A stretch of 64,000 nt of DNA from NCBI RefSeq assembly GCF_001485575.1, contig NZ_BCNB01000006.1, positions 1,116,001 to 1,180,000 of the forward strand, read 5' to 3'. Shown here piece after piece: positions 1 through 64,000 of the stretch; the first letter of the stretch is position 1, and every line of letters starts with the position of its first letter. This stretch comes from Haloarcula sp. CBA1127 (GTDB lineage Archaea > Halobacteriota > Halobacteria > Halobacteriales > Haloarculaceae). The translations under genes and the position numbers were made by a program. A model generated the notes under the pieces. The model worked only from the letters and a program-made list of their open reading frames with translations. It was not told where the DNA came from and searched no databases.

Positions 1-345
1 ATGGAGGAGTATCTCGGCGTCCGTCCTGACACCGACGCTGAGGGCTGCCTGCAGGACATCCACTGGACCAACGGGTCCTTCGGCTACTTCCCGACCTACA
101 CGCTCGGGTCGGTGCTGGCCGCGCAACTGGACCACCACGCTCGACAGGACATCGACGGCTTCGACGACCACATCCGTGCCGGCGAGTTCGACCCGATCCA
201 CGACTGGCTCACCGAGAACGTCCACCAGCACGGCGCTCGCTACCGGACCGACGACCTCGTCGAAGAAGCGACTGGCGAATCCTTCACCGCTGAGCACTTC
301 CTCGACTACGCCGAGGAGAAGTACCGCACGCTGTACGACTGCTGA
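1..345 (+). CDS. M32 family metallocarboxypeptidase, C-terminal part
   Basis: This is the C-terminal end of a thermostable carboxypeptidase 1 (peptidase family M32), a cytosolic zinc enzyme that removes C-terminal residues from peptides. The visible segment, with [19 protein letters not shown] at about residues 26-44, matches the conserved last helical region of the family. The zinc-binding HEXXH region would lie upstream, outside the window. The ATG at position 1 is probably an internal methionine, because family members are about 500 residues and only 114 are visible. The family call is good; the true start cannot be seen. Confidence 0.85.
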
Positions 346-402
346 CACGACGGTCGACGAACGCCGTTCCAGATATCGACTCTGATACTATTGGGCAACT
401 CG

Positions 403-410
403 TTTTATAT
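403..410 (+). promoter_or_regulatory. TATA box of the chemotaxis transducer gene
   Basis: TTTTATAT lies about 28 bases before the ATG at 435. This is the usual archaeal spacing for leaderless transcription, so it favours the ATG at 435 over the GTG at 423. Confidence 0.55.
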
Positions 411-434
411 TCCCCGTCCATTGTGACGACTACT

Positions 435-1421
435 ATGGCTGAGAGACCGACAGAAAACGTACGGGGTCAAACAGGTTCGGGGATCGACGACAATATCGAC
501 GCGGATATTCAGGACGATATCGCGGAGGACATCGATACAGAAGCCGGCTACAGCCACACCGCTGCAAGCGAGATTCAGACCATGCTGGCTGATCTGGAAG
601 GGTCGTCGGTCGGTATCGCCGAGGAAACCGCCGACATCCGCGAACAGGCCGCCGAGCAGTACGAGAGTCTGACAGACATCGCAAACGAAGTGTCGAACCT
701 CTCTGCGTCGGTCGAGCAGATCGCCTCGTCATCTGAAGAAGTTTCGGCGGCCTCCCGCGAAGCGAAGGAACTCGCCGAGCGCGGACAGGGGAACGCTGAC
801 GACGTCCATGAGGCGATGGAGAACATCCAGCAGGCGGCCGACAGCGTCGCCGAGGACGTCAAGACGATACAGCAGAGCGTTCAGGAGATCGACGAAATCG
901 TCGATGTCATCAACGATATCGCCGACCAGACCAATATGCTGGCGCTGAACGCGTCCATCGAGGCCGCTCGCGCCGGCGAGGCCGGCGAAGGATTCGCCGT
1001 CGTCGCAAACGAGGTCAAGAGCCTCGCCGAGGAGTCACAGGAGCAGGCGACGACTATCGAGCAGATGATCGACGGGATTCAGGACGATACCGAGAACGCT
1101 GTCGAGAGTCTCGAAGAGAGCAACGACGAGATTGACGAGGGTATCGACACCGTTGAGGAATCGACCCAGATTCTCGGAGAGATCGACGACACCGTCCGCG
1201 AGGTCAACAACGGTATCGAGGAGGTCGCGACGGCCACGGACCAGCAGGCTGCTTCGACTGAGGAAGTGGCGAGCATGATCGACCAGTCCACGGATACAGC
1301 CAAAGATATCGCCGACAGTACGGCCGACATCGCCGACGAATCCGATGGGCAAACAGACCTTCTCACCGACATCAATCAGGCGATAGACGACCTCGTTGCG
1401 GACCTCCAGCGCAACAACTGA
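435..1421 (+). CDS. Soluble methyl-accepting chemotaxis transducer
   Basis: A 328-residue cytosolic receptor-type signalling protein that should couple to CheW/CheA and bias the archaellum motor. It has no hydrophobic segment, so it senses an internal signal or works with a partner. The N-terminal about 40 residues are acidic and unstructured-looking. The rest is a long coiled coil with the conserved hairpin tip (about residues 165-197, [18 protein letters not shown] followed by [18 protein letters not shown]), which binds CheA/CheW. No HAMP or ligand domain is seen, so it is shorter than most haloarchaeal Htr proteins. The ATG at 435 is chosen from the TATA spacing. The ligand is unknown. 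Confidence 0.85.
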
Positions 1422-1473
1422 GCCGGCTGGACATCTCGGCCCTACACCTCAAAACACTCGAGACGAACCAGTC

Positions 1474-1482
1474 GTTTATTTC
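1474..1482 (+). promoter_or_regulatory. TATA box of ubaA
   Basis: GTTTATTTC is centred about 26 bases before the ATG at 1504, predicting a leaderless mRNA. It excludes the longer reading frame that begins at 1396 inside the previous gene. Confidence 0.5.
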
Positions 1483-1503
1483 TCCGGGTGGCGTACGACC
1501 ACT

Positions 1504-2319
1504 ATGCGACCGGATCTGGACCCAGAACAGCTTGACCGCTACTCCCGGCACATCATCATGAACGACGTCGGGCCGGAGGGCCAGGCCGCACTGCTCGACA
1601 CCGATGTGCTGGTCGTCGGGGCCGGCGGCCTCGGCGCACCAGTCCTCCAGTATCTCGCGGCCGCGGGCATCGGGCGGCTTGGAATCGTCGACGACGACGT
1701 GGTCGAGCGGTCGAACCTCCAGCGGCAGGTCATCCACACGGACGACGACGTTGGCCGGTCAAAAGTCGACAGCGCCGCTGAGTTCGTCACGGGACTCAAT
1801 CCCGACGTGACCGTCGACCGCCACGAACTGCGGCTGGCGCGGGAGAACGCGACCGACCTGGTGGCCGACTACGACATCGTCGTTGACGCCTCCGACAACT
1901 TCGCTACGCGCTTTCTCGTCAACGACGCCTGTACGCTCTCGGGCACGCCGTTCTCTCACGGAGCTATCTTCCAGTTCGAGGGCCAGGTGACGACGTTTTC
2001 GGGCGACAGCCCGTGTTACCGCTGTCTGTTCCCCGAGGCCCCACCGGAGGGCACCGTCCCCGACTGCGCGACTGCAGGCGTTCTCGGTGTCCTGCCGGGC
2101 ACTATCGGATGTATGCAAGCGACCGAAGTCGTCAAGCTCGCGATGGACTACGGCGAGACGCTGGAGGGGCGGCTCGTCGCCTATGATGCCGCCGAGATGT
2201 CCTTTGAGGAGGTCCCTATCGCGCCCAAGCCGGATTGCCCGGTCTGTGGCGACGACCCGGCCATCGCGAGCGTCGCCGACGCCAGCTACGAGGGTCGCTG
2301 TTCGCTCGCTGAGGACTGA
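1504..2319 (+). CDS. ubaA: E1-like SAMP/MoaD-activating enzyme
   Basis: A 271-residue MoeB/ThiF/HesA-family adenylyltransferase. In haloarchaea the single E1-like enzyme UbaA adenylates the C-terminal glycine of ubiquitin-like SAMP/MoaD proteins, for protein conjugation and for sulfur transfer to molybdopterin and thiolated tRNA. The nucleotide-binding loop GAGGLG is at residues 39-44. A catalytic-type cysteine in PDCATAG is at residue 188, the position reported for the Haloferax enzyme. Two CxxC pairs (171/174 and 245/248) form the structural zinc site. A SAMP-type substrate gene lies in this window at 29652-29924. The start follows the TATA position. Confidence 0.92.
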   Translation: MRPDLDPEQLDRYSRHIIMNDVGPEGQAALLDTDVLVVGAGGLGAPVLQYLAAAGIGRLGIVDDDVVERSNLQRQVIHTDDDVGRSKVDSAAEFVTGLNPDVTVDRHELRLARENATDLVADYDIVVDASDNFATRFLVNDACTLSGTPFSHGAIFQFEGQVTTFSGDSPCYRCLFPEAPPEGTVPDCATAGVLGVLPGTIGCMQATEVVKLAMDYGETLEGRLVAYDAAEMSFEEVPIAPKPDCPVCGDDPAIASVADASYEGRCSLAED

Positions 2320-2413
2320 CCGGCTCGTTCTCAACTGACTGCCAATTTTCACGCTTGATACTGTGGAACCGAGCTTTATGCGCTAATAGTCGACAGTAGT
2401 GGTATCGATTTAC

Positions 2414-2785
2414 ATGGCCCGCCCTGACCACGCATCTCGTCCCTTCTCGGTTCGCCTCCAGAAGCCCAGCTACGTCGAACTGGTGTTCTCGCTGGTGCTC
2501 GTCTGGGGCTTTGGCGACGCGCTGTCGACGCTGTTCGCCGCGCAGGTTGCTGGGCCGGGGCTAGAAGCAAACCCCTGGATACGGACGCTCCTGATTCACG
2601 AACCGCTGCTCGTGATTGCCCTGAAGATGGCCGTCGTCCTCTACGTTGGTGTCGTCCTGCTGGAGTGTCGCGACGTGGTTGAGCGGGTCCCGCTGTGGCG
2701 GGCCTGGCTCCTGACTGTCGTCGCCCTCGGCGCGGTTGTCGTCCTCGGCAACACCTACGTCGGGCTGGTCGCAGCGACAGTATGA
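2414..2785 (+). CDS. Small haloarchaeal membrane protein (DUF5658-like)
   Basis: A 123-residue protein with about three transmembrane helices (roughly residues 20-40, 66-86 and 95-118) and a GLEANPW motif after the first helix, resembling the DUF5658 membrane proteins of haloarchaea. Its function is unknown. The ATG at 2414 is preferred over a GTG at 2399 because a TATA-like CTTTATG at about 2374 predicts transcription starting near 2400. It stands alone between ubaA and the convergent riboflavin synthase gene. Confidence 0.65.
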   Translation: MARPDHASRPFSVRLQKPSYVELVFSLVLVWGFGDALSTLFAAQVAGPGLEANPWIRTLLIHEPLLVIALKMAVVLYVGVVLLECRDVVERVPLWRAWLLTVVALGAVVVLGNTYVGLVAATV

Positions 2786-2853
2786 GCTTCCGGTGCTTGG
2801 TCGCCTCAGCTGTGCAGCGCCTTTCACACCCTCATTGGACTGCAGGTCTGGGT

Positions 2854-3432
2854 TCAAGCCAGTGAACTGGCTGCGTATTTTGCCAGAATGTCTGCTTCGA
2901 AATGGACCCGGTCACCAGAGTCCTTTGTCGCTAGTGTCGTCCGGTCGTACGTCTCCGGTACGACTGCGACGCTGAACGTGTCTGCAGACACGTCACTGAC
3001 AGTTAGACTGATGCCATCGAGTGCCACAGACCCCTTTTCAACGAGGTACGGCTCGTACCCTTCGGGGATACTGAACCGAAACTGCCAGCCGTCACCTCGC
3101 CTCTCTGCGGCAATAATTTCTGTGACGGTGTCGACTGTCCCCTTGACAACGTGTCCGTGAAACCGGCCGTCTGCTGGCACCGGTCGTTCGATGTTTACGA
3201 CAGCATCGGCTGAAAGCGTGGCGAGATACGTCCGGGTGACAGTTTCTGTAGAAAGTGCCGCCTTAAACCCATCAGTATCGACGGATTCTGCGGTCACGCA
3301 CACCCCGCTGACGCTGACACTGTCCGCTGTGTCGATGTCTGTGGTCTCCGCCGTGATTCGAATTGTGGTGCCCTGCTCGTTTTGCTCGACTGCTCTTACC
3401 GTTCCTGTCGTTTCGATGACGCCAGTGTACAT
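2854..3432 (-). CDS. ribE: Riboflavin synthase, lumazine-binding two-domain type
   Basis: A 192-residue riboflavin synthase that dismutates two molecules of 6,7-dimethyl-8-ribityllumazine into riboflavin and a pyrimidinedione. It starts MYTGVIETTGTV, the typical first strand of the bacterial alpha-chain fold. The second lumazine-binding barrel begins at about residue 98 (FHGHVVKGTVDTVTEI), with KGSVALDGISLTVSDV at about residues 138-153. Length and the two-barrel layout match the family. The ATG at 3432 is chosen over the upstream extension because the family begins with M(F/Y)TG. It is monocistronic here; other riboflavin genes are not nearby. Confidence 0.92.
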   Translation of the reverse strand: MYTGVIETTGTVRAVEQNEQGTTIRITAETTDIDTADSVSVSGVCVTAESVDTDGFKAALSTETVTRTYLATLSADAVVNIERPVPADGRFHGHVVKGTVDTVTEIIAAERRGDGWQFRFSIPEGYEPYLVEKGSVALDGISLTVSDVSADTFSVAVVPETYDRTTLATKDSGDRVHFEADILAKYAASSLA

Positions 3433-3602
3433 GCGATTTTGCTGACGTTCAACTGTCACAAAACAGTTACCAATCTCAGATATGAGATGGGGCGGCGGGT
3501 ACACAACTCTCTGGAACGCAACCCTGACCAACGCAGTGCTAGCAGTTCGTCCACGCTGGGTTCACAACGTTTTATCAGCCGCCACTCGGAGTAGCCGACC
3601 CA

Positions 3603-4361
3603 ATGGAGACAGCCACGGCACCCGACGGGACCGCCATCGCATACGACCGCCCCGGCGACGGCACGCCGGTCGTGCTCGTCCACGGCACGACCGGAACGTC
3701 GGCGGTCTGGGACCGGCTTCGCTCTCAGTTGCCCGACGGCTACACGCCCGTCGCGATGGACCGGCGGGGCCGAGGCGAGAGCGGCGACGCCGATGACCAC
3801 TCGCTCGCCCGCGAGGTTGACGACGTGGTGGCGCTGATCGACGCACTCCCGGGTGACCCAGTGTTGTTCGGTCACTCCTTTGGTGGCCTCTGTGCGCTGG
3901 AGGCCGCCAGAGAGACCGATATCGCACAGCTCATCCTGTACGAGCCGGCGATTCTCGTCGGTGCGCACCGCGCTGAGCCGCCGCTCGCGCCGCGACTCCG
4001 GGACCATCTCGACGCGGGCGACCGTGAGGCCGTCATCGAGGCGTTCTTCCGCGAGACGAGCACCAGCGGCGACCCTTCGCAGTGGCCCATCGCCGAGCGT
4101 GCACCGCTCGCTGAGACCGTCGTCCGAGAGAGCGCAGTGGTCGGATCCTACGAACTCCCCGACACACTGTCGATTGACACACCAGCGCTGCTTCTTGCTG
4201 GGGCTGAGAGTCCGGCGTATCTCCGCGATGGCATTCGGGCAATCGGGGATGCGATGAGTGGTGCCTCATTCGTCGAACTGGCCGATGTCGGCCACGTCGG
4301 CGTCTGGCGAGCCCCTGAAAAGGTCGGCGCGGCCGTCCGCTCGTTCTTGCCCGACTGCTGA
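3603..4361 (+). CDS. Alpha/beta-fold hydrolase
   Basis: A 252-residue cytosolic alpha/beta hydrolase. The oxyanion-hole HG pair is at residues 27-28. The nucleophile elbow GHSFGG carries the serine at about residue 92. A late histidine in DVGHVGVW is the likely catalytic base. The substrate is unknown; related proteins act as esterases or on small acyl or enol compounds. A TATA-like GTTTTATC at 3569-3576 lies about 30 bases before the ATG and supports this start. The gene is convergent with the cobalamin-binding protein that follows. Confidence 0.85.
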   Translation: METATAPDGTAIAYDRPGDGTPVVLVHGTTGTSAVWDRLRSQLPDGYTPVAMDRRGRGESGDADDHSLAREVDDVVALIDALPGDPVLFGHSFGGLCALEAARETDIAQLILYEPAILVGAHRAEPPLAPRLRDHLDAGDREAVIEAFFRETSTSGDPSQWPIAERAPLAETVVRESAVVGSYELPDTLSIDTPALLLAGAESPAYLRDGIRAIGDAMSGASFVELADVGHVGVWRAPEKVGAAVRSFLPDC

Positions 4362-4385
4362 CGCCGTGTTCGGAGCGCTGGCAGT

Positions 4386-5297
4386 TTACGCCCGGACCGT
4401 TCCGAGTTCGACGACGGCGTCCCGCGGCGGCGTCTCGAACAGGTCCGGGTGGACGAGCGCCGCCAGAAACTCAAGCGTGTCCACGAGCCGCGGCCCCGAC
4501 CGATTCACGTAGTGGTGGCCGTCCATCACGTACGCCCGGCCGTCCCGAACCGCAGTTAGGTCGTCGAACCCGGGTCGTCTGGTCAGGTCTGTGAGGTTCT
4601 CGCGGGTCTGTGCCACGTCGAAACCACACGGTGCAGCCACCAGCACTTCGGGGTCGTATTCGACGACTTCTTCCCACTCGCGCGGCCGGGAGTGAGCGCC
4701 GTCTTCTTCCATCCCGTAGGTGCCGCCCACCATCTCGATCATCTCTGGGACCCAGTGCCCGGCGGCCATCACCGGGTCAAGCCAGTCGAGTACCGCCACA
4801 CGGGGGGCCGTCCCGGCCCGCGTCGCTGTCGTCTCCACTGCTGCGACCCTGTCCCGGAGGTCTGCGACGAGTTCGGCGGCGCGGTCGTCGCGCCCGACCG
4901 CCGCGCCGACCCGGTGGATGGAGTCGAACAGGTCATCGAGGCTGTGGACATCGAGCGTCAGGACGTCGGCGTCCAGCCCCAGTTCTTCGACAGCCTCAGC
5001 GACCACCACGTGGTCGACGGCACACACGTCACAGACGCCCTGGGTGACGATGAGGCCGGGCTCCAGTTCCGCGAGTGTCTCGCGGTCGATGGCGTAGACG
5101 CCGTCGCTCTCCTCGGCGGCCGCGACCTGCTCGTTAATCTCGTCACTCGATGCCGTCGGGTCGACGCGTGACCGATTGACCGACGGCTTCTCGCGGGCCG
5201 CCGGCGGATGGTCGCACTCGTGTGAGACACCGACCGGCTCGACGCCGAGCGCGTAGACGATTTCCGTCGCTGAGGGCAGGAGCGTGACGACTCGCAT
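4386..5297 (-). CDS. Cobalamin-binding protein, BtuF-like
   Basis: A 303-residue protein of the helical-backbone periplasmic-binding fold related to BtuF, the vitamin B12 binding component of ABC importers. It begins MRVVTLLPSATEIVYALG, the typical first strand, with no signal peptide. It is therefore either cytosolic or a member of the signal-less cobalamin-binding subgroup common in haloarchaea. A cysteine pair in GVCDVC (about residue 88) and a conserved EW...YDPEVLV segment in the second lobe are visible. No BtuC or BtuD gene is adjacent, so transport is not shown by context. Ligand assignment is by family only. Confidence 0.8.
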   Translation of the reverse strand: MRVVTLLPSATEIVYALGVEPVGVSHECDHPPAAREKPSVNRSRVDPTASSDEINEQVAAAEESDGVYAIDRETLAELEPGLIVTQGVCDVCAVDHVVVAEAVEELGLDADVLTLDVHSLDDLFDSIHRVGAAVGRDDRAAELVADLRDRVAAVETTATRAGTAPRVAVLDWLDPVMAAGHWVPEMIEMVGGTYGMEEDGAHSRPREWEEVVEYDPEVLVAAPCGFDVAQTRENLTDLTRRPGFDDLTAVRDGRAYVMDGHHYVNRSGPRLVDTLEFLAALVHPDLFETPPRDAVVELGTVRA

Positions 5298-5392
5298 ACT
5301 CTGACCTTAGCCCGCGCGGACAAAAACCTGCGTCCGTCACATCGCCCACACGCTTCGTTACGCTTACCCTCTGTCGCCGACGAGACGCGAGC

Positions 5393-5872
5393 ATGGAAGT
5401 CAAGTCGCGACACCACCTCCGTTCGGACGAGGTCGACACCATCACGACGGCGCTGTCGGAGAACCTCGGTGTCGAACTCGACGCGGACAGCTTCGAGAAG
5501 GTCGAGTTCGACGACAGCGACTGGGATGTCGTCCTCGTCGACGGCGACCCGCTCGTCCTCTATCTGAACGGCGAACCGTTCCTCACAGTACAAGGTGCCA
5601 ATCAGCATCCGCCACAGAAACACATCGTCACCGTGGACGCCGGGGCCGTCTCCTTTGTCTCGGACGGCGCTGATATCATGCGGCCGGGTATCACCGAGGC
5701 CGACGACGACATCAGTGCGGACGACTTGGTCGTCATCAACGAGGAGTCCCACGGGAAGTTCCTCGCTGTCGGCCGTGCACAGACCGACGGCGACGACATG
5801 GTCGGCGACAGCGGGAAAGTCGTCAAATCGCTCCACCACGTCGGCGACGACCTGTTCGAGTTCTCGGTGTAG
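5393..5872 (+). CDS. PUA-domain RNA-binding protein
   Basis: A 159-residue protein with a short N-terminal pre-PUA domain (about residues 1-75) and a C-terminal PUA domain (about 78-155) containing KHIVTVDAGAVSFVSDGADI and the following RPGI strand. This is the architecture of the archaeal homologues of MCT-1/Tma20, which bind tRNA or the ribosome. The probable role is in translation initiation or recycling, inferred from the family. It stands alone. Confidence 0.85.
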   Translation: MEVKSRHHLRSDEVDTITTALSENLGVELDADSFEKVEFDDSDWDVVLVDGDPLVLYLNGEPFLTVQGANQHPPQKHIVTVDAGAVSFVSDGADIMRPGITEADDDISADDLVVINEESHGKFLAVGRAQTDGDDMVGDSGKVVKSLHHVGDDLFEFSV

Positions 5873-5898
5873 CGCGATCCACTGGTATCGTACTCCGG

Positions 5899-6341
5899 TC
5901 ACACCAGCGGTCGGAGCCCGAATCGGTCGAGGGAACGGTCTATGCTGATTCTAACAACCGCTTCGGCCACGCCAGCGCACACGGCTACCCCGAGCAGCAG
6001 CGGCCAGACAGTGAGATACGACGACAGCGGTGGAGATGTGTCCCGTAGAGCCACTGAGACACTGTGTTGCCGAGCAGCCACACCGTCACGACCACCGGCG
6101 TGACAAGCGAAAGGCGGCTACAGAGATACAGCGGGACGGCGGCTACGAGGACCATCCCAACGGCGGCGTAGCCGGCCCCGAACACGAGTTTCGTCGGGTC
6201 CTGCGACGAGAAATGGACGCCGTTTGCAAACAGCCACGACAGCACGCCGATGGCATAGAGAACGCCACCGACGGCTGCGACGGTGCTGGGAGTCATCCTA
6301 GTGGAGGGCGTGCGCATCGGTATCAGTATTCGTTCCATCAT
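5899..6341 (-). pseudogene. Four-helix membrane protein gene split by a frameshift
   Basis: Two minus-strand frames make one sensible membrane protein. From the start at 6341 the first frame gives three transmembrane helices and then runs into a non-hydrophobic tail (HRCRRISLSGRCCSG) before a stop. The overlapping second frame continues at SPPLSSYLTVWPLLLG with a fourth helix and ends in a DRFGLRPLV tail at 5899. The switch is near 6036-6045, in a GTGT run. Joined, the product would be about 146 residues. Either the gene is broken or the sequence has an indel here. Function unknown; codon bias in both halves looks coding. Confidence 0.5.
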
Positions 6342-6462
6342 CTGAATAACCTTTTGTGCATCGCAGGCCGTTCTCGGCCGTCACCACGCCTGCTCAGGGC
6401 GTGCTGTAGCGATACGTTCGATGGACGAAAAGTTGAAACGGGTAGCGCACGCCGTGAGTGAC

Positions 6463-6822
6463 ATGGGACTGATGAGCAAGATCCTCGGGGAGTCTGGATC
6501 CTCTCGGAACACCGAGGATTACGTCGAACTGGATGCGAACGAATTCGAGATGACCGGGACGGAACTTGAGCGCCAGATCCGGATCGCCCGTATCAGCGAC
6601 AAGCAGGACGTCATCGACATCAAAGACGCCGTCTACGACGGCGACGTGGTTGTCGCGGACATCACGCGCCACTCCACGCAGGACCGCACGATGGAACACA
6701 TCAGCGACGAACTCAAGCAGGTCGCCAACGAGGTCGGCGGCGACATCGTCCAGAAGGATGACGACCAGCTCATCATCACGCCGGCTGGCGTCGGCATCTC
6801 TCGGGAACGACTCGGTCAGTAG
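6463..6822 (+). CDS. sepF: Cell division protein SepF, archaeal
   Basis: A 119-residue protein of the SepF/DUF552 family. Archaeal SepF anchors FtsZ to the membrane at the division site through a short amphipathic N-terminus. Here MGLMSKILGES begins the protein and is followed by EDYVELD and the compact SepF fold (about residues 25-115, including VVVADITR and a C-terminal ITPAGVGIS). The frame is open from an ATG at 6421, but 6463 is preferred because the membrane-targeting sequence MGxMSKILG should be at the very N-terminus and the length then matches family members. The ftsZ genes are not in the window. Confidence 0.88.
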   Translation: MGLMSKILGESGSSRNTEDYVELDANEFEMTGTELERQIRIARISDKQDVIDIKDAVYDGDVVVADITRHSTQDRTMEHISDELKQVANEVGGDIVQKDDDQLIITPAGVGISRERLGQ

Positions 6823-6945
6823 GATTGTGACAGCCCGGTCGACGGAACCTCGCTGTTCGGTCGATCTTGTCAGCTTGTATCAGTCTAACTGCCGGTTTTC
6901 GGGGGCTTCAATGCGTTTTTCGGTGTCGCCACGCTAAGGGCGGCA

Positions 6946-7890
6946 ATGACTGAACCGGCGATACGCGCCAGTGGGTTACAGAAGCGCTACGGCGATGTGC
7001 AGGCGCTTGACGACCTGGAACTGACAGTTGAGCAGGGCGAGTTCTTTGGGTTGCTCGGGCCAAACGGAGCCGGCAAGACGACGTTTATTAACACGCTGGT
7101 CGGTCTCGTCCACAAGGACCGCGGGACCGCCGAAGTGTTCGGCTTCGACGTAGAAGACGACTACCGGGAGGCCCGTGACCGCATCGGCGTCGCGCCCCAG
7201 GAATTCAACGTCGACCGTTTCTTCCCCATTATCGAGGTGCTGGAACACAAGGCCGGCTACCACGGCATCGGTCGGGCCGAGGCCCGCGAACGCGCCGAAG
7301 ACGCGCTGAAGACGGTTGGTATCTGGGACAAGCGGGACACGCGCTTCGACTGGCTCTCCGGCGGCATGAAACGTCGCTTCGTCCTCGCCCGTGCACTGGT
7401 TTCTGACCCGGACCTGCTCATCCTTGACGAGCCGACGGCTGGGGTCGATGTCCAGCTTCGCCACGACCTCTGGGATATTATCAACCGGATGAATGACGCT
7501 GGGACGACGATTTTGCTGACGACCCATTACATCGAGGAGGCCGAACGCCTCTGTGACCGGGTTGCAATCATGGACGACGGGCGGAAAGTCGAGGTGGCGA
7601 CCCCCGACGACCTGATGGCTCGCGGCACGGACACCATCGTCCTCGAACTCGCCGAGATGCCACGGACGGCCCCGAGACTTGATGTTGACGGCATCACTGA
7701 CATCGAACTGACCGACGAGGGGCTGGCCGTCACTGCGATGGGCGGGAGCCAGACCGCGCCGGCCATCATGCGCGAACTCGAAGCGCAGGGCCACACCGTC
7801 ACCTCGCTCGAAATCCGCCGCGCGTCGCTCGAAGAGGTGTTCGTCGACATGACCCGCGACGACCGCGAGTACGCGGAGGTATCCGCATGA
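6946..7890 (+). CDS. ABC exporter ATP-binding protein (ABC-2, drug-resistance type)
   Basis: A 314-residue ATPase of the DrrA/NodI type. It has Walker A GPNGAGKTT (residues 38-46), the signature LSGGMKRR (about 137-144) and Walker B LLILDEPTAGVD (about 157-168), followed by a switch histidine and a C-terminal regulatory extension. It overlaps the permease gene by four bases (ATGA at 7887-7890), so the two are translationally coupled and form one exporter. The cargo is unknown; the family moves lipids, polysaccharides or hydrophobic compounds. Confidence 0.9.
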   Translation: MTEPAIRASGLQKRYGDVQALDDLELTVEQGEFFGLLGPNGAGKTTFINTLVGLVHKDRGTAEVFGFDVEDDYREARDRIGVAPQEFNVDRFFPIIEVLEHKAGYHGIGRAEARERAEDALKTVGIWDKRDTRFDWLSGGMKRRFVLARALVSDPDLLILDEPTAGVDVQLRHDLWDIINRMNDAGTTILLTTHYIEEAERLCDRVAIMDDGRKVEVATPDDLMARGTDTIVLELAEMPRTAPRLDVDGITDIELTDEGLAVTAMGGSQTAPAIMRELEAQGHTVTSLEIRRASLEEVFVDMTRDDREYAEVSA

Positions 7891-8654
7891 ATCAGAACAC
7901 GACGCAGTTCCTGACGCTGGTCCGCCGGGAAATCCTCCGGTTCGTCCGCCGCCCGTACAACACCTTCCTCCCGCCGATCATCACGAACGCGCTCTATTTC
8001 TCCGTGTTCGGCGTGATTCTGGGGAGCCGAATCGGCGAAATTGCGGGCGCGAGTTATCTCCAGTTCGTCCTGCCCGGACTTGTCGTGCTGGGGGCCATCT
8101 CTGACAGTTTCGAGAACGCCTCCTTCACTATCTTCCACGGGCGCTGGAACGACTACATTCAGGCTGTCCTCACCTCGCCGATGTCGAACCGAAGCATGGT
8201 GGCGGCCTACGTCTCGGCCAGCGCGCTCCGGGGAATCGTCACGTCGCTGCTGATCGTCGGCGTGGGGCTGATATTCACCTCGGTTTCAGTCCCCAACCCC
8301 GTGTATCTCGTCTCGTTCCTGCTGGTGATTACCACATTGTTCGGCGGGCTCGGCGTCATCGGCGGCCTCTGGGCGAGCGACTTCGACTACCTCACGGTGA
8401 TGAACCAGTTCATCCTCCGCCCGCTGGTGTTCTTCGGCGCGGTGTTCTACTCGCTCGAAGAACTCCCGGAATTCTGGGGGAGAGTCTCGCTGCTCAACCC
8501 CATGGTGTATATGGTGAACGGCGTTCGCTACGGCATGATCGGTGTGACCGAAATCGACCCGAACACGTCGCTGGCCGTCCTGACCGGGACGACCGTGGTC
8601 GTGCTGTCAATCGACTACGTGCTGTTCAAGCGCGGTTACGGGCTCGCCGAGTAG
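7887..8654 (+). CDS. ABC-2 type transporter permease
   Basis: A 255-residue membrane protein with about six transmembrane helices, the partner of the ATPase whose stop codon it overlaps. The N-terminal FLTLVRREILRFVRRPYNTF segment before the first helix and the late PLVFFGAVFYSLEELPEFW region match ABC-2 permeases of the NodJ/DrrB type. It forms the membrane channel of the exporter, probably as a dimer. The substrate cannot be told from the sequence. Confidence 0.88.
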   Translation: MNQNTTQFLTLVRREILRFVRRPYNTFLPPIITNALYFSVFGVILGSRIGEIAGASYLQFVLPGLVVLGAISDSFENASFTIFHGRWNDYIQAVLTSPMSNRSMVAAYVSASALRGIVTSLLIVGVGLIFTSVSVPNPVYLVSFLLVITTLFGGLGVIGGLWASDFDYLTVMNQFILRPLVFFGAVFYSLEELPEFWGRVSLLNPMVYMVNGVRYGMIGVTEIDPNTSLAVLTGTTVVVLSIDYVLFKRGYGLAE

Positions 8655-9058
8655 CGCCGTTCTGACTCCCGAATATCTCCGATCAACGGCTGCATTTTGC
8701 CGCCAATATTGCGCCGATAAAACGGGACTTCCGGCTCGGTAACTGACCTGGCCGCGAATGCCGGATTGGGTCCGCTCCGGCGGGCGGACAAACTATGACA
8801 GGTTGCCCCGGAATCCGCTGCCGTGGCAACACGAGGGGTGCCTCGTGCCCCGGATACTTGTGCGCGCCTCCGGGTGAGGCGTATGTGAACCTATGTCACA
8901 ACCGTACTTAGATGTGACGCCCGTCTGACGCTGAGTGATACTGGCGGTACTCAGTGTCGATATCGAAGAATTTCCGGATGGCTACGCGGGCCGTGCCGAA
9001 CCGATACGCAGTATCAGCCTGCCGGCACTCGCGGACTGCGTGCGCCCGACGACCGTCG
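8655..9058. other. 404-base intergenic region with clustered hairpins
   Basis: No reading frame in this stretch has haloarchaeal coding character. The first about 145 bases show nothing recognisable. The second half, from about 8799 to 8958, holds four inverted repeats, listed separately. The region separates the ABC exporter (plus strand) from a convergent DUF5611-like gene, so it could hold terminators for both or an unlisted RNA. Confidence 0.6.
8802..8958 (+). other. Cluster of four hairpins, candidate structured RNA
   Basis: Four perfect or near-perfect inverted repeats occur in 157 bases. They are GTTGCC 8802-8807 with GGCAAC 8825-8830; CACGAGG 8830-8836 with CCTCGTG 8841-8847 (four-base loop); CGCCTC 8865-8870 with GAGGCG 8876-8881; and a ten-pair stem GACGCTGAGT 8927-8936 with ACTCAGTGTC 8949-8958 containing one G-T wobble. 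No T-run follows them. It does not match SRP RNA, RNase P RNA or tRNA as far as can be judged by eye. The strand is not certain. Confidence 0.35.
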
Positions 9059-9451
9059 TTAGACGTTGTCCGGGGCGTCGGCGTCGTCCTCAACCGAGCG
9101 CTTCAGCGAGTCACGTCGTGCCTTTGCGTCGCGGTCGGTCGCCTCCTCCAGGAAATCGTTCTTGATTGCGACGGCGTCCTCAGCCGCATCGACGTTGCCC
9201 TCGGCGATGACGTCCTCCGCCGGTCGCTCATCGATGTGGAGCGCGATTTTGTCTTTCTTGGAGCCGTACTCAACGCGGCCCGCGACGACCCGGTCAAACA
9301 CGGGGTTGTCAGGGTCGTCGACGACCAACAGGTCGTTGCCCTCGTACTCTTCTGTATCCGTTATCTCGCCGAAGTACTCTTCGACGAACGCTTCCATGTC
9401 AGGGACGCGGTCTTCGAGATGCTCGCCCCGTCGCATCTTGTACTCTCGCAT
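9059..9451 (-). CDS. Conserved haloarchaeal protein, DUF5611-like
   Basis: A 130-residue soluble acidic protein with an MREYKMRRGEHLEDRVPDM start and a C-terminal TDRDAKARRDSLKRSVED helix, the pattern of the DUF5611 family in haloarchaea. Its function is unknown. The ATG at 9451 is preferred to the longer frame from 9589 because the extension is rich in Arg/His and overlaps the neighbouring gene's 3' end. The next gene upstream on the same strand ends 38 bases before, so they may be co-transcribed. Confidence 0.75.
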   Translation of the reverse strand: MREYKMRRGEHLEDRVPDMEAFVEEYFGEITDTEEYEGNDLLVVDDPDNPVFDRVVAGRVEYGSKKDKIALHIDERPAEDVIAEGNVDAAEDAVAIKNDFLEEATDRDAKARRDSLKRSVEDDADAPDNV

Positions 9452-9489
9452 GGGCGAGTTTTTGCGAGGGGTTGTCTTACCCTTTGCGT

Positions 9490-10338
9490 TCACTCCTCGC
9501 CACGGGTGATAAGTGACCCCTTGTGACACTCCGGACAGAAGTCCCCGGCGCGCAACGATGTCGATTCGACTTCGGTGGTGAATCCACACTCCGGGCAGGC
9601 GAACTCGCCCTCTGGAACCGTCACGGCACTGTCGCTGGTCGACTCAACACCCGAATCGTCGTCCGTTCCAGTGTCGACCGGCATCGTCTCCGGCGACCAG
9701 CTGTCGCCGTCGTCTCCCGGCTCATCGGGCCACTCACCGGGCTGGCGGTCGTCGCCGGTCGACTCCGATTCCTCTTCTTCACCGAGAATGAGCCCGTCGT
9801 CTTTCTCCGGGTCAGTCTCGTCTTCGGTTACCGGCGCTTCGCTCTCGGCGTCCGGGACGTCGACCGTCGTCGTCGGCTCGTCCAACTCAACGTCGCCGCT
9901 TCCATCGCTGTCGCTGTCGTCGATAATCTCGGCATCGTCGGCCGACGGATCGACCGGCTCGTCGTCTCCGCTGTCGTCGCCGACTCCCGCATTCCCCGGC
10001 GCTTCAACCGGGTCGTCGACGCTGTCCCAGCCGTCCGAGCGCTCTGTTCCCTCATCAGTGGGCTCGGCCGCGCTGTCAGCCGGCTCGTCTTCCGGTGTCG
10101 ACTCGGTTTCCGCCGTTTCGGACTCGGACTCGTCTTCGACGAGATCGCTGGCGATGTCCGACGGTGTCTCGATAGCCGTTACCTCCTTGTTTTCCGAGAC
10201 AATTCGCGTATTTCCACACCGCTCACAGGTCTCCCGTTCCTGGATGGTGATGACGACTTCGCTACCCTGCTCTTCGCGCTCGCGCTCGACGGTGGTCTCA
10301 CCGTACTTGTGCCCGAGGACGGAACATTTGAGACCCAT
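9490..10338 (-). CDS. Zinc-ribbon protein with long acidic linker (DUF7093-like)
   Basis: A 282-residue protein with an N-terminal domain beginning MGLKCSVLGHKYGE and holding a CERCG knuckle (about residues 38-42). A disordered Asp/Glu/Ser-rich linker of about 170 residues follows, then a C-terminal zinc ribbon with CPECG and CPEC (about residues 250-275). The layout fits a haloarchaeal family of unknown function. The linker is extreme even for a halophile. Two separate metal-binding modules on a flexible tether suggest a scaffold or nucleic-acid role, but nothing shows it. Confidence 0.75.
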   Translation of the reverse strand: MGLKCSVLGHKYGETTVEREREEQGSEVVITIQERETCERCGNTRIVSENKEVTAIETPSDIASDLVEDESESETAETESTPEDEPADSAAEPTDEGTERSDGWDSVDDPVEAPGNAGVGDDSGDDEPVDPSADDAEIIDDSDSDGSGDVELDEPTTTVDVPDAESEAPVTEDETDPEKDDGLILGEEEESESTGDDRQPGEWPDEPGDDGDSWSPETMPVDTGTDDDSGVESTSDSAVTVPEGEFACPECGFTTEVESTSLRAGDFCPECHKGSLITRGEE

Positions 10339-10453
10339 TGCCAGAACTTCCCACCGTGGCGTACTTAAACCCTGCCCGTTGGCTCGACCATTCCTGACAG
10401 AATACTACCTGTTTCGCGACGGCGTTATATTAATTTCAGTCTAGTTTGTGAAA

Positions 10454-10461
10454 TTTTATAA
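10454..10461 (+). promoter_or_regulatory. TATA box of the PKD protein gene
   Basis: TTTTATAA lies 26-33 bases before the ATG at 10487, giving a leaderless transcript. The surrounding 15 bases match the box at 11858-11872 at 14 positions. A further TATA-like TTATATTA sits at about 10427. Confidence 0.45.
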
Positions 10462-10486
10462 CAGATACAGGTGCTACACTACGTTA

Positions 10487-11827
10487 ATGCAGCGGATGAC
10501 GACACTCGTGGTGTCGGCCCTCGCCCTTTCGGCACTTCTCGGTGGGACAGCGGTTGCGACCGGCAACCAGCCACCGCTTGCCGACGCCGGGCTGGACCAG
10601 TCCGTCGAGCGAGCAACGACGGTCCAGCTGGACGCTAACGGCTCGCGCGACCCCGACGGCACAATCGAAGATACCGAGTGGTCCATCGAAACGCCGGACG
10701 GCGCGACACGCACGCCCGACTGCCCGACCTGCGTCCAGACGACGTTCTCTCCAGCCGAAACCGGCCAGTACAACGTCACTATTACCGTCACTGATGATGA
10801 CGGGGCGTCGCGCTCGGACACGCTCCATGTCGACGTGGTGGCCGCCGGTGGGCCGTCAGTCTCAGTTTCGGCCCCGGCTGCGGTACCCGTCGGCCTCCGG
10901 CGGAATCTGACTGCCAACGTAACTGCCGGCGATGCCGACCTCCGAACGCTCGCCTGGGTCGTCAACGGCACCGCGCAAAACCAGACACGACTCGCCGGCG
11001 AGAACGGCACCTCGACCATTACGCACACGTTCAACGACTCCGGCTCTGTATCCGTCCGTGCGATTGCTTATGATGCCGCCGGCCGGCGTGGCGTCGCCAA
11101 TCGGACGATTCAGGTCGCAGACTCGTCTGGCAACGGTGGCAGCGCTGGTGGCAACAACTGTCCGGGTGGCAGCGGGGGCTACTACGTCGATGGTGAAAAC
11201 ATGGGCTGTACGAGTGCCGCCATGACCATCGAAGATACCATCGTCGATACTGACGGCCGGGACGGCTTGTGGTTGTACATGGACAACGAACTTACCAAGA
11301 TCATCGCGGAGGACAATATGAACAAGTACTCTGAGGACGGCTACGGAGGCACATTCAGTGAAGAGACTATTGACGAGCAAAAAGAGGACGCAAAGAGAGA
11401 ACAAGAGACTCAATCAGGGGCTAGCGCCGATTATGAAAGTGATAACGACGGAAGTGGAGGTAGACCCAGCGATGGGAACACCCGCCCGGGCTCTAGCGTG
11501 CCGAACAACCTAGGCGGAGAGACTGACGGCAACGACGACGACGATGATGGGTATGATTGGTCTTACGATGACGACGATGCCAGCAGTAGTGGTGAGGACG
11601 ACGATGATAGCGAAAGCAGAAACGATGATGATGATGACAGCGGTGACGATGATGATGGCGGTAGCGACGACGGTGATGGAGGGATCCTTGGCGACCTGCT
11701 CGGTGGGGATAGCGATGACAGTAGTAACGATGACGGCGAAGGTTGGTTTGGTGGCGATGACGATGACGGCGGCAGCAATGATGACAGCACTAACGATAAT
11801 GGCGATGGCGGTTGGAGTTTTTGGTAG
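10487..11827 (+). CDS. Secreted PKD/Ig-like protein with Asp-rich tail
   Basis: A 446-residue exported protein. A Sec-type signal peptide (MQRMTTLVVSALALSALLGG, cleavage near residue 24) precedes a PKD domain (about 28-120, with the typical NGSRDPDG turn) and a second Ig-like domain (about 125-215). A Cys-containing segment (about 230-245, NNCPGGSGGYYVDGENMGC) follows. The last about 100 residues are runs of Asp, Ser and Gly ending in WSFW. The DNA of the tail is dominated by GAY codons and differs from the N-terminal half, suggesting repeat expansion. It likely sits at the cell surface and could bind cations. No C-terminal membrane helix or PGF sorting motif is visible. Confidence 0.75.
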   Translation: MQRMTTLVVSALALSALLGGTAVATGNQPPLADAGLDQSVERATTVQLDANGSRDPDGTIEDTEWSIETPDGATRTPDCPTCVQTTFSPAETGQYNVTITVTDDDGASRSDTLHVDVVAAGGPSVSVSAPAAVPVGLRRNLTANVTAGDADLRTLAWVVNGTAQNQTRLAGENGTSTITHTFNDSGSVSVRAIAYDAAGRRGVANRTIQVADSSGNGGSAGGNNCPGGSGGYYVDGENMGCTSAAMTIEDTIVDTDGRDGLWLYMDNELTKIIAEDNMNKYSEDGYGGTFSEETIDEQKEDAKREQETQSGASADYESDNDGSGGRPSDGNTRPGSSVPNNLGGETDGNDDDDDGYDWSYDDDDASSSGEDDDDSESRNDDDDDSGDDDDGGSDDGDGGILGDLLGGDSDDSSNDDGEGWFGGDDDDGGSNDDSTNDNGDGGWSFW

Positions 11828-11858
11828 TCTTATTTCGTACTTATTTTATGAAATCAGA

Positions 11859-11866
11859 TTTTATAA
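11859..11866 (+). promoter_or_regulatory. TATA box of the small secreted/membrane protein gene
   Basis: TTTTATAA is centred about 30 bases before the ATG at 11893 and supports that start over ATG 11848. Its flanks nearly repeat those of the box at 10454. Confidence 0.45.
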
Positions 11867-11892
11867 TAGATAGCGAGTGGATTACAAACAGA

Positions 11893-12228
11893 ATGAACCG
11901 AAAGTGTAAGACTGGAAAGGGAGCCGCCTGTCTGTTAGTGACGGCTACAGGTCTTTCCCTCATACCAGCTCTCGCTCCAATCATCATGTGGATGAACGCC
12001 AGTGAGTATGCAAATGAACACCCATGTATGTCCCGTACCCAGTACAATGGTAGTCTCCTCAGCGATCTGATCGTGTCCGCCACGTCATCAGGAGGAGTGT
12101 ATGGAGGTGGGCCAGCAGATGGCTCGACTGCAGAACCGACGCCGACCTCGACTGGAGTTTCGACACTCCCGTCTGTTGAAAGAGAAACAAACGGTTCAGA
12201 CCTCTATAATGAGGTTCAGGAACGATGA
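11893..12228 (+). CDS. Small secreted or membrane protein
   Basis: A 111-residue protein with one hydrophobic segment near the N-terminus (about residues 11-34), followed by an extracellular-type region with a Cys (HPCMSR), Asn-glycosylation-type sequons (NGS) and a Thr/Pro-rich stretch (AEPTPTSTGVS). No family recognised. The ATG at 11893 is preferred because of TATA spacing. It overlaps the following lipoprotein gene by four bases (ATGA), so the two are co-translated and probably act together at the surface. GC content is lower than in the rest of the window. Confidence 0.6.
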   Translation: MNRKCKTGKGAACLLVTATGLSLIPALAPIIMWMNASEYANEHPCMSRTQYNGSLLSDLIVSATSSGGVYGGGPADGSTAEPTPTSTGVSTLPSVERETNGSDLYNEVQER

Positions 12229-12905
12229 CCAATACTAAAAATATCGCCATCTCAGCCGGTCTGGCCCTTTTGATTACCTTAGCCGGTTGCTCTGCGTTCG
12301 TGGATGGAGGTGGACCAGTGGATGAAACAGATACGCCGGCGCAGACCCCGGCCGCTACACCAGAGGATACCGAGACTCCAACACCTGTACCTACGGAGGC
12401 GAAAAGTACGCCAGTAGCTACCGAGAGACCTGAAACAGAAACCGAAACCGAATCTATTACTCGAGGCGACCTCAGTAAGGCACAGAAGTTTGAGGAATTC
12501 GATGAGAATATGCAATATCTATATGATGAAGATGAAGAAAATCGCTCTGCCGAGATGGAGGCCTTCCCTGCAAATGACTCATACCACCTGACGGTTGAAA
12601 TGCGTGATACCACAAACTTCACCAAGACCCGGAATGACCGGCTAAATCCACTCTGGAAGTACTATGCCATTGTAGAGGACTACAATAACAATGATGATCA
12701 CTTTCCGAAGAGGGACCACACGTATATCCCTGATACAGTTAATGTAACGTTCGTTACCGAAGATGGCGGGGTGTTCGAGACGACATACATCAAGTACAAT
12801 TGGGCGTACAAGTACTATACCGACGAATGGTCCATCCGAGTCCTCATAGCAAAGTATGGCTCTACTACGAAAGAAGGACCAGCCTACCACGAGAAGGGCA
12901 GGTAG
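12225..12905 (+). CDS. Lipoprotein of unknown function
   Basis: A 226-residue exported lipoprotein with a hydrophobic N-terminus and a lipobox LAGC (Cys at about residue 22). A Thr/Pro/Glu-rich stalk (about 30-85) is followed by a folded domain rich in aromatic residues (about 90-220). The stalk is typical of haloarchaeal surface lipoproteins. The domain is not recognised. The start overlaps the end of the preceding small gene. AT content is high for this genome, which with its two upstream neighbours suggests a strain-variable surface module. Confidence 0.7.
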   Translation: MTNTKNIAISAGLALLITLAGCSAFVDGGGPVDETDTPAQTPAATPEDTETPTPVPTEAKSTPVATERPETETETESITRGDLSKAQKFEEFDENMQYLYDEDEENRSAEMEAFPANDSYHLTVEMRDTTNFTKTRNDRLNPLWKYYAIVEDYNNNDDHFPKRDHTYIPDTVNVTFVTEDGGVFETTYIKYNWAYKYYTDEWSIRVLIAKYGSTTKEGPAYHEKGR

Positions 12906-13267
12906 CGATATCCTCTCTTCTGTAGTGTGAGCCACAGAGCGTTTGTCGGCGACGACTAGGCTTCGGTAGCCACGACGGGCACTTGTCGAAACACACGAGT
13001 GAGAGGTGTCAACTGTCGATTGGTCAATAGCGGTGCAGTGTGATTGGTTTGTTGCTGCGCTCGCGCGCAATCGACACCAAATCAGTTAGACGATAAGCCA
13101 CACTGGTGTTGAAAGAGACGAAAACAGCGAGCACAGATTTCAGTGGCCAAACACACACAACAGCGAGTCATATCGTCTCTCTCGGCGGTGTACGGCTCGC
13201 TGCACAGGGCACGCATATCACAATTCCGAGGGACAGAGATTAGACCCAGCCGGTTTTAGAGGGACAT
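12906..13267. other. 362-base intergenic region
   Basis: No coding frame is convincing. An inverted repeat TGTCGATTG (near 13014) with CAATCGACA (near 13069) spans about 60 bases, and the sequence AACAGCGAG occurs twice (near 13123 and 13159). A TTTTA stretch at about 13254 is too close to the ATG at 13268 to be its TATA box. Nothing else was recognised. Confidence 0.5.
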
Positions 13268-13561
13268 ATGAGAGCGAAGCCGGAGTATCGCGACCGGGAC
13301 GACACTGAGGTTGCGGTGCTCGATGCGCTCGCTGACCGCCGCGATGAGGGGATGACTGTCTTCGAGCTACGGTCGCGGACGGAAGAGAATATCGACCGCA
13401 TTGAGGATGCACTTGCGGCTCTCAAGGCAGACGACCTCATCGAGGTCGAGGACAACGGGGAACGGACTGTGATTTTGCCAGGAGAGGGCGTGGTTGGGGA
13501 GTCACTGCCGGACGAAGACGAATCGCTTCTCGACCAGATTCGCAAGCGGCTCCCGCTGTAG
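13268..13561 (+). CDS. Small winged-helix-like protein (DUF6432-like)
   Basis: A 97-residue acidic protein with the predicted alpha/beta pattern of a winged helix: VAVLDALADR, MTVFELRSRTEENIDRIEDAL, ALKADDLIEVEDNGERTVILP. It resembles the haloarchaeal DUF6432 family. A DNA-binding or protein-interaction role is plausible but not shown. It is convergent with the rhodanese/hydrolase fusion, 22 bases away. Confidence 0.7.
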   Translation: MRAKPEYRDRDDTEVAVLDALADRRDEGMTVFELRSRTEENIDRIEDALAALKADDLIEVEDNGERTVILPGEGVVGESLPDEDESLLDQIRKRLPL

Positions 13562-13583
13562 CTACGGCTCTCTCGTGGCGGTG

Positions 13584-14762
13584 TCACACCGTGTCCGTCG
13601 GCGCAGCCGCGCAGTTGTTCGGGCCGAGTTCGAGTTCGAACGCGGTGTCGTCGTCGGCCGCTTCCGTTCCGAGGTTGATGGCGATAACCCGCTCGAAGTT
13701 GGCGGGGCGCGGCGGGATGTCGTCACAGACGTACTCGACAAATGCCTCGCGGTCCATCGTGAACCCCGGGAGTCGGTCGCGGAGAGCACCCAGAGGAGCG
13801 GTGAACGTACCGTCGTCAGACGGCACCGCCGACTCGCTGTAGTGGCCCGGGGCGACGCGTGTTTCATCGGGCAGTGCTCCGAGCCGGTCAGTCAGCGTGC
13901 GATGGAGGTCGCGGGCGAGGTCACGAGCGCCGTCGGCTCCGGCTTCGAGGTCTGGGCGGGCGACGCTGTCGAGAAAGACGCTGTCGCCGGCCAAAAGCAC
14001 GTCGCCGACGGTGAAGCCGGTCATGCCGGTCGTGTGGCCGGGTAGGGGACGAGGTTCCAGTGTGGCCGAGCCGACACGTAGGGTTTCGTCGTCGGCCAGC
14101 GCAGTCACGTCGTCGACGCCGCGGGCGACCGCTCGTTCGGAAAGGACCGGTTCGGCACCGGTTTCTTCGGCGAGACGGCGAACGCCGCTGACGTGGTCTG
14201 CGTGGACGTGCGTGTCGATAGCGTGGGTGAGCGAGGCGTTGTGGTCGGCAGCGTCGGCAACATACCGGCCGGTGAACGCCCGGAGCGGGTCGACGACAGC
14301 GGCCGAGCCGTCGCTGATGACCATGTAGCCGAGACAGCCAGATGACGGACGGCGATACTGGAGGACGATTGCGTCGTCGCAGAGAATCTCGCGGGCTTCG
14401 TAGAGCCGCGCCCACCCCTCCATGCCGTCGCTGAGGTTCTGCGCTTCGACGCTGTGTTCAGTTAGTAGGCCGGCGACGAAGGCGCTGGCTTCGCCGCGGC
14501 CACAGACGACCGTTATCGGGCCGGTGCCGGCCACCTCGGCGACGAGGCTGTCCACTTCGCCAGTCACCTTCGCCTGGAGAAATTTGGTAAAGGGGAGCTG
14601 TGTTGCTGTTACCGACTCGCCGCGGAGTCGCCACTCCTCGTACTCGTCACGGTCGCGAACGTCGAGCAGCCGGACCGATTCACCGGCGTCCAGCTTCGCT
14701 TGCAACGTCGCTGCCGATAGTGACGGCGGGTCCGTCGGCGGGTCAGGGTAGTCCTCGACCAT
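13584..14762 (-). CDS. Rhodanese-metallo-beta-lactamase fusion hydrolase
   Basis: A 392-residue cytosolic fusion. The N-terminal rhodanese domain (about residues 12-125) has the persulfide-forming Cys in VVCGRGEAS (residue 87). The C-terminal metallo-beta-lactamase domain (about 130-330) has THVHADHVSG (metal ligands His185, His187, Asp189, His190), PGHTTGM and AGDS. This resembles ETHE1-type persulfide dioxygenases fused to rhodanese, which handle glutathione or low-molecular-weight persulfides; in haloarchaea the thiol would differ. The domain order here is rhodanese first, the reverse of many bacterial fusions. The sulfur role is inferred; a glyoxalase-type hydrolase is the alternative. 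Confidence 0.8.
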   Translation of the reverse strand: MVEDYPDPPTDPPSLSAATLQAKLDAGESVRLLDVRDRDEYEEWRLRGESVTATQLPFTKFLQAKVTGEVDSLVAEVAGTGPITVVCGRGEASAFVAGLLTEHSVEAQNLSDGMEGWARLYEAREILCDDAIVLQYRRPSSGCLGYMVISDGSAAVVDPLRAFTGRYVADAADHNASLTHAIDTHVHADHVSGVRRLAEETGAEPVLSERAVARGVDDVTALADDETLRVGSATLEPRPLPGHTTGMTGFTVGDVLLAGDSVFLDSVARPDLEAGADGARDLARDLHRTLTDRLGALPDETRVAPGHYSESAVPSDDGTFTAPLGALRDRLPGFTMDREAFVEYVCDDIPPRPANFERVIAINLGTEAADDDTAFELELGPNNCAAAPTDTV

Positions 14763-14832
14763 ACCGACTGTAGCGCTTCCCGGTGGATAAATCGGGCGGG
14801 GATTTCAAGCCCCTGCCGCGCCCAGCGGAGGT

Positions 14833-15435
14833 ATGGACGCTGGAGCTACTATCAACGCCGTCCGTGACCAGACTGAGACGGAGCGAGACAGACTGGGCTC
14901 GGACAAGGTGCTTATCGCAGCAACAGATGCGACACTGGAGACGGAGGCGGTGCTCACAGCAGCGGCGACACGCGAGTCAGGGCTTGCAGATATCCTCGGC
15001 CAGTGGGCCGCCGAGACAGACAGCGATGTGGCGGCGCGGTTCGAAGCAGCCGCCGAGGCCGCGACCGAGCGGGCGGACCGCATCGACGCAGACGCCGGTG
15101 ACACCGATGGATTCCTTGACCACCTCGAAACCGTTAGCGGGACTGCACGGCGCGTCGGGGCCGGCCTCGTCGCTGCCCCGTTGGTCGCCGACCGGTTCTA
15201 CCTGCAAGTGGTGAGCTTCTTCATCAACGAGGCGGACGAACAGCGGGCTGATACGTTCCGCGAGATTCGACGCGAAGCGTCGGCACTCGACGACGGGGAT
15301 ACCGCCCTCGGACACCTCTCGGAATCCGAGCGCGAGACGGCAGCGGCGGCCGCGACGGAGGCCATTGGAGCGGCGTACGACGACTACGCGGAGGCGCTGG
15401 AGGCGATGGGACTGGACCCGAAGCCGGTCTGCTAA
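14833..15435 (+). CDS. Conserved haloarchaeal helical protein, unknown function
   Basis: A 200-residue, almost entirely alpha-helical, Ala/Glu/Asp-rich protein. Helical segments with spaced Glu/Asp and a hydrophobic stretch LVAAPLVADRFYLQVVSFF (about residues 114-132) suggest a ferritin-like four-helix bundle, but a clear ExxH metal pair is missing. It ends GLDPKPVC. I recognise no function. Its 3' end overlaps the convergent ABC permease gene by four bases. Confidence 0.65.
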   Translation: MDAGATINAVRDQTETERDRLGSDKVLIAATDATLETEAVLTAAATRESGLADILGQWAAETDSDVAARFEAAAEAATERADRIDADAGDTDGFLDHLETVSGTARRVGAGLVAAPLVADRFYLQVVSFFINEADEQRADTFREIRREASALDDGDTALGHLSESERETAAAAATEAIGAAYDDYAEALEAMGLDPKPVC

Positions 15436-17042
15436 TCCAGCCGGTATGTTGCGACGCGGTTGGCGGCATAGAGGAACCCGGCGACAGCGCCAGCGACGGC
15501 GATTGCTACACTCGCTACAAGTCCACCACCGAGGAGCCACACTTTGTCGAACGGTAACGAGAACAGGTCACGGACGGCAAGCAGGTACGTCACGCTTCCC
15601 GGCGCGACGGCCACGCCGAGGACGAGGAAGTACAGCCCGAACGCCCAGCCGCTCGGAACCACTACTTCGTGGCCCTGCACGGACGACGACTCGAACTTCG
15701 GGAACACGACGCCGGCTCCGACGGCGATAGCCGGTGCGGCGAGGGTTGCGACGAGTGCGATTGTGAGGCCGACGGCGAGCGTGACCGGCGGCGTTCCGGC
15801 GGCGACGCCGAGGCCGACGACCAGTAGCGTCGTCACCACGACGCCGGGGAGTGCGCCCGCGAGGACGAGTCCGGTGGCGAACGCCCGGCCGGAGACATTG
15901 GCGGTCAGTGTCAGCGGCAGCACTCCTTCCTCGCCGCCGAGCGGATTGAGCGAGAACGCGGCCCCGAACGCCGCCGCGCTGGCGAGGCCAGCGCTGAGGG
16001 GGAGTGTTGGCGGGACCACTCGCTCCAGAATGACGATCTGGAGATGATACACCAGGAAGAAAAACGGCATGATCGCGAACTGCACGGAAATGGGCGCTCG
16101 CTTGGCACGGAGCCACGACTTCTGGGCGACCACGCGGGTCGCCGTTGAGACCCGTCCTCTCAGCAGACGGTCCGAGAGTGTCTGCTTGTCTGCGTCGAAC
16201 TCGTAGTCAGGCTGGACCGGATCGACATACCAAGCCCGCGCAGCCAGCCACAGACACGCAACCACGCCGACCGGGAGCGCGCTGAGAATCCCCACCGTGG
16301 CGACGGCGGCTGTGATCGGATTACCGCCGTTTCCCAGCACAAGCAGGACCACGTCGGCGGGCCACGAGAGCGGGGACTGGGTCGCCAGTTGGAGCACGCG
16401 AAACTGTACCGTCGGGACGGTCGTCATCGCAACCCAGCCCAGCGGCAGGACGAGCGAGACGGCGACCCCGACGCTCGCGCGATGCCGCGCGATGAAGGCC
16501 GAGCGGTTCGCGACCAGTTTCGTCACTAGCCCCAGAGCAAAGCCGAGGATCGTTCCCAGCAGGGCAACCGTGACCGACCCGATGAGGGCCACGACAGCGA
16601 CAAGTACCCCGGCATCACCGACTGCAAGTCCGCCCACCAGCGCCAGAATCGGGATGGTGAGCGCGAGCAACACTCGACCGACCTCGGCGGCGAGCAGGCC
16701 GGCCGCCGCGTCCTCGTAGGGCACCGTCGTCAGTAGACCGTCGGCAGCGTCCGGTTCGCCGGCCGATTTCACCGTGTGCTGGAGTGTGAAGAAGCCGACG
16801 AGTCCGAGCAGTCCGACGATGCCCGCCGTCGTCGCGAGTCTGACAGTGTGGGGGTCGCTGTCGGCGAGGAAGCCGCCGAGAAAGAAAGCCCCCGCGCCGA
16901 TAGCGAGACTGTATACGATGAGGCCCAATCCGCCGCCGAGCAGCATGAGCGTCCCGCGCGTCGTGCCCATGAGCTTGCGCCAGGTACGCCGCAGTTCCGT
17001 CCGCGCTATCAGGTGGACTCGCCGCCAGTTCGGTCGCCTCAT
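15432..17042 (-). CDS. ABC-2 type permease, large 12-helix form
   Basis: A 536-residue polytopic membrane protein with about 12 transmembrane helices in two halves. It is encoded directly behind an ABC ATPase with a four-base overlap (17039-17042), so it is the membrane subunit of that exporter. The N-terminus RRPNWRRVHLIARTELRRTW and a mid-protein cytosolic segment (about residues 265-315, DPVQPDYEFDADKQTLSDRL) match the large fused-half permeases of haloarchaea. The substrate is unknown. Confidence 0.8.
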   Translation of the reverse strand: MRRPNWRRVHLIARTELRRTWRKLMGTTRGTLMLLGGGLGLIVYSLAIGAGAFFLGGFLADSDPHTVRLATTAGIVGLLGLVGFFTLQHTVKSAGEPDAADGLLTTVPYEDAAAGLLAAEVGRVLLALTIPILALVGGLAVGDAGVLVAVVALIGSVTVALLGTILGFALGLVTKLVANRSAFIARHRASVGVAVSLVLPLGWVAMTTVPTVQFRVLQLATQSPLSWPADVVLLVLGNGGNPITAAVATVGILSALPVGVVACLWLAARAWYVDPVQPDYEFDADKQTLSDRLLRGRVSTATRVVAQKSWLRAKRAPISVQFAIMPFFFLVYHLQIVILERVVPPTLPLSAGLASAAAFGAAFSLNPLGGEEGVLPLTLTANVSGRAFATGLVLAGALPGVVVTTLLVVGLGVAAGTPPVTLAVGLTIALVATLAAPAIAVGAGVVFPKFESSSVQGHEVVVPSGWAFGLYFLVLGVAVAPGSVTYLLAVRDLFSLPFDKVWLLGGGLVASVAIAVAGAVAGFLYAANRVATYRLD

Positions 17043-17779
17043 CGCTCTCCCGGGTGCTCGCTGGTCACGTCAAGGAACACGTCTTCGAGCGTGCTTCCGG
17101 ACTCGACGCTGCCGGTCAGTTCCTCGGGAGACCCCTCCGCGACGAGGTCGCCGTCGTACAGGACACCAACGGTGTCGGCCAACTCCTCGACGACGGGCAG
17201 GATGTGCGTCGAGAGGAAAACCGTCGTGTCAGCGGCCGCGACCTCGCTGATGGTATCACGGACCGTCCGAGCCGCCCGCGGGTCCAGTCCCGAAGTCGGC
17301 TCGTCCAGAAAGAGAACGTCGGGGTTGTGCAACAGCGCCTGAACGAGGCCGAGCTTCTGTTTCATCCCCTTCGAGTACGTCTCGACGCGCCGGTCGGCGT
17401 CCGAGTCAAGATCGAACCGGTCGAGTAGTGATTCCACGCGGTTCCAGTCCTCGTGCCCGCGCAGGCCGGCGACGTACTCCAGCTGCTCGCGGCCGGTGAG
17501 TTCGTCGTACAGCGGGGGCTCTTCGGGCAGGAAGCCGATGTGTTCGACCACTGCGGCGCGGTCGGCGACCGACTCGCCCGCCACCCGTGCGGTGCCGCTC
17601 GTCGGGTTCGTCAACGTCGTCAGGATGCGAATCGTCGAGGTCTTGCCCGCACCGTTGGGGCCGAGAAAACCGAAAACACTCCCGCGAGGAACCGTCAGGT
17701 CGAGGGATTCTATTGCCGAGACGCCGCTGTAGCGCTTCGTCAACCCCTCGGTGACGATTGCGGGTGCTGGAGGGCACAT
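17039..17779 (-). CDS. ABC transporter ATP-binding protein
   Basis: A 246-residue ATPase with Walker A GPNGAGKTS (residues 40-48), a signature YSKGMKQK (about 135-142), in which the usual LSGGQ is replaced, as in many ABC-2 exporters, and Walker B VLFLDEPTSGLDP (about 155-167). The D-loop and a switch His in LSTHI are present. It is coupled to the large permease downstream. Both lie on the minus strand, next to the exoribonuclease gene, which has its own upstream gap. Confidence 0.88.
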   Translation of the reverse strand: MCPPAPAIVTEGLTKRYSGVSAIESLDLTVPRGSVFGFLGPNGAGKTSTIRILTTLTNPTSGTARVAGESVADRAAVVEHIGFLPEEPPLYDELTGREQLEYVAGLRGHEDWNRVESLLDRFDLDSDADRRVETYSKGMKQKLGLVQALLHNPDVLFLDEPTSGLDPRAARTVRDTISEVAAADTTVFLSTHILPVVEELADTVGVLYDGDLVAEGSPEELTGSVESGSTLEDVFLDVTSEHPGER

Positions 17780-17854
17780 ACGGGCAGTGCCGCACCGACT
17801 GTGAAAAGGTCTTGCTGTTGGCGAGTGCCGCGTCCAAACGCGAGCCTGCCGGCG

Positions 17855-19225
17855 TTACTCCTCGACAGCTGCGTCGGCGGCATCAGCATCGGCGTCCGTG
17901 TCGTCTTCGTCATCAGGATTTTCGACGACCTCGATGCCGCGGTTGTTGACTGCCGACGGATCGAGCCCGACCTCCTGCAGGAAGTTCTTGTACTCGCGCT
18001 CGCACTGCTCGGCGTCCTTCTGCCGGTCGCTGGCGCGGTCACACAGTGCGATGAGGTCCTCGGGTACGTCGTTACTGTAGACGATCCAGTGGTTGATGAG
18101 GTCCGAGAGGCGGCGAATCGGCGAGGTGAAGTGGCCGTAGATCTCGAAGTTCAGGGCGTGGTGGCCGCCGAAGGGGTCGTTCATGTACTTCGCGCGGGGC
18201 ATCACCTTCATTACGGCCCACTGAATCTTATCGAGCTGGCGACCGGGGGCCTGTTCGAGCGTGGCGTTGACGGCCTTCCGCGGGTCGTCCCAGGCGTCGC
18301 CGGGGATGGAGACGCCGTCGAGTTCCTGAATCTCGACCAGCGCCTCGTCCCACTCGTCGGGGCTGGGCTGTGGGTGGACGCGGTACATTGCCTCGACGCC
18401 GCGGTTCCACATCAGCTCGTGCGTGACGGCCTTGTTCGCCTTCAGCATGCACTCCTCGATGATAGTGTGCGCGCGGTCACGGGCGGGATTGAGGACGAGT
18501 GACCCCTCCTCTTTGCGCTGCTCGTGCATCCGGTCGGCCAGTTCCCAGACGCGCTCGGTCTTCTCGGCAAGGTCGACGCTCTGGTCTTCCAGGACGTCTT
18601 CTGCGGTTTCTGGCTCGTCCAGCAGGCGCTCGGCCTCGGTGTAGGTCAGTCGGGCGTCCGAGCGGATGACGGACTTGTAGATGTTGATCTCCTCGTAGCC
18701 GAGGTTCTCCTTGTCGAGATGCATCTCGACGGTGTGGGCTAGGCGGTCCTCGTTCGGGACCAGCGAACACACCGTCTCGGCGAGGACGGGCGGCAGCATG
18801 TGGACGGTGTACGCCGGGAGGTAAACGGTGTTCCCCCGCTCGACGGCCTGCTCCCACATCTTCGTGTCGGGGTTGACGTAGTGGGTCACGTCGGCGATGT
18901 GGACCCAGAGAACGATCTCGTCCTCGCGTTCCTCGATGGAGATGGCGTCATCGAAGTCCTGGGCGTCGATAGGGTCAGTCGTCCAGGTGGTCATCTCCCG
19001 GAGGTCCTGCCGCTCGTCGACCTCGTCTTCAATCTCTGCCTGAACGCCCTTCGTACGCTCCTTGGCCTCCTCCAGTACCTCCGGCGGGAACTCGTCGGGG
19101 ATGCCGAACTTCTCGAACAGTTCCTCACGCTTGTTCTCCAGATGTCGTGCCATCTCCGGGTCGATCTCGACGGGGCCTTGCCCCTCGGCGGTCCCGGCGG
19201 CCGCCTGCGCGTCCTCTGTAGTCAT
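17855..19225 (-). CDS. rnr: RNB-domain 3'-5' exoribonuclease (RNase R-like)
   Basis: A 456-residue member of the RNase II/R family. The RNB catalytic signature DAQDFDDAIS gives the metal-binding aspartates D84, D90, D92 and D93. Downstream motifs include HIADVTHYV and the GHFTSPIRRLSDL segment near residue 370. N-terminal cold-shock domains and the C-terminal S1 domain of bacterial enzymes are missing; instead there is a short helical N-terminus and an acidic tail. Haloarchaea use such RNB proteins for RNA degradation where exosome subunits are lacking. The start at 19225 fits the full N-terminal helix. Confidence 0.9.
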   Translation of the reverse strand: MTTEDAQAAAGTAEGQGPVEIDPEMARHLENKREELFEKFGIPDEFPPEVLEEAKERTKGVQAEIEDEVDERQDLREMTTWTTDPIDAQDFDDAISIEEREDEIVLWVHIADVTHYVNPDTKMWEQAVERGNTVYLPAYTVHMLPPVLAETVCSLVPNEDRLAHTVEMHLDKENLGYEEINIYKSVIRSDARLTYTEAERLLDEPETAEDVLEDQSVDLAEKTERVWELADRMHEQRKEEGSLVLNPARDRAHTIIEECMLKANKAVTHELMWNRGVEAMYRVHPQPSPDEWDEALVEIQELDGVSIPGDAWDDPRKAVNATLEQAPGRQLDKIQWAVMKVMPRAKYMNDPFGGHHALNFEIYGHFTSPIRRLSDLINHWIVYSNDVPEDLIALCDRASDRQKDAEQCEREYKNFLQEVGLDPSAVNNRGIEVVENPDDEDDTDADADAADAAVEE

Positions 19226-19291
19226 GTCACCCGGTACGAACAGGGCGTAGTTAGGGCTGTCGGGGTGGGACTGGGCCGTGACTCTCGCGTC

Positions 19292-19576
19292 TCATTCCCT
19301 GTACGCGTCGCCCTCGGAGAGTTCCCGGAACCGTCTCAGGAACGTCTTCTGGTCGGCCTCGCCGGCTCCGGCGGCGTCAAGTGTCGTTTCGAGCCCATCT
19401 CGTGGTTGCTGGCACAGCTCGGCAAAACAGGCTTTACAGAGATGTTCGAACGTCTTGTTTCGGCGGTCCCACCGGTCGCCGTGTTTGTCGTACTCGCGGG
19501 CCTCGGACCGTGAGATAGACTCGCCACACGCGATGCAAGTGACTGACTCCCCCCGGGAATTCCGGGACCCGAACAT
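19292..19576 (-). CDS. Small zinc-finger protein (DUF7562-like)
   Basis: A 94-residue protein starting MFGSRNSRGESVTCIACGES. Two CxxC knuckles (CIACG near residues 14-18 and CKACF near 46-50) make one zinc ribbon, followed by a basic/acidic helical tail (DQKTFLRRFRELSEGDAYRE). Haloarchaeal family of unknown function. The ATG at 19576 is chosen; the longer frame adds a basic extension with poor codon bias that reaches the divergent promoter region. Confidence 0.7.
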   Translation of the reverse strand: MFGSRNSRGESVTCIACGESISRSEAREYDKHGDRWDRRNKTFEHLCKACFAELCQQPRDGLETTLDAAGAGEADQKTFLRRFRELSEGDAYRE

Positions 19577-19705
19577 ACCTACGCGTTGCGGGCGATATCG
19601 TTTAGAACTTTTCGCACAGGCAACAGTCCCCCGTTTTCGGGCCACACGTTTATTCACCCGCCGCCACTACAATGCGTATCGGCTATTCGGAGCCAGGGAC
19701 ACTGA

Positions 19706-21286
19706 ATGAAGCCACCAGAGACACTCGCTCACTCGACGTTGGACACGCTCCCCATCAATATCGCTGTCCTCGACGACGAGGGGACGATCCTGTTCACAAA
19801 CCGCGCCTGGCGGGAGTTCGCGGGCGACGAGGACGGGGAGATGGAGGGGACGAACTACTTCACGACGACCGATGTCGACGCCGACGAATACGCTGGACAG
19901 GCAGTCGGCGGCATCGAGTCGGTCATCAACGGTGAGCAGGACCTGTTCACGATGGAGTACCCGTGTCACTCTCCGGAAGAGAAGCAGTGGTTTCTGATGC
20001 GGGTCGCGCCGCTGCCGGAGGACGAGGCCGGGAGCGCGGTTGTGGCACACATCGATATCACCCAGCGGAAACTCGCCGAACTGGCGGCCGAGCGACGGAG
20101 CGAGGAACTCAAGGCCGAGCGCCAGAACCTCAAACAACTCGTCGACCGGGTCGACGGGCTGCTGAAGGCGGTGATGGGCGACGTGCTGACCGTCGACTCG
20201 CGGGAGGCCATCGAGCAGACCGTTTGTGACCGGCTGGCCACGGTCGACTCCTACCAGTTCGCATGGGTGTCCGAACTCGACTTGCGCGACGAGACGCTGT
20301 CGTCGACGGCCCTATCGGCCGACCGACCGACCTCGTTATCTATCCCGCTTGACGCCGACGACCCGGTCGCGGAGGCGGCTCGTACCGAGGAGATGCAGGT
20401 CGTGACCGATGGCATCGACGAGCAACACAGCCGGCTTGCTGACTCCGACGTGGCATCGGTCGCGGCAGTGCCGCTCGTCTCCGGCGAATCGTTATACGGC
20501 GTGCTCACCGTCTATGCCGACAGCGACGACGTGTTCGACCCCCGAGAACAGGCCGTGCTGGGAACCATCGGCCGGGCGACCGCGGCGGCCATCGATGCTC
20601 GCGAAACCAGCCGGCTGCTGACCGCTGACAACGTCACTGAACTCGAACTGCAGGTCACCGACCCAGACGTTTTTTATATTGACGTGGCAACCGAACTCGG
20701 CTGCTCGATGGAGTATGGCGGGAGCGTCCCCGACGGTGAGGAGACGGTGATGTTCTTCCTCGTCGAGACAGACGACCCCTCGGCTGTCTGTGCCGTCGCC
20801 GCCGACCACCCGCAGGTGTCGGGCGTCTCGCACGTCTCGACGTCGGACTCGTCGGCGCTGTTCGAGTTCACCGTCTCGGACCCACCGGTCGTTTCGGTCG
20901 TCGCCGACCGCGGAGCCCAGACTGGCGACATTCTGGTCGAACCGGGGAAGGCGACAGTCACCGTCACGCTCCCGGCGTCGATGGAGACCCGAAGCGTGGT
21001 CGAGCAGGTCCGCAACCAGTATCCGGAGACAGAACTGCTCTCCGTACGAGAACGGGACGAACCGCCGGCCTCCCGGCAGGCGTTTGTCGCAAACGTCGAG
21101 GAGCGGTTGACCAACCGCCAGCTAACGGCGCTCCGGAAAGGGTTTCTCGGCGGCTTCTTCGACTGGCCACGCGACGTCTCCGGCGAGCAACTGGCCGAGT
21201 CGATGGACATCTGCCCGTCAACGTTCCACCAGCACCTCCGTGCGGGTGAGCGAAAGCTACTGGAAGAAGTGTTCGAAAACTGGTAA
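19706..21286 (+). CDS. Bat-like transcriptional activator (PAS-GAF-HTH_10)
   Basis: A 526-residue regulator with the order PAS (about residues 12-130), short coiled coil, GAF (about 155-300), the Bat-type region (about 315-460) and a C-terminal HTH_10 (about 475-526, ESMDICPSTFHQHLRAGERK). This is the architecture of Bat, the bacterio-opsin activator of Halobacterium, which responds to oxygen and light. The gene lies directly upstream of crtB, a lycopene cyclase gene and brp on the same strand, so retinal or carotenoid synthesis is its likely target. The opsin gene itself is not in the window. Whether it is Bat itself or a paralogue cannot be settled here. Confidence 0.88.
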   Translation: MKPPETLAHSTLDTLPINIAVLDDEGTILFTNRAWREFAGDEDGEMEGTNYFTTTDVDADEYAGQAVGGIESVINGEQDLFTMEYPCHSPEEKQWFLMRVAPLPEDEAGSAVVAHIDITQRKLAELAAERRSEELKAERQNLKQLVDRVDGLLKAVMGDVLTVDSREAIEQTVCDRLATVDSYQFAWVSELDLRDETLSSTALSADRPTSLSIPLDADDPVAEAARTEEMQVVTDGIDEQHSRLADSDVASVAAVPLVSGESLYGVLTVYADSDDVFDPREQAVLGTIGRATAAAIDARETSRLLTADNVTELELQVTDPDVFYIDVATELGCSMEYGGSVPDGEETVMFFLVETDDPSAVCAVAADHPQVSGVSHVSTSDSSALFEFTVSDPPVVSVVADRGAQTGDILVEPGKATVTVTLPASMETRSVVEQVRNQYPETELLSVRERDEPPASRQAFVANVEERLTNRQLTALRKGFLGGFFDWPRDVSGEQLAESMDICPSTFHQHLRAGERKLLEEVFENW

Positions 21287-21541
21287 CCCGTGATTGCGAA
21301 CCCTTCTGCCGGCGGCGGACTCGGGGCGGGATTCCCGAAGCAGTTTGGTAGTCCGCTTATCCCGATAACAACCGTATATACATGTAGTGATACCGAACCA
21401 GTGTCCTATCTGTCGTCAGCGAACGGACAGGACACGCCGCCCCGTGATAGCAGTGCAACCACGGGCCGACCGGACCATTACGCACAGCCTATCGACAAGC
21501 GCGCGACGCATCGTCCGCCAATGACTGCCTGATAGCTTTCA

Positions 21542-22513
21542 ATGCACTCCGATAACATCCAAACCAGCAAATCGATACAGCAGGAAACCGGACGGACGTT
21601 CCACCTTGCGACGCGTCTGCTTCCGGAGCGTATCCGTCACCCGACGTACGTCATGTACGCGTTTTTCCGGGTCGCGGACGAGGTCGTCGACCAGACGGAC
21701 GGGCCGCCGCCGACCGTCCAGCACGAGCAACTGGAGGTAATTCGCGAGGCAGCGCTCGGGAACATCGACCCAGCCGAGACCGACCACGAGGCGGTCATGG
21801 CGGCGTTTCAGGACCTGGCCGAGCGTCACGACATCTCCGAGGAGACGATCAACGTCTTCATCGACGCGATGGAGATGGACATCGCACAGGCCCGCTACGA
21901 GACGTTCGAGGACCTCCGTGAGTACATGGGCGGCTCGGCCGTCGCCGTCGGCCACATGATGACGGAGGTGATGGACCCGCCACAGAAGGCGGAGGCCCTG
22001 CCCCACGCGACGGCACTGGCCGAAGCGTTCCAGCTTTCGAACTTCCTGCGGGACGTTCGCGAGGACATCCACGACTACGGGCGGGTGTATCTTCCACAGG
22101 AGACGCTCGACCGCCACGGCGTCACCGAGGAGCAACTGGCCGACGCCGAGGTCGACGACGCCTTCCGCGCCGTGATGCAGGAGGAACTGGCCCGGACCGA
22201 CGAACTCTACCGCGAGGGCGTCGCCGGCATCCGATACCTCCCGGAGGACTGCCAGTTTGGCGTGTTGCTGGCTGCGGTCCTGTACGCTGACCACCACCGG
22301 CTTATCCGTGACCGCGGGTACGACGTGCTGACGGAGACGCCGGACCTCACCCGTCGCCGCCGGCTATGGCTCCTCGCCCGCACGTGGTGGCACTGGCGGC
22401 GCAACGGCGACCCCGAAGCGACGTTCTACACCGTGAGCGCCGTCTCCGAGCGCGGTCCCGGCGAGACGCCGACGGACGCTCACGGCCACGGGCAACCCGC
22501 GTGGCGTGGATGA
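21542..22513 (+). CDS. crtB: Phytoene synthase
   Basis: A 323-residue squalene/phytoene synthase family enzyme that condenses two geranylgeranyl diphosphates to phytoene, the first step to bacterioruberin and retinal carotenoids. The two Asp-rich Mg-diphosphate motifs are present: DEVVD at residues 46-50 and DVRED at 171-175 in NFLRDVREDIHDYGRVYLP. The C-terminal about 30 residues are a low-complexity tail. The gene is 255 bases downstream of the Bat-like regulator and 48 bases upstream of the lycopene cyclase gene. Confidence 0.95.
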   Translation: MHSDNIQTSKSIQQETGRTFHLATRLLPERIRHPTYVMYAFFRVADEVVDQTDGPPPTVQHEQLEVIREAALGNIDPAETDHEAVMAAFQDLAERHDISEETINVFIDAMEMDIAQARYETFEDLREYMGGSAVAVGHMMTEVMDPPQKAEALPHATALAEAFQLSNFLRDVREDIHDYGRVYLPQETLDRHGVTEEQLADAEVDDAFRAVMQEELARTDELYREGVAGIRYLPEDCQFGVLLAAVLYADHHRLIRDRGYDVLTETPDLTRRRRLWLLARTWWHWRRNGDPEATFYTVSAVSERGPGETPTDAHGHGQPAWRG

Positions 22514-22561
22514 CAGCCACGCACCGGGCATCGTTTTTGACTCCCTGTTGTACCTGAACTA

Positions 22562-23287
22562 ATGTTGCCCACGCTCACGTATCTCCAGTTCCACGCGCTG
22601 TTCGTGGTGCCGGTCGTGGCTGGATTGGCACTGACAGCCACCTACCGCCTCGGGAGCCGCCGGGACGTACTCACAGGGACGGCAATCCTCGCAGGACTGG
22701 CCCTCGTCTACACGACGCCGTGGGATGGCGCACTCATCCGGCGCGGGGTCTGGTGGTACGGTGACGGCGCCGTACTGGCGCGGTTCTGGTCGATACCCCT
22801 CGGCGAGTACCTCTTTTTCATCCTGCAAACGGCGATGGTCGGGCTGTGGGTGGCCCGGTTTCGAGTAGACACGGAGCGCCCGCTCGCCACGCCGACACGA
22901 ACGCGGCTCGTCGGGCTCGCCGCTGCGCTCGTCGTCGTCCTGTCCGGCCTCGCGCTCATGCGCTCTGACTCGGGACTGTACCTCGGCTCCCTGCTGGTCT
23001 GGAGCGGACCGATTCTCGCCATCCAGTGGCTATTCGGGTGGCACTTCCTCGTTGGCGAGTGGCGAACCGTCGGCGGCGCGACACTGGTCCCAATGGCCTA
23101 TCTCTGTGGTATCGACAGCATCGCCATCCGACTCGGCGTCTGGACGATTTCGAAACAGTACACGACCGGCTACACGATTCCCCTGCTCGATCTGCCGATT
23201 GAGGAAGCGGTGTTTTTCTTCCTGACAACGCTGTTCGTCGTGCAGGGGGTCGTGCTCTACATTTGGCTCAGGGACAGATGGGAGTGA
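22562..23287 (+). CDS. crtY: Lycopene beta-cyclase, heterodimer-fusion type
   Basis: A 241-residue membrane protein with about seven helices, of the archaeal fused CrtYc-CrtYd type that cyclises both ends of lycopene to beta-carotene. Each half carries the family motif region: PWDGALI with SIPLGEYLFF in the first half (about residues 53-83) and LPIEEAVFFFLTT in the second (about 217-229). It overlaps the start of brp by ten bases, so cyclisation and cleavage to retinal are coupled genetically. Confidence 0.92.
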   Translation: MLPTLTYLQFHALFVVPVVAGLALTATYRLGSRRDVLTGTAILAGLALVYTTPWDGALIRRGVWWYGDGAVLARFWSIPLGEYLFFILQTAMVGLWVARFRVDTERPLATPTRTRLVGLAAALVVVLSGLALMRSDSGLYLGSLLVWSGPILAIQWLFGWHFLVGEWRTVGGATLVPMAYLCGIDSIAIRLGVWTISKQYTTGYTIPLLDLPIEEAVFFFLTTLFVVQGVVLYIWLRDRWE

Positions 23288-24309
23288 GCTACCGCAGCGC
23301 CGTCGAGCCGTCGGTTCGCTACCGGGTCGCGCTGGCTCCCGGCTGGGTCGCCAGCCTCGTCGTCGTCGCTCCGTTTCTCGCGGGGGTCTCGATACCACTT
23401 GCGCTCCAGTACGCTCCGCTGGTCGTCAGCGCCGTCCTGCTTGGCCTCCCCCACGGCGCGGTCGACCACCTCGCGGTCGCACGGACCCGTGGCGAGCGCC
23501 CGGACTGGCGAGCTATCGCCCGCGTGTTCGCGCTCTACGGCGTCGTTGGTGGGGCTTACGCCGTCACCTGGTTCCTCGCACCCGCGGCGGCCTTCGTCCT
23601 GTTCATCGCGGTGACGTGGTTCCACTGGGGGCAGGGCGACCTGTACGCGTTGCGTGCGCTGGCCGACGCTGACCACCTCCAGTCACTTCCCCAGCGAATC
23701 GGAACCGTCCTCGTCCGGGGCGGCCTGCCGATGCTGGTCCCGTTGCTCGCGTTCCCCGACTGGTATCGCCGCGTCGCGACGGACCTCGTCTCGCTGTTCG
23801 CGCCCGACGCCGCGGCCGCTATCGGCTGGGCGTTCCGGACCGACGTGCGAACCACGCTCGCCCTCGCCTACGGCGTGCTCGTCGTGGCGACGCTAGCTGT
23901 CGGATTCGTCCGTGCCGACGCTCGCCGGCCGTGGCTGCTCGACGCCGGTGAGACGCTGGGCCTGCTCGCGTACTTCGCCCTCGTTCCGCCGGTGCTCGCC
24001 ATCGGGGTGTACTTCTGTCTGTGGCACTCGCTGCGCCACGTCGCCCGCCTCCTGCTGGTTGACGACGACGCCACTGCCGCGCTCCAGAACCACGATCCAA
24101 CGGCGGCGCTGGCGCGGTTCGCCCGCGACGCTGCCCCGCTGACCGCCGCCTCACTCGCCTTGCTCTGCGGACTGTACTTCCTCGTCCCAAATCCACCGGG
24201 GTCCGTCCCGGAGTGGGTCGCGCTGTACCTGGTATTCATCGCCGTCGTCACGCTGCCCCATGTCGTCGTGGTCAGTATCATGGACCGCGAGCAAGGTGTC
24301 TGGGTGTAG
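23278..24309 (+). CDS. brp: Beta-carotene 15,15'-dioxygenase Brp/Blh
   Basis: A 343-residue polytopic membrane protein of the Brp/Blh family that cleaves beta-carotene into two retinal molecules, the chromophore of rhodopsins. Conserved histidines in LPHGAVDH, TWFHWGQGDLY and LWHSLRHVAR, and a late LPHVVVVSIMD, are the expected iron ligands. The ATG at 23278 is chosen over TTG 23263 and overlaps the cyclase stop. With the upstream genes it completes the retinal pathway. Confidence 0.93.
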   Translation: MGVSYRSAVEPSVRYRVALAPGWVASLVVVAPFLAGVSIPLALQYAPLVVSAVLLGLPHGAVDHLAVARTRGERPDWRAIARVFALYGVVGGAYAVTWFLAPAAAFVLFIAVTWFHWGQGDLYALRALADADHLQSLPQRIGTVLVRGGLPMLVPLLAFPDWYRRVATDLVSLFAPDAAAAIGWAFRTDVRTTLALAYGVLVVATLAVGFVRADARRPWLLDAGETLGLLAYFALVPPVLAIGVYFCLWHSLRHVARLLLVDDDATAALQNHDPTAALARFARDAAPLTAASLALLCGLYFLVPNPPGSVPEWVALYLVFIAVVTLPHVVVVSIMDREQGVWV

Positions 24310-24343
24310 TCAGATCTACAGCAGGACAGGACCCGCGCGGCTG

Positions 24344-24607
24344 CTACTGCAACAACTGCCCTATCGTTCCAACCGCAATGAGTCCGGTGGTGGTGAGGAT
24401 TAACCAACTCCACGGCCCGCTGATGTACTGCCACTCCCCTGTGAACAGCAACTGATAGCTCCCAATTGTCAAGAGGGCGGCCCCACCAAGCAACATCAGT
24501 TTCGCTCCGATGGGTCGCTCCCGTGACCTGTGCACTGAAACCCCGAGCAGCACGAAACAGACCCCGATGATAACATTGGCAACTGTCTGGGAGATCGCAA
24601 AGCCCAT
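24344..24607 (-). CDS. Small three-helix membrane protein
   Basis: An 87-residue hydrophobic protein with three predicted transmembrane helices (about residues 6-24, 38-55 and 66-85). No family recognised. The ATG at 24607 is preferred to GTG 24631. It is convergent with brp, 34 bases away, and otherwise isolated. Confidence 0.5.
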   Translation of the reverse strand: MGFAISQTVANVIIGVCFVLLGVSVHRSRERPIGAKLMLLGGAALLTIGSYQLLFTGEWQYISGPWSWLILTTTGLIAVGTIGQLLQ

Positions 24608-24814
24608 GCTAGCGATTCGACAGGAACGCACATAATCGTTTCAGTGCGCCGTCACGCGATGAGACTTGGTCTCTGGGGGTGGCTTACTCATCACACCGGT
24701 TCAGTCACATAGTGAACAGTCCGCTCAACACTGACGGCTGCATACGGACGGAAGACTGGAGAGATAACGGATCGGTCCGAACTGCCAGAAATATTCGGGT
24801 GAAAACTGCGGGCC

Positions 24815-25405
24815 TTACTTGCCCTTGCCGCGGTTGCTGCGCAGCGACGGGCGGGTCTTTTCGCTGCCCTTGCCCTTGCCGCTGAGGCCGCGGTTGCGGC
24901 GGCCGGCACCGGTCAGACCGCGGAAGACGCGGTCAGCCTGGTCGTTGGCACAGATCCACGACAGGTCGTCGTCGTTCTGGATGGCCGGGTGGTTCGGGTC
25001 GATGAGGATGATTTCGTGCCACTTCTGTCGGCCGTCCTGGCCGACGGAGTAGCTGTTGAGCACGCGCAGGTTCGGGAAGGTTCGGGAGGCGCGTTCCTCG
25101 GCGACGCGCTGGATGTCCTTCCGGCGGGTGATGCGCGTAACTCCCTGTCGCTTGGACCGGCGACCGGCCTTGTGTCGGCGCTTGCGTGCGCTGCCCTTGC
25201 GGACGGAGACGCGAGCGACAATAACGCCCTGCTTGGCCTTGTAACCCTGCGAGCGGGCCTTGTCGAGGCGGGTCGGGCGCTCGATGCGCTCGACGGCCCC
25301 TTCGTTGCGCCATTCCTGCTGGCGCTGCCACTGTAGTTCTGCGAGCTGTCCGTCGCCTGGGTTCTTCCAGGCGTCTCGAATGTACGAATATGCACTTCGT
25401 GCCAT
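24815..25405 (-). CDS. rpl15e: Ribosomal protein L15e (eL15)
   Basis: A 196-residue large-subunit protein, starting MARSAYSYIRDAWKNP, with the conserved PTRLDKARSQGYKAKQG block and a strongly basic C-terminus (SLRSNRGKGK). It binds 23S rRNA and its length is typical of archaeal eL15. It is one of the few basic proteins in the window. No other ribosomal protein gene is adjacent. A 260-base gap with no evident gene separates it from the divergent aldehyde oxidoreductase gene. Confidence 0.97.
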   Translation of the reverse strand: MARSAYSYIRDAWKNPGDGQLAELQWQRQQEWRNEGAVERIERPTRLDKARSQGYKAKQGVIVARVSVRKGSARKRRHKAGRRSKRQGVTRITRRKDIQRVAEERASRTFPNLRVLNSYSVGQDGRQKWHEIILIDPNHPAIQNDDDLSWICANDQADRVFRGLTGAGRRNRGLSGKGKGSEKTRPSLRSNRGKGK

Positions 25406-25665
25406 ATGTATTCACCACGGGCGTTGCGTGGTTCAAGTCGCGCGCGGCGCGACTCACATCCCGACCTGCACACGCAGGTGCCCGCTGGTGCCCGTCGTCC
25501 AGCGAGTTACCACGGAATTTGCCGTTCGGACTCTTAAACGGTTCGGACCAGACTTGTGGATGCGACCCGGTCACGAAGACCCAGTGATCGCTGAAACCGT
25601 CAGATATCTGTATTTTAGCAACACAAACCGTTAACTTGCTCGCGGCCAGAGAGTCACGTATTACC

Positions 25666-27612
25666 ATGACAGACCTTGGTGGCTTCCAGGACCACGTGGC
25701 GCGAATCGACCTCGGGGATGGGGACGTAGCCTACGAAGGCATCGACGAGGAAGACGCGAAAAAGTATATCGGTGCACGCGGGCTCGGCGTGAAGTACGTC
25801 TTCGATCAGGGACCGGACGTGGATCCGCTGGGTCCGGACAACCTGCTGGCGTTCATGAACGGACCGCTGACGGGGACACAGGTGACGATGAGCGGTCGCA
25901 TCGCCATCTGTACGAAGTCGCCGCTGACGGGGACAGTCACTGACTCTCATCACGGCGGCTGGTCCGGAGCGCGGCTGAAATGGTCGGGCTTCGACGGACT
26001 GCTGTTTGAGGGTCAGGCTGACGAGCCGGTGTATGCGCTCGTCGAAGACGGTGAGGTGGAACTGCGCGACGCCTCACACCTCTGGGGCCAAGGCGTCCAC
26101 GACACTATCGACGACCTCGAAGGCGAAATCGAGGACGGCTCGCTGGGCAAGAACCTTTCCGTAATGGCCATCGGCCAGGGCGGTGAGAACGAGGTCAAAT
26201 ACGCCTGTATCGTCAACGAGGACGACCGCGCGTCGGGCCGCGGCGGCACCGGCTGCGTGATGGGCAACAAGAACCTCAAAGCCGTTGTCGTCAAGTCCAG
26301 CACCCGGATGCCGAAGCCGAAAGATCAGGAGACGTTCCAGGAGGGCCACAAGCAGGCGATGCAGGTCATCCAGGAGTCCGACGTGACCGCGCCCAATGAA
26401 GGCGGCCTTTCGATGTATGGGACCAACGTCCTGATGAATCCCACCGAGGAGATGGACGGTCTCCCGACGAAAAACGGGAAGTACTCGTCGACGCGAGCGT
26501 ACTCGGACGCGGAGGGCGATGGCGAACGCATCATCGACTCAGAGAACGTCTCGGGCGAGAACGTCCGGGAGAACATCCTGGTCGACGAGCCGACCTGTCA
26601 TTCCTGTCCGGTTGCCTGCAAGAAGGAAGTCGAGGTACAGGCGATGCACAAGGGCGAGGAGATGAACGTCCGCACCGAATCCTACGAGTACGAGTCCGCG
26701 TGGGCGCTCGGCCCGAACTCCGGCCACGTCGAACGCGACAAGATTGCAGTGATGCTCGACCGGTGTAACGACCTCGGCGTCGACACCATCGATGTTGGTA
26801 ACACCATGGCGATGACGATGGAGATGACCGAGGAGGGCAAACTCGACGAACTTGACGACGGTCTGGACTGGGGCGACGCCGACACGATGATCGATATGAT
26901 CGAGATGATCGCCCACCGCGAGACGGAACTCGCGGACCATCTCGCCGAGGGGCCGGACCACCTCGCCGAGGAGTTCGACGCCCACACCAACTCCCTCGCG
27001 GTCAAGGGCCAGACGATGGCCGCCTACGACCCGCGCTGTATGAAGGGGATGGCAATCGGGTACGCGACCTCAAACCGCGGGGCGTGTCACCTGCGCGGCT
27101 ACACCCCAGCAGCCGAAATTCTCGGTATCCCGGAGAAGGTTGACCCGCGAGAGTGGGAGGGCAAAGGCGAGCTGTGTGCTACCTTCCAGGACCTGCACGC
27201 TATCAGCGACTCCTTCGACATCTGCAAGTTCAACGCCTTCGCAGAGGGAATTGAGGAGTACGTCCTGCAGTACAACGGCATGACCGGGCTGGACGTGAGC
27301 GAGGAGGAACTGATGGAGGCCGGCGAGCGCGTCTACAACCTCGAACGGTACTACAACAACCTCGCGGGCTTCGACGGGTCCGACGACGACCTGCCAAACC
27401 GGTTCGTGGAGGGCGACGAGCACGCGATGCCGGCCCAGGGCGGCTCCGAAGGCGAACTCGCGGAACTCTCGAAGATGAAAGACGAGTACTACGAGGTCCG
27501 TGGCTGGGAGAACGGCGTCGTTCCCGACGAGAAACTCGACGAACTGGGAATCGACATCGGCCCCGGAACCGGCGTCAGCTCCGGCGGCGCAGCGGCACCG
27601 AGCGACGACTGA
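25666..27612 (+). CDS. Aldehyde ferredoxin oxidoreductase, tungsten enzyme (copy 1)
   Basis: A 648-residue enzyme of the AOR family, which oxidises aldehydes to carboxylates with ferredoxin through a tungsten-bispyranopterin cofactor and one [4Fe-4S] cluster. Cluster ligands are visible: C311, C314 and C318 in CHSCPVAC, and C520 in DICKF. The cofactor-binding N-terminal region includes YIGARGLGVKYVF and ASGRGGTGCVMGNKNLKAVV. An acidic Gly/Ala tail ends the protein. The ATG at 25666 is chosen. Small genes for ubiquitin-fold and unknown proteins follow within 4 kb, consistent with cofactor assembly. A TATA-like TATTTTAG lies at about 25611. Confidence 0.92.
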   Translation: MTDLGGFQDHVARIDLGDGDVAYEGIDEEDAKKYIGARGLGVKYVFDQGPDVDPLGPDNLLAFMNGPLTGTQVTMSGRIAICTKSPLTGTVTDSHHGGWSGARLKWSGFDGLLFEGQADEPVYALVEDGEVELRDASHLWGQGVHDTIDDLEGEIEDGSLGKNLSVMAIGQGGENEVKYACIVNEDDRASGRGGTGCVMGNKNLKAVVVKSSTRMPKPKDQETFQEGHKQAMQVIQESDVTAPNEGGLSMYGTNVLMNPTEEMDGLPTKNGKYSSTRAYSDAEGDGERIIDSENVSGENVRENILVDEPTCHSCPVACKKEVEVQAMHKGEEMNVRTESYEYESAWALGPNSGHVERDKIAVMLDRCNDLGVDTIDVGNTMAMTMEMTEEGKLDELDDGLDWGDADTMIDMIEMIAHRETELADHLAEGPDHLAEEFDAHTNSLAVKGQTMAAYDPRCMKGMAIGYATSNRGACHLRGYTPAAEILGIPEKVDPREWEGKGELCATFQDLHAISDSFDICKFNAFAEGIEEYVLQYNGMTGLDVSEEELMEAGERVYNLERYYNNLAGFDGSDDDLPNRFVEGDEHAMPAQGGSEGELAELSKMKDEYYEVRGWENGVVPDEKLDELGIDIGPGTGVSSGGAAAPSDD

Positions 27613-27648
27613 GATAGCGCCGGCCGTCGAACACATTTCACTTCTCTA

Positions 27649-28014
27649 ATGCGCAAGGAAGATATCGACGACTTCGAATTTCAAGTAGAGTCCCGACTGA
27701 CCAGCCACGGCGTGTACGTTACTGACTTCGCCGACGAGGGCGAAACGTACCGGCTCACGTACGAGTCGATTTCGGCCGACGAGGCGGCTGTCATTCCCCA
27801 CCGAGAGATCGGCCGCGTCGTCAACGTCTTCCGGGACCTGCACGCCGATGACTGGTCTGGGGTCGACATCGAGGCGACGGTAACGGACCTCGAGGACACC
27901 GAACTCGGCGAGTGGTCGGTCGACAGCGAGTGGATCGACGAGCTTGAAAACGGCGACCTCTCGGAGACGGCGTTCTCCCAGCGCGTGCTGGAGACGATTA
28001 CAGTGCGGAACTGA
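27649..28014 (+). CDS. Haloarchaeal protein of unknown function
   Basis: A 121-residue acidic alpha/beta protein beginning MRKEDIDDFEFQVESRLTSH. No catalytic motif is visible. It lies 36 bases downstream of the aldehyde oxidoreductase gene on the same strand and could be co-transcribed. A DUF family specific to haloarchaea is likely, but I cannot name it with confidence. Confidence 0.6.
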   Translation: MRKEDIDDFEFQVESRLTSHGVYVTDFADEGETYRLTYESISADEAAVIPHREIGRVVNVFRDLHADDWSGVDIEATVTDLEDTELGEWSVDSEWIDELENGDLSETAFSQRVLETITVRN

Positions 28015-28027
28015 CCGCCAGCACGTC

Positions 28028-28396
28028 TTATGGGTCGGAGCTGATCGCCAGCACGGCCCTGATTTCCAGCGTCGTCTCGAACTCCTCGCTTCTGTCCAGC
28101 CGCCGCCCGTCGCGCTCGAACTGGGCGGCGTGGGCCCGCCGAACCGCGTCCTGTTCGCGGTCGCTCAGTCCAAGTTCTGTGCCGATACTGTCCCAGTGGC
28201 CCGACTCCGCACAGACGTAATCGGCCTCTCTGGGGCCGCTGATGCGTTCGTATTCCCTGTCGTAGGTATCCCGGTTCGCTTGGAGATACGTCTGGGTCCG
28301 TTCGAGTAGCTCCGGGAGCTGGTCGAGCGGAATGCTCGCACGCGTGCCAGCCAGCAGGACGATCTGCCCCTCGATCGGGTACGATGAATCAGCCAT
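28028..28396 (-). CDS. Haloarchaeal protein of unknown function
   Basis: A 122-residue soluble protein starting MADSSYPIEGQIVLLAGTRA, with mixed helices and one Cys (DYVCAESG). No family recognised. The ATG at 28396 is chosen because the upstream extension is Arg/Ser-rich and overlaps the preceding gene. It follows the 28407-28661 gene by ten bases on the same strand and is probably translated from the same mRNA. It is convergent with 27649-28014, 13 bases away. Confidence 0.6.
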   Translation of the reverse strand: MADSSYPIEGQIVLLAGTRASIPLDQLPELLERTQTYLQANRDTYDREYERISGPREADYVCAESGHWDSIGTELGLSDREQDAVRRAHAAQFERDGRRLDRSEEFETTLEIRAVLAISSDP

Positions 28397-28406
28397 CGCG
28401 TCCCGG

Positions 28407-28661
28407 TCAGCCGCCCGCTCGCATCGCCTTCTGTGCGAACTTCTCGATGAGCGGCTCCAGCGTCTCCGGGTCACCGTCGAACTGGATCGTTACCTCGTTG
28501 AGTTGGAGGCTGGGGCCGATAGCGACTTTCTCCTCCGAGAGTGTCGCCGCCCAGCCGTCGCCTTCGACGGTCGCTTCGCCCCGTTGCTCGCCGCCGAGGT
28601 TCTCCAGATACCCGATAGCGGCTCGGACCGAGATGCCGCGAAAACTCCGTTCACGCTCCAT
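28407..28661 (-). CDS. Small conserved protein of unknown function
   Basis: An 84-residue protein, MERERSFRGISVRAAIGYLENLGG at the N-terminus (residues 1-24) and QFDGDPETLEPLIEKFAQKAMR near the C-terminus. The predicted alpha-beta-beta-alpha pattern could be a small nucleic-acid or ligand-binding fold, but no motif decides. The ATG at 28661 removes an extension with poor codon bias. It is the first gene of a two-gene unit with 28028-28396. Confidence 0.55.
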   Translation of the reverse strand: MERERSFRGISVRAAIGYLENLGGEQRGEATVEGDGWAATLSEEKVAIGPSLQLNEVTIQFDGDPETLEPLIEKFAQKAMRAGG

Positions 28662-28765
28662 CGTGTGGTCGTTACGGATGCGGTCGTCTAAACCTATCGG
28701 CGGTCCAGCGCTCGTTCGCCACACCCGCGCTATCCCGAGGTGTCACTCTGCCGGACAGTGACGGT

Positions 28766-29134
28766 CTACCCCGGCCGGATACCGTCGTCGACGATGCGGG
28801 CGTTGCGCTCGCGGTTGATGCGCTCGTCCAGATCGGCGTGGTCGTAAATCTGGGCAATGACGGCGGCGTGCAGGTCGCGCCAGGCCATCGCGTAGATGGG
28901 TGACTGACCCCAGGCCCGGAGTTCGACGACGTACTCGTCGTAGGCCTCCCACCGACTCTCGAACTGCTCGATGTGGTCGACGACGGCGCTGGCCGGCTCT
29001 TCGGTATTGAGCGCGGCGTTGAGTTCCCGCTCCCAGCCACCAACGGCCTGTTCCATGTCGCGTTTCGTGTCCTCGCTGTCCGGCGGCAGCGAGTCGACAA
29101 TCCCGGACGGAATCCCCAGTTCGATATTGTCCAT
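28766..29134 (-). CDS. Haloarchaeal helical protein of unknown function
   Basis: A 122-residue acidic, mostly helical protein starting MDNIELGIPSGIVDSLPPDS. Trp and Tyr residues (ESRWEAYDEYVVELRAWG) suggest a compact helical bundle. No family recognised. An alternative ATG lies four codons upstream (29146). It is divergent from the MoaD-like gene, with about 90 bases between them. Confidence 0.55.
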   Translation of the reverse strand: MDNIELGIPSGIVDSLPPDSEDTKRDMEQAVGGWERELNAALNTEEPASAVVDHIEQFESRWEAYDEYVVELRAWGQSPIYAMAWRDLHAAVIAQIYDHADLDERINRERNARIVDDGIRPG

Positions 29135-29224
29135 ACCGCCACACATGGTTCGTGGCCAATAAACCCCAGCGATGGCGAACATGTTCGTCTCTACTGATTT
29201 GTGATGGCGGGGTGTAGTGCGCAC

Positions 29225-29626
29225 ATGAGCAGTGAGACAGTAGAGCGACAGTCGTCGGCACCGGACCTGACTACTGTCGAGGTCAGGTGCACCGGCCACG
29301 TTCGCCGGGTCGTCGGCGAACCGTCGCTGTCATACACGTTCGAAGGGGACACGCTACGTGACTTCCTCGATGCATTCTTTCAAGAGTACGACGTGGGCGA
29401 TATGCTCATCGCGGAAACCGAAGCCGACGCCACCACCGAGGGCTGGGCCCCGGAGATGGCGGAACTGCCGGGTGACTGGGCGAAAAACCCCGAAGGTGAA
29501 CAGACCAGATGCTACGCGCGAGTGGCGGTCAACGGTGAGTTCAACGAACATCTCGACGGACTGGACACGGAACTGGAAGCCGGCGACCGCATCGGGTTGC
29601 TATACCCGTTCATTTTCTGTTGCTGA
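29225..29626 (+). CDS. MoaD-like ubiquitin-fold protein with Cys-Cys C-terminus
   Basis: A 133-residue protein of the ThiS/MoaD type: TTVEVRCTGHVRRVVGEPSL, a TLRDFLDAFFQEYDV helix, ARVAVNGEFNEHLDGLDTEL and ELEAGDRIGLLYPF match the beta-grasp pattern of MoaD. It carries an inserted loop of about 25 residues in the middle. The C-terminus is YPFIFCC, where MoaD and SAMPs have PPVxGG, so the Gly-Gly that E1 enzymes adenylate is absent. Its neighbours are a tungsten aldehyde oxidoreductase and a normal SAMP gene, pointing to a role around pyranopterin cofactor. Function inferred only. Confidence 0.7.
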   Translation: MSSETVERQSSAPDLTTVEVRCTGHVRRVVGEPSLSYTFEGDTLRDFLDAFFQEYDVGDMLIAETEADATTEGWAPEMAELPGDWAKNPEGEQTRCYARVAVNGEFNEHLDGLDTELEAGDRIGLLYPFIFCC

Positions 29627-29651
29627 CTCGGGCAACTGACTGTCGCAGGAA

Positions 29652-29924
29652 TTACCCCCCGGCAACTGGCGGGAACACGCTGAGTTCGTCTCCGTCTTCC
29701 AGTGGGGTCTCTAGACCATCGAGATGTGCAATGTCCCTTCCGTTCCGGAGAATCGTCAGGTACTCTCGCAGTTCGCCGTCCTCAAATAGGTCCATCTCTG
29801 TGAACTCCTCGGAGAGCTGTCGGAGCACGTCGCCCGCCTGCAGGTCCGTTTCATACTCGCGGTGAACCGTTTTCTGCCCGACGGCCTCCCGGAAGTTGGC
29901 GAAAAACCGCAGCTCGATTTGCAT
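29652..29924 (-). CDS. SAMP/MoaD-type ubiquitin-like protein
   Basis: A 90-residue ubiquitin-fold protein starting MQIELRFFANFREAVGQKTV and ending ELSVFPPVAGG. The C-terminal Gly-Gly is the site for adenylation by UbaA, and the thiocarboxylate or isopeptide made there serves molybdopterin synthase, tRNA thiolation or protein modification. Length and tail match haloarchaeal SAMPs; which SAMP it is cannot be fixed by eye. It is convergent with the Cys-Cys MoaD-like gene, 25 bases apart. A TATA-like ATTTAAG sequence near 29950 could serve it. Confidence 0.85.
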   Translation of the reverse strand: MQIELRFFANFREAVGQKTVHREYETDLQAGDVLRQLSEEFTEMDLFEDGELREYLTILRNGRDIAHLDGLETPLEDGDELSVFPPVAGG

Positions 29925-30076
29925 ACCGCTGGGTTAGCGGTCGAGTGGCTTAAATCACAGCGCTCGAACTGCGCGGCTCGAACGAACAACACGTTCACTC
30001 GTTGTATGGCATCTATCATCGACCTCGAATTCCTATTCGATGGGAACGAATTCGACCCGTTTTAGCCTCCCAGTCC

Positions 30077-31051
30077 ATGACAACGCATATGCAACGTGTG
30101 GTCGCAAACGATGACCCGATGATAGATGTCGATCGACTGCGAGCGGAACTCGACGCTGATGTCGTCGTCGCGGAGACAGACGACGAGGACGCGATCCGGA
30201 ATGCCGCCGCCGGGGCATCGGGCCTCGTCGTGGACGTGAACACGCCGGTCACTGCCGGCGTGCTTGATGCGCTGGACGCCCTCAAGATCGTCGCGAGAGC
30301 GGGCGTCGGTATCGACAACATCGACGTGTCCGCGGCAGCGGACAACGGTGTGACTGTGACGAACGTCCCCGAGTACTGTACCGATGAGGTCGCCACCCAC
30401 ACGGTGACGCTGCTGCTCGACTGTGTTCGGACGCTTACAGCCTACGACCGCGACGTTCGCGACGGCGGCTGGGGCTGGGAGCGAACCCGGCCGGTGCATC
30501 GTGTCCGCGACCAGACGCTGGGTCTCGTCTCTTTCGGCCCCATCGCGCGCCGAGTGCGCGACCAACTGCGAGGCTTTGATCTGGACGTGATCGCCTACGA
30601 CCCCTACGTCGACGCCGAGGAGATGGCCGGCGCCGATGTCGAGAAGGTCACGCTGGAGACGCTGTACGAGCGAGCTGACTACGTTTCCCTCCACGCGCCG
30701 CTGACCGGGGAGACGGCTGAGATGATAGACGCCGACGCGCTCGCAGCGATGCGTGAGCAGGCAATTCTGGTCAACACCGGCCGTGGCGGCCTCATCGACG
30801 AAGCGGCGCTCCGGACGGCGCTGGAGGACGGAACGATTGGGGCCGCGGGTCTCGACGTACTGGCCAAGGAACCGCCGACGGCTGACCACCCGCTGGTCGG
30901 CCTTGACAACTGTATCGTCACGCCGCATGCGGCCTGGTACTCCGAGGAAGCTCGTGACGACCTCAACGCCGCCGTCGCGGCGAACGTCAAAGCCGCGCTG
31001 GCCGGCGAGACGCCGCCGAACCGAATCGACCCGGACACGGACTGGCTGTAG
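30077..31051 (+). CDS. D-isomer-specific 2-hydroxyacid dehydrogenase (CtBP-like)
   Basis: A 324-residue NAD(P)-dependent dehydrogenase. The nucleotide-binding segment LGLVSFGPIARRVRDQL (about residues 150-166) is a degenerate GxGxxG typical of the CtBP-like subgroup. The catalytic Arg in NTGRGGLIDE, Glu in LAKEPP and His in TPHAAWYSEEAR are present. It reduces 2-oxo acids or phosphoglycerate-like compounds; the substrate is unknown. The ATG at 30077 is used, with ATG 30089 possible. A 19-codon frame ends 11 bases upstream. Confidence 0.87.
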   Translation: MTTHMQRVVANDDPMIDVDRLRAELDADVVVAETDDEDAIRNAAAGASGLVVDVNTPVTAGVLDALDALKIVARAGVGIDNIDVSAAADNGVTVTNVPEYCTDEVATHTVTLLLDCVRTLTAYDRDVRDGGWGWERTRPVHRVRDQTLGLVSFGPIARRVRDQLRGFDLDVIAYDPYVDAEEMAGADVEKVTLETLYERADYVSLHAPLTGETAEMIDADALAAMREQAILVNTGRGGLIDEAALRTALEDGTIGAAGLDVLAKEPPTADHPLVGLDNCIVTPHAAWYSEEARDDLNAAVAANVKAALAGETPPNRIDPDTDWL

Positions 31052-31141
31052 CGCCTTTAGCGGGTACAAGTGTCGCGTCGCCAGTCCCGCCGGTCGTATC
31101 AACCATACTAGCTTATCTCCTGTGGCAGCCTCCTCTCAGAC

Positions 31142-31921
31142 ATGACAACGCGGTTACTTACTGTGCTGGTGATGTCACTGCTCGTCCTCGCTGGGTGTGC
31201 CGGCGGTGGCCCGACGACGGGCGACGGGACTGATGCAGACGACGGTGGGGCCGCACCGGCAGACCGGGACGACCTCTCGGTTGAGGCGGCGGACCGCCTC
31301 CTTCGAGACGCGGGCAGTTTCACCGCGAGGTGGTCGTACTCGACGACTGAGGCCGGCGAGACGGCCACGATAACGAACGCGTACCGAGTGGACCTGCAGG
31401 CGAACCGTTCGCTGGAGACGTTCACGATGTCCGGCCCGGATGCCAGAACTGACTTCGAGACGTTCGTCGCCGATGGTTCGGCCTACACGCGGTACGAGAC
31501 CGATGGCGAGGCGTTCTATCAGGTCAGGCCGCAGGACGACACCTCCTTCCAGTCCGCCGTTGACCGTGGGACGGTCAGCTATGAATCAGTCGATGACGCC
31601 CGCTTCGTCGGGACAGAAACCTTCGACGGCGTCACGGTGGACCGCTACGAGTACTCGGATCTCTCGACCTGGCGGCAGTTCGGTGCCGGCGCGTTCGGGT
31701 CCGGCGGGAACGTGACTGTGACCGATTTCACTGTTGTGATTCTGGTCGATTCGGACGGACTTGCACGCCAGACAGCGTGGACGCTGACCGGCGAGACTGA
31801 CGACGGCGAAACGGTCTCAATCGAGTGGCGCTACGAGATCACCGACGTCGGGTCGACTGACGTTCCAGACCCGGACTGGCTCGCAGAGGCCCGAGCCCAG
31901 CAATCGACCGCAACCGCGTGA
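31142..31921 (+). CDS. Exported lipoprotein, LolA/LppX-like fold
   Basis: A 259-residue lipoprotein: signal MTTRLLTVLVMSLLVLAGC with lipobox LAGC (Cys about residue 19), an acidic linker and a beta-rich domain (about 45-245) with the repeated two-strand pattern of LolA/LppX-like proteins (SFTARWSYSTTEAGETATI, VDRYEYSDL, VVILVDSDGLARQTAW). It is anchored outside the membrane. Haloarchaea encode many paralogues of unknown role. It is convergent with the next membrane protein gene. Confidence 0.75.
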   Translation: MTTRLLTVLVMSLLVLAGCAGGGPTTGDGTDADDGGAAPADRDDLSVEAADRLLRDAGSFTARWSYSTTEAGETATITNAYRVDLQANRSLETFTMSGPDARTDFETFVADGSAYTRYETDGEAFYQVRPQDDTSFQSAVDRGTVSYESVDDARFVGTETFDGVTVDRYEYSDLSTWRQFGAGAFGSGGNVTVTDFTVVILVDSDGLARQTAWTLTGETDDGETVSIEWRYEITDVGSTDVPDPDWLAEARAQQSTATA

Positions 31922-31936
31922 GCGGCGTGACCGACC

Positions 31937-32338
31937 TCAGCACCTGAGGAATTCCCGACGCTGGTCGCCGAGGTCGCTCTGGCCGGTCCCTGCTGTCTTG
32001 ATATCCCGAATGAGGTTCGAGAGGTACGCCTGGAGACCCGGGTCACAGGTGCCGAACCCTCTCGCTTGGCGGTAATCACACCAGAGCGCGACTGGCAACA
32101 GCGGGGCCGCAAACAGTCCGGACAGTGTGACGCCCAGCTGGAACGGGTGACCGGTCGGGACGGCGAGCCACGCGGCGGCCACAACTGCCCAGAACACCAC
32201 CCCGTAGATGACGGTGTGTCGCCAGTTGTGCGTCGGTAGTTCATATCCGCGAATACGTGACGGCGAGTCGTCCGGTGTGTCGCCAGTGACCGCTCCGCCG
32301 GACGAGTCGCCAGTAGATGGAGAGACAGGACACGACAT
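31937..32338 (-). CDS. Two-helix membrane protein
   Basis: A 133-residue protein with a hydrophilic N-terminus, two transmembrane helices (about residues 44-61 and 67-84) and a basic/acidic C-terminal tail (QAYLSNLIRDIKTAGTGQSD). No family recognised. The ATG at 32338 is chosen. It diverges from the HTH_10 regulator; the 95 bases between them contain the palindrome at 32374-32391. Confidence 0.55.
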   Translation of the reverse strand: MSCPVSPSTGDSSGGAVTGDTPDDSPSRIRGYELPTHNWRHTVIYGVVFWAVVAAAWLAVPTGHPFQLGVTLSGLFAAPLLPVALWCDYRQARGFGTCDPGLQAYLSNLIRDIKTAGTGQSDLGDQRREFLRC

Positions 32339-32373
32339 ACTCCTTCGAAAGTGTGCTTCGATAATGACGGCTG

Positions 32374-32391
32374 GTTTGGCATACGCCGAAC
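32374..32391. promoter_or_regulatory. 7-4-7 palindrome upstream of the HTH_10 gene
   Basis: GTTTGGC-ATAC-GCCGAAC is an imperfect inverted repeat ending 11 bases before the TATA-like GTATAAG at 32402-32408. The regulator ATG is at 32434. A matching site precedes the TFB gene at 33355-33372. The likely reading is an operator, possibly for the adjacent regulator; this is inference. Confidence 0.5.
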
Positions 32392-32433
32392 GAGACAGTG
32401 CGTATAAGACACTCGACACGCAATGGGGTGTAC

Positions 32434-33219
32434 ATGCGAGAGTTCATTTTCACTATCGACTACGAGCGGAACGTCGATCCCGTGATGGACGTGTTCATCG
32501 ATTACCCGGAGACACACTCCCGGACGATAGCGTGTAACGTCACACGAGACGGGATGTGGCGGCTCGAACGCGTCGCCGGCCCGGAGACTGCCCTTGAGCA
32601 ACTGGATGACGTGTACGACGACCCGGTCCAGTGTACCGAGTGCATCGGGACCCGCAACTGCAAGACGGACTGGACGTACGAGGTCATCGGCTCAGACCCC
32701 GGGGTCCGGACGGTGTACAGCTACCGATCCGAAGCCGGTGACTGTCACTCGATTCCGCGGCTGGCCATCGACCACGTCGGCCGCGGCGTCCTCGTCGAGA
32801 CCGAACGCCGCGGGAGCCGGTGTGAGTGGCGACTGCTCCTGTGCAGCGACGCCGGCGTCGACGGGCTGTTTGAGGAGATGGAATCCGAGCTTCGCGAGGG
32901 ACTCACCGTCGAATTCCGGCAGCTTAGCTCGCCCTCGTACTGGGTCGATGAGGCCGTGACGCTGGCGGAACTCCCGCCAGAGCAACAGGCCGCCGTCGAG
33001 GCCGCCGTCGAACACGGCTACTACCGGACGCCCCGGGACACTTCGCTCACTGACCTCGCAGAGACGCTCGACGTGTCGCGGTCGACGCTCCAGTACCGCC
33101 TCCAGCGTGCCGAGGCGTGGATTGTCCGGTCGTTCGTCACGCGGTCGATGGGGCCAGTTCAGGCCGACGAAGATGTCGCCGAGGGTGGACGCCTCCGTAT
33201 CGGTCGTTCGGGCGTGTAG
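32434..33219 (+). CDS. HTH_10 transcriptional regulator with four-Cys motif
   Basis: A 261-residue Bat/DmsR-type regulator. The N-terminal sensor domain (about residues 1-190) has Cys67, Cys70, Cys76 and Cys104 (CX2CX5CX27C), the same spacing as in the paralogue at 58781-59530, so a metal or Fe-S site is likely. The C-terminal HTH_10 (about 193-240) contains TSLTDLAETLDVSRSTLQYR. The ATG at 32434 is 30 bases after a TATA box and is chosen over 32398. Regulators of this class with Cys sites respond to oxygen or redox; the signal here is unknown. Confidence 0.85.
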   Translation: MREFIFTIDYERNVDPVMDVFIDYPETHSRTIACNVTRDGMWRLERVAGPETALEQLDDVYDDPVQCTECIGTRNCKTDWTYEVIGSDPGVRTVYSYRSEAGDCHSIPRLAIDHVGRGVLVETERRGSRCEWRLLLCSDAGVDGLFEEMESELREGLTVEFRQLSSPSYWVDEAVTLAELPPEQQAAVEAAVEHGYYRTPRDTSLTDLAETLDVSRSTLQYRLQRAEAWIVRSFVTRSMGPVQADEDVAEGGRLRIGRSGV

Positions 33220-33354
33220 TCGCTCTGGAACCAGACCGGACCGAACTGCACTACTTGTATACTGCCGCGTCGCAGTTCAGAACGGGGTGACCGCAGGAGG
33301 GGAGTCATCCGTCGTTGTACGCCGAACGTGACACATAGCTACTAGTTCTCCGAA

Positions 33355-33372
33355 GTTCGGCATATGCCAAAC
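33355..33372. promoter_or_regulatory. 7-4-7 palindrome upstream of the TFB gene
   Basis: GTTCGGC-ATAT-GCCAAAC is followed by ACGAGGC and then a TATA box (TATAAT at 33397-33402). It is the near twin of the site at 32374-32391. A single half-site GCCGAAC lies at 33321-33327 in the same intergenic region. Confidence 0.5.
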
Positions 33373-33446
33373 GAGGCGTCATGGGGGATGCACCCCTATA
33401 ATTGGGTACGACCGCGGGCGTCCCACGCGCTCGCAGAGACACCATT

Positions 33447-34466
33447 ATGACGACACGCAGCATCTATTCCCCCGACGAACGCGATGAAAGTGCGGACGAA
33501 CAGGCCGAGTCCGAGGCGAGCACTGGCCACGCCTGCCCGGACTGTGGCGGGAGCCTCATTACCGACGATAGTCGCGGCGAAACTGTCTGCGAGTCGTGTG
33601 GTCTCGTCGTCGACGAAGACGAGATCGACCACGGGCCGGAGTGGCGCGCCTTCGACAGCCAGGAGCGCGACAACAAGCGCCGCGTCGGCGCGCCGACGAC
33701 CGAAATGAAACACGACAAGGGCCTCTCGACCAACATCGGCTGGCAGGACAAGGACGCCTACGGCAACTCCTTGTCGACGCGCCAGCGCGAGAAGATGCAG
33801 CGCCTGCGCACCTGGGACGAGCGATTCCGCACCCGCGACCACGCCGAGCGCAACCTCAAGCAGGCCCTTGGCGAGATCGACCGGATGGGGAGTGCCCTCG
33901 GTGTCCCTGAAAGCGCCCGTGAGACGGCCAGCGTCATCTACCGCCGTGCACTCGACGAGGGGATGCTACCCGGCCGCTCCATCGAAGGGATGGCGACCGC
34001 CGCGCTGTACGCCGCCGTCAGGCAGGCGAACCTTCCGCAGACGCTTGACGACATGGCTGTCGTCAGCCGCGTCGACGAGATGGAGTTCACCCGCGCCTAC
34101 CGCTATCTCAACCGCGAACTCTCCCTGCAGGTCGGCCCGCCGGACCCTGCAACCTACCTCAGTAAGTTCGTCTCCAAACTCGACGCAGATGACGCCCTCG
34201 AACGCCAGGCCCGCGCCCTCATCGAAGCGGGGAAGGAAGCGAACGTCCACAGCGGCAAGAGCCCAGTTGGCCTCGCCGCCGCAGCCATCTACGCCGCCGG
34301 CCTGCTGCTCGGCGAGGAGATGACCCAAGAGACCGTCAGCGAGGCTACTGACATCAGCACCGTGACCATCCGCGAGCGCTACCGCGAACTGCTGGAAGCC
34401 GAATCGGAACTCGACGACAGCGCCGTCGACGCGACGAGCGGGGCTGAATCCGGCGCGAGCGCCTGA
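33447..34466 (+). CDS. tfb: Transcription initiation factor B (TFB)
   Basis: A 339-residue general transcription factor that bridges TBP-TATA complexes and RNA polymerase. The N-terminal zinc ribbon has C30, C33, C48 and C51 (CPDCGG and CESCG). The B-finger/linker region contains the conserved WRAFDSQERDNKRRVGAP. Two cyclin-like repeats span about residues 125-215 and 220-315. Haloarchaea have several TFBs that pair with TBPs for global programmes. This one carries a palindrome 24 bases before its TATA box that is shared with the upstream regulator, so it may be conditionally expressed. Confidence 0.95.
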   Translation: MTTRSIYSPDERDESADEQAESEASTGHACPDCGGSLITDDSRGETVCESCGLVVDEDEIDHGPEWRAFDSQERDNKRRVGAPTTEMKHDKGLSTNIGWQDKDAYGNSLSTRQREKMQRLRTWDERFRTRDHAERNLKQALGEIDRMGSALGVPESARETASVIYRRALDEGMLPGRSIEGMATAALYAAVRQANLPQTLDDMAVVSRVDEMEFTRAYRYLNRELSLQVGPPDPATYLSKFVSKLDADDALERQARALIEAGKEANVHSGKSPVGLAAAAIYAAGLLLGEEMTQETVSEATDISTVTIRERYRELLEAESELDDSAVDATSGAESGASA

Positions 34467-34494
34467 ACTGTCGCGTCTTCCGCTCTTTTACTCT

Positions 34495-34821
34495 CTACTG
34501 CCCCGGTAGCGGGCAGAGGCTCGCTGTCAGAACGGCGGTTTCGTCAGTGTGGTTGTGCGCGCCGTGGGCCTGCCCGCGCTCGTTCAGAACGACGCCCGGC
34601 GCGGCGATGGCTTCCTCGGTGTCGTCCTGCTGGACCGTCACCTCGCCGCGGACGACGTGGAACACGTTCGTCGCGCCGTCGTGCTCGTGCGGGTCGATTG
34701 TCGCGTCCGGCCCCAGCGCAAACGCCTTCACCAGCACGTCGTCGGTCACTGCCAGTTCCCCGTCGATGACTTCTCCGTCGGCGGGCTCTGCGTCGAACTC
34801 CGCAAACCGGTCGAGTGTCAT
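34495..34821 (-). CDS. Single-domain cupin
   Basis: A 108-residue cupin with the metal-binding motif 1 around DPHEHDGATNVFHVVRGEV (about residues 43-61) and a second motif near GQAHGAHNHTDE (about 83-94). His and Glu ligands are in place, so it probably binds a divalent metal. The function is unknown; small cupins can be isomerases, dioxygenases or sensors. It is followed on its 5' side by a non-coding palindromic element. Confidence 0.8.
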   Translation of the reverse strand: MTLDRFAEFDAEPADGEVIDGELAVTDDVLVKAFALGPDATIDPHEHDGATNVFHVVRGEVTVQQDDTEEAIAAPGVVLNERGQAHGAHNHTDETAVLTASLCPLPGQ

Positions 34822-34906
34822 ACCGGCACGTGGGTCGGCGCGTCCTTAGCCGTTCGGTTGCCAGGAACAGTTGTGTCCGCCTGTGATTTTGAGTGTGTGT
34901 TGTCTA

Positions 34907-35235
34907 ACAGCCAGAAAGCCCCCGATACGCTCCGGTCCCGCGGCTTGCTGTGCTCCTCAGTCGTTTCACTCCTTCCGGTGCTTGTGTCGCCGGGGTTCCC
35001 GGAGCGTGGGTGGTCGGATTTGCCGACCACCGCATAACGTGGCGGCTTCGCCGCCACGCTGTTGGTCCCTTTCAGTCCCACCCATAGTGGATTGTCCAAC
35101 CGGCTACAGGAGGGACTGAAAGGGGCGACTGCCTGAACGACGGCGGACGACGAAAGCACTGCACGAGCGACCATCGGGAGCGAGGAAGCGCGCAGCGAAT
35201 CCCCCGAGTTCAGGCAGTCGGGGCTTTCTGGCTGT
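34907..35235. repeat. Palindromic structured element, copy A
   Basis: A 329-base non-coding element bounded by a perfect 16-base inverted repeat (ACAGCCAGAAAGCCCC at 34907-34922 and its complement at 35220-35235). Inside are four further stems: 35009-35017/35023-35031 (9 pairs), 35038-35045/35051-35058 (8 pairs), CCCTTTCAGTCCC at 35067-35079 with 35112-35124 (13 pairs, 32-base loop containing TTGTCCAACCGGCT) and GACTGCCTGAAC at 35127-35138 with 35208-35219 (12 pairs). A related copy lies at 57675-57825. No protein frame is convincing. It looks like a non-autonomous mobile element or a multi-branched RNA. Confidence 0.7.
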
Positions 35236-35271
35236 CAAAACACCCTTCCCATCTTAGTTCTATCCAGTATC

Positions 35272-36006
35272 TCACACATCTGCTAGCCGGAACGCGAGAC
35301 TGTACATCGTCCCGGTTCGCTCGGAGCCGATAGCCGAAGCCACGTCGTCGGCCATCGCGACCAGCGGTCCCCCAACTACGTCTGGAAGCCCCGCAGCGTA
35401 CTCTCGTACCACCTTCGCGTGGGCATCCAGATGGGCCTCGGTCCAGGGGACCGGGTCCAGTAGTGTCTTCCGTCGTTCGACAGTCCAGCTGTTGGCGGCG
35501 AAGACGGCAGCAAGCACAGCGGGCGGGTAGAACGTCAACGCCGGCCGGCCGTCAACCACTCGTGCGGCGGCGTTTTCCAGCGCGAACAGTCGGTTGACGG
35601 CCGCATCGGCGGGTGGCACCGCGTAGTCGTCGACGACGAGGCGGCTGCCGGGCTTTGCGACCCGCGTCAGTTCGGCCGCGATAGGTGCCAGCTCGGCCGG
35701 TGGCAGGACGTTACAGAGGCCGTGGGCGGTGACGAAGTCGACGCTGTCTGTCGCAAGCGGCGTCTCACGGAGGTCAGCCTCGACCACGGCCAGCCGGTCG
35801 GCGTTTCCGTCGCCGATGCGGTCCCGGACCGTCGCGGCGTGGTCGGCGTCGTTCGTCACCGCATACACGCGTTTTGCGCCCGCGGCCAGCAGCCCCGCCG
35901 TCGTGTTCCCGACGCCGGCTCCGGCCTCAAGACAGACCTGTCCCTCTACTTGCTGGTCGGCGAGTGCCGCTGTCACCGTCTCCGGAACGTCCACGGTCAC
36001 GCTCAT
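35272..36006 (-). CDS. Class I SAM-dependent methyltransferase
   Basis: A 244-residue Rossmann-fold methyltransferase. Motif I is LEAGAGVGNTT (about residues 26-36), followed by an acidic end of strand 2 (AVTNDAD) and VDFVTAHGLCNVLPPAEL as motif IV/V. The later KPGSRLVVDDY is the usual strand-5 region. The substrate is unknown. Its ATG (36004-36006) is overlapped by the end of the palindromic element at 36005-36084, so its promoter must lie within that element or further upstream. Confidence 0.82.
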   Translation of the reverse strand: MSVTVDVPETVTAALADQQVEGQVCLEAGAGVGNTTAGLLAAGAKRVYAVTNDADHAATVRDRIGDGNADRLAVVEADLRETPLATDSVDFVTAHGLCNVLPPAELAPIAAELTRVAKPGSRLVVDDYAVPPADAAVNRLFALENAAARVVDGRPALTFYPPAVLAAVFAANSWTVERRKTLLDPVPWTEAHLDAHAKVVREYAAGLPDVVGGPLVAMADDVASAIGSERTGTMYSLAFRLADV

Positions 36007-36084
36007 ACTGTTGGCTGTAACTTTGTGAAGATATTCACCACCCTATGGTGGTGAAATTTTTCAACGGCTTACAGCCGACAGTAT
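36005..36084. repeat. 80-base nested palindrome, MITE-like
   Basis: Terminal inverted repeats ATACTGTTGGCTGTAA (36005-36020) and TTACAGCCGACAGTAT (36069-36084) pair at 15 of 16 positions and enclose a perfect nine-pair hairpin TTCACCACC-CTAT-GGTGGTGAA. The element exactly fills the gap between two minus-strand genes and overlaps the methyltransferase start codon and the aldo/keto reductase stop codon. No coding capacity. Confidence 0.65.
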
Positions 36085-36968
36085 CAGTGGTGCAGTTGCT
36101 CGGGCACCGGGCTGTCGTCGTGGCGCGCTTCCTCGATGAGCGCACGCTGACGGGCCTCGTCCATCCCCTCCGAGCGGCTGGCGGCGTCCAGCACCATCTT
36201 CACGAGCTTCGGGTCGCCGGGGCTGACGACGGTATCGAGTCCCCGGGCGGCGGCGAAGTCGAACCGATCGCGGATGCTCTCCGGCGTGTCGACCGGCTCG
36301 TACCAGTTCGCGTACGGGCGGTCGGCCTCTGCCAGTTCGTCGGCCGGCGGCCATGGTCCCTTCGCGAACGCCTTGATCCCCAGGGTGCCGATACCCTCCG
36401 ACTCACAGCGTTCCAGCACGGCCTCGTAGTCGTACTCGTCGCTGTCCTTGCCGGCGACGACAGGGTTCAGCGGGAACATCAGCGTCTCCAAGTCATCGAT
36501 GCGGTCGATGGCGTCGAGAATGAGTCCGGGGTTACCGTGGCTCGTCAGCCCGATGTGGTCGATTTTCCCCGCCGCTTTCGCTTCGCGTATCGCGTCGAGT
36601 GCGCCGCCGTCGGCGGTGATCGTGTCCAGTTCGTCCTCGTATTCCAGCCCGTGGATCTGGTAGAGGTCGATGGTGTCGATGCCGAGGCGGTTCAGCGACC
36701 GGTCGATCTTCCGGGCGGCCCCCTCGTACTTGCGTTCCTGGGTCTTACAGCCCAGGAAGATGTCGTCGCGGTACTGCCGGAGCTTCGGCCCCAGTTTCAG
36801 CTCCGCGTCGCCGTAGGTCGGTGCTACGTCAAAGTGGTTGACCCCGTGGTCCAACACGAGTTCGACCAGCTGGTTCGCACCGTCCTGTTCGAGCCAGTTG
36901 AGTGCGATCGAGCCGAACGTCAGCACCGTGCTCTCCTGCCCAGTGTCGCCCAGCGCTCGGGTTTCCAT
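36084..36968 (-). CDS. Aldo/keto reductase
   Basis: A 294-residue TIM-barrel oxidoreductase using NADPH. The catalytic tetrad can be placed: Asp and Tyr in HFDVAPTYGDAE (about residues 45-56), Lys in FLGCKTQE and His in LYQIHGLE. The tail after the barrel is short and Arg/Glu-rich. The substrate is unknown. The ATG at 36968 removes an upstream frame with poor bias. It is followed by the nested palindrome at its stop codon. Confidence 0.87.
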   Translation of the reverse strand: METRALGDTGQESTVLTFGSIALNWLEQDGANQLVELVLDHGVNHFDVAPTYGDAELKLGPKLRQYRDDIFLGCKTQERKYEGAARKIDRSLNRLGIDTIDLYQIHGLEYEDELDTITADGGALDAIREAKAAGKIDHIGLTSHGNPGLILDAIDRIDDLETLMFPLNPVVAGKDSDEYDYEAVLERCESEGIGTLGIKAFAKGPWPPADELAEADRPYANWYEPVDTPESIRDRFDFAAARGLDTVVSPGDPKLVKMVLDAASRSEGMDEARQRALIEEARHDDSPVPEQLHH

Positions 36969-37095
36969 ATCGGTCGGACGGCCCGGAGCCCAATAACCGT
37001 TGGTCGCTGCTCTCTCAGCCAGTCCAGTGCGGCAGACCGCGTCAGGGAACGCCGACCGGGGTTTATTACTCCCGCAGTCCGAACGGGATGTATAG

Positions 37096-38055
37096 ATGTT
37101 TGAGAGAGAACAACTGTTCTCAGCGATGACGGCGTCATACGTGATCGCAGTCACGCTCGCCCTCGTCATCGCCGCGGTATTCGCGCCGGTCATCTGGAAC
37201 GGCGTGCCAAGCGGTGGTGACGACGACCCGAGCGTCGCCGTCATCACCCTTCGCGGCGGCACAACCGACGCGAACGTCAACGCTGTCAAGCAGGACCTCC
37301 GCGAAGCACGAACTAACGAATCAATCGAGGCCGTCGTCCTCCGGGTCGACAGCCCCGGCGGCCCGGTCGACTCGAGCGAGGAGTTCTACCTCGCTGTGAA
37401 CCGGACTGCCAGTGAGATGCCTGTCGTCGCCTACGTCGAGGGCACGGCCGCCTCGGGCGGCTACTACGGCATTACGCCGGCCGACGAGATCGTGGTCAAG
37501 CCGAGTTCGACCGTCGGCAGTATCGGCGTCATCGTTCAGGCCCCGCTGAGTCTGATCGAGCAGGTCGAACGGCAGGGTGAGACGTTCGTCCGCTCGGGGC
37601 CGGACAAGGCCCAGATAAGCAAAGACAGCCTCCGCGAGGATATCGAGGTGCTCCAGCGGTCTTTCGTCGGAACGGTCATGCGCCATCGGGGCGAGCAACT
37701 GACGGTCTCCCGCGAGGAGGTCGCCAACGGCGGCACGTACCTCGGCGCACAGGCAACCCAGAACGGCTTTGCCGACCGGATCGGCGACACCGAACTGGCC
37801 ATCGAACGGGCCGCCGCACTCTCGGACGACATCGAGGGTGACCAGTACGACGTGACCTATCAGGGCAGTGGCGGTGCCAATTTCAACGTCATCATCGTCC
37901 CTGCCGGCGCTGAAACCGTCCAGGGCGCGAATAACGTGACCTATCTCGTCCATCCCGACGATAGTGAGACAACGTTCCGGGAGCCAGTGAAGTACTACGC
38001 CGTCTGGGGAATCCCCGCTGAGGACAACAATGCAACGGTGATCCGCAATGACTGA
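37096..38055 (+). CDS. sppA: Signal peptide peptidase SppA (S49 family)
   Basis: A 319-residue membrane-anchored serine peptidase that degrades signal peptides and membrane protein fragments. One N-terminal transmembrane helix (about residues 13-36) is followed by the S49 domain with the Ser-Lys dyad S120 (in GTAASGGYYG) and K171 (in SGPDKAQIS). Length fits the single-domain archaeal SppA. The downstream gene overlaps it by eight bases, so the two products probably work together in the membrane. Confidence 0.92.
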   Translation: MFEREQLFSAMTASYVIAVTLALVIAAVFAPVIWNGVPSGGDDDPSVAVITLRGGTTDANVNAVKQDLREARTNESIEAVVLRVDSPGGPVDSSEEFYLAVNRTASEMPVVAYVEGTAASGGYYGITPADEIVVKPSSTVGSIGVIVQAPLSLIEQVERQGETFVRSGPDKAQISKDSLREDIEVLQRSFVGTVMRHRGEQLTVSREEVANGGTYLGAQATQNGFADRIGDTELAIERAAALSDDIEGDQYDVTYQGSGGANFNVIIVPAGAETVQGANNVTYLVHPDDSETTFREPVKYYAVWGIPAEDNNATVIRND

Positions 38056-39103
38056 GGGCCGTATCGTCAAGCCGCTCGCCGTGTTTATCGTCGTTCTCGT
38101 GGTGCTACTGGGCGGGACGTTCCTCCTCGCAGTCGCCAGCCCGGGGTCGTCGGGACCGCCGGACGGCCAGTCTATCGATGGCCAGTCGCCGTCACAGTAT
38201 CAGCCTGACGCCGTCAACGCACCCGTAGACCCCGAAGAGGGTGAGATTTCGGTCGACGTCGACACGAGCGACAAGCGAATACTCGTCGATACGAGCCACG
38301 GCAACCAGGTGACCGAATCCGAACTCGAACCGATTACCGAGGCGGTGTTCGAGGCGGGCCACACCGTCGAGTACGGCACGTCCGGCACCGCTTCCTTTGC
38401 CGATTCGCTGGGCCGGTACGACGGTGTACTCATCGTCCAGCCGCTCGACAGCTACTCACAGGCGGAACGCGACGCGCTCCAGGAGTACACGGACGACGGT
38501 GGGCGTGTCGTCGTCCTCGCCGAACCGACACAGACCCGTCTTTCGACCGGCTTCACCCAGTCGACGACGACGGTGTCGTTCGGGGCCAACAACGCCACCG
38601 CGCGCTACGGCGTCCGGATGGGTGCCGAACAGTTGTACAACGTCGACGACGAAGCCAACGACAACAACTTCAAGGCTATCTACGCATCTCCGAGCGACGA
38701 CGGTGAACTGACCGACGGTGTCGAGACGATTACGTTCGACACCGCCGGCTACGCGGTGGTGAACGGTGACGCCGAGACGAAGTTCACTGCTGCCGAGGGC
38801 ACCCGGACGCTGGAGACGCGCCGCACCGGCACGTACGCGACAGTCGTCCGCAACGACAACATGGTGTTCGTCACCGACTCGACGTTCATCCGGAGTTCCG
38901 AGATATACGACGCCGACAATGAGGTGTTCATGGGGAACCTACTTTCGTTCCTGCTCGACGGCGAGGCACCTGATCCGGGTGGTGGCGCGACCCCTGATAC
39001 CGGATTCGGGACTGGTGATAGTTTCTCTACCCCGATCGAAACACCACCGGAGCCGACCCCCGGCCCGACTCCGACGCCGGTCCCTACCCCGAGCGGGACC
39101 TGA
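38048..39103 (+). CDS. Membrane-anchored DUF4350-like protein
   Basis: A 351-residue protein with one N-terminal transmembrane helix (about residues 10-31), a spacer, and a flavodoxin-like DUF4350-type domain (about 72-290) with KRILVDTSHGNQVTESELEP, YDGVLIVQPL and DDGGRVVVLAEP. The C-terminus is a Pro/Thr-rich tail, suggesting an extracellular position. Proteins of this type occur next to membrane peptidases and MoxR systems. It overlaps sppA by eight bases. The role is unknown. Confidence 0.7.
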   Translation: MTEGRIVKPLAVFIVVLVVLLGGTFLLAVASPGSSGPPDGQSIDGQSPSQYQPDAVNAPVDPEEGEISVDVDTSDKRILVDTSHGNQVTESELEPITEAVFEAGHTVEYGTSGTASFADSLGRYDGVLIVQPLDSYSQAERDALQEYTDDGGRVVVLAEPTQTRLSTGFTQSTTTVSFGANNATARYGVRMGAEQLYNVDDEANDNNFKAIYASPSDDGELTDGVETITFDTAGYAVVNGDAETKFTAAEGTRTLETRRTGTYATVVRNDNMVFVTDSTFIRSSEIYDADNEVFMGNLLSFLLDGEAPDPGGGATPDTGFGTGDSFSTPIETPPEPTPGPTPTPVPTPSGT

Positions 39104-39136
39104 GCCGGGCTGCTCGGACCGCCATTGGTCGCGGCT

Positions 39137-39667
39137 TCACTGATCGCTAATGCTGACCGTCGTCTCGCTGTACAGGCCACGTTCGGTAGCGTCGGCCACA
39201 CTTAGCCCGGCCCCGATAGTGTACTCCCCGGCTGGCGCGGGTTCCCACTCATCGTCGCTAACCCGGAACATCCGGTCCCACCGCCGTCTGAACTGCTTTC
39301 GCTCGCCGCGGTCGAACCGGAGACTGCCGTCATCACTGGGTACGCTGTCGACGTGGGACGCCTCGGCCACTCCATCGACGTACCACGTCCACGGCCGCGG
39401 CGAGTCCGTCGGGAGCGTTATCGGCACTGGAAGCGCGTTCTGCATCGTCACGACGAACGGCACCTCGGTTCCCGCCGGATACTCAGTCTGTGGCACCTCG
39501 ATATCGACCGACACCGCGCGATAGCGGAGCCACGTCGGCACTAGACGGTCGCTCCAGACCCCGCCGTCGATACTGCGTGCGGCCTGTGGCCGCGCTCCGT
39601 GCTCGGTGGGTGCCCCTGGCTCATCGTCGTCGCGGTAGAGCGCGCCCGAATCGTAGATGCGACGCAT
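39137..39667 (-). CDS. Beta-sandwich protein, BsuPI-like
   Basis: A 176-residue protein with a disordered N-terminus (about residues 1-40) and a domain with strands AVSVDIEVPQTEYPAGTEVP, FVVTMQNALPVPITLPT and FDRGERKQFRRRWDRMF, similar to the BsuPI intracellular protease-inhibitor fold found in haloarchaea. No signal peptide is evident. An inhibitor role is only suggested by the fold. The ATG at 39667 is preferred. It is convergent with the sppA pair. Confidence 0.6.
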   Translation of the reverse strand: MRRIYDSGALYRDDDEPGAPTEHGARPQAARSIDGGVWSDRLVPTWLRYRAVSVDIEVPQTEYPAGTEVPFVVTMQNALPVPITLPTDSPRPWTWYVDGVAEASHVDSVPSDDGSLRFDRGERKQFRRRWDRMFRVSDDEWEPAPAGEYTIGAGLSVADATERGLYSETTVSISDQ

Positions 39668-39709
39668 TGTCGGATTATAGGCCGGGGTTCGCAAAAGCGT
39701 TGCTCGGGA

Positions 39710-41026
39710 CTAGCTCGTCCGCGTCGGCGCGTCCGGCCTCTCGTCGTCGTACAGCAGGCAGGCGATGCGGTGGTCGTCACCGACATCGAACAGCTCGGGG
39801 TCGGTTCGCTCGCAGGGGGATTCAAAGGCGTCGTTCAGCGCCATCCGCGCGGCTTCGAAAGCCCCGTCATGCAGGTGGTCAAGGGCCGTCCCGAACACTT
39901 CCTCGGCCTCCCGGTCGCCGACCGTCTCCGGGAGGCCGAATTCGGCTCGGACCCGGGCTTCGAGAGCGGACTGCGAGAGCTGACTCAGGTCTTCGTCCTC
40001 GACATCTTCCTGCACTGCGGTCACCGCTTCCAGCGAGTCGGCTTTGCGGAGCCGCTGTTTCAGGTCCAGCAGCGACCGCCACTCGGACTGTGCCATGTCT
40101 GTCCCCTCGGGCTGGATGACCTTCGGACAGCGGGTGTGGAATCGACAGCCCGACGGGGGGTTCAGCGGTGACGGAACATCGCCGGAGAGGAAAATCCGGT
40201 CGCCCTCCCAGCCGGGGTCTGGTTCCGGAATGGCGGACAGCAGCGCCTCGGCGTAGGGGTGATACGGCGGCTGGAACACGTCCTCGGTCGGGCCGACTTC
40301 GGCGAACTCCCCGAGATACAGGACACCCACGCGGTCAGAGATGTGCTCGACGACAGAGAGGTCGTGGGCGATGACGATATAGGAGAGGCCGAACTCCGAC
40401 TGCAGGTCCGAAAGCAGGTTCAGAATCTGGGCCTGCACGCTCACGTCCAGCGCCGAGACGGGTTCGTCACAGACGATGACCTCGGGGTCGACGGCGAGTG
40501 CGCGGGCGATACCGATGCGCTGGCGCTGGCCACCGGAGAACTCGTGGGGGTAGCGGTGGGTGTGACGCTGGCTCAGCCCGACAGTCTCCAGCAAGTCGTT
40601 GACACGCTCGGTTCGCTCCTCGCCGTCCGCGATTCCGTGGATATCCAGCGGTTCGCCGACGATGTCGCCGACCGTCAGCCGCGGATTGAGGCTGGCGAAC
40701 GGGTCCTGGAAGATGTACTGGATGTCCTTCCGGAGCGCTCGCAGGCGGTCGTCCGAAGCCCCCGTCAGGTCCTCGCCCTTGTAGCGGACCGAGCCGGCCG
40801 TCGGTTCGATGAGCCGCAGCAGCGTCTGGGCCAGCGTGGTCTTGCCACAGCCGGACTCGCCGACGATACCCAGCGTCTCGCCGGGATAGAGTTCCAGGTC
40901 GACGCCGTCCAGGGCCTTCACTTCCTGACTCCGGCCCAGCAGGGTGTCGACGATGGTCCCGCCGGACTCGTAGTACTTCGTGAGGTTCTCGACCTCCAGT
41001 ATCGGGCTATCGGCCGTCTTAGCCAT
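39710..41026 (-). CDS. dppF: Dipeptide/oligopeptide ABC importer ATPase, DppF type
   Basis: A 438-residue ATPase of a peptide/nickel-family importer. Walker A GESGCGKTT (about residues 57-65), the signature FSGGQRQRI and Walker B VIVCDEPVSALD are intact. After the oligopeptide-type C-terminal region (SGCRFHTRCPKV) the chain continues about 115 acidic residues (LRKADSLEAVTAVQEDVEDE) before ending in a second Cys pair region (ESPCERTD, RIACLLYDD). This makes it about 100 residues longer than bacterial DppF. Its start overlaps the DppD gene by eight bases. Substrate specificity is not shown. Confidence 0.88.
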   Translation of the reverse strand: MAKTADSPILEVENLTKYYESGGTIVDTLLGRSQEVKALDGVDLELYPGETLGIVGESGCGKTTLAQTLLRLIEPTAGSVRYKGEDLTGASDDRLRALRKDIQYIFQDPFASLNPRLTVGDIVGEPLDIHGIADGEERTERVNDLLETVGLSQRHTHRYPHEFSGGQRQRIGIARALAVDPEVIVCDEPVSALDVSVQAQILNLLSDLQSEFGLSYIVIAHDLSVVEHISDRVGVLYLGEFAEVGPTEDVFQPPYHPYAEALLSAIPEPDPGWEGDRIFLSGDVPSPLNPPSGCRFHTRCPKVIQPEGTDMAQSEWRSLLDLKQRLRKADSLEAVTAVQEDVEDEDLSQLSQSALEARVRAEFGLPETVGDREAEEVFGTALDHLHDGAFEAARMALNDAFESPCERTDPELFDVGDDHRIACLLYDDERPDAPTRTS

Positions 41027-42194
41027 CCTGCCGCCCTCCCGAGCCGTCTGGGTCGTCGCGGTCTAACAGGTCGGTGTCGAGACCGACCGGGTCGGAGTCA
41101 GCATGGAGCGGCTCCGAATCCGTCCGCCCGACGCGGGGGTCGGACCGGGTGTCGTCGGGCGGCGCGTCCCGACCCGTGACTTCGACCTCGTAGTCCAGGT
41201 CGTTTTCGAGGTCGCCGGTGTAGGCCAGGCAGGCGGCCGAGCGGTCGGACAAGCCGTGACCGTCGTCGGTGTCGGGGTCGACCAGCGGCGGCTCCTTGCG
41301 CGTACAGGCCTCCTCGGCGAAGGGACACCGCGGGTGGAAGCTACAGCCAGCGGGGACTTCCACGAGGTCCGGCATCGTCCCGGGAATCGTCTTGAGGCGG
41401 TCCTGCCGATCGCCGATACGCGGGATAGCGCTCATCAGTCCGACGGTGTAGGGGTGTTTCGGGTCGTAGTACAGTTCCTCGACGGGGGCTTTCTCGACGG
41501 CGCGGCCGGCGTACATCACCATCACCCGGTCGCACATCTCCGCGATGACGCCGAGGTCGTGGGTGATGAGCTGAATGGCCGTGTCGTACTCGTCGGCGAG
41601 GCGGTCGAGGCGGTCTAGGATCTTCGCCTCGATGGTCACGTCCAACGCTGTCGTCGGCTCGTCGGCGATGAGGAGTTCGGGGTCACAGGACAGGGCCATC
41701 GCGATGATGGCCCGCTGTTGCATCCCGCCGGAGAACTCGTGTGGATAGTCGTCGTATCTGGCTTCCGGTTCCGGAATACCGACGTCATCGAGCAGTCGAA
41801 TCGCGCGTTCGCGGGCGGCCGTGTCGCCGTAGTCGAGGTGGTGTCGGATTGACTCCGAAATCTGCTCGCCGACGGTGTACACCGGGTTCAGCGCGGTCTG
41901 GGCGTCCTGGAATATCATCGCGATATCGTTGCCCCGCACGTCCCGCACCGCTGAGTCGGAGAGTTCCATGAGGTCCTGGCCGTCGAAGCGGATCGTCCCG
42001 CTCTCGATACGACCCGGTTCCTCGATGAGGCGCATCACCGACAGCGCGGTGACGCTCTTGCCCGCGCCGCTCTCGCCGACGATGCCGAATTTCTCGCCGC
42101 GGTCGATGTGAAAGGAGAGATCGTCGACGGCGGTGACGACGCCCTCCTCGGTGTAGAAGTTCACCGTGAGGTCTTCGACTTCGAGCAGCGCCAT
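41019..42194 (-). CDS. dppD: Dipeptide/oligopeptide ABC importer ATPase, DppD type
   Basis: A 391-residue ATPase paired with DppF. Walker A GESGAGKS (about residues 39-46), the signature FSGGMQQRA, Walker B LLIADEPTTALD and the Cys-containing CTD (CSFHPRCPFAEEACTRKEPP) are visible. An acidic tail of about 65 residues extends the protein. The start shares one base with the stop of the DppC gene (TGATG), so translation is coupled along the operon. Confidence 0.9.
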   Translation of the reverse strand: MALLEVEDLTVNFYTEEGVVTAVDDLSFHIDRGEKFGIVGESGAGKSVTALSVMRLIEEPGRIESGTIRFDGQDLMELSDSAVRDVRGNDIAMIFQDAQTALNPVYTVGEQISESIRHHLDYGDTAARERAIRLLDDVGIPEPEARYDDYPHEFSGGMQQRAIIAMALSCDPELLIADEPTTALDVTIEAKILDRLDRLADEYDTAIQLITHDLGVIAEMCDRVMVMYAGRAVEKAPVEELYYDPKHPYTVGLMSAIPRIGDRQDRLKTIPGTMPDLVEVPAGCSFHPRCPFAEEACTRKEPPLVDPDTDDGHGLSDRSAACLAYTGDLENDLDYEVEVTGRDAPPDDTRSDPRVGRTDSEPLHADSDPVGLDTDLLDRDDPDGSGGRQDG

Positions 42195-43231
42195 CAGACC
42201 TCGCCTCCAGTGGCTACGTCAGTGCCTTCCTGCGCGTTGAGCGCGTCGTTGATGCCGTCGCCGATGAGGTTCATCGACATCACGAACAGGAAGATAGCGC
42301 CGCCGGGGAACACGGTGACCCACCAGGGAATCGTCCCGCCGGGGCCCTGGACGATGGTCTCGCGCGTCGCGTCCAGCATCGTCCCCCACTCGGCTGACCC
42401 GGGCGGGAGCCCGAGGCCGAGGAAGCCAAGCGCGGCGACGCCGATGACGACTGTCCCGATGGAGAGGGAGGCCTGGACGACCAGCGGCGCGATAGCGTTG
42501 GGGACGACGTGTCTGAAGATGACGCGACGGTCACGCGCGCCCAGCGCCTTCGCGGCCATGACGTACTCGTTTTCTTTGACTTTCAGTATCTCCCCGCGTA
42601 TCAGCCGGGCGTAGCCGGCCCACCCGAACGCCGTGAACGCGAGCACCAGTTCCCAGTACCCCTTGCCGAGCACGGCGACGATAATCAGCGCCAGCAGGAG
42701 GCCGGGGAACGCGAAAATCAGGTCGAGCATGCGCATCATCACCTCGTCGACCCGGCCGCCGTAGTAGCCCGCGATGGCACCGTACACCAGCCCGATGACG
42801 GCGGTAATCGAGACCACGATGAAGCCTATCGAGAGGCTGAACCGACCGCCGTACAGCACGCGGGAGAACACGTCCCGGGCGGAGCCGTCGGTGCCGAACG
42901 GATGGGCCAGCGACGGGGCCTCGTACGCACTCACGTCGAGGCCCTGCACGTACAGAATCGCGCTCGGGTCGTACGGGGCCAGCGAGAAGGGCTGGACTGT
43001 CACGCCAGCGACGGTGACTGGGCGGGCGAATATAGCCAGGAGTCCCATCAGGGTAACAATATAGAGCCCGAGCATCGCGCTCCGGTTGTCACGGAATTCG
43101 CTCCAGGCGCGCTCCCAGCGACTCTCGGTTTCGGTGTCTCGTTCCTCTGTCCAGTCGGATAGCGGTTCGCGGGACTCGACGCGGTCGGCGTCGAACCCCG
43201 TTATGCGTATGCGTCCTCGTTCAGTACTCAT
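42194..43231 (-). CDS. dppC: Dipeptide/oligopeptide ABC importer permease, DppC type
   Basis: A 345-residue permease with about six transmembrane helices. A long acidic cytosolic N-terminus leads to the OppC N-terminal segment (WSEFRDNRSAMLGLYIV). The EAA-type cytosolic loop (AAKALGARDRRVIFRHVVPN, about residues 228-247) contacts the ATPases. The GTDGSARDVFSR sequence is typical of the DppC family. It forms a heterodimeric channel with DppB, whose stop is two bases upstream of this start. Confidence 0.9.
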   Translation of the reverse strand: MSTERGRIRITGFDADRVESREPLSDWTEERDTETESRWERAWSEFRDNRSAMLGLYIVTLMGLLAIFARPVTVAGVTVQPFSLAPYDPSAILYVQGLDVSAYEAPSLAHPFGTDGSARDVFSRVLYGGRFSLSIGFIVVSITAVIGLVYGAIAGYYGGRVDEVMMRMLDLIFAFPGLLLALIIVAVLGKGYWELVLAFTAFGWAGYARLIRGEILKVKENEYVMAAKALGARDRRVIFRHVVPNAIAPLVVQASLSIGTVVIGVAALGFLGLGLPPGSAEWGTMLDATRETIVQGPGGTIPWWVTVFPGGAIFLFVMSMNLIGDGINDALNAQEGTDVATGGEV

Positions 43232-43233
43232 TG

Positions 43234-44187
43234 TTAGTCATAGCGGATTCGTGGGTCTAACAGCGCGTACACAATGTCTGCGAGCAGGTTCGCCAAGATG
43301 ATCGTCACACCGGTAAACAGCGTAATCGCCATAATGAGGTCGACTTCGCGGCCGGAGATCGCCTTGACGAAGGCTCGCCCCAGACCGGGCCAGGCGAACA
43401 CCGATTCGACGACGACAGCGCCGGCGAAGATACTCGCCGTCAGGAACGCGGCGATAGTGGTCACCGAGATGAGCGAGTTCCGCAGGACGTGTTTCAACAC
43501 GACCGTCCGCTCGGGCAGCCCCTTCGCCCGGGCTGCCGTGACGTACTCCTTGTTCATCTCCTCGGCCATCGACGATCGCATCACCCGCATCAGCGTGGCC
43601 GACGACGCCGTCCCGATGGTGACGCCCGGGAGAACGAGATATTTCAGCATTGCCGGCGAGAACAGCGGTTTGTTCGGAGCTAGCACTGGCCATAGGTCGA
43701 GCCAGAGCGCGAATACGAGGATGAGCATCAGGCCGAGCCAGAAGTTCGGCAGCGAGATGCCCGACAGTGCGAACACCCGCGAGAGGTCGTCGCCCAGCGT
43801 GTCCTTGTTCACGGCGGCGTAGATGCCGGTCGGAATCGCGATGAGCAGGGCAATAACCCAGCCGAACAGGCCCAGTGCGATAGTCTGTGGTAACCGGTCC
43901 ATGATGTACGGACCGACCGGCTGGTCGACGTTGATGACCGTCCCGAAATCGCCCTGGAGGACGTTGGTTATCCAGGTGAGGTACTGCTGCCAGACCGGCC
44001 CGTCGAGCCCGTATCTGGCGCGAATCGCCGCCTCCTCGGCGGCCGAAATCTGAGGATTTAGCGCCACTAACTGGTCGATCGGGTCCCCTGGCGTCAGGTG
44101 GACCATCGCGAAGGTGAACATCGAGACTCCGAACAGTATCGGGATGGTCGTGAGCACCCGGACTGCGATGAAGCGTCTGAGGCCCAT
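43234..44187 (-). CDS. dppB: Dipeptide/oligopeptide ABC importer permease, DppB type
   Basis: A 317-residue permease with six helices, starting RRFIAVRVLTTIPILFGVSM and containing MVHLTPGDP (about residues 29-37), the hallmark of DppB/OppB. The EAA loop AARAKGLPERTVVLKHVLRN lies at about residues 210-229. It pairs with DppC. The gene follows the binding-protein gene by three bases, so all five genes appear to form one operon read leftward from about 46150. Confidence 0.92.
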   Translation of the reverse strand: MGLRRFIAVRVLTTIPILFGVSMFTFAMVHLTPGDPIDQLVALNPQISAAEEAAIRARYGLDGPVWQQYLTWITNVLQGDFGTVINVDQPVGPYIMDRLPQTIALGLFGWVIALLIAIPTGIYAAVNKDTLGDDLSRVFALSGISLPNFWLGLMLILVFALWLDLWPVLAPNKPLFSPAMLKYLVLPGVTIGTASSATLMRVMRSSMAEEMNKEYVTAARAKGLPERTVVLKHVLRNSLISVTTIAAFLTASIFAGAVVVESVFAWPGLGRAFVKAISGREVDLIMAITLFTGVTIILANLLADIVYALLDPRIRYD

Positions 44188-44190
44188 GGA

Positions 44191-46140
44191 TTACTCCCGG
44201 TTCAGATAGGCGACCTGCTGGTCTTCTGGGGCGTGGAGGCCGTAGGGCAGGATGCTGCTGGAGAACGTGTACGTGTTGTAGCCGACGTACTCCGTCGACA
44301 GCGCCGTCACGTTCGTCCCGAAGACAGTGTAGCTGTTCGGGGCCTGCTCGATAAGTCCCTGCCACACCTTGTCGTACTGCTCGCCCCGGAACTGTGAGTC
44401 TTCGACGGCTTCGACGGAGAACCGTGCCTCCGTCGCGACTTCGTCCAGTTCCGGTGTGTCAATCCGGTTGAAGTTACAGCACTGGCCGAAGTTGTCGATG
44501 GAGTTGACGGCGTCGTAGAAACTGCCGGGGTTGAACGTCCCCGAGAGGCCGATGAGGACGATGTTGCCCTGCTTGTAGTACTCGGAGCCGAGGATGCGCT
44601 GGATGAATGTTGTGAACTCGAAGTCCTCGACGCTGATGTCGAAAAACTCCGTGTTGCTCAGCACCTGCGCTATGAGTTCGGCCTCGCGCAGGCGGTCGTC
44701 CGTCGCGTTCGTCTCGATTGTGGCTTCGATTGGCGTCTCGACGCCGAGGTCGTCGACGGCCTCCTGCAGCAGTTCGGTCGCCGCCTCGGTGTTCTGCTCG
44801 GTCTGTGGGCGCAGTTCCTCGGTGAGTGCTTCGTAGTCCACCGTCCCCGCTTTGGCGGCCATTTCAGGCAGCGGCGTGTAGGCCGGATTCCGATACCCGT
44901 TGTAGATGTTCTCGGCGATCTGGGCACGGGGAATCAGCTGATTGACGCCCCGGCGGATGCGCGGGTCGCCCCACGGTGACTGGGTGACGGGGTACTGGAG
45001 GAAGTTGTACGCGCCGGCGTTTGTCACGCTGAGCCGGAAGTCCTCGGCACTCCGGTACTCGCCGTACGTGCCGGTGTTGAGCCCGTACGTGAGGTCGATT
45101 TCGCCGTTGTTGAGCGCCGCGGCACGGGTCGCGTTGTCCTGGACGATGGCGACCACGACTTCGTCGACGACCGGGCTCGTCGGGAACCCGTCCGGGCCGT
45201 CCCACCACTCCAGCGCGTCGAGGCCGAGGTCGTCGACCCAGTAGTCGTCGAACGAACTGAACTCGGCGCGTTCCTCGGTCTCGTAGGACTCGAACTGGAA
45301 CGGGCCCGTCCCGATTGGGGTGTGGTCGTTGCGCGGGTCCGCGCCCGTGTCGGGGTACTCCTCGATGTGCTCCATCGGGTAGACGTAGGACACGAGCTGA
45401 TTGTCGGCCTCGGCGTCGGGTTTCTGCCCGTAGATGTTGACCGTGTAGTCATCGACCGCCTCGGCGTAGAGGAACGAATCGAACGTCTGGGCCGAAATCG
45501 AGGAGTTCTCCAGTACCTCGTAGGACCGGGCGACGTTCTCGGCGGTCATCTCCTCCCCGTTGTGGAAGGTGACGCCCTCGTGGAGTTCGGCCTGGTACTG
45601 TATCCCGTAGGTGCCGTCTTCGACGGCGTCGGGGGCCTCGTTGACGGTCAGAACTTCGCCGGCGTCCGTATTCCGGATGATTATCTGCTCGTCGGCGACG
45701 AGGTTTCCGTCGTCGTCCGTGTCCGCTGACACCATGTACGGTTCGTAGTCACCGTCTTCCACTTCCTGGACGTCAACCCGCTCCCACGACTTCGCGAGCC
45801 AGGGGTAGACGGTCCCCGCGGCGTCCTGCGTGATGATTTGCTCGTAGACGAGCTCCTGAACGTTCCCGGCCGGCGCGCTGGTGCTGTAGGACGGGTCAAA
45901 GGAGTCGATTCCGGCACCGAGGCCGAACCGGAGGGTCCCCCCTTCCTGAATCTCGTCGACATCGACGTCGACGCGCTCACGGACCGGGTCGGGGGCCCCA
46001 CCGCCGCCTCCGCTACTGGCTCCGTCGTTGGTACCGGTGTTACAGCCGGCGAGTGCGGTCAGTGTGGCGGCACCCGTAGTCTGAAGCATCCGTCGTCGCG
46101 ATACTGTCGGCGTTCCGCTGGCATCTACATCTTGAGACAT
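44191..46140 (-). CDS. dppA: Peptide/nickel-type ABC substrate-binding lipoprotein
   Basis: A 649-residue extracellular binding protein of the DppA/OppA family (SBP class C). A Tat signal (SRRRMLQTTGAATLTALAGC, twin arginines near residues 15-16) ends in a lipobox, as is usual for haloarchaea. The mature domain has GGTLRFGLGAGIDSFDPSYS and HEGVTFHNGEEMTAENV motifs typical of the family. It captures the ligand for the DppBCDF transporter. The ATG at 46140 is chosen over GTG 46146. The ligand could be peptides, but also nickel or other solutes. Confidence 0.9.
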   Translation of the reverse strand: MSQDVDASGTPTVSRRRMLQTTGAATLTALAGCNTGTNDGASSGGGGGAPDPVRERVDVDVDEIQEGGTLRFGLGAGIDSFDPSYSTSAPAGNVQELVYEQIITQDAAGTVYPWLAKSWERVDVQEVEDGDYEPYMVSADTDDDGNLVADEQIIIRNTDAGEVLTVNEAPDAVEDGTYGIQYQAELHEGVTFHNGEEMTAENVARSYEVLENSSISAQTFDSFLYAEAVDDYTVNIYGQKPDAEADNQLVSYVYPMEHIEEYPDTGADPRNDHTPIGTGPFQFESYETEERAEFSSFDDYWVDDLGLDALEWWDGPDGFPTSPVVDEVVVAIVQDNATRAAALNNGEIDLTYGLNTGTYGEYRSAEDFRLSVTNAGAYNFLQYPVTQSPWGDPRIRRGVNQLIPRAQIAENIYNGYRNPAYTPLPEMAAKAGTVDYEALTEELRPQTEQNTEAATELLQEAVDDLGVETPIEATIETNATDDRLREAELIAQVLSNTEFFDISVEDFEFTTFIQRILGSEYYKQGNIVLIGLSGTFNPGSFYDAVNSIDNFGQCCNFNRIDTPELDEVATEARFSVEAVEDSQFRGEQYDKVWQGLIEQAPNSYTVFGTNVTALSTEYVGYNTYTFSSSILPYGLHAPEDQQVAYLNRE

Positions 46141-46330
46141 GAACACATCCCTCGAAGGGTAAGATATGTGTTATTGTTGGACATACTTATAGTGTAAGCA
46201 CGATTTCATGAACTGCGACAGAAAACCCCGTTACAACGCTATTACACCGTCTATGAGTTTCTTATTGCTTCCTGACGGAGGCGGGAATGGCTTCAGTTGA
46301 ACAGTCGCCCATGGCACAATCGATAAGATC

Positions 46331-48013
46331 ATGGATAGTCAAGGAACAATCATGATATACTCAACGGGGCCGCTGCTGACAGTCGACCTGTCAGCGGGTG
46401 AGACCAACACGGAGGAGATCGACGGCGTCCTCGAACAGTACCTCGGTGGTCGCGGCGTCGGGACACGGCTCGCCCACGAGCGGATTCCGTTCGACGTTGA
46501 CCCGCTCGGATCGGAGAACCGACTGGTGTTCTCGACGGGGCCGATGCAGGCCGCCCAGATGAGCTTCACCGGCCGGATGAACTGCACCGGCGTCTCGCCG
46601 CTGACTGACGGGCTGCTCTCCTCGAACGCTGGCGGGTTCATGTCCAGGAACTTCGCCGATACCGGGTACAGCGCTGTCGAACTCTCCGGCGAGAGCGACG
46701 AACTCGTTATGGTCCACGTGCGGGACGACGGCGTCGAGTTCGAGGCCGTCCCCGACCTCGCCGGCGCGACCGTTCCCGAGACGCTGGAGTACTTTGACGC
46801 CGAACACGGTATCGAGGCCGACCAGACGGCTGTTATCGGCCCGGCCGGCGAGAACCGGGTTCGGTTCGCGTCCATCATGACGAGCGGGGAGCGGGCGTTC
46901 GGCCGCGGCGGCCTCGGCGCGGTCATGGGCGCGAAAAACGTCAAGGTACTCACGTTCGCGGGCGACTCCTCACCGGATATCGAGATTCCGGCGATGCAGA
47001 TGGATGTCCACCGTGAGGCCGCAACAGCGGACCACATCATGAAACGGCAGGGAACCGTCTCGGTGATGGACCTGGCAAACGAGGTCGACGGGCTCCCGTC
47101 CTACTACTTCTCCGAGCAGTCCTTCGCGGGCGTAGAGGGAATCAACGGCGACGCCGTCGAATCGAAGAAGTACAAGAAGGGGACCTGCTCTGCGTGCGCC
47201 TTCGCCTGCAAGCTCCCGACGCGGGACACGGAGCGCGGCGTCGAGACCGAAGGCCCCGAGTTCGAGGTGGCGATGGCCTTCGGCTCGAATTCCGGCGTCG
47301 ACGACATCGTGGACGTGATGCAGTCCAACGAACTCTGTGACCGCCTTGGGATGGACGCCATCTCCGCCGGCAACACTGTCGCTGCGTATCTCGCCAGCGA
47401 GGACGCGTTTGGCGATACCGAGTTGATTCACGAGACTGTCGAGAAAATCGCCCACCGCGACGGTATCGGCGACACGCTGGCGGAAGGCATCGACCGCTGT
47501 CACGACGACCTCGACGTCGAGAACTGGACGGTCAAGGGGATGGACTTCGCGGCTCACGAGGGCCGTGTCCTTCACGGGCAGGGGCTCTCCTACGCCGTCG
47601 CCAACCGCGGCGCTGACCACATGTACGCGACGTTTTACTCCGTCGAGTACCCGCTCGTCCCCGACGATCAGGCGGTTGCTCCGGAGGGGACACTCGGGAA
47701 AGCCGACGTGCTGGTCGAGCGGGAGAACCTAATGGCGCTGAACGACAGCGGCGTCGTCTGCAAGTTCTCGCGGGACTTCATGACGCCCGAGCGCTACGAA
47801 CAGCTCTTCGATGCCGACTTCGAGGCCCTGATGGCCGTTGGCGCTCGCACCGTGACGCTCGAACGCCACTTCAACAACCAGCGCGGCTTCGACCGGGCGG
47901 ACGACGCGCTCCCCTACGAACTCCCGTCGTTCGAGGCAGCGCTCGACGAATACTACGACGCGCGCGGCTGGGCCGACGACGGCACGGTCCCCGAGAGTAC
48001 AGTACCGGTCTGA
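46331..48013 (+). CDS. Aldehyde ferredoxin oxidoreductase, tungsten enzyme (copy 2)
   Basis: A 560-residue AOR-family enzyme, shorter than copy 1 and only distantly alike. Cluster cysteines are C286, C289 and C293 (CSACAFAC) and C477 (GVVCKF). Cofactor regions YLGGRGVGTRLAHE and AFGRGGLGAVMGAKNVKVL are present. It oxidises an aldehyde (or a related acyl substrate) with ferredoxin. The gene diverges from the peptide-transport operon, with 190 bases between. ATG 46331 is used; ATG 46352 is equally possible and would start at MIYSTGPLL, closer to the family N-terminus. Confidence 0.88.
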   Translation: MDSQGTIMIYSTGPLLTVDLSAGETNTEEIDGVLEQYLGGRGVGTRLAHERIPFDVDPLGSENRLVFSTGPMQAAQMSFTGRMNCTGVSPLTDGLLSSNAGGFMSRNFADTGYSAVELSGESDELVMVHVRDDGVEFEAVPDLAGATVPETLEYFDAEHGIEADQTAVIGPAGENRVRFASIMTSGERAFGRGGLGAVMGAKNVKVLTFAGDSSPDIEIPAMQMDVHREAATADHIMKRQGTVSVMDLANEVDGLPSYYFSEQSFAGVEGINGDAVESKKYKKGTCSACAFACKLPTRDTERGVETEGPEFEVAMAFGSNSGVDDIVDVMQSNELCDRLGMDAISAGNTVAAYLASEDAFGDTELIHETVEKIAHRDGIGDTLAEGIDRCHDDLDVENWTVKGMDFAAHEGRVLHGQGLSYAVANRGADHMYATFYSVEYPLVPDDQAVAPEGTLGKADVLVERENLMALNDSGVVCKFSRDFMTPERYEQLFDADFEALMAVGARTVTLERHFNNQRGFDRADDALPYELPSFEAALDEYYDARGWADDGTVPESTVPV

Positions 48014-48233
48014 TTCTCGCCCCGGAATCCTCTCCGAGAGCTACATGGCTCCGTCCACACACTGACAGCGGCCCGGACGGTCCACTGCCCTCTCCTCGAC
48101 GGCGAATGCTGTCCGGTGTGAATAAAACCGAGTCCCGGTCAGTACCGGGACAATGCCGACAGTTGCGATCCGGATACGAACGGGCGCTCAGAACGGCGGG
48201 CTGTAATCCTCGTACCTTGACCGATACGCTCTC

Positions 48234-48656
48234 TCACGCAGTGTCTCCATCGGAAGTCGCCGAATTCGAGTCGGCAACTCCCCGTGTACCTTCCGTCCCG
48301 GCGTCACAGGGGAGTGTGGCCGCCAGTCGCTCGGCGACCATCGGACTGACCAGACCGGCCAGTTCCATCGCCTCCGTCTCGTGGTCGTCGAGATCTAGCA
48401 CCCCCCGGAAGAACCACGAGACGGTCACGTACGCCTCGTGTAGCTCCGCGGCTTCCTGACGTCCTGATTCAGTTAGCGTCACCCCATCGTAGGGTTCGTA
48501 GGAGACGAGACCGTCTTCGGCGAGTCGCTGACACATCTCCGTCACCGCCGCTGGAGACCGATCGAGCATCTCCCCCAACTCTCCCGGTGCGACCGGCGGG
48601 TCGTCCCGATGCTGTGCGATGTAGATCGCCAGCAGATACTCCGGTGCCGTTCTCAT
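48234..48656 (-). CDS. DtxR/MntR-type metalloregulator with degenerate metal site
   Basis: A 140-residue regulator with an N-terminal winged helix (about residues 1-60; GELGEMLDRSPAAVTEMCQRLAED recognition region) and the start of the dimerisation domain. Family members bind DNA at TTAGG-type palindromes when loaded with Fe or Mn. In DtxR the ligands include Cys102, Glu105 and His106; the matching stretch here is EAMELAGLVS, so Glu and His are replaced by Ala and Gly. It may sense differently. The gene overlaps the 49-residue ORF by four bases, and two TTAGG-N4-CCTAA sites flank the promoter of the unit. Confidence 0.82.
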   Translation of the reverse strand: MRTAPEYLLAIYIAQHRDDPPVAPGELGEMLDRSPAAVTEMCQRLAEDGLVSYEPYDGVTLTESGRQEAAELHEAYVTVSWFFRGVLDLDDHETEAMELAGLVSPMVAERLAATLPCDAGTEGTRGVADSNSATSDGDTA

Positions 48657-48802
48657 CGCTCCGCCGAATCCGTCCCGTCCCCGCCGCTTGCTGCGGGCGT
48701 ACCGGCCGTCGATTCCCCTGTCGACCGCTCATCGGTCCCAAAGACCACCGCGTAGGCCCAAGCCCACAGTCGAGCGCGCGACCGTTGCGGGCGTTTATCC
48801 AT
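48653..48802 (-). CDS. 49-residue ORF upstream of the metalloregulator
   Basis: A small ORF with a basic N-terminus, a short hydrophobic-aromatic stretch RLWAWAYAVVFG (about residues 11-22) and a disordered Gly/Ser/Thr tail. Its stop overlaps the ATG of the DtxR-type gene (four bases), which makes translation plausible. It could be a small membrane-associated partner. No family recognised. Its ATG overlaps the TAA of the frame that begins at 49046. Confidence 0.45.
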   Translation of the reverse strand: MDKRPQRSRARLWAWAYAVVFGTDERSTGESTAGTPAASGGDGTDSAER

Positions 48803-49046
48803 CGTCCGGCCCCCCCGATATCCCGCTGTCGCCACTCATCAGGCAGACGCCCCCCGATAGTGTCGACAGAGCACGGGCGGTCGAGCAACTGCTCGCCGTT
48901 GGGACCTCGGGAGATGGCCCACGGTGCACACCGCCACCATGCGGAAGGTGCCGATGTAGTCCTCGACGATACGAAACCGTTCGCCATCGATCCCTCCGGG
49001 GGTCTTTCCCCGTTTGTGCCCTGCACACAGTACCGTCGTCTGCCAT
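48795..49046 (-). pseudogene. Possible frameshifted first gene of the metalloregulator operon
   Basis: The ATG at 49046 sits about 25 bases after a TATA box, as expected for a leaderless gene, and the frame from it is open to 48795. But in the middle (about 49030-48910) the coding signal moves to another frame without its own start, reading LCAGHKRGKTPGG, then DGERFRIVEDYIGTFRMVA and VCTVGHL, with strong GC3. After that the coding frame is ambiguous. The parts look like one gene damaged by indels, or sequence errors. Product unknown. Confidence 0.3.
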
Positions 49047-49051
49047 ATATT

Positions 49052-49065
49052 TTAGGCCCGCCTAA
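49052..49065. promoter_or_regulatory. DtxR-type operator 1
   Basis: TTAGG-CCCG-CCTAA lies between the TATA box and the predicted leaderless start at 49046 on the minus strand. Binding here would block transcription start of the operon containing the DtxR-type gene, suggesting autoregulation. Confidence 0.6.
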
Positions 49066-49067
49066 TA

Positions 49068-49075
49068 ATATAAAA
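49068..49075 (-). promoter_or_regulatory. TATA box of the metalloregulator operon
   Basis: On the minus strand this reads TTTTATAT and is centred about 25 bases before the ATG at 49046. It lies between the two operator palindromes. Confidence 0.55.
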
Positions 49076-49086
49076 CGTCTGCGGTT

Positions 49087-49100
49087 TTAGGGCTACCTAA
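49087..49100. promoter_or_regulatory. DtxR-type operator 2
   Basis: TTAGG-GCTA-CCTAA has the same half-sites and spacer length as operator 1 and is 35 bases away centre to centre, upstream of the TATA box, over the BRE region or an upstream site. Confidence 0.55.
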
Positions 49101-49344
49101 TCCAGTCTACGAAGTCGGCAAACGGGACAGTCGAATCCACAGTCCGGCAAAGCGATCCGTCGCGTGGCACTCGGCCCCGTTACCGGGAACACAACTGCCT
49201 CTGTCACCGCTGTTTCGAATCGACCCGGTCAGTACGGTTTGGTCGATTTGATATCGCACTATATGATTTATCGACCTCGCGATGGGCCCAGCTCCGAGTC
49301 GTCTGTGAACAGCCAGAAGAAGGTAATTCGCGGCTAAAACGCCG

Positions 49345-50253
49345 CTACTCAGTAAATTCGGTAATAGAATCGAACGCGTCGGTCGCCAGCCGCTCGGCGA
49401 CCGCGTCTCTGTCCACGTCGCTGATCTCCTGTGGGTATTTTCGCTCGAAGTAACTCACGATGTTCTCGACATCGCGAGTTAGCAGTTCCCGGGCGTTTTC
49501 GTGGTCGGTCGGGACGGCCTGGGGCCAGTCGAAGACGACGACGCCCTCGTTCGTGACGAAGACGTTGTACTCGCTCATGTCTGCGTGGACGTACCCCTCA
49601 CGATAGGCCGTCTGCATCTCCTCGAGCACGAGATCCAGAATCGGCAGTACCTGTTCCGTTTCGAGTTTCGTTCGGGAGAGTTCGACGCCATCTATCTTTT
49701 CCATGACAATCGCATGGCGGTTCGTATCGATGGGCTGTGGAACTGCCACGTCCGGATACAGCGTTTCGAGGGCATCGTACTCCCGCTCGGCGGCCTTCCG
49801 GGCGGTGTAGAGCCAGGAGACGTGGTCGCGATCGGCAGTGTACTCCCGTTCTTTCATCACTTCGCGGAAATTGGTGTACCCTTCGCGGTGGTATTTCAGC
49901 GCTACCGGTTTGTACGACTGAGCCTCGTACACGTCGCTCTCCTTGCCGACACCCAGCGGCGACCCAACTCCTTCGATAGTGTCGCGCTCGGCAAAGGTAT
50001 GCAGCGCAAGCGTATCGTACCCCTCGAAAGTGAGTTTGAACCCCTCGTACTGGATGGTCTTGCGCTCGACCAGCCCCCGGTCCGCACACCGGTCGAGTCG
50101 GTAGTCGACATCTTCCGTCGTCAGCCGGGAGAACTCGGTCAATTTCTCGCGGGCGACGTACTCCGAGAACCGCATCCCCTGTTCGACGCCAGAGAGCAGA
50201 TGGAAGTCCTCGGGTTCCAGCTCCGCCATCACTGAAGCCACGTTCTGGACCAT
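49345..50253 (-). CDS. rio2: RIO2-type serine/threonine protein kinase
   Basis: A 302-residue atypical kinase of the RIO2 family, which acts in maturation of the small ribosomal subunit. The N-terminal winged helix (about residues 10-90) is typical of RIO2. The kinase domain follows with the flexible ATP loop GVGKESDVYEA (about 100-110), Lys in ALKYHREG, the catalytic loop HADMSEYNVFV and the metal-binding VFDWPQA. The start used gives MVQNVASVMAELEPED; a later ATG eight codons in is possible. Confidence 0.93.
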   Translation of the reverse strand: MVQNVASVMAELEPEDFHLLSGVEQGMRFSEYVAREKLTEFSRLTTEDVDYRLDRCADRGLVERKTIQYEGFKLTFEGYDTLALHTFAERDTIEGVGSPLGVGKESDVYEAQSYKPVALKYHREGYTNFREVMKEREYTADRDHVSWLYTARKAAEREYDALETLYPDVAVPQPIDTNRHAIVMEKIDGVELSRTKLETEQVLPILDLVLEEMQTAYREGYVHADMSEYNVFVTNEGVVVFDWPQAVPTDHENARELLTRDVENIVSYFERKYPQEISDVDRDAVAERLATDAFDSITEFTE

Positions 50254-50933
50254 TAGGGTCCTCTACTGGGCCAACTGGTAAAAGGCCGACGCGTTCGGCG
50301 AATGGCCTTGATAAATTATTTATCGCTATACTAAATCCCGCCTCGTTGCTGTTCGGCCTGCAATCGGACTATCGATGTGCCGATCAGTACCGGGCAAGCG
50401 GAGCTGTTCTGTGGGATATCCGGTGCCGATCTTATACGGCCGCCGTACCGAGTACCGTTTCAAGCACAGTTCAGCGTCGCCGTGTTGAGTGGACCAAAAG
50501 ATAGCGCGCTCGTAAGAGGCGCAGGTTCCCTCATGCTGGATATCCCAGTCCAGTATTAACCCACTCCGATACGGACTTGGCTTCGTGTTTCGCGGCCGCA
50601 ACAGTGTCTGAGACAATGTCCTGCCGGGTAGGGAATACTTTAACCCACATCAGTACATGTTCCCATAGCAGTATTATTGGTCGGATATCACTGCTGTACT
50701 ACCGTTTCTGTAGCTCAAACCACGACTGAGTACTCCGTGAATGCGGGCTCTGAACGGTTGCAGTCCTCGTTATATGAACCGTGTCTGGAAGGCATCGCGA
50801 GTAACACATCAGACTGCAAATACAATCCTAACCTCGGTAGCTGTATATGTAATGCGAACGACGGATGCCTTCAGCTCCTTCATATGTTCTAAATTAGTCT
50901 CTACTTTTGGTCACCTGAACACAAACACTCTGT
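50254..50933. other. 680-base low-GC intergenic region
   Basis: Several open frames exist on both strands (for example 50326-50616 minus and 50677-50892 plus), but none has haloarchaeal codon bias, acidic composition or a placed promoter. An AT-rich stretch AAATTATTTATCGC near 50315 probably carries the RIO2 promoter. No tRNA or repeat was recognised. The low GC suggests decayed or acquired DNA. Confidence 0.5.
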
Positions 50934-52319
50934 GTGAGCAGACGAAACAAAGACCAACTTAGAGATCTGCTTCGCTCGCTTGCCCTCCATCCCCACGATA
51001 GACGACTCGCGTTTCCAGTGTTGTTCGCCGTCGGCACACAGTTGTATTTTTTCCTGACAATCACACTCAGTTCTCCTCGACCGCCCATGGCACCCGACGC
51101 TGGGATCTTTGAGCATCTTGGCTGGTATTTGACACGCGGCGGTCGATTGTACGTCGACGCCTGGGAACCGAAGTTGCCGCTATCCTACGAGACGACCGGG
51201 GTACTTGCATTGCTATCCGGCGGCGATATGTACCGTCTCCATCTTCTCAGCGTGGTGCTGATGAGTGGTGCATTGTGTGCGATCGTCGGACTCGTTGTGA
51301 TACTCGTCTACGACGTCACCGGCGATGATATCGTTGCGCCGCTGGCTGGCTTCTCGATGTTCCTGTTGCCGGGGTTTGCCGTCCGGCCGGCGTATGGGTT
51401 CAAAGCGAAATATCTCCTTGTTCTCTGTGGGTTACTGGCGATATATCTGTACATTCGTGGCTACCCGGCACTGAGCGGTGTCGCTGCGGCAGCCAGCGTG
51501 GGATACTGGCAGGCCGGGGTCATCTTCCCGCTGATTGTGGTCGGTCTCGCAGTCCAGCGGCGCGACATGCGGGAGCTTGAGCGTGTCGTTGCCGGCGGCC
51601 TCGGTTTTGCCGTCGTCATGTTACTGCCGGTGTTTCTCCTCTGGCATTCGGCCTCGGAGATGGTCGTTCAGGTCTTTCTCGTCCCATTACAGACGGAGGA
51701 ACACGCGTCGTTGCTCGCTCGACTTGTCGCCGGTGTCGTCCACTTCAAGTGGGCGTCACCGTTCGTCTTGCTCGGTGGACTCGGTCTCGTTCACGCCGCT
51801 CGATGCTGTTTCACTGGCCATGACGGCGTTGTCGGGCGCAGCGCATGGTGGATTCCGGTCGGCGCAGCGTGGTTCGCGTTTCTGATACTGTTCGTCGATT
51901 TCGAGACTGGTGGTTACACCGACCTCATTCCGGGCCTTGTGTTCGTCGCCATCGGTGTCGGAGTGATCGCGACGGTGCTTCGCGACCGGCATCAGACGAC
52001 GTATCTCGGCGGCGCTCTTGCACTGGTCCTCGTCGTGAACGTCGCCTTTCTCGGTAGTGTCGGCGTTATCTTCACACCCGTCGAGACACCGGGACCGGTG
52101 CCGATGTCGGACCTCGAAACCCACGACCTCCCAGCGGCCTATGACAAGGCCGAACCAGTACCCGACGTCCGGTACATCTACTGGCAACAGATCGAGCCAT
52201 CGACGTGTCACTACCGACTCTCGGTGATGGAGTTGCGGTGGCTCAACCGAATCGACTCGTCGGTAGACAGTCGTTGTCTCGACTTGGGGACCGCCAGCGC
52301 CCGACTCGGGAACGGGTAG
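50934..52319 (+). CDS. Polytopic GT-C-like membrane protein (mannosyltransferase-like)
   Basis: A 461-residue membrane protein with about ten helices. After the first helix comes an extracellular loop with DAGIFEHLGWYLTRGGRLYV and, soon after, EPKLPLSYE, the D...G..Y...KLP pattern of GT-C glycosyltransferases that use dolichyl-phosphate sugars. In haloarchaea such proteins act in N-glycosylation or surface polysaccharide synthesis. The C-terminal about 80 residues are extracellular with Cys pairs. The GTG at 50934 is the only start that keeps the first helix. It is convergent with the AI-2E gene, four bases apart. Confidence 0.7.
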   Translation: MSRRNKDQLRDLLRSLALHPHDRRLAFPVLFAVGTQLYFFLTITLSSPRPPMAPDAGIFEHLGWYLTRGGRLYVDAWEPKLPLSYETTGVLALLSGGDMYRLHLLSVVLMSGALCAIVGLVVILVYDVTGDDIVAPLAGFSMFLLPGFAVRPAYGFKAKYLLVLCGLLAIYLYIRGYPALSGVAAAASVGYWQAGVIFPLIVVGLAVQRRDMRELERVVAGGLGFAVVMLLPVFLLWHSASEMVVQVFLVPLQTEEHASLLARLVAGVVHFKWASPFVLLGGLGLVHAARCCFTGHDGVVGRSAWWIPVGAAWFAFLILFVDFETGGYTDLIPGLVFVAIGVGVIATVLRDRHQTTYLGGALALVLVVNVAFLGSVGVIFTPVETPGPVPMSDLETHDLPAAYDKAEPVPDVRYIYWQQIEPSTCHYRLSVMELRWLNRIDSSVDSRCLDLGTASARLGNG

Positions 52320-52323
52320 CCAG

Positions 52324-53511
52324 TTACGACTCCGCGGAGTCGTAGTCGGAGAGCGAGGTCTGTGTCGTTTCGACCGAACCCGTGATGATGTAGGGGACGA
52401 TAATCCGGAAGAACTGAGCGGCGAGCACCAGCAGGATCGGACCCAGGAAGATGCCGTAGAAGCCAAACGCGATGGGGCCGAGAATGTACGCGAACATCAG
52501 CAGGCCGATGTGGGTCAGATCACCGCTGACGTACGGTCGAATCAGGAAATCCGGGATGGCGTCGACGACGACCAGCGTGACTGCGAGAAAGAGGACGACC
52601 CAGGCCAGGGCCGCCGTCTCTCCCGTGACGACCGCGGAGACCGCAAGCAGTGCAGCGACGGGCAGGTAGACGATTTTCATTCCGACAACAGGAACGAGAC
52701 TGCCGATGCCGGTGAGTGCGCCAACAAGTGGTGCAAACGGAATCTGCACTGAGCCGGGAGCGACCAGATTGTACAGCGAGAACACGAAAATCCCGATAAC
52801 GCCCGTCACCAGTGCGTTCAAGATATTCCCGAAGAGAATCGAGGATAGTTCCTCGTCGACCGCCGCCGCGTAGTTGCGAAGGACACCCGACCCATCGAAG
52901 GTGTCAAGGAACCAGCCGACGAGCCGTGGTCCGTCGGTAAGCAGGTAGTACGTTCCGGCGAACATAATGAACACACGCAGCAGCAGCGCCGTCAGCATAC
53001 TCAGAGAGCCGATGAGCGTATCGGAGACGCGTCCCAGCCACGATTGGACTGTCGCGTTTCGCAACAGGTCGATCACCTCATCCGGTCCCATTGCCAGTAC
53101 GTCTGAGAACCCGAGATCGGCGAGCGGCCCCGGCAGCGAACCACCGCCTTGGAGGTCTTGGAACTGCGACAAGTACGCTGCGCCCAGGCCACCTTCGCCG
53201 AAGAACGACTGTAACTCGGGAACAATAAGCATGATCGTGTAGCTGACCAGAAGCACGAACGGTAGCAGGAAGAAGAAAATCGTGGCCGCCGCATGGATCT
53301 GCTTCTGGTAGGGGACGGCCCGACCCATGAACGACTCGGGCAGCGGGAGCCACCCGAGCCGCCGATAAATCGGTCGGCTGGCATAGTACAGAAAGATGGT
53401 AAACACGAGCGTCGGAAGGAACTGGGACAGGACGAACCCGACCACGAGGAACAGCGCTACGCCCGCGGTGGCAAGGAGGACGCGCCGTCCGAGTTCGGTA
53501 CTGTATTCCAT
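52324..53511 (-). CDS. AI-2E family transporter
   Basis: A 395-residue polytopic membrane protein of the AI-2E (PF01594) family, with the characteristic pairs of helices, a large soluble loop (about residues 100-175) and a C-terminal bundle with YLPVAALLAVSAVVTGETAA and GFYGIFLGPILLVL. Members export signal molecules in some bacteria or act as Na+/H+ antiporters in halophiles. The latter would suit this organism, but the substrate cannot be read from sequence. Confidence 0.85.
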   Translation of the reverse strand: MEYSTELGRRVLLATAGVALFLVVGFVLSQFLPTLVFTIFLYYASRPIYRRLGWLPLPESFMGRAVPYQKQIHAAATIFFFLLPFVLLVSYTIMLIVPELQSFFGEGGLGAAYLSQFQDLQGGGSLPGPLADLGFSDVLAMGPDEVIDLLRNATVQSWLGRVSDTLIGSLSMLTALLLRVFIMFAGTYYLLTDGPRLVGWFLDTFDGSGVLRNYAAAVDEELSSILFGNILNALVTGVIGIFVFSLYNLVAPGSVQIPFAPLVGALTGIGSLVPVVGMKIVYLPVAALLAVSAVVTGETAALAWVVLFLAVTLVVVDAIPDFLIRPYVSGDLTHIGLLMFAYILGPIAFGFYGIFLGPILLVLAAQFFRIIVPYIITGSVETTQTSLSDYDSAES

Positions 53512-53613
53512 ATGTTTTCAGTACAACATCTTGATAAAAAATAAAACCACCGGTCGGCCCGATGATTTCTAGCGTGGGCGGTAGAAAATGGGTGACGTCA
53601 CGCTATCGGCTGG

Positions 53614-54033
53614 CTACAGCCCTTCGAACTGCGTGATCGCCTCCCGCCAGTCTTCGGGGATCGGACGCGAGGATTCCGTGTCACGATCGTACGTGACGAC
53701 AGTCGTTTCCCCGGTCGCAGCCACACCGTCCTCGGTCCGGACCTCGTACTCGAAGGGGAAACTCTTCTCGCCAAGACGTGGAACCCGGACGGCAACGGCG
53801 ACTGAGTCACTGATCTGGACAGGCTGGATGTAATCGACTTCGAGGTTCGCGATGACCATCCCGGTGCCCGACTCGCTGCCCGAGAGCAGCGCTTCGCCAC
53901 AGTCGACCACGTCGTGCAGGTAGTCGATGCGAGCCTCTTCGAAGTAGGTCGCATACGTCGCGTTGTTGACGTGGCCGTACGTGTCGATGTCCGTGTACCG
54001 GACCTCGACTTCTGTCGTGTACTCGAAGCTCAT
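53614..54033 (-). CDS. Acyl-CoA thioesterase, 4HBT hotdog family
   Basis: A 139-residue single hotdog-domain protein starting MSFEYTTEVEVRYTDIDTYGH. The RYTDIDTYGHVNNATYATYF block (about residues 12-31) is the 4-hydroxybenzoyl-CoA thioesterase-type active site with Asp as catalytic residue. It hydrolyses acyl-CoA esters; chain length is unknown. The ATG overlaps the msrA stop by four bases, so the two genes are co-translated. Confidence 0.88.
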   Translation of the reverse strand: MSFEYTTEVEVRYTDIDTYGHVNNATYATYFEEARIDYLHDVVDCGEALLSGSESGTGMVIANLEVDYIQPVQISDSVAVAVRVPRLGEKSFPFEYEVRTEDGVAATGETTVVTYDRDTESSRPIPEDWREAITQFEGL

Positions 54034-54554
54034 GCCAGCAGTTCCGCGTGTTTCTCTTTGAGCTTCTCGATTTTCGGCGGGATGGTTAACTGACAGTAAC
54101 TCTGGTCCGGATTCTTCTCGAAGTAGTCTTGATGGTACTTTTCCGCGGGATAGAACGTCTCCAGTGGCTCGACTTCGGTGACGATGTCGCTGTCGTAGCC
54201 CGGCTCTATTTCCTCGATGAGGGTTTCGACGGTTTCGCGCTGGGCCTCGTTGTGGTAGAACACAGCCGAGCGATACTGCGTGCCAACATCGTTGCCTTCC
54301 CGGTCTTTCGTCGTCGGGGTATGCGTCGTGAAGTGGATCGCGAGCAGGTCCTCGTAGCTCACCTCCTCGGGGTCGTAGGTGAGTTGTACGCACTCGGCAT
54401 GGCCCGTTTCCTCGCGGCAGACCGCCTCGTAGCTGGGGTCGGCAACGTGGCCGCCAGCATAGCCCGAAACCACATCGGTCACCCCGTCGATCTGCTTGAA
54501 CACCGATTCCGTACACCAGAAGCAACCGCCCGCGAATGTCGCTTGTTCAGTCAT
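54030..54554 (-). CDS. msrA: Peptide methionine-S-sulfoxide reductase
   Basis: A 174-residue enzyme that repairs methionine-S-sulfoxide in proteins. The active-site FAGGCFWCTESVF (about residues 6-18) has the catalytic Cys followed by FWC, as in classic MsrA. The DPEEVSYEDLLAIHFTTHTP and DVGTQYRSAVF blocks are present. Recycling cysteines are less clear; a late Cys in SYCQLTIPP is a candidate. ATG 54554 or the adjacent ATG 54557 begins the protein. It is coupled to the thioesterase gene. Confidence 0.95.
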   Translation of the reverse strand: MTEQATFAGGCFWCTESVFKQIDGVTDVVSGYAGGHVADPSYEAVCREETGHAECVQLTYDPEEVSYEDLLAIHFTTHTPTTKDREGNDVGTQYRSAVFYHNEAQRETVETLIEEIEPGYDSDIVTEVEPLETFYPAEKYHQDYFEKNPDQSYCQLTIPPKIEKLKEKHAELLA

Positions 54555-54618
54555 CATCGGTCGTACGTGCCCGGCGTACAAAACTCACTGGCTATGTCCG
54601 TCGCAGATGGGTGTCGGT

Positions 54619-56256
54619 CTACCGGTCAACCTCCCCCATGATGGTGTCCAGGCTGCCGATTGTCGCCACGAGGTCGGGGATATATTCACCGCGAGCCATC
54701 TCAGACAGCGCCTGCACGTGTGAGAAGGAGGGGCCACGGATCTTGAACCGGGCCGGTGTCTCCGTCCCGTCAGAACGGATGTAGATACCGAGTTCGCCCT
54801 TCGCGGCCTCGACGGCGCGGTAGATTTCTGTGTCAGGGTCGGGCCGGAGCGTGCGGGGGACGTTCGCCTGTATCTCGCGGTCGTCCTCGGGCCAGTCCTC
54901 CAGCAGGTCGACGCATTGACCGATGATCTTCGCGGACTCCTCCACTTCGCGCAGGCGCACGAGCAGGCGAGAGAAGTTGTCGCCGCCCTGTTCGGTGACG
55001 ACCGACCAGTCGAGTTCGTCGTAGTAGCCGTAGGGGTCGTCCCGACGGAGGTCGTAGTCGACGCCGGACGCTCGGGCGACCGGACCGGTACAGCCGTACG
55101 CCTTCGCGGTTTCAGCCGAGAGGTGGCCCGTGTCAACTGTCCGGAGCTGGAGGATTTCGTTGCTGGTGAGCATATCGTGGTACTCTGTGAGCTTGTGGGG
55201 CAGATCGTCGAGGAACGCACGGATCTTCTCGAAGAACGCCTCGCGAGGTTCGGGCAAGTCCCAGGCGACCCCACCCAGCCGCAGGTAGTTGAACATCAGC
55301 CGCTGGCCGGTCAGGTCTTCGAGGATGTCCTGAACGAGTTCGCGGTCCCGGACCCCCCACTGGAAGGTGGCAGTGAACTCCCCGACCACGTCCAGCGCGT
55401 AGGTCGCGACCGCGAGCATATGTGAGAGGATGCGTGAGAGTTCGCCGCCCATTGTCCGGATGACCTGCGCGTACGCTGGCACTTCGATGTCGGCGAGATC
55501 CTCGGCCACGCGGGCGTAGGCCCACTCGTTCAGCAGGCCGGCCCCGCCCCAGTCCCAGCGGTCCGGGTACGGCATTATCTGGTGGCGGTAGGTACCCTGC
55601 TGACACATCTGTTCCTCACAGCGATGGATGTAGCCGATGTCGGGGTCGACGGCCGCCACCTGTTCGCCGTCGAGTTGGACGTTCAGGTGGAGGACGCCGT
55701 GTGTCGAGGGGTGGTGTGGCCCCATGTTGATGTGCATCGTCTCCGGTCCCGCACGGTGGTCCTCAAGCAGGCGCTCGTGTTCGCGGAAGGAGACGATTTG
55801 TGGCTGGTCCTGATTGTAGTCCCGGCTCAGCGGGTGGCCCTGCCAGGTCTCGGGCAGGAGAATCCGCCGGAGGTCGGGGTGGTCCTCGTACTCGATGCCG
55901 ATGAGGTCGTAGGCCTCCCGCTCGTGCCACGCCGCCGTCGGATACACGGGCGCGGCGGACTCGCTGGTCGGTGATTCTCGGGGTGTCGGGACGACGACCG
56001 AGAGTTCCTGTGTCGGGTCGTCGTAGCGCCGCAGATGATAGATCGTCTCGAACCGGTCGTCGTACTCCTGTGCCGTGACGCAGGCGCAGTGGTCCAGACC
56101 GGCATTCTCTTTCAGCGTCGAGAGGACGGTCTGTACCTCGTCGGCACGGATGACGGCGGCCGGGGCGTTCTCGTGGCGTTCGGTGGAGAGGACGTGGTCG
56201 GCAATCGGCTCGATCAGCGGATGGACATCGTCGGTGCGGTGGACTGTTTGGGCCAT
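54619..56256 (-). CDS. nuoCD: NADH-quinone oxidoreductase subunit C/D fusion, orphan
   Basis: A 545-residue fusion of complex I subunits C and D. The NuoC part (about residues 25-155) has HEREAYDLIGIEYEDHPDLR and the GHPLSRDY motif. The NuoD part (about 170-545) has NMGPHHPSTHGVLHL and IRTMGGELSRI and carries the quinone-site region. HRCEEQMC (C213, C218) stands where most NuoD proteins read HRGxEK. No other nuo gene is adjacent, whereas haloarchaea normally keep these genes in one operon. It could be a paralogue with a special partner. The N-terminal start at 56256 fits the divergent promoter region. Confidence 0.85.
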   Translation of the reverse strand: MAQTVHRTDDVHPLIEPIADHVLSTERHENAPAAVIRADEVQTVLSTLKENAGLDHCACVTAQEYDDRFETIYHLRRYDDPTQELSVVVPTPRESPTSESAAPVYPTAAWHEREAYDLIGIEYEDHPDLRRILLPETWQGHPLSRDYNQDQPQIVSFREHERLLEDHRAGPETMHINMGPHHPSTHGVLHLNVQLDGEQVAAVDPDIGYIHRCEEQMCQQGTYRHQIMPYPDRWDWGGAGLLNEWAYARVAEDLADIEVPAYAQVIRTMGGELSRILSHMLAVATYALDVVGEFTATFQWGVRDRELVQDILEDLTGQRLMFNYLRLGGVAWDLPEPREAFFEKIRAFLDDLPHKLTEYHDMLTSNEILQLRTVDTGHLSAETAKAYGCTGPVARASGVDYDLRRDDPYGYYDELDWSVVTEQGGDNFSRLLVRLREVEESAKIIGQCVDLLEDWPEDDREIQANVPRTLRPDPDTEIYRAVEAAKGELGIYIRSDGTETPARFKIRGPSFSHVQALSEMARGEYIPDLVATIGSLDTIMGEVDR

Positions 56257-56316
56257 CTCTGTGGTCGTGTGTTCGGCGGCCGAGTGCCTCGGACTATCCC
56301 CTCATGCCCGAGGTTA

Positions 56317-56324
56317 TTTTAAAT
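56317..56324 (+). promoter_or_regulatory. TATA box of the HTH_10 gene at 56345
   Basis: TTTTAAAT is centred about 25 bases before the ATG, predicting a leaderless mRNA. It is followed at 56331-56339 by CGGAACAGT, which recurs after the TATA box of the next gene. Confidence 0.5.
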
Positions 56325-56344
56325 ACCTCTCGGAACAGTCCGGT

Positions 56345-57022
56345 ATGAAGTACGTCACGCTCTCGCTGTGGATGGCCTCCGAGGTCCGCCACCCGATGCA
56401 CCAGTTCGTCGTCGAGCACGACGGCTACGAGGCGAGCTATCTCCTTCGGGGCAACGACGTGGGCACCGACCTCCAGACGCTGCTGTTTCACGTCGACGGC
56501 TTCCCGCCGGAGCCCTACCGAGCGGCGCTGGAACAGGCCGACACTGTCCGGGAGTACGCCATCTCGACGTGTCCCGACGAGACGTTCTACCTCTACGTAC
56601 AGGATTCGCCGTCGGCGACCGGTCACGACCTCGTCAACGCTCTCACGCGGGCCGGTCTGGTCATCGTCTCACCGGTCGCATACCACACCGATGGCACTGT
56701 CGGGCTCACGCTGGTCGGTCCAGGCGGGACGGTCCAGCAGGCAGTCGAGACGGTGCCAGACGGTATCTCTGTCGACGTGCGGGAGGTGGGGGAGTACGAC
56801 AGCCGGCGGCTCGACACCGGCGCGGCGCTCACCGACCGGCAGTTCGAGGCCGTCGCCGCCGCCGTCGACTGTGGGTACTACGGCGACACTCGCGAAGGGG
56901 GCGTTGACGATGTTGCCGACGAACTCGGCTGTGCACCCGGAACTGCCGCCGAACACCTCCGGAAAGCCGAGGCCCGTGTGATGGCTGACATACTCGAACA
57001 GCGTCCCGCATCGACGGCGTAG
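56345..57022 (+). CDS. HTH_10 (Bat-type) transcriptional regulator
   Basis: A 225-residue regulator with an N-terminal alpha/beta sensor domain (about residues 1-155; MKYVTLSLWMASEVRHPMHQ) and a C-terminal HTH_10 (about 160-220, GVDDVADELGCAPGTAAEHL). The four-Cys motif of the two other short HTH_10 proteins in this window is absent. The signal is unknown. The start is set by the TATA box at 56317. The CGGAACAGT site over its transcription start reappears in front of the downstream cupin gene, a hint that it controls both. Confidence 0.82.
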   Translation: MKYVTLSLWMASEVRHPMHQFVVEHDGYEASYLLRGNDVGTDLQTLLFHVDGFPPEPYRAALEQADTVREYAISTCPDETFYLYVQDSPSATGHDLVNALTRAGLVIVSPVAYHTDGTVGLTLVGPGGTVQQAVETVPDGISVDVREVGEYDSRRLDTGAALTDRQFEAVAAAVDCGYYGDTREGGVDDVADELGCAPGTAAEHLRKAEARVMADILEQRPASTA

Positions 57023-57068
57023 TCCGCTTTGCCCGTGAACTCCCAGAGCGACTGTATCGTCCCGAAAA

Positions 57069-57092
57069 ACTATAAACTCCGGAACAGTGTCC
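57069..57092 (+). promoter_or_regulatory. Promoter and shared motif before the cupin gene
   Basis: A TATA-like ACTATAAAC (57069-57077) is followed by CCGGAACAGTGTCC (57079-57092). The 9-mer CGGAACAGT (57080-57088) matches 56331-56339, in the same position relative to the TATA box of the HTH_10 gene. Transcription would start near 57095. Confidence 0.4.
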
Positions 57093-57096
57093 TCTA

Positions 57097-57153
57097 ATGC
57101 TGGATTGCGAACACATCACGGGGCCAGCGTGGCCCGACTCAGGACAACACTGA
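57097..57153 (+). CDS. Possible 18-codon leader ORF before the cupin gene
   Basis: An ATG at 57097 lies where a leaderless transcript from the 57069 TATA box would begin. The frame encodes MLDCEHITGPAWPDSGQH and stops two bases before the cupin ATG at 57156. Codon bias is weak, so it may be chance, but the position would make ribosomes arrive directly at the cupin start. Confidence 0.25.
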   Translation: MLDCEHITGPAWPDSGQH

Positions 57154-57155
57154 CC

Positions 57156-57632
57156 ATGGACACAGTAACTATCGACGACGTACCGGTCGAACGGAATCCG
57201 ATGCAGGTACACGACATCCGCAAGCCCGTCTCCCGGAAACTGGGGACCGAGCATTTTGCGGCGAACTACTTCGAACTCGAACCCGGCGACTCCTTCTCGG
57301 GGAGCCTCCACCGCCACCACGACCAGGAGGAGGTGTTCTACATCGAACAGGGACAGACCACCTTCGAGGTCGGCCTCGACCGCGAGGAAGTCGACGTTTC
57401 GGGCGGCGAACTGATTCGCTTCGAGCCCGGCGAGTTTCAGGAGGGGTACAACTCCGGCGACGAGCGCGTTATCGGCTGGGCCTTTGGCGCGCCCGGCGCG
57501 ACCCACGACTGGGACGCCATCGAATCGAGAGTGCACTGTCCGGAGTGCGACACGGAAACCACCCAGAGCGTCGCCCTCGCCGACGGCCGGTTCGAACTGA
57601 CCTGTACTGAGTGCGGAAACGTTCAGGGCTAG
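57156..57632 (+). CDS. Cupin with C-terminal zinc ribbon
   Basis: A 158-residue protein. The cupin domain (about residues 35-115) has HRHHDQEEVFYIEQG as metal motif 1 and a late second motif. The C-terminal zinc ribbon has CPEC and CTEC (about residues 128-154). The combination suggests a regulator-like or metal-sensing protein rather than a plain enzyme, but this is inference. The ATG at 57156 is chosen over the GTG at 57087, which lies upstream of the predicted transcription start. It is followed by the repeat element copy B. Confidence 0.78.
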   Translation: MDTVTIDDVPVERNPMQVHDIRKPVSRKLGTEHFAANYFELEPGDSFSGSLHRHHDQEEVFYIEQGQTTFEVGLDREEVDVSGGELIRFEPGEFQEGYNSGDERVIGWAFGAPGATHDWDAIESRVHCPECDTETTQSVALADGRFELTCTECGNVQG

Positions 57633-57674
57633 CAGTCGCTTCAGTTTTTTGTGGAACTACAGCTTCAGCCGGTC

Positions 57675-57825
57675 GCCCCTTTCAGTCCCGCCCAGTATTT
57701 CTTGTCCAACCGGCTGTGGGTGGACTGAAAGGGGCCGAGCGGAGGACGAGTCTGGCGACAGTAGCACCGCAGCGAAGCGAGGAGCGCACGGAATCAGACG
57801 AGTCGTCCGCGAGGGGGCTTTCTGG
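57675..57825. repeat. Palindromic structured element, copy B (shorter)
   Basis: Related to the element at 34907-35235. It shares CCCTTTCAGTCCC, the loop sequence TTGTCCAACCGGCT, GGACTGAAAGGGGC, an AGCGAGGAGCGC-type interior and GGGGGCTTTCTGG at the right end. The first stem is 14 pairs (57675-57688/57722-57735). The second (57739-57754/57795-57810) pairs at 13 of 16 positions with a sequence unlike that of copy A. The left part with the terminal repeat and two small hairpins of copy A is absent. Confidence 0.65.
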
Positions 57826-57910
57826 TTCTCTGAACCAATTTCGACCACACTACCTCTCTCAATCGTTACTAGCCCGCAATTCATATCGCATCGCGTCACG
57901 AAGCCCGGGT

Positions 57911-58705
57911 ATGTCACTGGCCGACCTGGATTGGCGCGTCATCGGCGAGGAAACACGACCCGGACCGATGACGATGGCACTGGAAGCGGCCGCTGCCGAA
58001 ACCGTCGCCGCGGGCGGTCCGGCAACGGTGCGGGTGTACACCTGGCCCGATACGCTGTCGCTGGGCTACGGACAGGACCCAGACACGATCGACTGGGAGG
58101 CGTGTGAACGCGAAGGTATCGGGGTAACGCGACGACCCACCGGCGGCGGCGCAATCTACCATGACAGCGTGGCTGATATCTCCTATGGCATCATCGCGCC
58201 GGCTGACGCCGTGCCGGGTGATCTGATGGAGTGTTACGAGCAGTTCTGTGAGCCGGTGCTCGAAGCGTTCGAGCGCATGGGCGTCGACGCGTCGTTTGCT
58301 GACGACGAGCGGTCGGCGGTCCATCAGCCGGCCTGTTACCTGCGGCAACTCCACCCGGCCCACGATATCGTCGGTCCCGATGGCCGAAAACTCAGCGGGA
58401 ACGCGCAGTACCGCCAGAAAGACGCCGTCATCCAGCACGGCTCTCTATCCGTCTCGCTGCGTCCCGACCGCCACTGTGGCTGTTTCACCGCTGACCCTGA
58501 CTCGGAGCGGTTCGCCGAACGCGTCGGGGCGATAGACGAATACACCGATATCGACCGCACCGAGGCTGTCGAGACGCTCCGCTCGACATTGGCCGAGTGG
58601 GTCGACGCGTCGGCGGGATCGTGGACGGACGACGAGCTTGCACGCGCACGCGAGCACGCGAAAGAGAAATACGACGCAGACGAGTGGATTCGACGGTCGC
58701 CCTGA
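57911..58705 (+). CDS. lplA: Lipoate-protein ligase A family protein
   Basis: A 264-residue biotin/lipoate ligase-fold enzyme that attaches lipoate to E2 or GcvH proteins. RRPTGGGAIYHDS (about residues 74-86) is the lipoyl-AMP binding loop and GRKLSGNAQYRQKDA (about 160-174) carries the catalytic Lys. The small C-terminal domain is reduced to about 60 residues, so an accessory subunit (LplB) may be needed, as in other archaea. The ATG at 57911 gives MSLADLDWRVIGEE; the longer frame crosses the repeat element. Confidence 0.88.
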   Translation: MSLADLDWRVIGEETRPGPMTMALEAAAAETVAAGGPATVRVYTWPDTLSLGYGQDPDTIDWEACEREGIGVTRRPTGGGAIYHDSVADISYGIIAPADAVPGDLMECYEQFCEPVLEAFERMGVDASFADDERSAVHQPACYLRQLHPAHDIVGPDGRKLSGNAQYRQKDAVIQHGSLSVSLRPDRHCGCFTADPDSERFAERVGAIDEYTDIDRTEAVETLRSTLAEWVDASAGSWTDDELARAREHAKEKYDADEWIRRSP

Positions 58706-58780
58706 CGCTGGCGGCACGATCCTGCGATGACGGGCGTGCCGGGTCGCAACGAGCCGCGTACTACCCTGAAATATCGGCAT

Positions 58781-59530
58781 TCAGAGTGTTTCCTCGACAA
58801 ACTGCGAGACGATGCGGTCCTCGGCAGTCCGGAGCTGATACTGCACGGTCGACCGGGGTTCGTCCAGTATCGATGCGAGATCCTTGACTGAGACTTCCCG
58901 CGGCCGCTCGTAGTAGCCGTGGGTCACGGCGGCCTTCAGCACCCGCCACTGCTGGGGAGAGAAGTTCGCCGCGACCCGTTCGGTCGCCTTCCAGTTTCCG
59001 GCACTGGTGATGTGAGACACTGAGAGCGTGACGCCATCGCGGAGGCTCGATTCGATTTTGTCGTACACCTCGCCGATGGGGTTGGACCCCGGATAGAGAA
59101 CGCGCCAGCGGTACTCGTCGCCAGTTCGTCGGGATTCGAAGATAGTGCCTTCGCTGACGTGCCGGTGCAGGAAACTCGGCAGCGACTGACAGCCGCTGAG
59201 TTCACGACGTAGCGTGTACACTGTCCGTGACGTCTCCCCGCGGTCCAGCACGTGGTACGTCCGCGTCGTCTCACAGCTCACGACGTCGAAACACTCGTTA
59301 CAGCGGTCTTCGTCCAGAAAGACCTCGTCGAACGTATCCAGAGCCTCGGGCGTCCCTTTCGCGTGGTCGAGTCGCCACATATGGTCGTCACCGACGAAGA
59401 TGGCCGAGGACCACACAGAGAGACTCTCGTGTTGCCGAAACACGTCCATCAGGCTATCAGCCCCTGCGTCGAACTGCAAGACGAACTCGAACTCGCGTGT
59501 GTCCGCGACCGCGGCCTGTGATTCGGTCAT
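58781..59530 (-). CDS. HTH_10 transcriptional regulator with four-Cys motif
   Basis: A 249-residue paralogue of the regulator at 32434. Cys77, Cys80, Cys86 and Cys114 (CX2CX5CX27C) have identical spacing to that protein, and the MWRLDHAKGTPEAL segment is shared. The HTH_10 (about residues 195-240) reads VSVKDLASILDEPRSTVQYQ. A metal- or redox-sensing regulator is likely. The target is unknown. No matching 7-4-7 palindrome was seen in the upstream 200 bases. Confidence 0.85.
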   Translation of the reverse strand: MTESQAAVADTREFEFVLQFDAGADSLMDVFRQHESLSVWSSAIFVGDDHMWRLDHAKGTPEALDTFDEVFLDEDRCNECFDVVSCETTRTYHVLDRGETSRTVYTLRRELSGCQSLPSFLHRHVSEGTIFESRRTGDEYRWRVLYPGSNPIGEVYDKIESSLRDGVTLSVSHITSAGNWKATERVAANFSPQQWRVLKAAVTHGYYERPREVSVKDLASILDEPRSTVQYQLRTAEDRIVSQFVEETL

Positions 59531-59741
59531 CTGGCTATTACTAAAGTAGGCGTGTTGCTATAAGTCGGTTACTGGTCCATCGAACTCCTTTCACTCTGCT
59601 TAGTTGGCTATTGATAAGGCTATACAGTCGCGCCACTGCGGACCGCACGTCTGCAATGACGGGGCTATGGGAGTGGACTGTCCGACGGTCGTGACAACAG
59701 ACCTACGTCACCGTTTTGTGACACCCCGGCCAAGCGATGGC

Positions 59742-60059
59742 ATGGTCTCGTCCCCCGCTGATGACGACCCTGTCGACACCTCCACCGACCCTCCGGCAAC
59801 CGACGGCACCGTCGCAGCGCTTTCCGAGGAAGAACTGTACGCGATTGTCCGTGTCGCAGCCGAGGACGCGGTGCTCGGCGCGCTCGGAACGCTCATGCTG
59901 GTCGGCATCGGAATCATCCTGATTGCTACCGGCGCGTCCGCACTGCTTGCAGATGTGACACTGATTTCGTTGCTCGTCTCCGCCGTTTTCATCCTCTTTG
60001 GCGCTTACCTCGTTACGTCGAGTCTCGGCGTTATTCCGCCCGCCCGCGAGTGGCTCTGA
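59742..60059 (+). CDS. Small two-helix membrane protein
   Basis: A 105-residue protein with an acidic cytosolic N-terminus and two transmembrane helices (about residues 44-66 and 70-93). No family recognised. The ATG at 59742 is chosen; upstream sequence in frame lacks coding bias. It precedes the endonuclease IV gene by 40 bases and may share its transcript. Confidence 0.55.
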
Positions 60060-60099
60060 CTCCGGAACCTCTTTTGTCGGCCATCACCGACCGGTGTGC

Positions 60100-60933
60100 A
60101 TGGTACGAGTCGGGGCACACACCTCTATCGCCGGCGGCGTCTACAATGCTGTCGAGGAACAGGTCGAGTACAGCGGCAACTGCGGGCAGATCTTCTCGCA
60201 CTCGCCGCAGGTCTGGCAGGACCCGAACATCGACGACGACGAGGCCGAGCAGTTCCGCGACCTCGCAGCCGACCACGGCGTCGGCCCGTGGGTCATCCAC
60301 TCGTCGTACCTTGTCAACCTTTGTACGCCCAAAGACGACCTCCGCGAGAAGTCACTGGACTCAATGCAGAAGGAGGTCGACGCCGCCGCGAAGCTGGGCA
60401 TCGAGTACGTCAACGTCCACCTCGGCGCCCACACCGGCGCGGGCGTCGACGGTGGCCTCGACAACGCCGCCAGCGTGCTGGACGATCTCGACATCCCCGA
60501 GGGCGTCACGGTGCTGGTCGAGTCCGACGCCGGCAGCGGGACGAAACTCGGCGGCCAGTTCGAGCATCTGGCGACGGTCCGAGAACGCACGGACCAGGAT
60601 ATCGAGTTCTGTCTCGACACGGCCCATATGTTTGCCGCGGGCTACGACCTCTCGACACCCGAGGCCGTCGACAAGACGCTCGCGGAGTTCGACGAGGTTG
60701 TCGGCGTCGAGGATCTCGCCTGCGTTCACCTCAACGACTCCAAACACGAGTGCGGGACGAACAAGGACGAACACGCCCACATCGGCGAGGGCCACATCGG
60801 TGAGGACGGCATGCGCGCGTTCGTCAACCACGACGCCATCCGCGACGTGCCGCTGGTGCTTGAGACGCCGACCGAGGACGGTAAGAGCTTCGCTTGGAAC
60901 GTTGAGCGCGTTAAAGAACTCCGCGGCGAATAG
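60100..60933 (+). CDS. nfo: Endonuclease IV
   Basis: A 277-residue AP endonuclease of the Nfo family that cleaves DNA at abasic sites in base-excision repair. The three-zinc TIM barrel is seen in [64 protein letters not shown] and IGEGHIG. The start [14 protein letters not shown] is the usual N-terminus. It lies in a short plus-strand run with a methyltransferase gene downstream. Confidence 0.95.
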
Positions 60934-60981
60934 GGCCTTTCGACCGCGATACTTTTGAGGGCGACTCGACTGTGAGGAACT

Positions 60982-61773
60982 GTGCGCAGGTTTTCCGCCG
61001 ATTACCTCGAAACCACCCGCAGGGGGATGTGGGCCGACTCCCGCGAGGCGCTCTCAGACCTGCAGTTGGGCGAGTGCGAGCGCGTCCTCGACGTGGGGTG
61101 TGGGACCGGCGAACTGACCCGCGTCCTCCGCGAGGAGACCGACGGCACGGTTGTCGGCCTTGACGCCGATACGGACCTGCTGGCCGCCGCCGGCGACCCG
61201 ACCGTTTGCGGGGACGCGACGCGACTCCCCTTCGATGACGACAGTTTTGACCTGGTGGTGTGCCAGGCGCTGCTCATCAATCTTCCTGACCCCGAGGTCG
61301 CGGTTCGTGAGTTCGCCCGCGTCGCTACTGACCGGGTGGCCGCCATCGAGCCGAACAACGCCGCTGTCACTGTTGAATCGACCGTCGACGCAGAGCCGAT
61401 GCTGGCCCGCCGCGCTCGCCGGCTCTTTCTCGATGGCGTGCGGACGGACGTGACTCTCGGAAGCGACGCCGCCGACGTGTTCAGCGATGCGGGGCTGACC
61501 GTCGTTTCGACGACACAGTACGACCAGGAGCAGCGCATCGAGCCGCCCTACGACGACGTGGCGATACAGGCGGCCCGTCGGAAAGCAACGGGAACTGGGC
61601 TGGCCCACGACCGCGAGACGATTCTCAACGGCGAGGCGACACCCGCCGAGTACGACGCACTCCGGGAGCGCTGGCGGTCGATGGGCCGTGACGTGATCGA
61701 GCAGATGCAAGACGAAGCCTACGAGCGCCGCGAGACGGTGCCGTTCTTCGTCACCGTGGGCGAGCTTCCGTGA
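60982..61773 (+). CDS. Class I SAM-dependent methyltransferase
   Basis: A 263-residue methyltransferase. Motif I VLDVGCGTGELT (about residues 35-46), VVGLDADTDLLAAA and LPFDDDSFDLVVCQ are typical of the UbiE/small-molecule group. The C-terminal region (about 180-263) is helical and Arg/Glu-rich, perhaps a substrate lid. The substrate is unknown. The start is the GTG at 60982. Its 3' end overlaps the convergent membrane-protein gene by 23 bases. Confidence 0.83.
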   Translation: MRRFSADYLETTRRGMWADSREALSDLQLGECERVLDVGCGTGELTRVLREETDGTVVGLDADTDLLAAAGDPTVCGDATRLPFDDDSFDLVVCQALLINLPDPEVAVREFARVATDRVAAIEPNNAAVTVESTVDAEPMLARRARRLFLDGVRTDVTLGSDAADVFSDAGLTVVSTTQYDQEQRIEPPYDDVAIQAARRKATGTGLAHDRETILNGEATPAEYDALRERWRSMGRDVIEQMQDEAYERRETVPFFVTVGELP

Positions 61774-62335
61774 CCCGCTCAGTCCCGGCTTCGGGGAGCA
61801 GATAGCCCGCCAGTCCATAGACGGCGATGTCCAGAAGACTGGCGAGCAGGCCGACGACGCCGCCGACGACAGCGGCCACACCGGCCCCGATGAGAAGGAC
61901 CAACAGTACCGACTGGAGGCGGACCCCGCCGCTCTGGAGCGTCGGGACGAGCACTACCGCAAGCAGTCCCAGCAGGAACACGACGCCCGCGACACTCCCG
62001 GCAGCGGCACCGTGGAGGGCAAGCGTACTGACTCCGGCCGAGTCGAGTGCCACCCGGTTGTGGACCCACCGAACGGCCAAGACGAACAGCGCCCAGAGAT
62101 AGCAGAAGACGGCCACGCCGACGAGGGTGTTCAGCCCGGCGAGCAGGTCGGCGAGGTCGCCGCTCGCGTGGGCGGTGAGGACGCCGAGCAGGACGAACAC
62201 GGTAGTGTCGAACGTGGCGAGCGTCCACGTCACGAGTGACACCGGTCGCGCGTCAGCCCGTTCCGCCCCGTGTGCTGGCTCACCATCGGTCGCTCCTTCC
62301 GCCATGTGTTCCCCCGCACGCTGGTCCTCAGCCAT
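61751..62335 (-). CDS. Four-helix membrane protein next to CopD-like gene
   Basis: A 194-residue protein with a hydrophilic acidic N-terminus (about residues 1-32) and four transmembrane helices (about 36-58, 69-90, 105-130 and 138-175). No family recognised. It overlaps the upstream CopD-like gene by eight bases, so the two form an operon. An ATG ten codons in (62305) is a possible start. Confidence 0.6.
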   Translation of the reverse strand: MAEDQRAGEHMAEGATDGEPAHGAERADARPVSLVTWTLATFDTTVFVLLGVLTAHASGDLADLLAGLNTLVGVAVFCYLWALFVLAVRWVHNRVALDSAGVSTLALHGAAAGSVAGVVFLLGLLAVVLVPTLQSGGVRLQSVLLVLLIGAGVAAVVGGVVGLLASLLDIAVYGLAGYLLPEAGTERVTEARPR

Positions 62336-62768
62336 GTGCGAGGACCTCCGCGAGGACGACGATGCTCAGGAGGACGGCCGCTGTCGCGCCGTAGGCCCGC
62401 GAAAGCGTTCGCCGAAGGGCCGGGGGCAGGTCGTCGAACGTGTCCTCGCGGTCACTGGCCCGAACGAGCAAAAGCGTACGGACGACCGACCCTCCGACGA
62501 GGGCGACGACGACGACGAGTTTCACCAGCAGGGTTCGTCCCCAGTCGGTTCCAGGGCCTGGCGGTCCGAGCGCACCGAGGTTTCCGACGCCGGTGAATAC
62601 GAGCACGCCGACCCCGCCCCAGAATAGCCACTCGAACTGTCGCGCGGGCGCGAGTGCGGCGATAGCGCCGCTCCGATAGCTGTACCAGAGCACGGTCGTG
62701 CCGCCGACGAGGGCCGCCATCGCGAGGACGTGGAGGGTTCGTATGGCGAGGGATGTCAGGGCTCCCAT
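62328..62768 (-). CDS. CopD-like membrane protein
   Basis: A 146-residue four-helix membrane protein with SLAIRTLHVLAMAALVGGTT near the N-terminus, the pattern of CopD copper-resistance domains, in which the His of the first helix may bind copper or heme. The rest of the chain has VVRTLLLVRASDREDTF before the last helix. Copper handling is inferred from the domain only; no CopC gene is adjacent. An upstream ATG at 62795 adds nine residues. Confidence 0.65.
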   Translation of the reverse strand: MGALTSLAIRTLHVLAMAALVGGTTVLWYSYRSGAIAALAPARQFEWLFWGGVGVLVFTGVGNLGALGPPGPGTDWGRTLLVKLVVVVALVGGSVVRTLLLVRASDREDTFDDLPPALRRTLSRAYGATAAVLLSIVVLAEVLAHG

Positions 62769-62811
62769 GGTCGGCGGTACTCGGCGCGGTCCCATAGAAC
62801 GGCGGGGTGTC

Positions 62812-63642
62812 CTACCGGTCGATTGTTACCACGCCCTCGCCCGTCGCCACGTTGTACCGCGTCGATGGGTCGACGGTCAGGCTGACGACGCCGCTGTCGA
62901 GGGCGTCCGGTCGCTCGAACCTGACGACTGTCGACCGAGCAGTGAAATCACTGGTGGTGACACAGGGCTGCGTGTAACAGCCGAACGCGTGGATGCCGTC
63001 CGCCGTCTCCTCGATGCGTTTCAGGTGGGGCAGTATCGACCCCGATCCCCAGCCGGTCTGGACGACCAGGACGGCGTGGCTCTTGAAGTCAGTGTCGGCA
63101 GCGAGGCTGTACGCGTCACCGCTGTCGTTCTCGAACCGTTCGATGTCCTCGGCCTCCGTCAGCAGTGTCGCATAGAACTGGTCGCCGCTGTCGTCCGGGG
63201 CGCGCGCCAGTCCTTCTTCGGCAAACAGCGTCCCTCGGGTCGACGCCTGCTCGAACGACAGCGATGGCTCGGCTGGCATATTCGCGCAGAGATACAGCGG
63301 GTCGCGGCCGCCCTCGCCGGAGTCGTCGACGTTGCACTCGATATCTTCGACCTCGTATGGCGGCGTGTCGACTCTGTCCAGACTGTCCGGTAGCCCGTCT
63401 AGCGCGTCAGTCGGCGTTTCCTCGGTGGGCGTTTCCGTGCTTTCATCGTCGTCGGTAGCTGTCTCCGTACTTTTGTCGTCCGTTGGCGTCTCAGTATCGG
63501 TATCTGGTGCCGGCGACGAATCCGTGCGTCTTTCCGCGCCGCCGCCGCTGCCGCTGTTCTCGCCCGATTCGAGACACCCACTCAGGGAACCGATGGCCAT
63601 GCTCCCGATCAGTCCTATGGTCGCTCGTCGCGTCCGTTTCAT
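62812..63642 (-). CDS. Exported lipoprotein of unknown function
   Basis: A 276-residue lipoprotein with an N-terminal signal containing RR (MKRTRRATIGLIGSMAIG) and a lipobox SLSGC (Cys about residue 23). A long Thr/Asp/Glu stalk (about 30-80) leads to a folded domain (about 95-276) with Cys in ECNVDD, YLCANMP and CYTQPCVTT that could form disulfides outside the cell. Tat export is possible. No family recognised. It lies upstream of the CopD-like pair on the same strand, 43 bases from it. Confidence 0.7.
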   Translation of the reverse strand: MKRTRRATIGLIGSMAIGSLSGCLESGENSGSGGGAERRTDSSPAPDTDTETPTDDKSTETATDDDESTETPTEETPTDALDGLPDSLDRVDTPPYEVEDIECNVDDSGEGGRDPLYLCANMPAEPSLSFEQASTRGTLFAEEGLARAPDDSGDQFYATLLTEAEDIERFENDSGDAYSLAADTDFKSHAVLVVQTGWGSGSILPHLKRIEETADGIHAFGCYTQPCVTTSDFTARSTVVRFERPDALDSGVVSLTVDPSTRYNVATGEGVVTIDR

Positions 63643-63811
63643 ACGATTCCCTTCCCGTGGTGTGGGTGTATCCCTTCTGTTCGCTCAAAATCGCGTTGTA
63701 GTTGTCATGGACTGTGTTCGCGCCCGGCGGCCCCGCGAGGCGATGTCGCCCGCCGATAGACCCTTGCGGGGCGAACGGCTACGAACGACACGTGCCGACT
63801 CGCGTCTCCCC

Positions 63812-63970
63812 ATGATACCACCGCTCGTCCGCCGCTGTCCGGAGTGCCGCCACGTGACCTGGAGCCGTCGGTTCGCTGCCGTTGACGACGGCGAGCACGG
63901 CTCGCAGCTCGTCGAATGTCCCGCCTGCGGACACCGGTTCTCGACAGTCGACGCACCGTGGTTGCAGTGA
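63812..63970 (+). CDS. Small zinc-ribbon protein
   Basis: A 52-residue protein with two CxxC knuckles (CPEC at about residues 9-12, CPAC at 36-39), together one zinc ribbon. The frame stays open for a long way upstream, but codon bias appears only from about this ATG. A further ATG overlaps its stop (63970), so another gene probably begins there and runs out of the window. Function unknown. Confidence 0.45.
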   Translation: MIPPLVRRCPECRHVTWSRRFAAVDDGEHGSQLVECPACGHRFSTVDAPWLQ

Positions 63971-64000
63971 TGACCTGCCAGAGTCGGCTGCGGTCCTCTA

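Follow-up and report, generated by a model that had tools for sequence, protein, structure and literature searches.

A haloarchaeal repeat that is probably a non-autonomous IS6-type element with a conserved, strand-specific fold, most likely a structured RNA

REPIN/BIME, ERIC, BOX and Correia sequences are structured intergenic repeats of bacteria. For the IS6 family, a review mentions MITEs of 227 and 336 bp (PMC7986276), and PATEs, which have IS605-type relatives, are defined by the absence of terminal repeats and target duplications (PMC3119063). We analysed a window of 64,000 nucleotides from Haloarcula sp. CBA1127 (the whole stretch of DNA under study), in which the original prediction had described a structured element in two copies, copy A (34907-35235) and copy B (57675-57825). 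Both copies are real, but the element is far more numerous, with 17 units found in the Haloarcula sp. CBA1127 genome by a covariance model (R1) built from 52 units. We propose, with a probability of about 0.68, that the element is a non-autonomous IS6-type MITE enclosing a conserved folded unit that is specific to one strand and most likely a structured RNA.

When the genome was searched with copy A and the other copies were aligned, the repeated unit proved to be shorter than copy A, a rod-shaped hairpin of ~120 nt. It reads GGG-N-GGGACTGAAAGGGGC, a variable stem of 13 bp, a semi-conserved inner hairpin, GGGGCTTTC and a genus-specific tail; when folded, it comprises an outer 5-bp helix (GAAAG/CTTTC), a GGG/GGG internal loop, the 13-bp helix P2 and then P3 and P4, which are separated by conserved purine-rich internal loops. 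Most units carry GGGNGGG upstream, and some, copy B among them, GGGNGG. The features of the two copies in the window are as follows.

34907..34922, plus strand: left inner-terminal inverted repeat of copy A, ACAGCCAGAAAGCCCC (exact pattern match)
34906..35034, minus strand: left unit of copy A (model match, R1 69.3 bits, E 2.4e-13)
35009..35060, approximate limits, no strand: double-hairpin insertion of ~52 nt in the 5' arm of the left-unit P2
35067..35124, no strand: central palindrome of the copy A dimer, CCCTTTCAGTCCCACCC...TTGTCCAA...GGGACTGAAAGGG, common to both units (both anchors exact)
35107..35236, plus strand: right unit of copy A (R1 103.6 bits, E 8.5e-21)
35220..35235, plus strand: right inner-terminal inverted repeat of copy A, GGGGCTTTCTGGCTGT, pairing with the left repeat
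57675..57715, plus strand: left half of the central palindrome in copy B, the left unit being gone
57716..57830, plus strand: single unit of copy B, with a P2 sequence unlike that of copy A (R1 76.2 bits, E 7.7e-15)

The ends of copy A are exact reverse complements (16/16), and the copy folds at -186.4 kcal/mol (z = -10.7 vs shuffled sequence), in agreement with the perfect 16-base terminal inverted repeat and four hairpins first described for it. Copy A consists of two inverted units arranged head-to-head around a common palindromic centre (TTGnnCAA). Its right unit is made up of GGGACTGAAAGGGGC, a 12/12 stem (GACTGCCTGAAC/GTTCAGGCAGTC), conserved inner loops and the terminal repeat, and the 5' anchor of its left unit, GGACTGAAAGGGA, is the complement of 35066-35078, further right and past the insertion. 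Copy B retains CCCCTTTCAGTCC, the TTGTCCAACCGGCT loop and GGGGCTTTCTGG, as had been reported, and its second stem, which contains a tandem G-A mismatch, is indeed wholly different in sequence from that of copy A. At the site orthologous to copy A the dimer is inverted, without the ~52-nt insertion in G023 (L265) and with it in G015 (L266). Many units (window 35009-35060 as well as L033, L050, L160 and L266) contain double-hairpin insertions of ~50-60 nt and varied sequence, placed within a P2 arm or an inner loop; these look like a further, smaller element that parasitises this one.

The pattern GGACTGAAAGGGG-N(70-100)-GGGGCTTTC matches at least 120 stretches among the genome contigs, every record listed being haloarchaeal, and it matched 29 of 41 genomes in a search of relatives, where the reversed control pattern matched 0. 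Further copies in related genomes, which the original prediction had named as a check, were abundant, with R1 matching 203 of 242 Halobacteria genomes and 64 of 74 genera. When R1 was applied to the phylum, 37/37 positive genomes belonged to the window's order, with none outside it among the phylum genomes sampled. Four deeply scanned genomes contain at least 93-133 units each, scoring having been limited to 150 candidates per genome. The pattern had no match in IMG/VR and copy A had none in phage records, so these records give no sign of a viral origin. No Rfam match at gathering score was found at the window copies, weak matches at chance level occurred in 10 loci, and neither Rfam nor ARAGORN named anything at the positions of copies A and B; the sole Rfam match in the window is a eL15-Euryarchaeota ribosomal protein leader (RF03144) at 25425-25478 on the minus strand. 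Literature searches and the databases searched yielded no description of the folded core, and the only papers found with the end or core sequences were unrelated.

No overlap with a predicted gene was observed for 127 of 153 scored units, and the units show no bias in orientation towards the genes beside them, which makes a cis-regulatory role linked to the adjacent gene unlikely. The proximity of both window copies to cupin genes, remarked upon in the original prediction, is chance, since other copies lie close to genes that we take, by sequence recognition, to be rpl40e, trm1, purM and cbiF/cbiG, as well as other genes.

The folded core is conserved by compensatory change. Across 183 units, P2 maintains 13 bp with at least 90% standard pairs at each position while its sequence is almost free, all four Watson-Crick types occurring at most positions, and it is frequently followed by tandem G-A/A-G. 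RNAalifold predicts 31 pairs, of which 22 show compensatory changes on both sides, and the covariation score of 0.477 exceeds the background expected by chance (0.144 shuffled, at most 0.09 slid); for 131 model-aligned units it is 0.515 vs 0.125 shuffled, in an alignment fitted to the structure. As the search pattern had fixed anchors, the outer helix GAAAG/CTTTC was invariant by construction in the first search set, which is no test of this helix. In a looser search, 4/4 deviating units carry GGAAG/CTTCC at this position and another genus has CAAAG/CTTTG, which establishes the outer helix as real. The GGG/GGG loop between the outer helix and P2 stays constant while the outer helix varies, and is nearly invariant overall. 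Together with the tandem G-A and an A-A, it belongs to a set of non-canonical positions conserved across genera. A kink-turn reading of the tandem G-A was rejected because the bulge is on the wrong side and has one nucleotide.

Variants of the interior were also observed. Within the same outer frame, L066, L118, L134, L137, L150 and the plasmids of the source genome have an inner hairpin of a second type (GGTCG..CTSAGCGACCCCTAT...ATATGTCGCTSAGCGACC). Hairpin-deleted remnants (GGGACTGAAAGGGGCC-GGGGGCTTTC or shorter) were found in L052, L062, L105, L123, L152, L160 and L330 and would fit a deletion between the GGGGC direct repeats on either side of the hairpin. The search for a gene-carrying version returned two long spacings between P2 arms.

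Analysis of the mismatches in P2 provided further information on the selected molecule. Under a strand-symmetric filter, G·T occurs 66 times and A·C 8 times (49 vs 7 in clustered arms, p = 7e-9), an excess that identifies one strand as the selected one. Taken with the covariation, this agrees with the earlier proposal that a folded single strand is under selection, and with the suggestion of an undescribed RNA family, for which no Rfam family match was obtained. Mismatches that DNA, unlike RNA, tolerates relatively well are less biased (G·G vs C·C 13:5; G·A vs C·T 12:8), as RNA would predict, and the pattern as a whole leans towards RNA over single-stranded DNA on small to modest counts. The same data bear on a fold without function, in which template switching within the hairpin keeps the arms of an ordinary decaying MITE complementary. 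The repeated deletion of hairpins between short GGGGC direct repeats marks the region as slippage-active and would suit such a process, which is, however, strand-blind and at odds with the 66:8 bias, with non-canonical positions that persist across genera and with invariant loops between covarying helices; we consider it improbable.

To define the ends of the element we relied on near-identical copies in G258, where they are of the GGTA(C/G)TGTTCAGATAAG type; such ends of ~17 bp are present in G258, G261 and G262. Of 219 units, 24 have terminal repeats on both sides, compared with none of 506 random places; L126, L152, L297 and L299 are flanked by perfect 8-bp duplications of the target. The length between the ends is 202-377 bp (single unit ~211-219, dimer ~320-377), with no transposase gene. 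In G262 (L316) the same ends bound an intact insertion sequence of ~700 bp with the target duplication CTAGTACC, whose transposase matches NF033587 transpos_IS6 (E 7.5e-56) and PF13610 (1.8e-8), and G258 contains a decayed IS6 transposase element with the same ends (L315). The element has thus moved by IS6-type transposition in some genomes, the link being observed in a few genomes only. At L051 and L152, where the terminal repeats are far apart, nothing but ordinary host genes was found in between.

Between close relatives in the window's genus, an orthologous site may be empty, occupied or rearranged, and at the sites of copies A and B the element is missing or rearranged in relatives. With the terminal repeats and duplications, this presence and absence bears out the predicted non-autonomous mobile element. 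Empty sites, which the original prediction had named as support for mobility, do exist, but their boundaries are not base-precise, the alignments being too diverged for exact excision boundaries. Beyond the 16-bp repeat, copies A and B show no more than a degenerate sequence resembling GTGTTGTCTAACAG, and no target duplication is visible in the window's genus, these copies included; that an IS6 enzyme moved them is accordingly something we infer from their relatives. The original prediction had offered mobilisation by an IS200/IS605-type enzyme as one of two possibilities. The hairpins close to the ends and the wealth of such elements in haloarchaea (PMC3119063) would suit a PATE-like element that a Y1 transposase mobilises in single-stranded DNA form, or an omega RNA associated with TnpB, but intact copies end in terminal inverted repeats, are flanked by 8-bp target duplications and share their ends with an element that has an IS6 transposase, which makes this origin very improbable.

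Many copies carry an extra upstream module consisting of GCGAGGGA, a variable stem and GAGGCTGGGGAGG. The stems of these modules differ in sequence and are complementary, as read by eye (the automatic RNAalifold alignment was poor). One such long form in the source genome sits between what are presumably cbiF and cbiG, named by sequence recognition, and lies on the opposite strand from the operon. Furthermore, a variant of the unit is found at one conserved place in several Haloarcula plasmids, beside a structured intergenic module.

L283, 1343-1630: long form in Haloarcula-group genomes, with similar flanks in L067, L116 and L182
L335, 2234-2334 (pNB101): the structured intergenic module in a small plasmid
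L336, 917-1034 (pHLAJ5II): the structured intergenic module in a small plasmid
L337, 4001-4378 (pNG500): the structured intergenic module beside the plasmid variant, as in large Haloarcula plasmids

In G062, tandem repeats of ~58 bp lie downstream of long copies (L342 441-700, L338, L341 and L345); each holds the 3' end of the unit (GCGGCTGGGGCTTTGG) and a TATA-like TTTATAAG, and they look like core-deleted tandem copies. Of the long copies inspected, roughly half have a TATA-like TTTATAA upstream (G062 only), and no evident promoter was seen in the single-unit copies inspected, which together with the random orientation is a poor fit with a cis-acting RNA role.

The plasmid variant lies near an OB-fold (SOSS-B-like) gene and, in pNG500, also near a type IV secretion gene. 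The adjoining module occurs in two small plasmids, one of which encodes a rolling-circle Rep, and is on the Rep-sense strand of pNB101; it may be a single-strand origin. Another intergenic stretch (CGTGATCGAAGTCCGGCAG...CCTACCCTTCTG) is likewise common to both small plasmids. The recurrence of the module on plasmids keeps a role as single-stranded DNA as the main rival, whereby the selected fold would be, for example, a start site for the complementary strand (sso) or a single-stranded DNA promoter that was plasmid-borne and later spread on IS6 ends. The plasmid setting, the random orientation to genes and the lack of a visible promoter in single units all speak for such a role. It is nevertheless unlikely, given that the mismatch bias is strong for G·T and weak for G·G and G·A, as for RNA, and that the rolling-circle plasmids hold the adjoining module and not the unit.

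For the MITE with a structured RNA interior, the following mechanism can be envisaged. An IS6-family transposase would act in trans on the ~17-bp ends, resulting in insertion with an 8-bp target duplication. The element occurs as a single unit, as two units head-to-head around the palindromic centre as in copy A, or as a unit with the upstream structured module. Transcripts across the unit would fold into the rod, whose G-tracts and purine loops would be recognised, probably by a host RNA-binding protein, and this recognition would keep the transcript stable or insulated, so that the insertion can be tolerated; in the head-to-head dimer, one unit would be correctly oriented under either direction of transcription. 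We advance this functional part, from recognition to the orientation-proof dimer, tentatively.

A further reading concerns the G-tracts. Spinach-type RNA aptamers adopt a duplex-quadruplex-duplex fold, and the unit is predicted to have a similar arrangement, with its G-tracts between two coaxial helices, which is an analogy only. Speculatively, the GGG/GGG loop and the upstream GGGNGGG might complete G-quartets, helped by the molar potassium inside the cells. It is doubtful that the element represents a new class of mobile archaeal non-coding RNA with a duplex-quadruplex-duplex fold, spread by IS6 in tens to more than 100 copies per genome, with long forms containing a second, G-flanked module with a variable stem. 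Should the G-tract core be a quadruplex, the molar potassium of haloarchaea would offer a natural setting in which to study such folds.

The unit occurs in most sampled Halobacteria, with at least 100 copies in some genomes, and has no Rfam entry or description that we found. It joins two subjects that are usually separate, MITEs and structured RNAs, and its near-free 13-bp stem with invariant flanks lends itself to a ready test of selection on RNA, on single-stranded DNA or on neither. Like the bacterial REPIN/BIME, ERIC, BOX and Correia repeats, it is built of hairpin units, often in inverted pairs, is intergenic and trans-mobilised and reaches high copy number; unlike in these, the stem is almost free with compensatory change and conservation falls on the inner loops and the flanking single strands, and the bacterial repeats involve another enzyme family and another domain of life. 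With the PATEs of Haloquadratum and Natronomonas it shares a non-coding, haloarchaeal and palindromic nature, many copies and repeat-mediated core deletions (PMC3119063). PATE membership finds no support, since PATEs by definition have no terminal repeats or duplications (PMC3119063), and intact copies here have terminal inverted repeats, 8-bp target duplications and IS6 ends. The IS6-family MITEs, compared by their description, have the same IS6-type ends, 8-bp target duplication and lack of an open reading frame, and no described internal RNA-like fold or covariation (PMC7986276). As their lengths of 227 and 336 bp (PMC7986276) are close to those of the single unit (211-219 bp) and the dimer (321-377 bp), the vehicle is probably of a kind already known.
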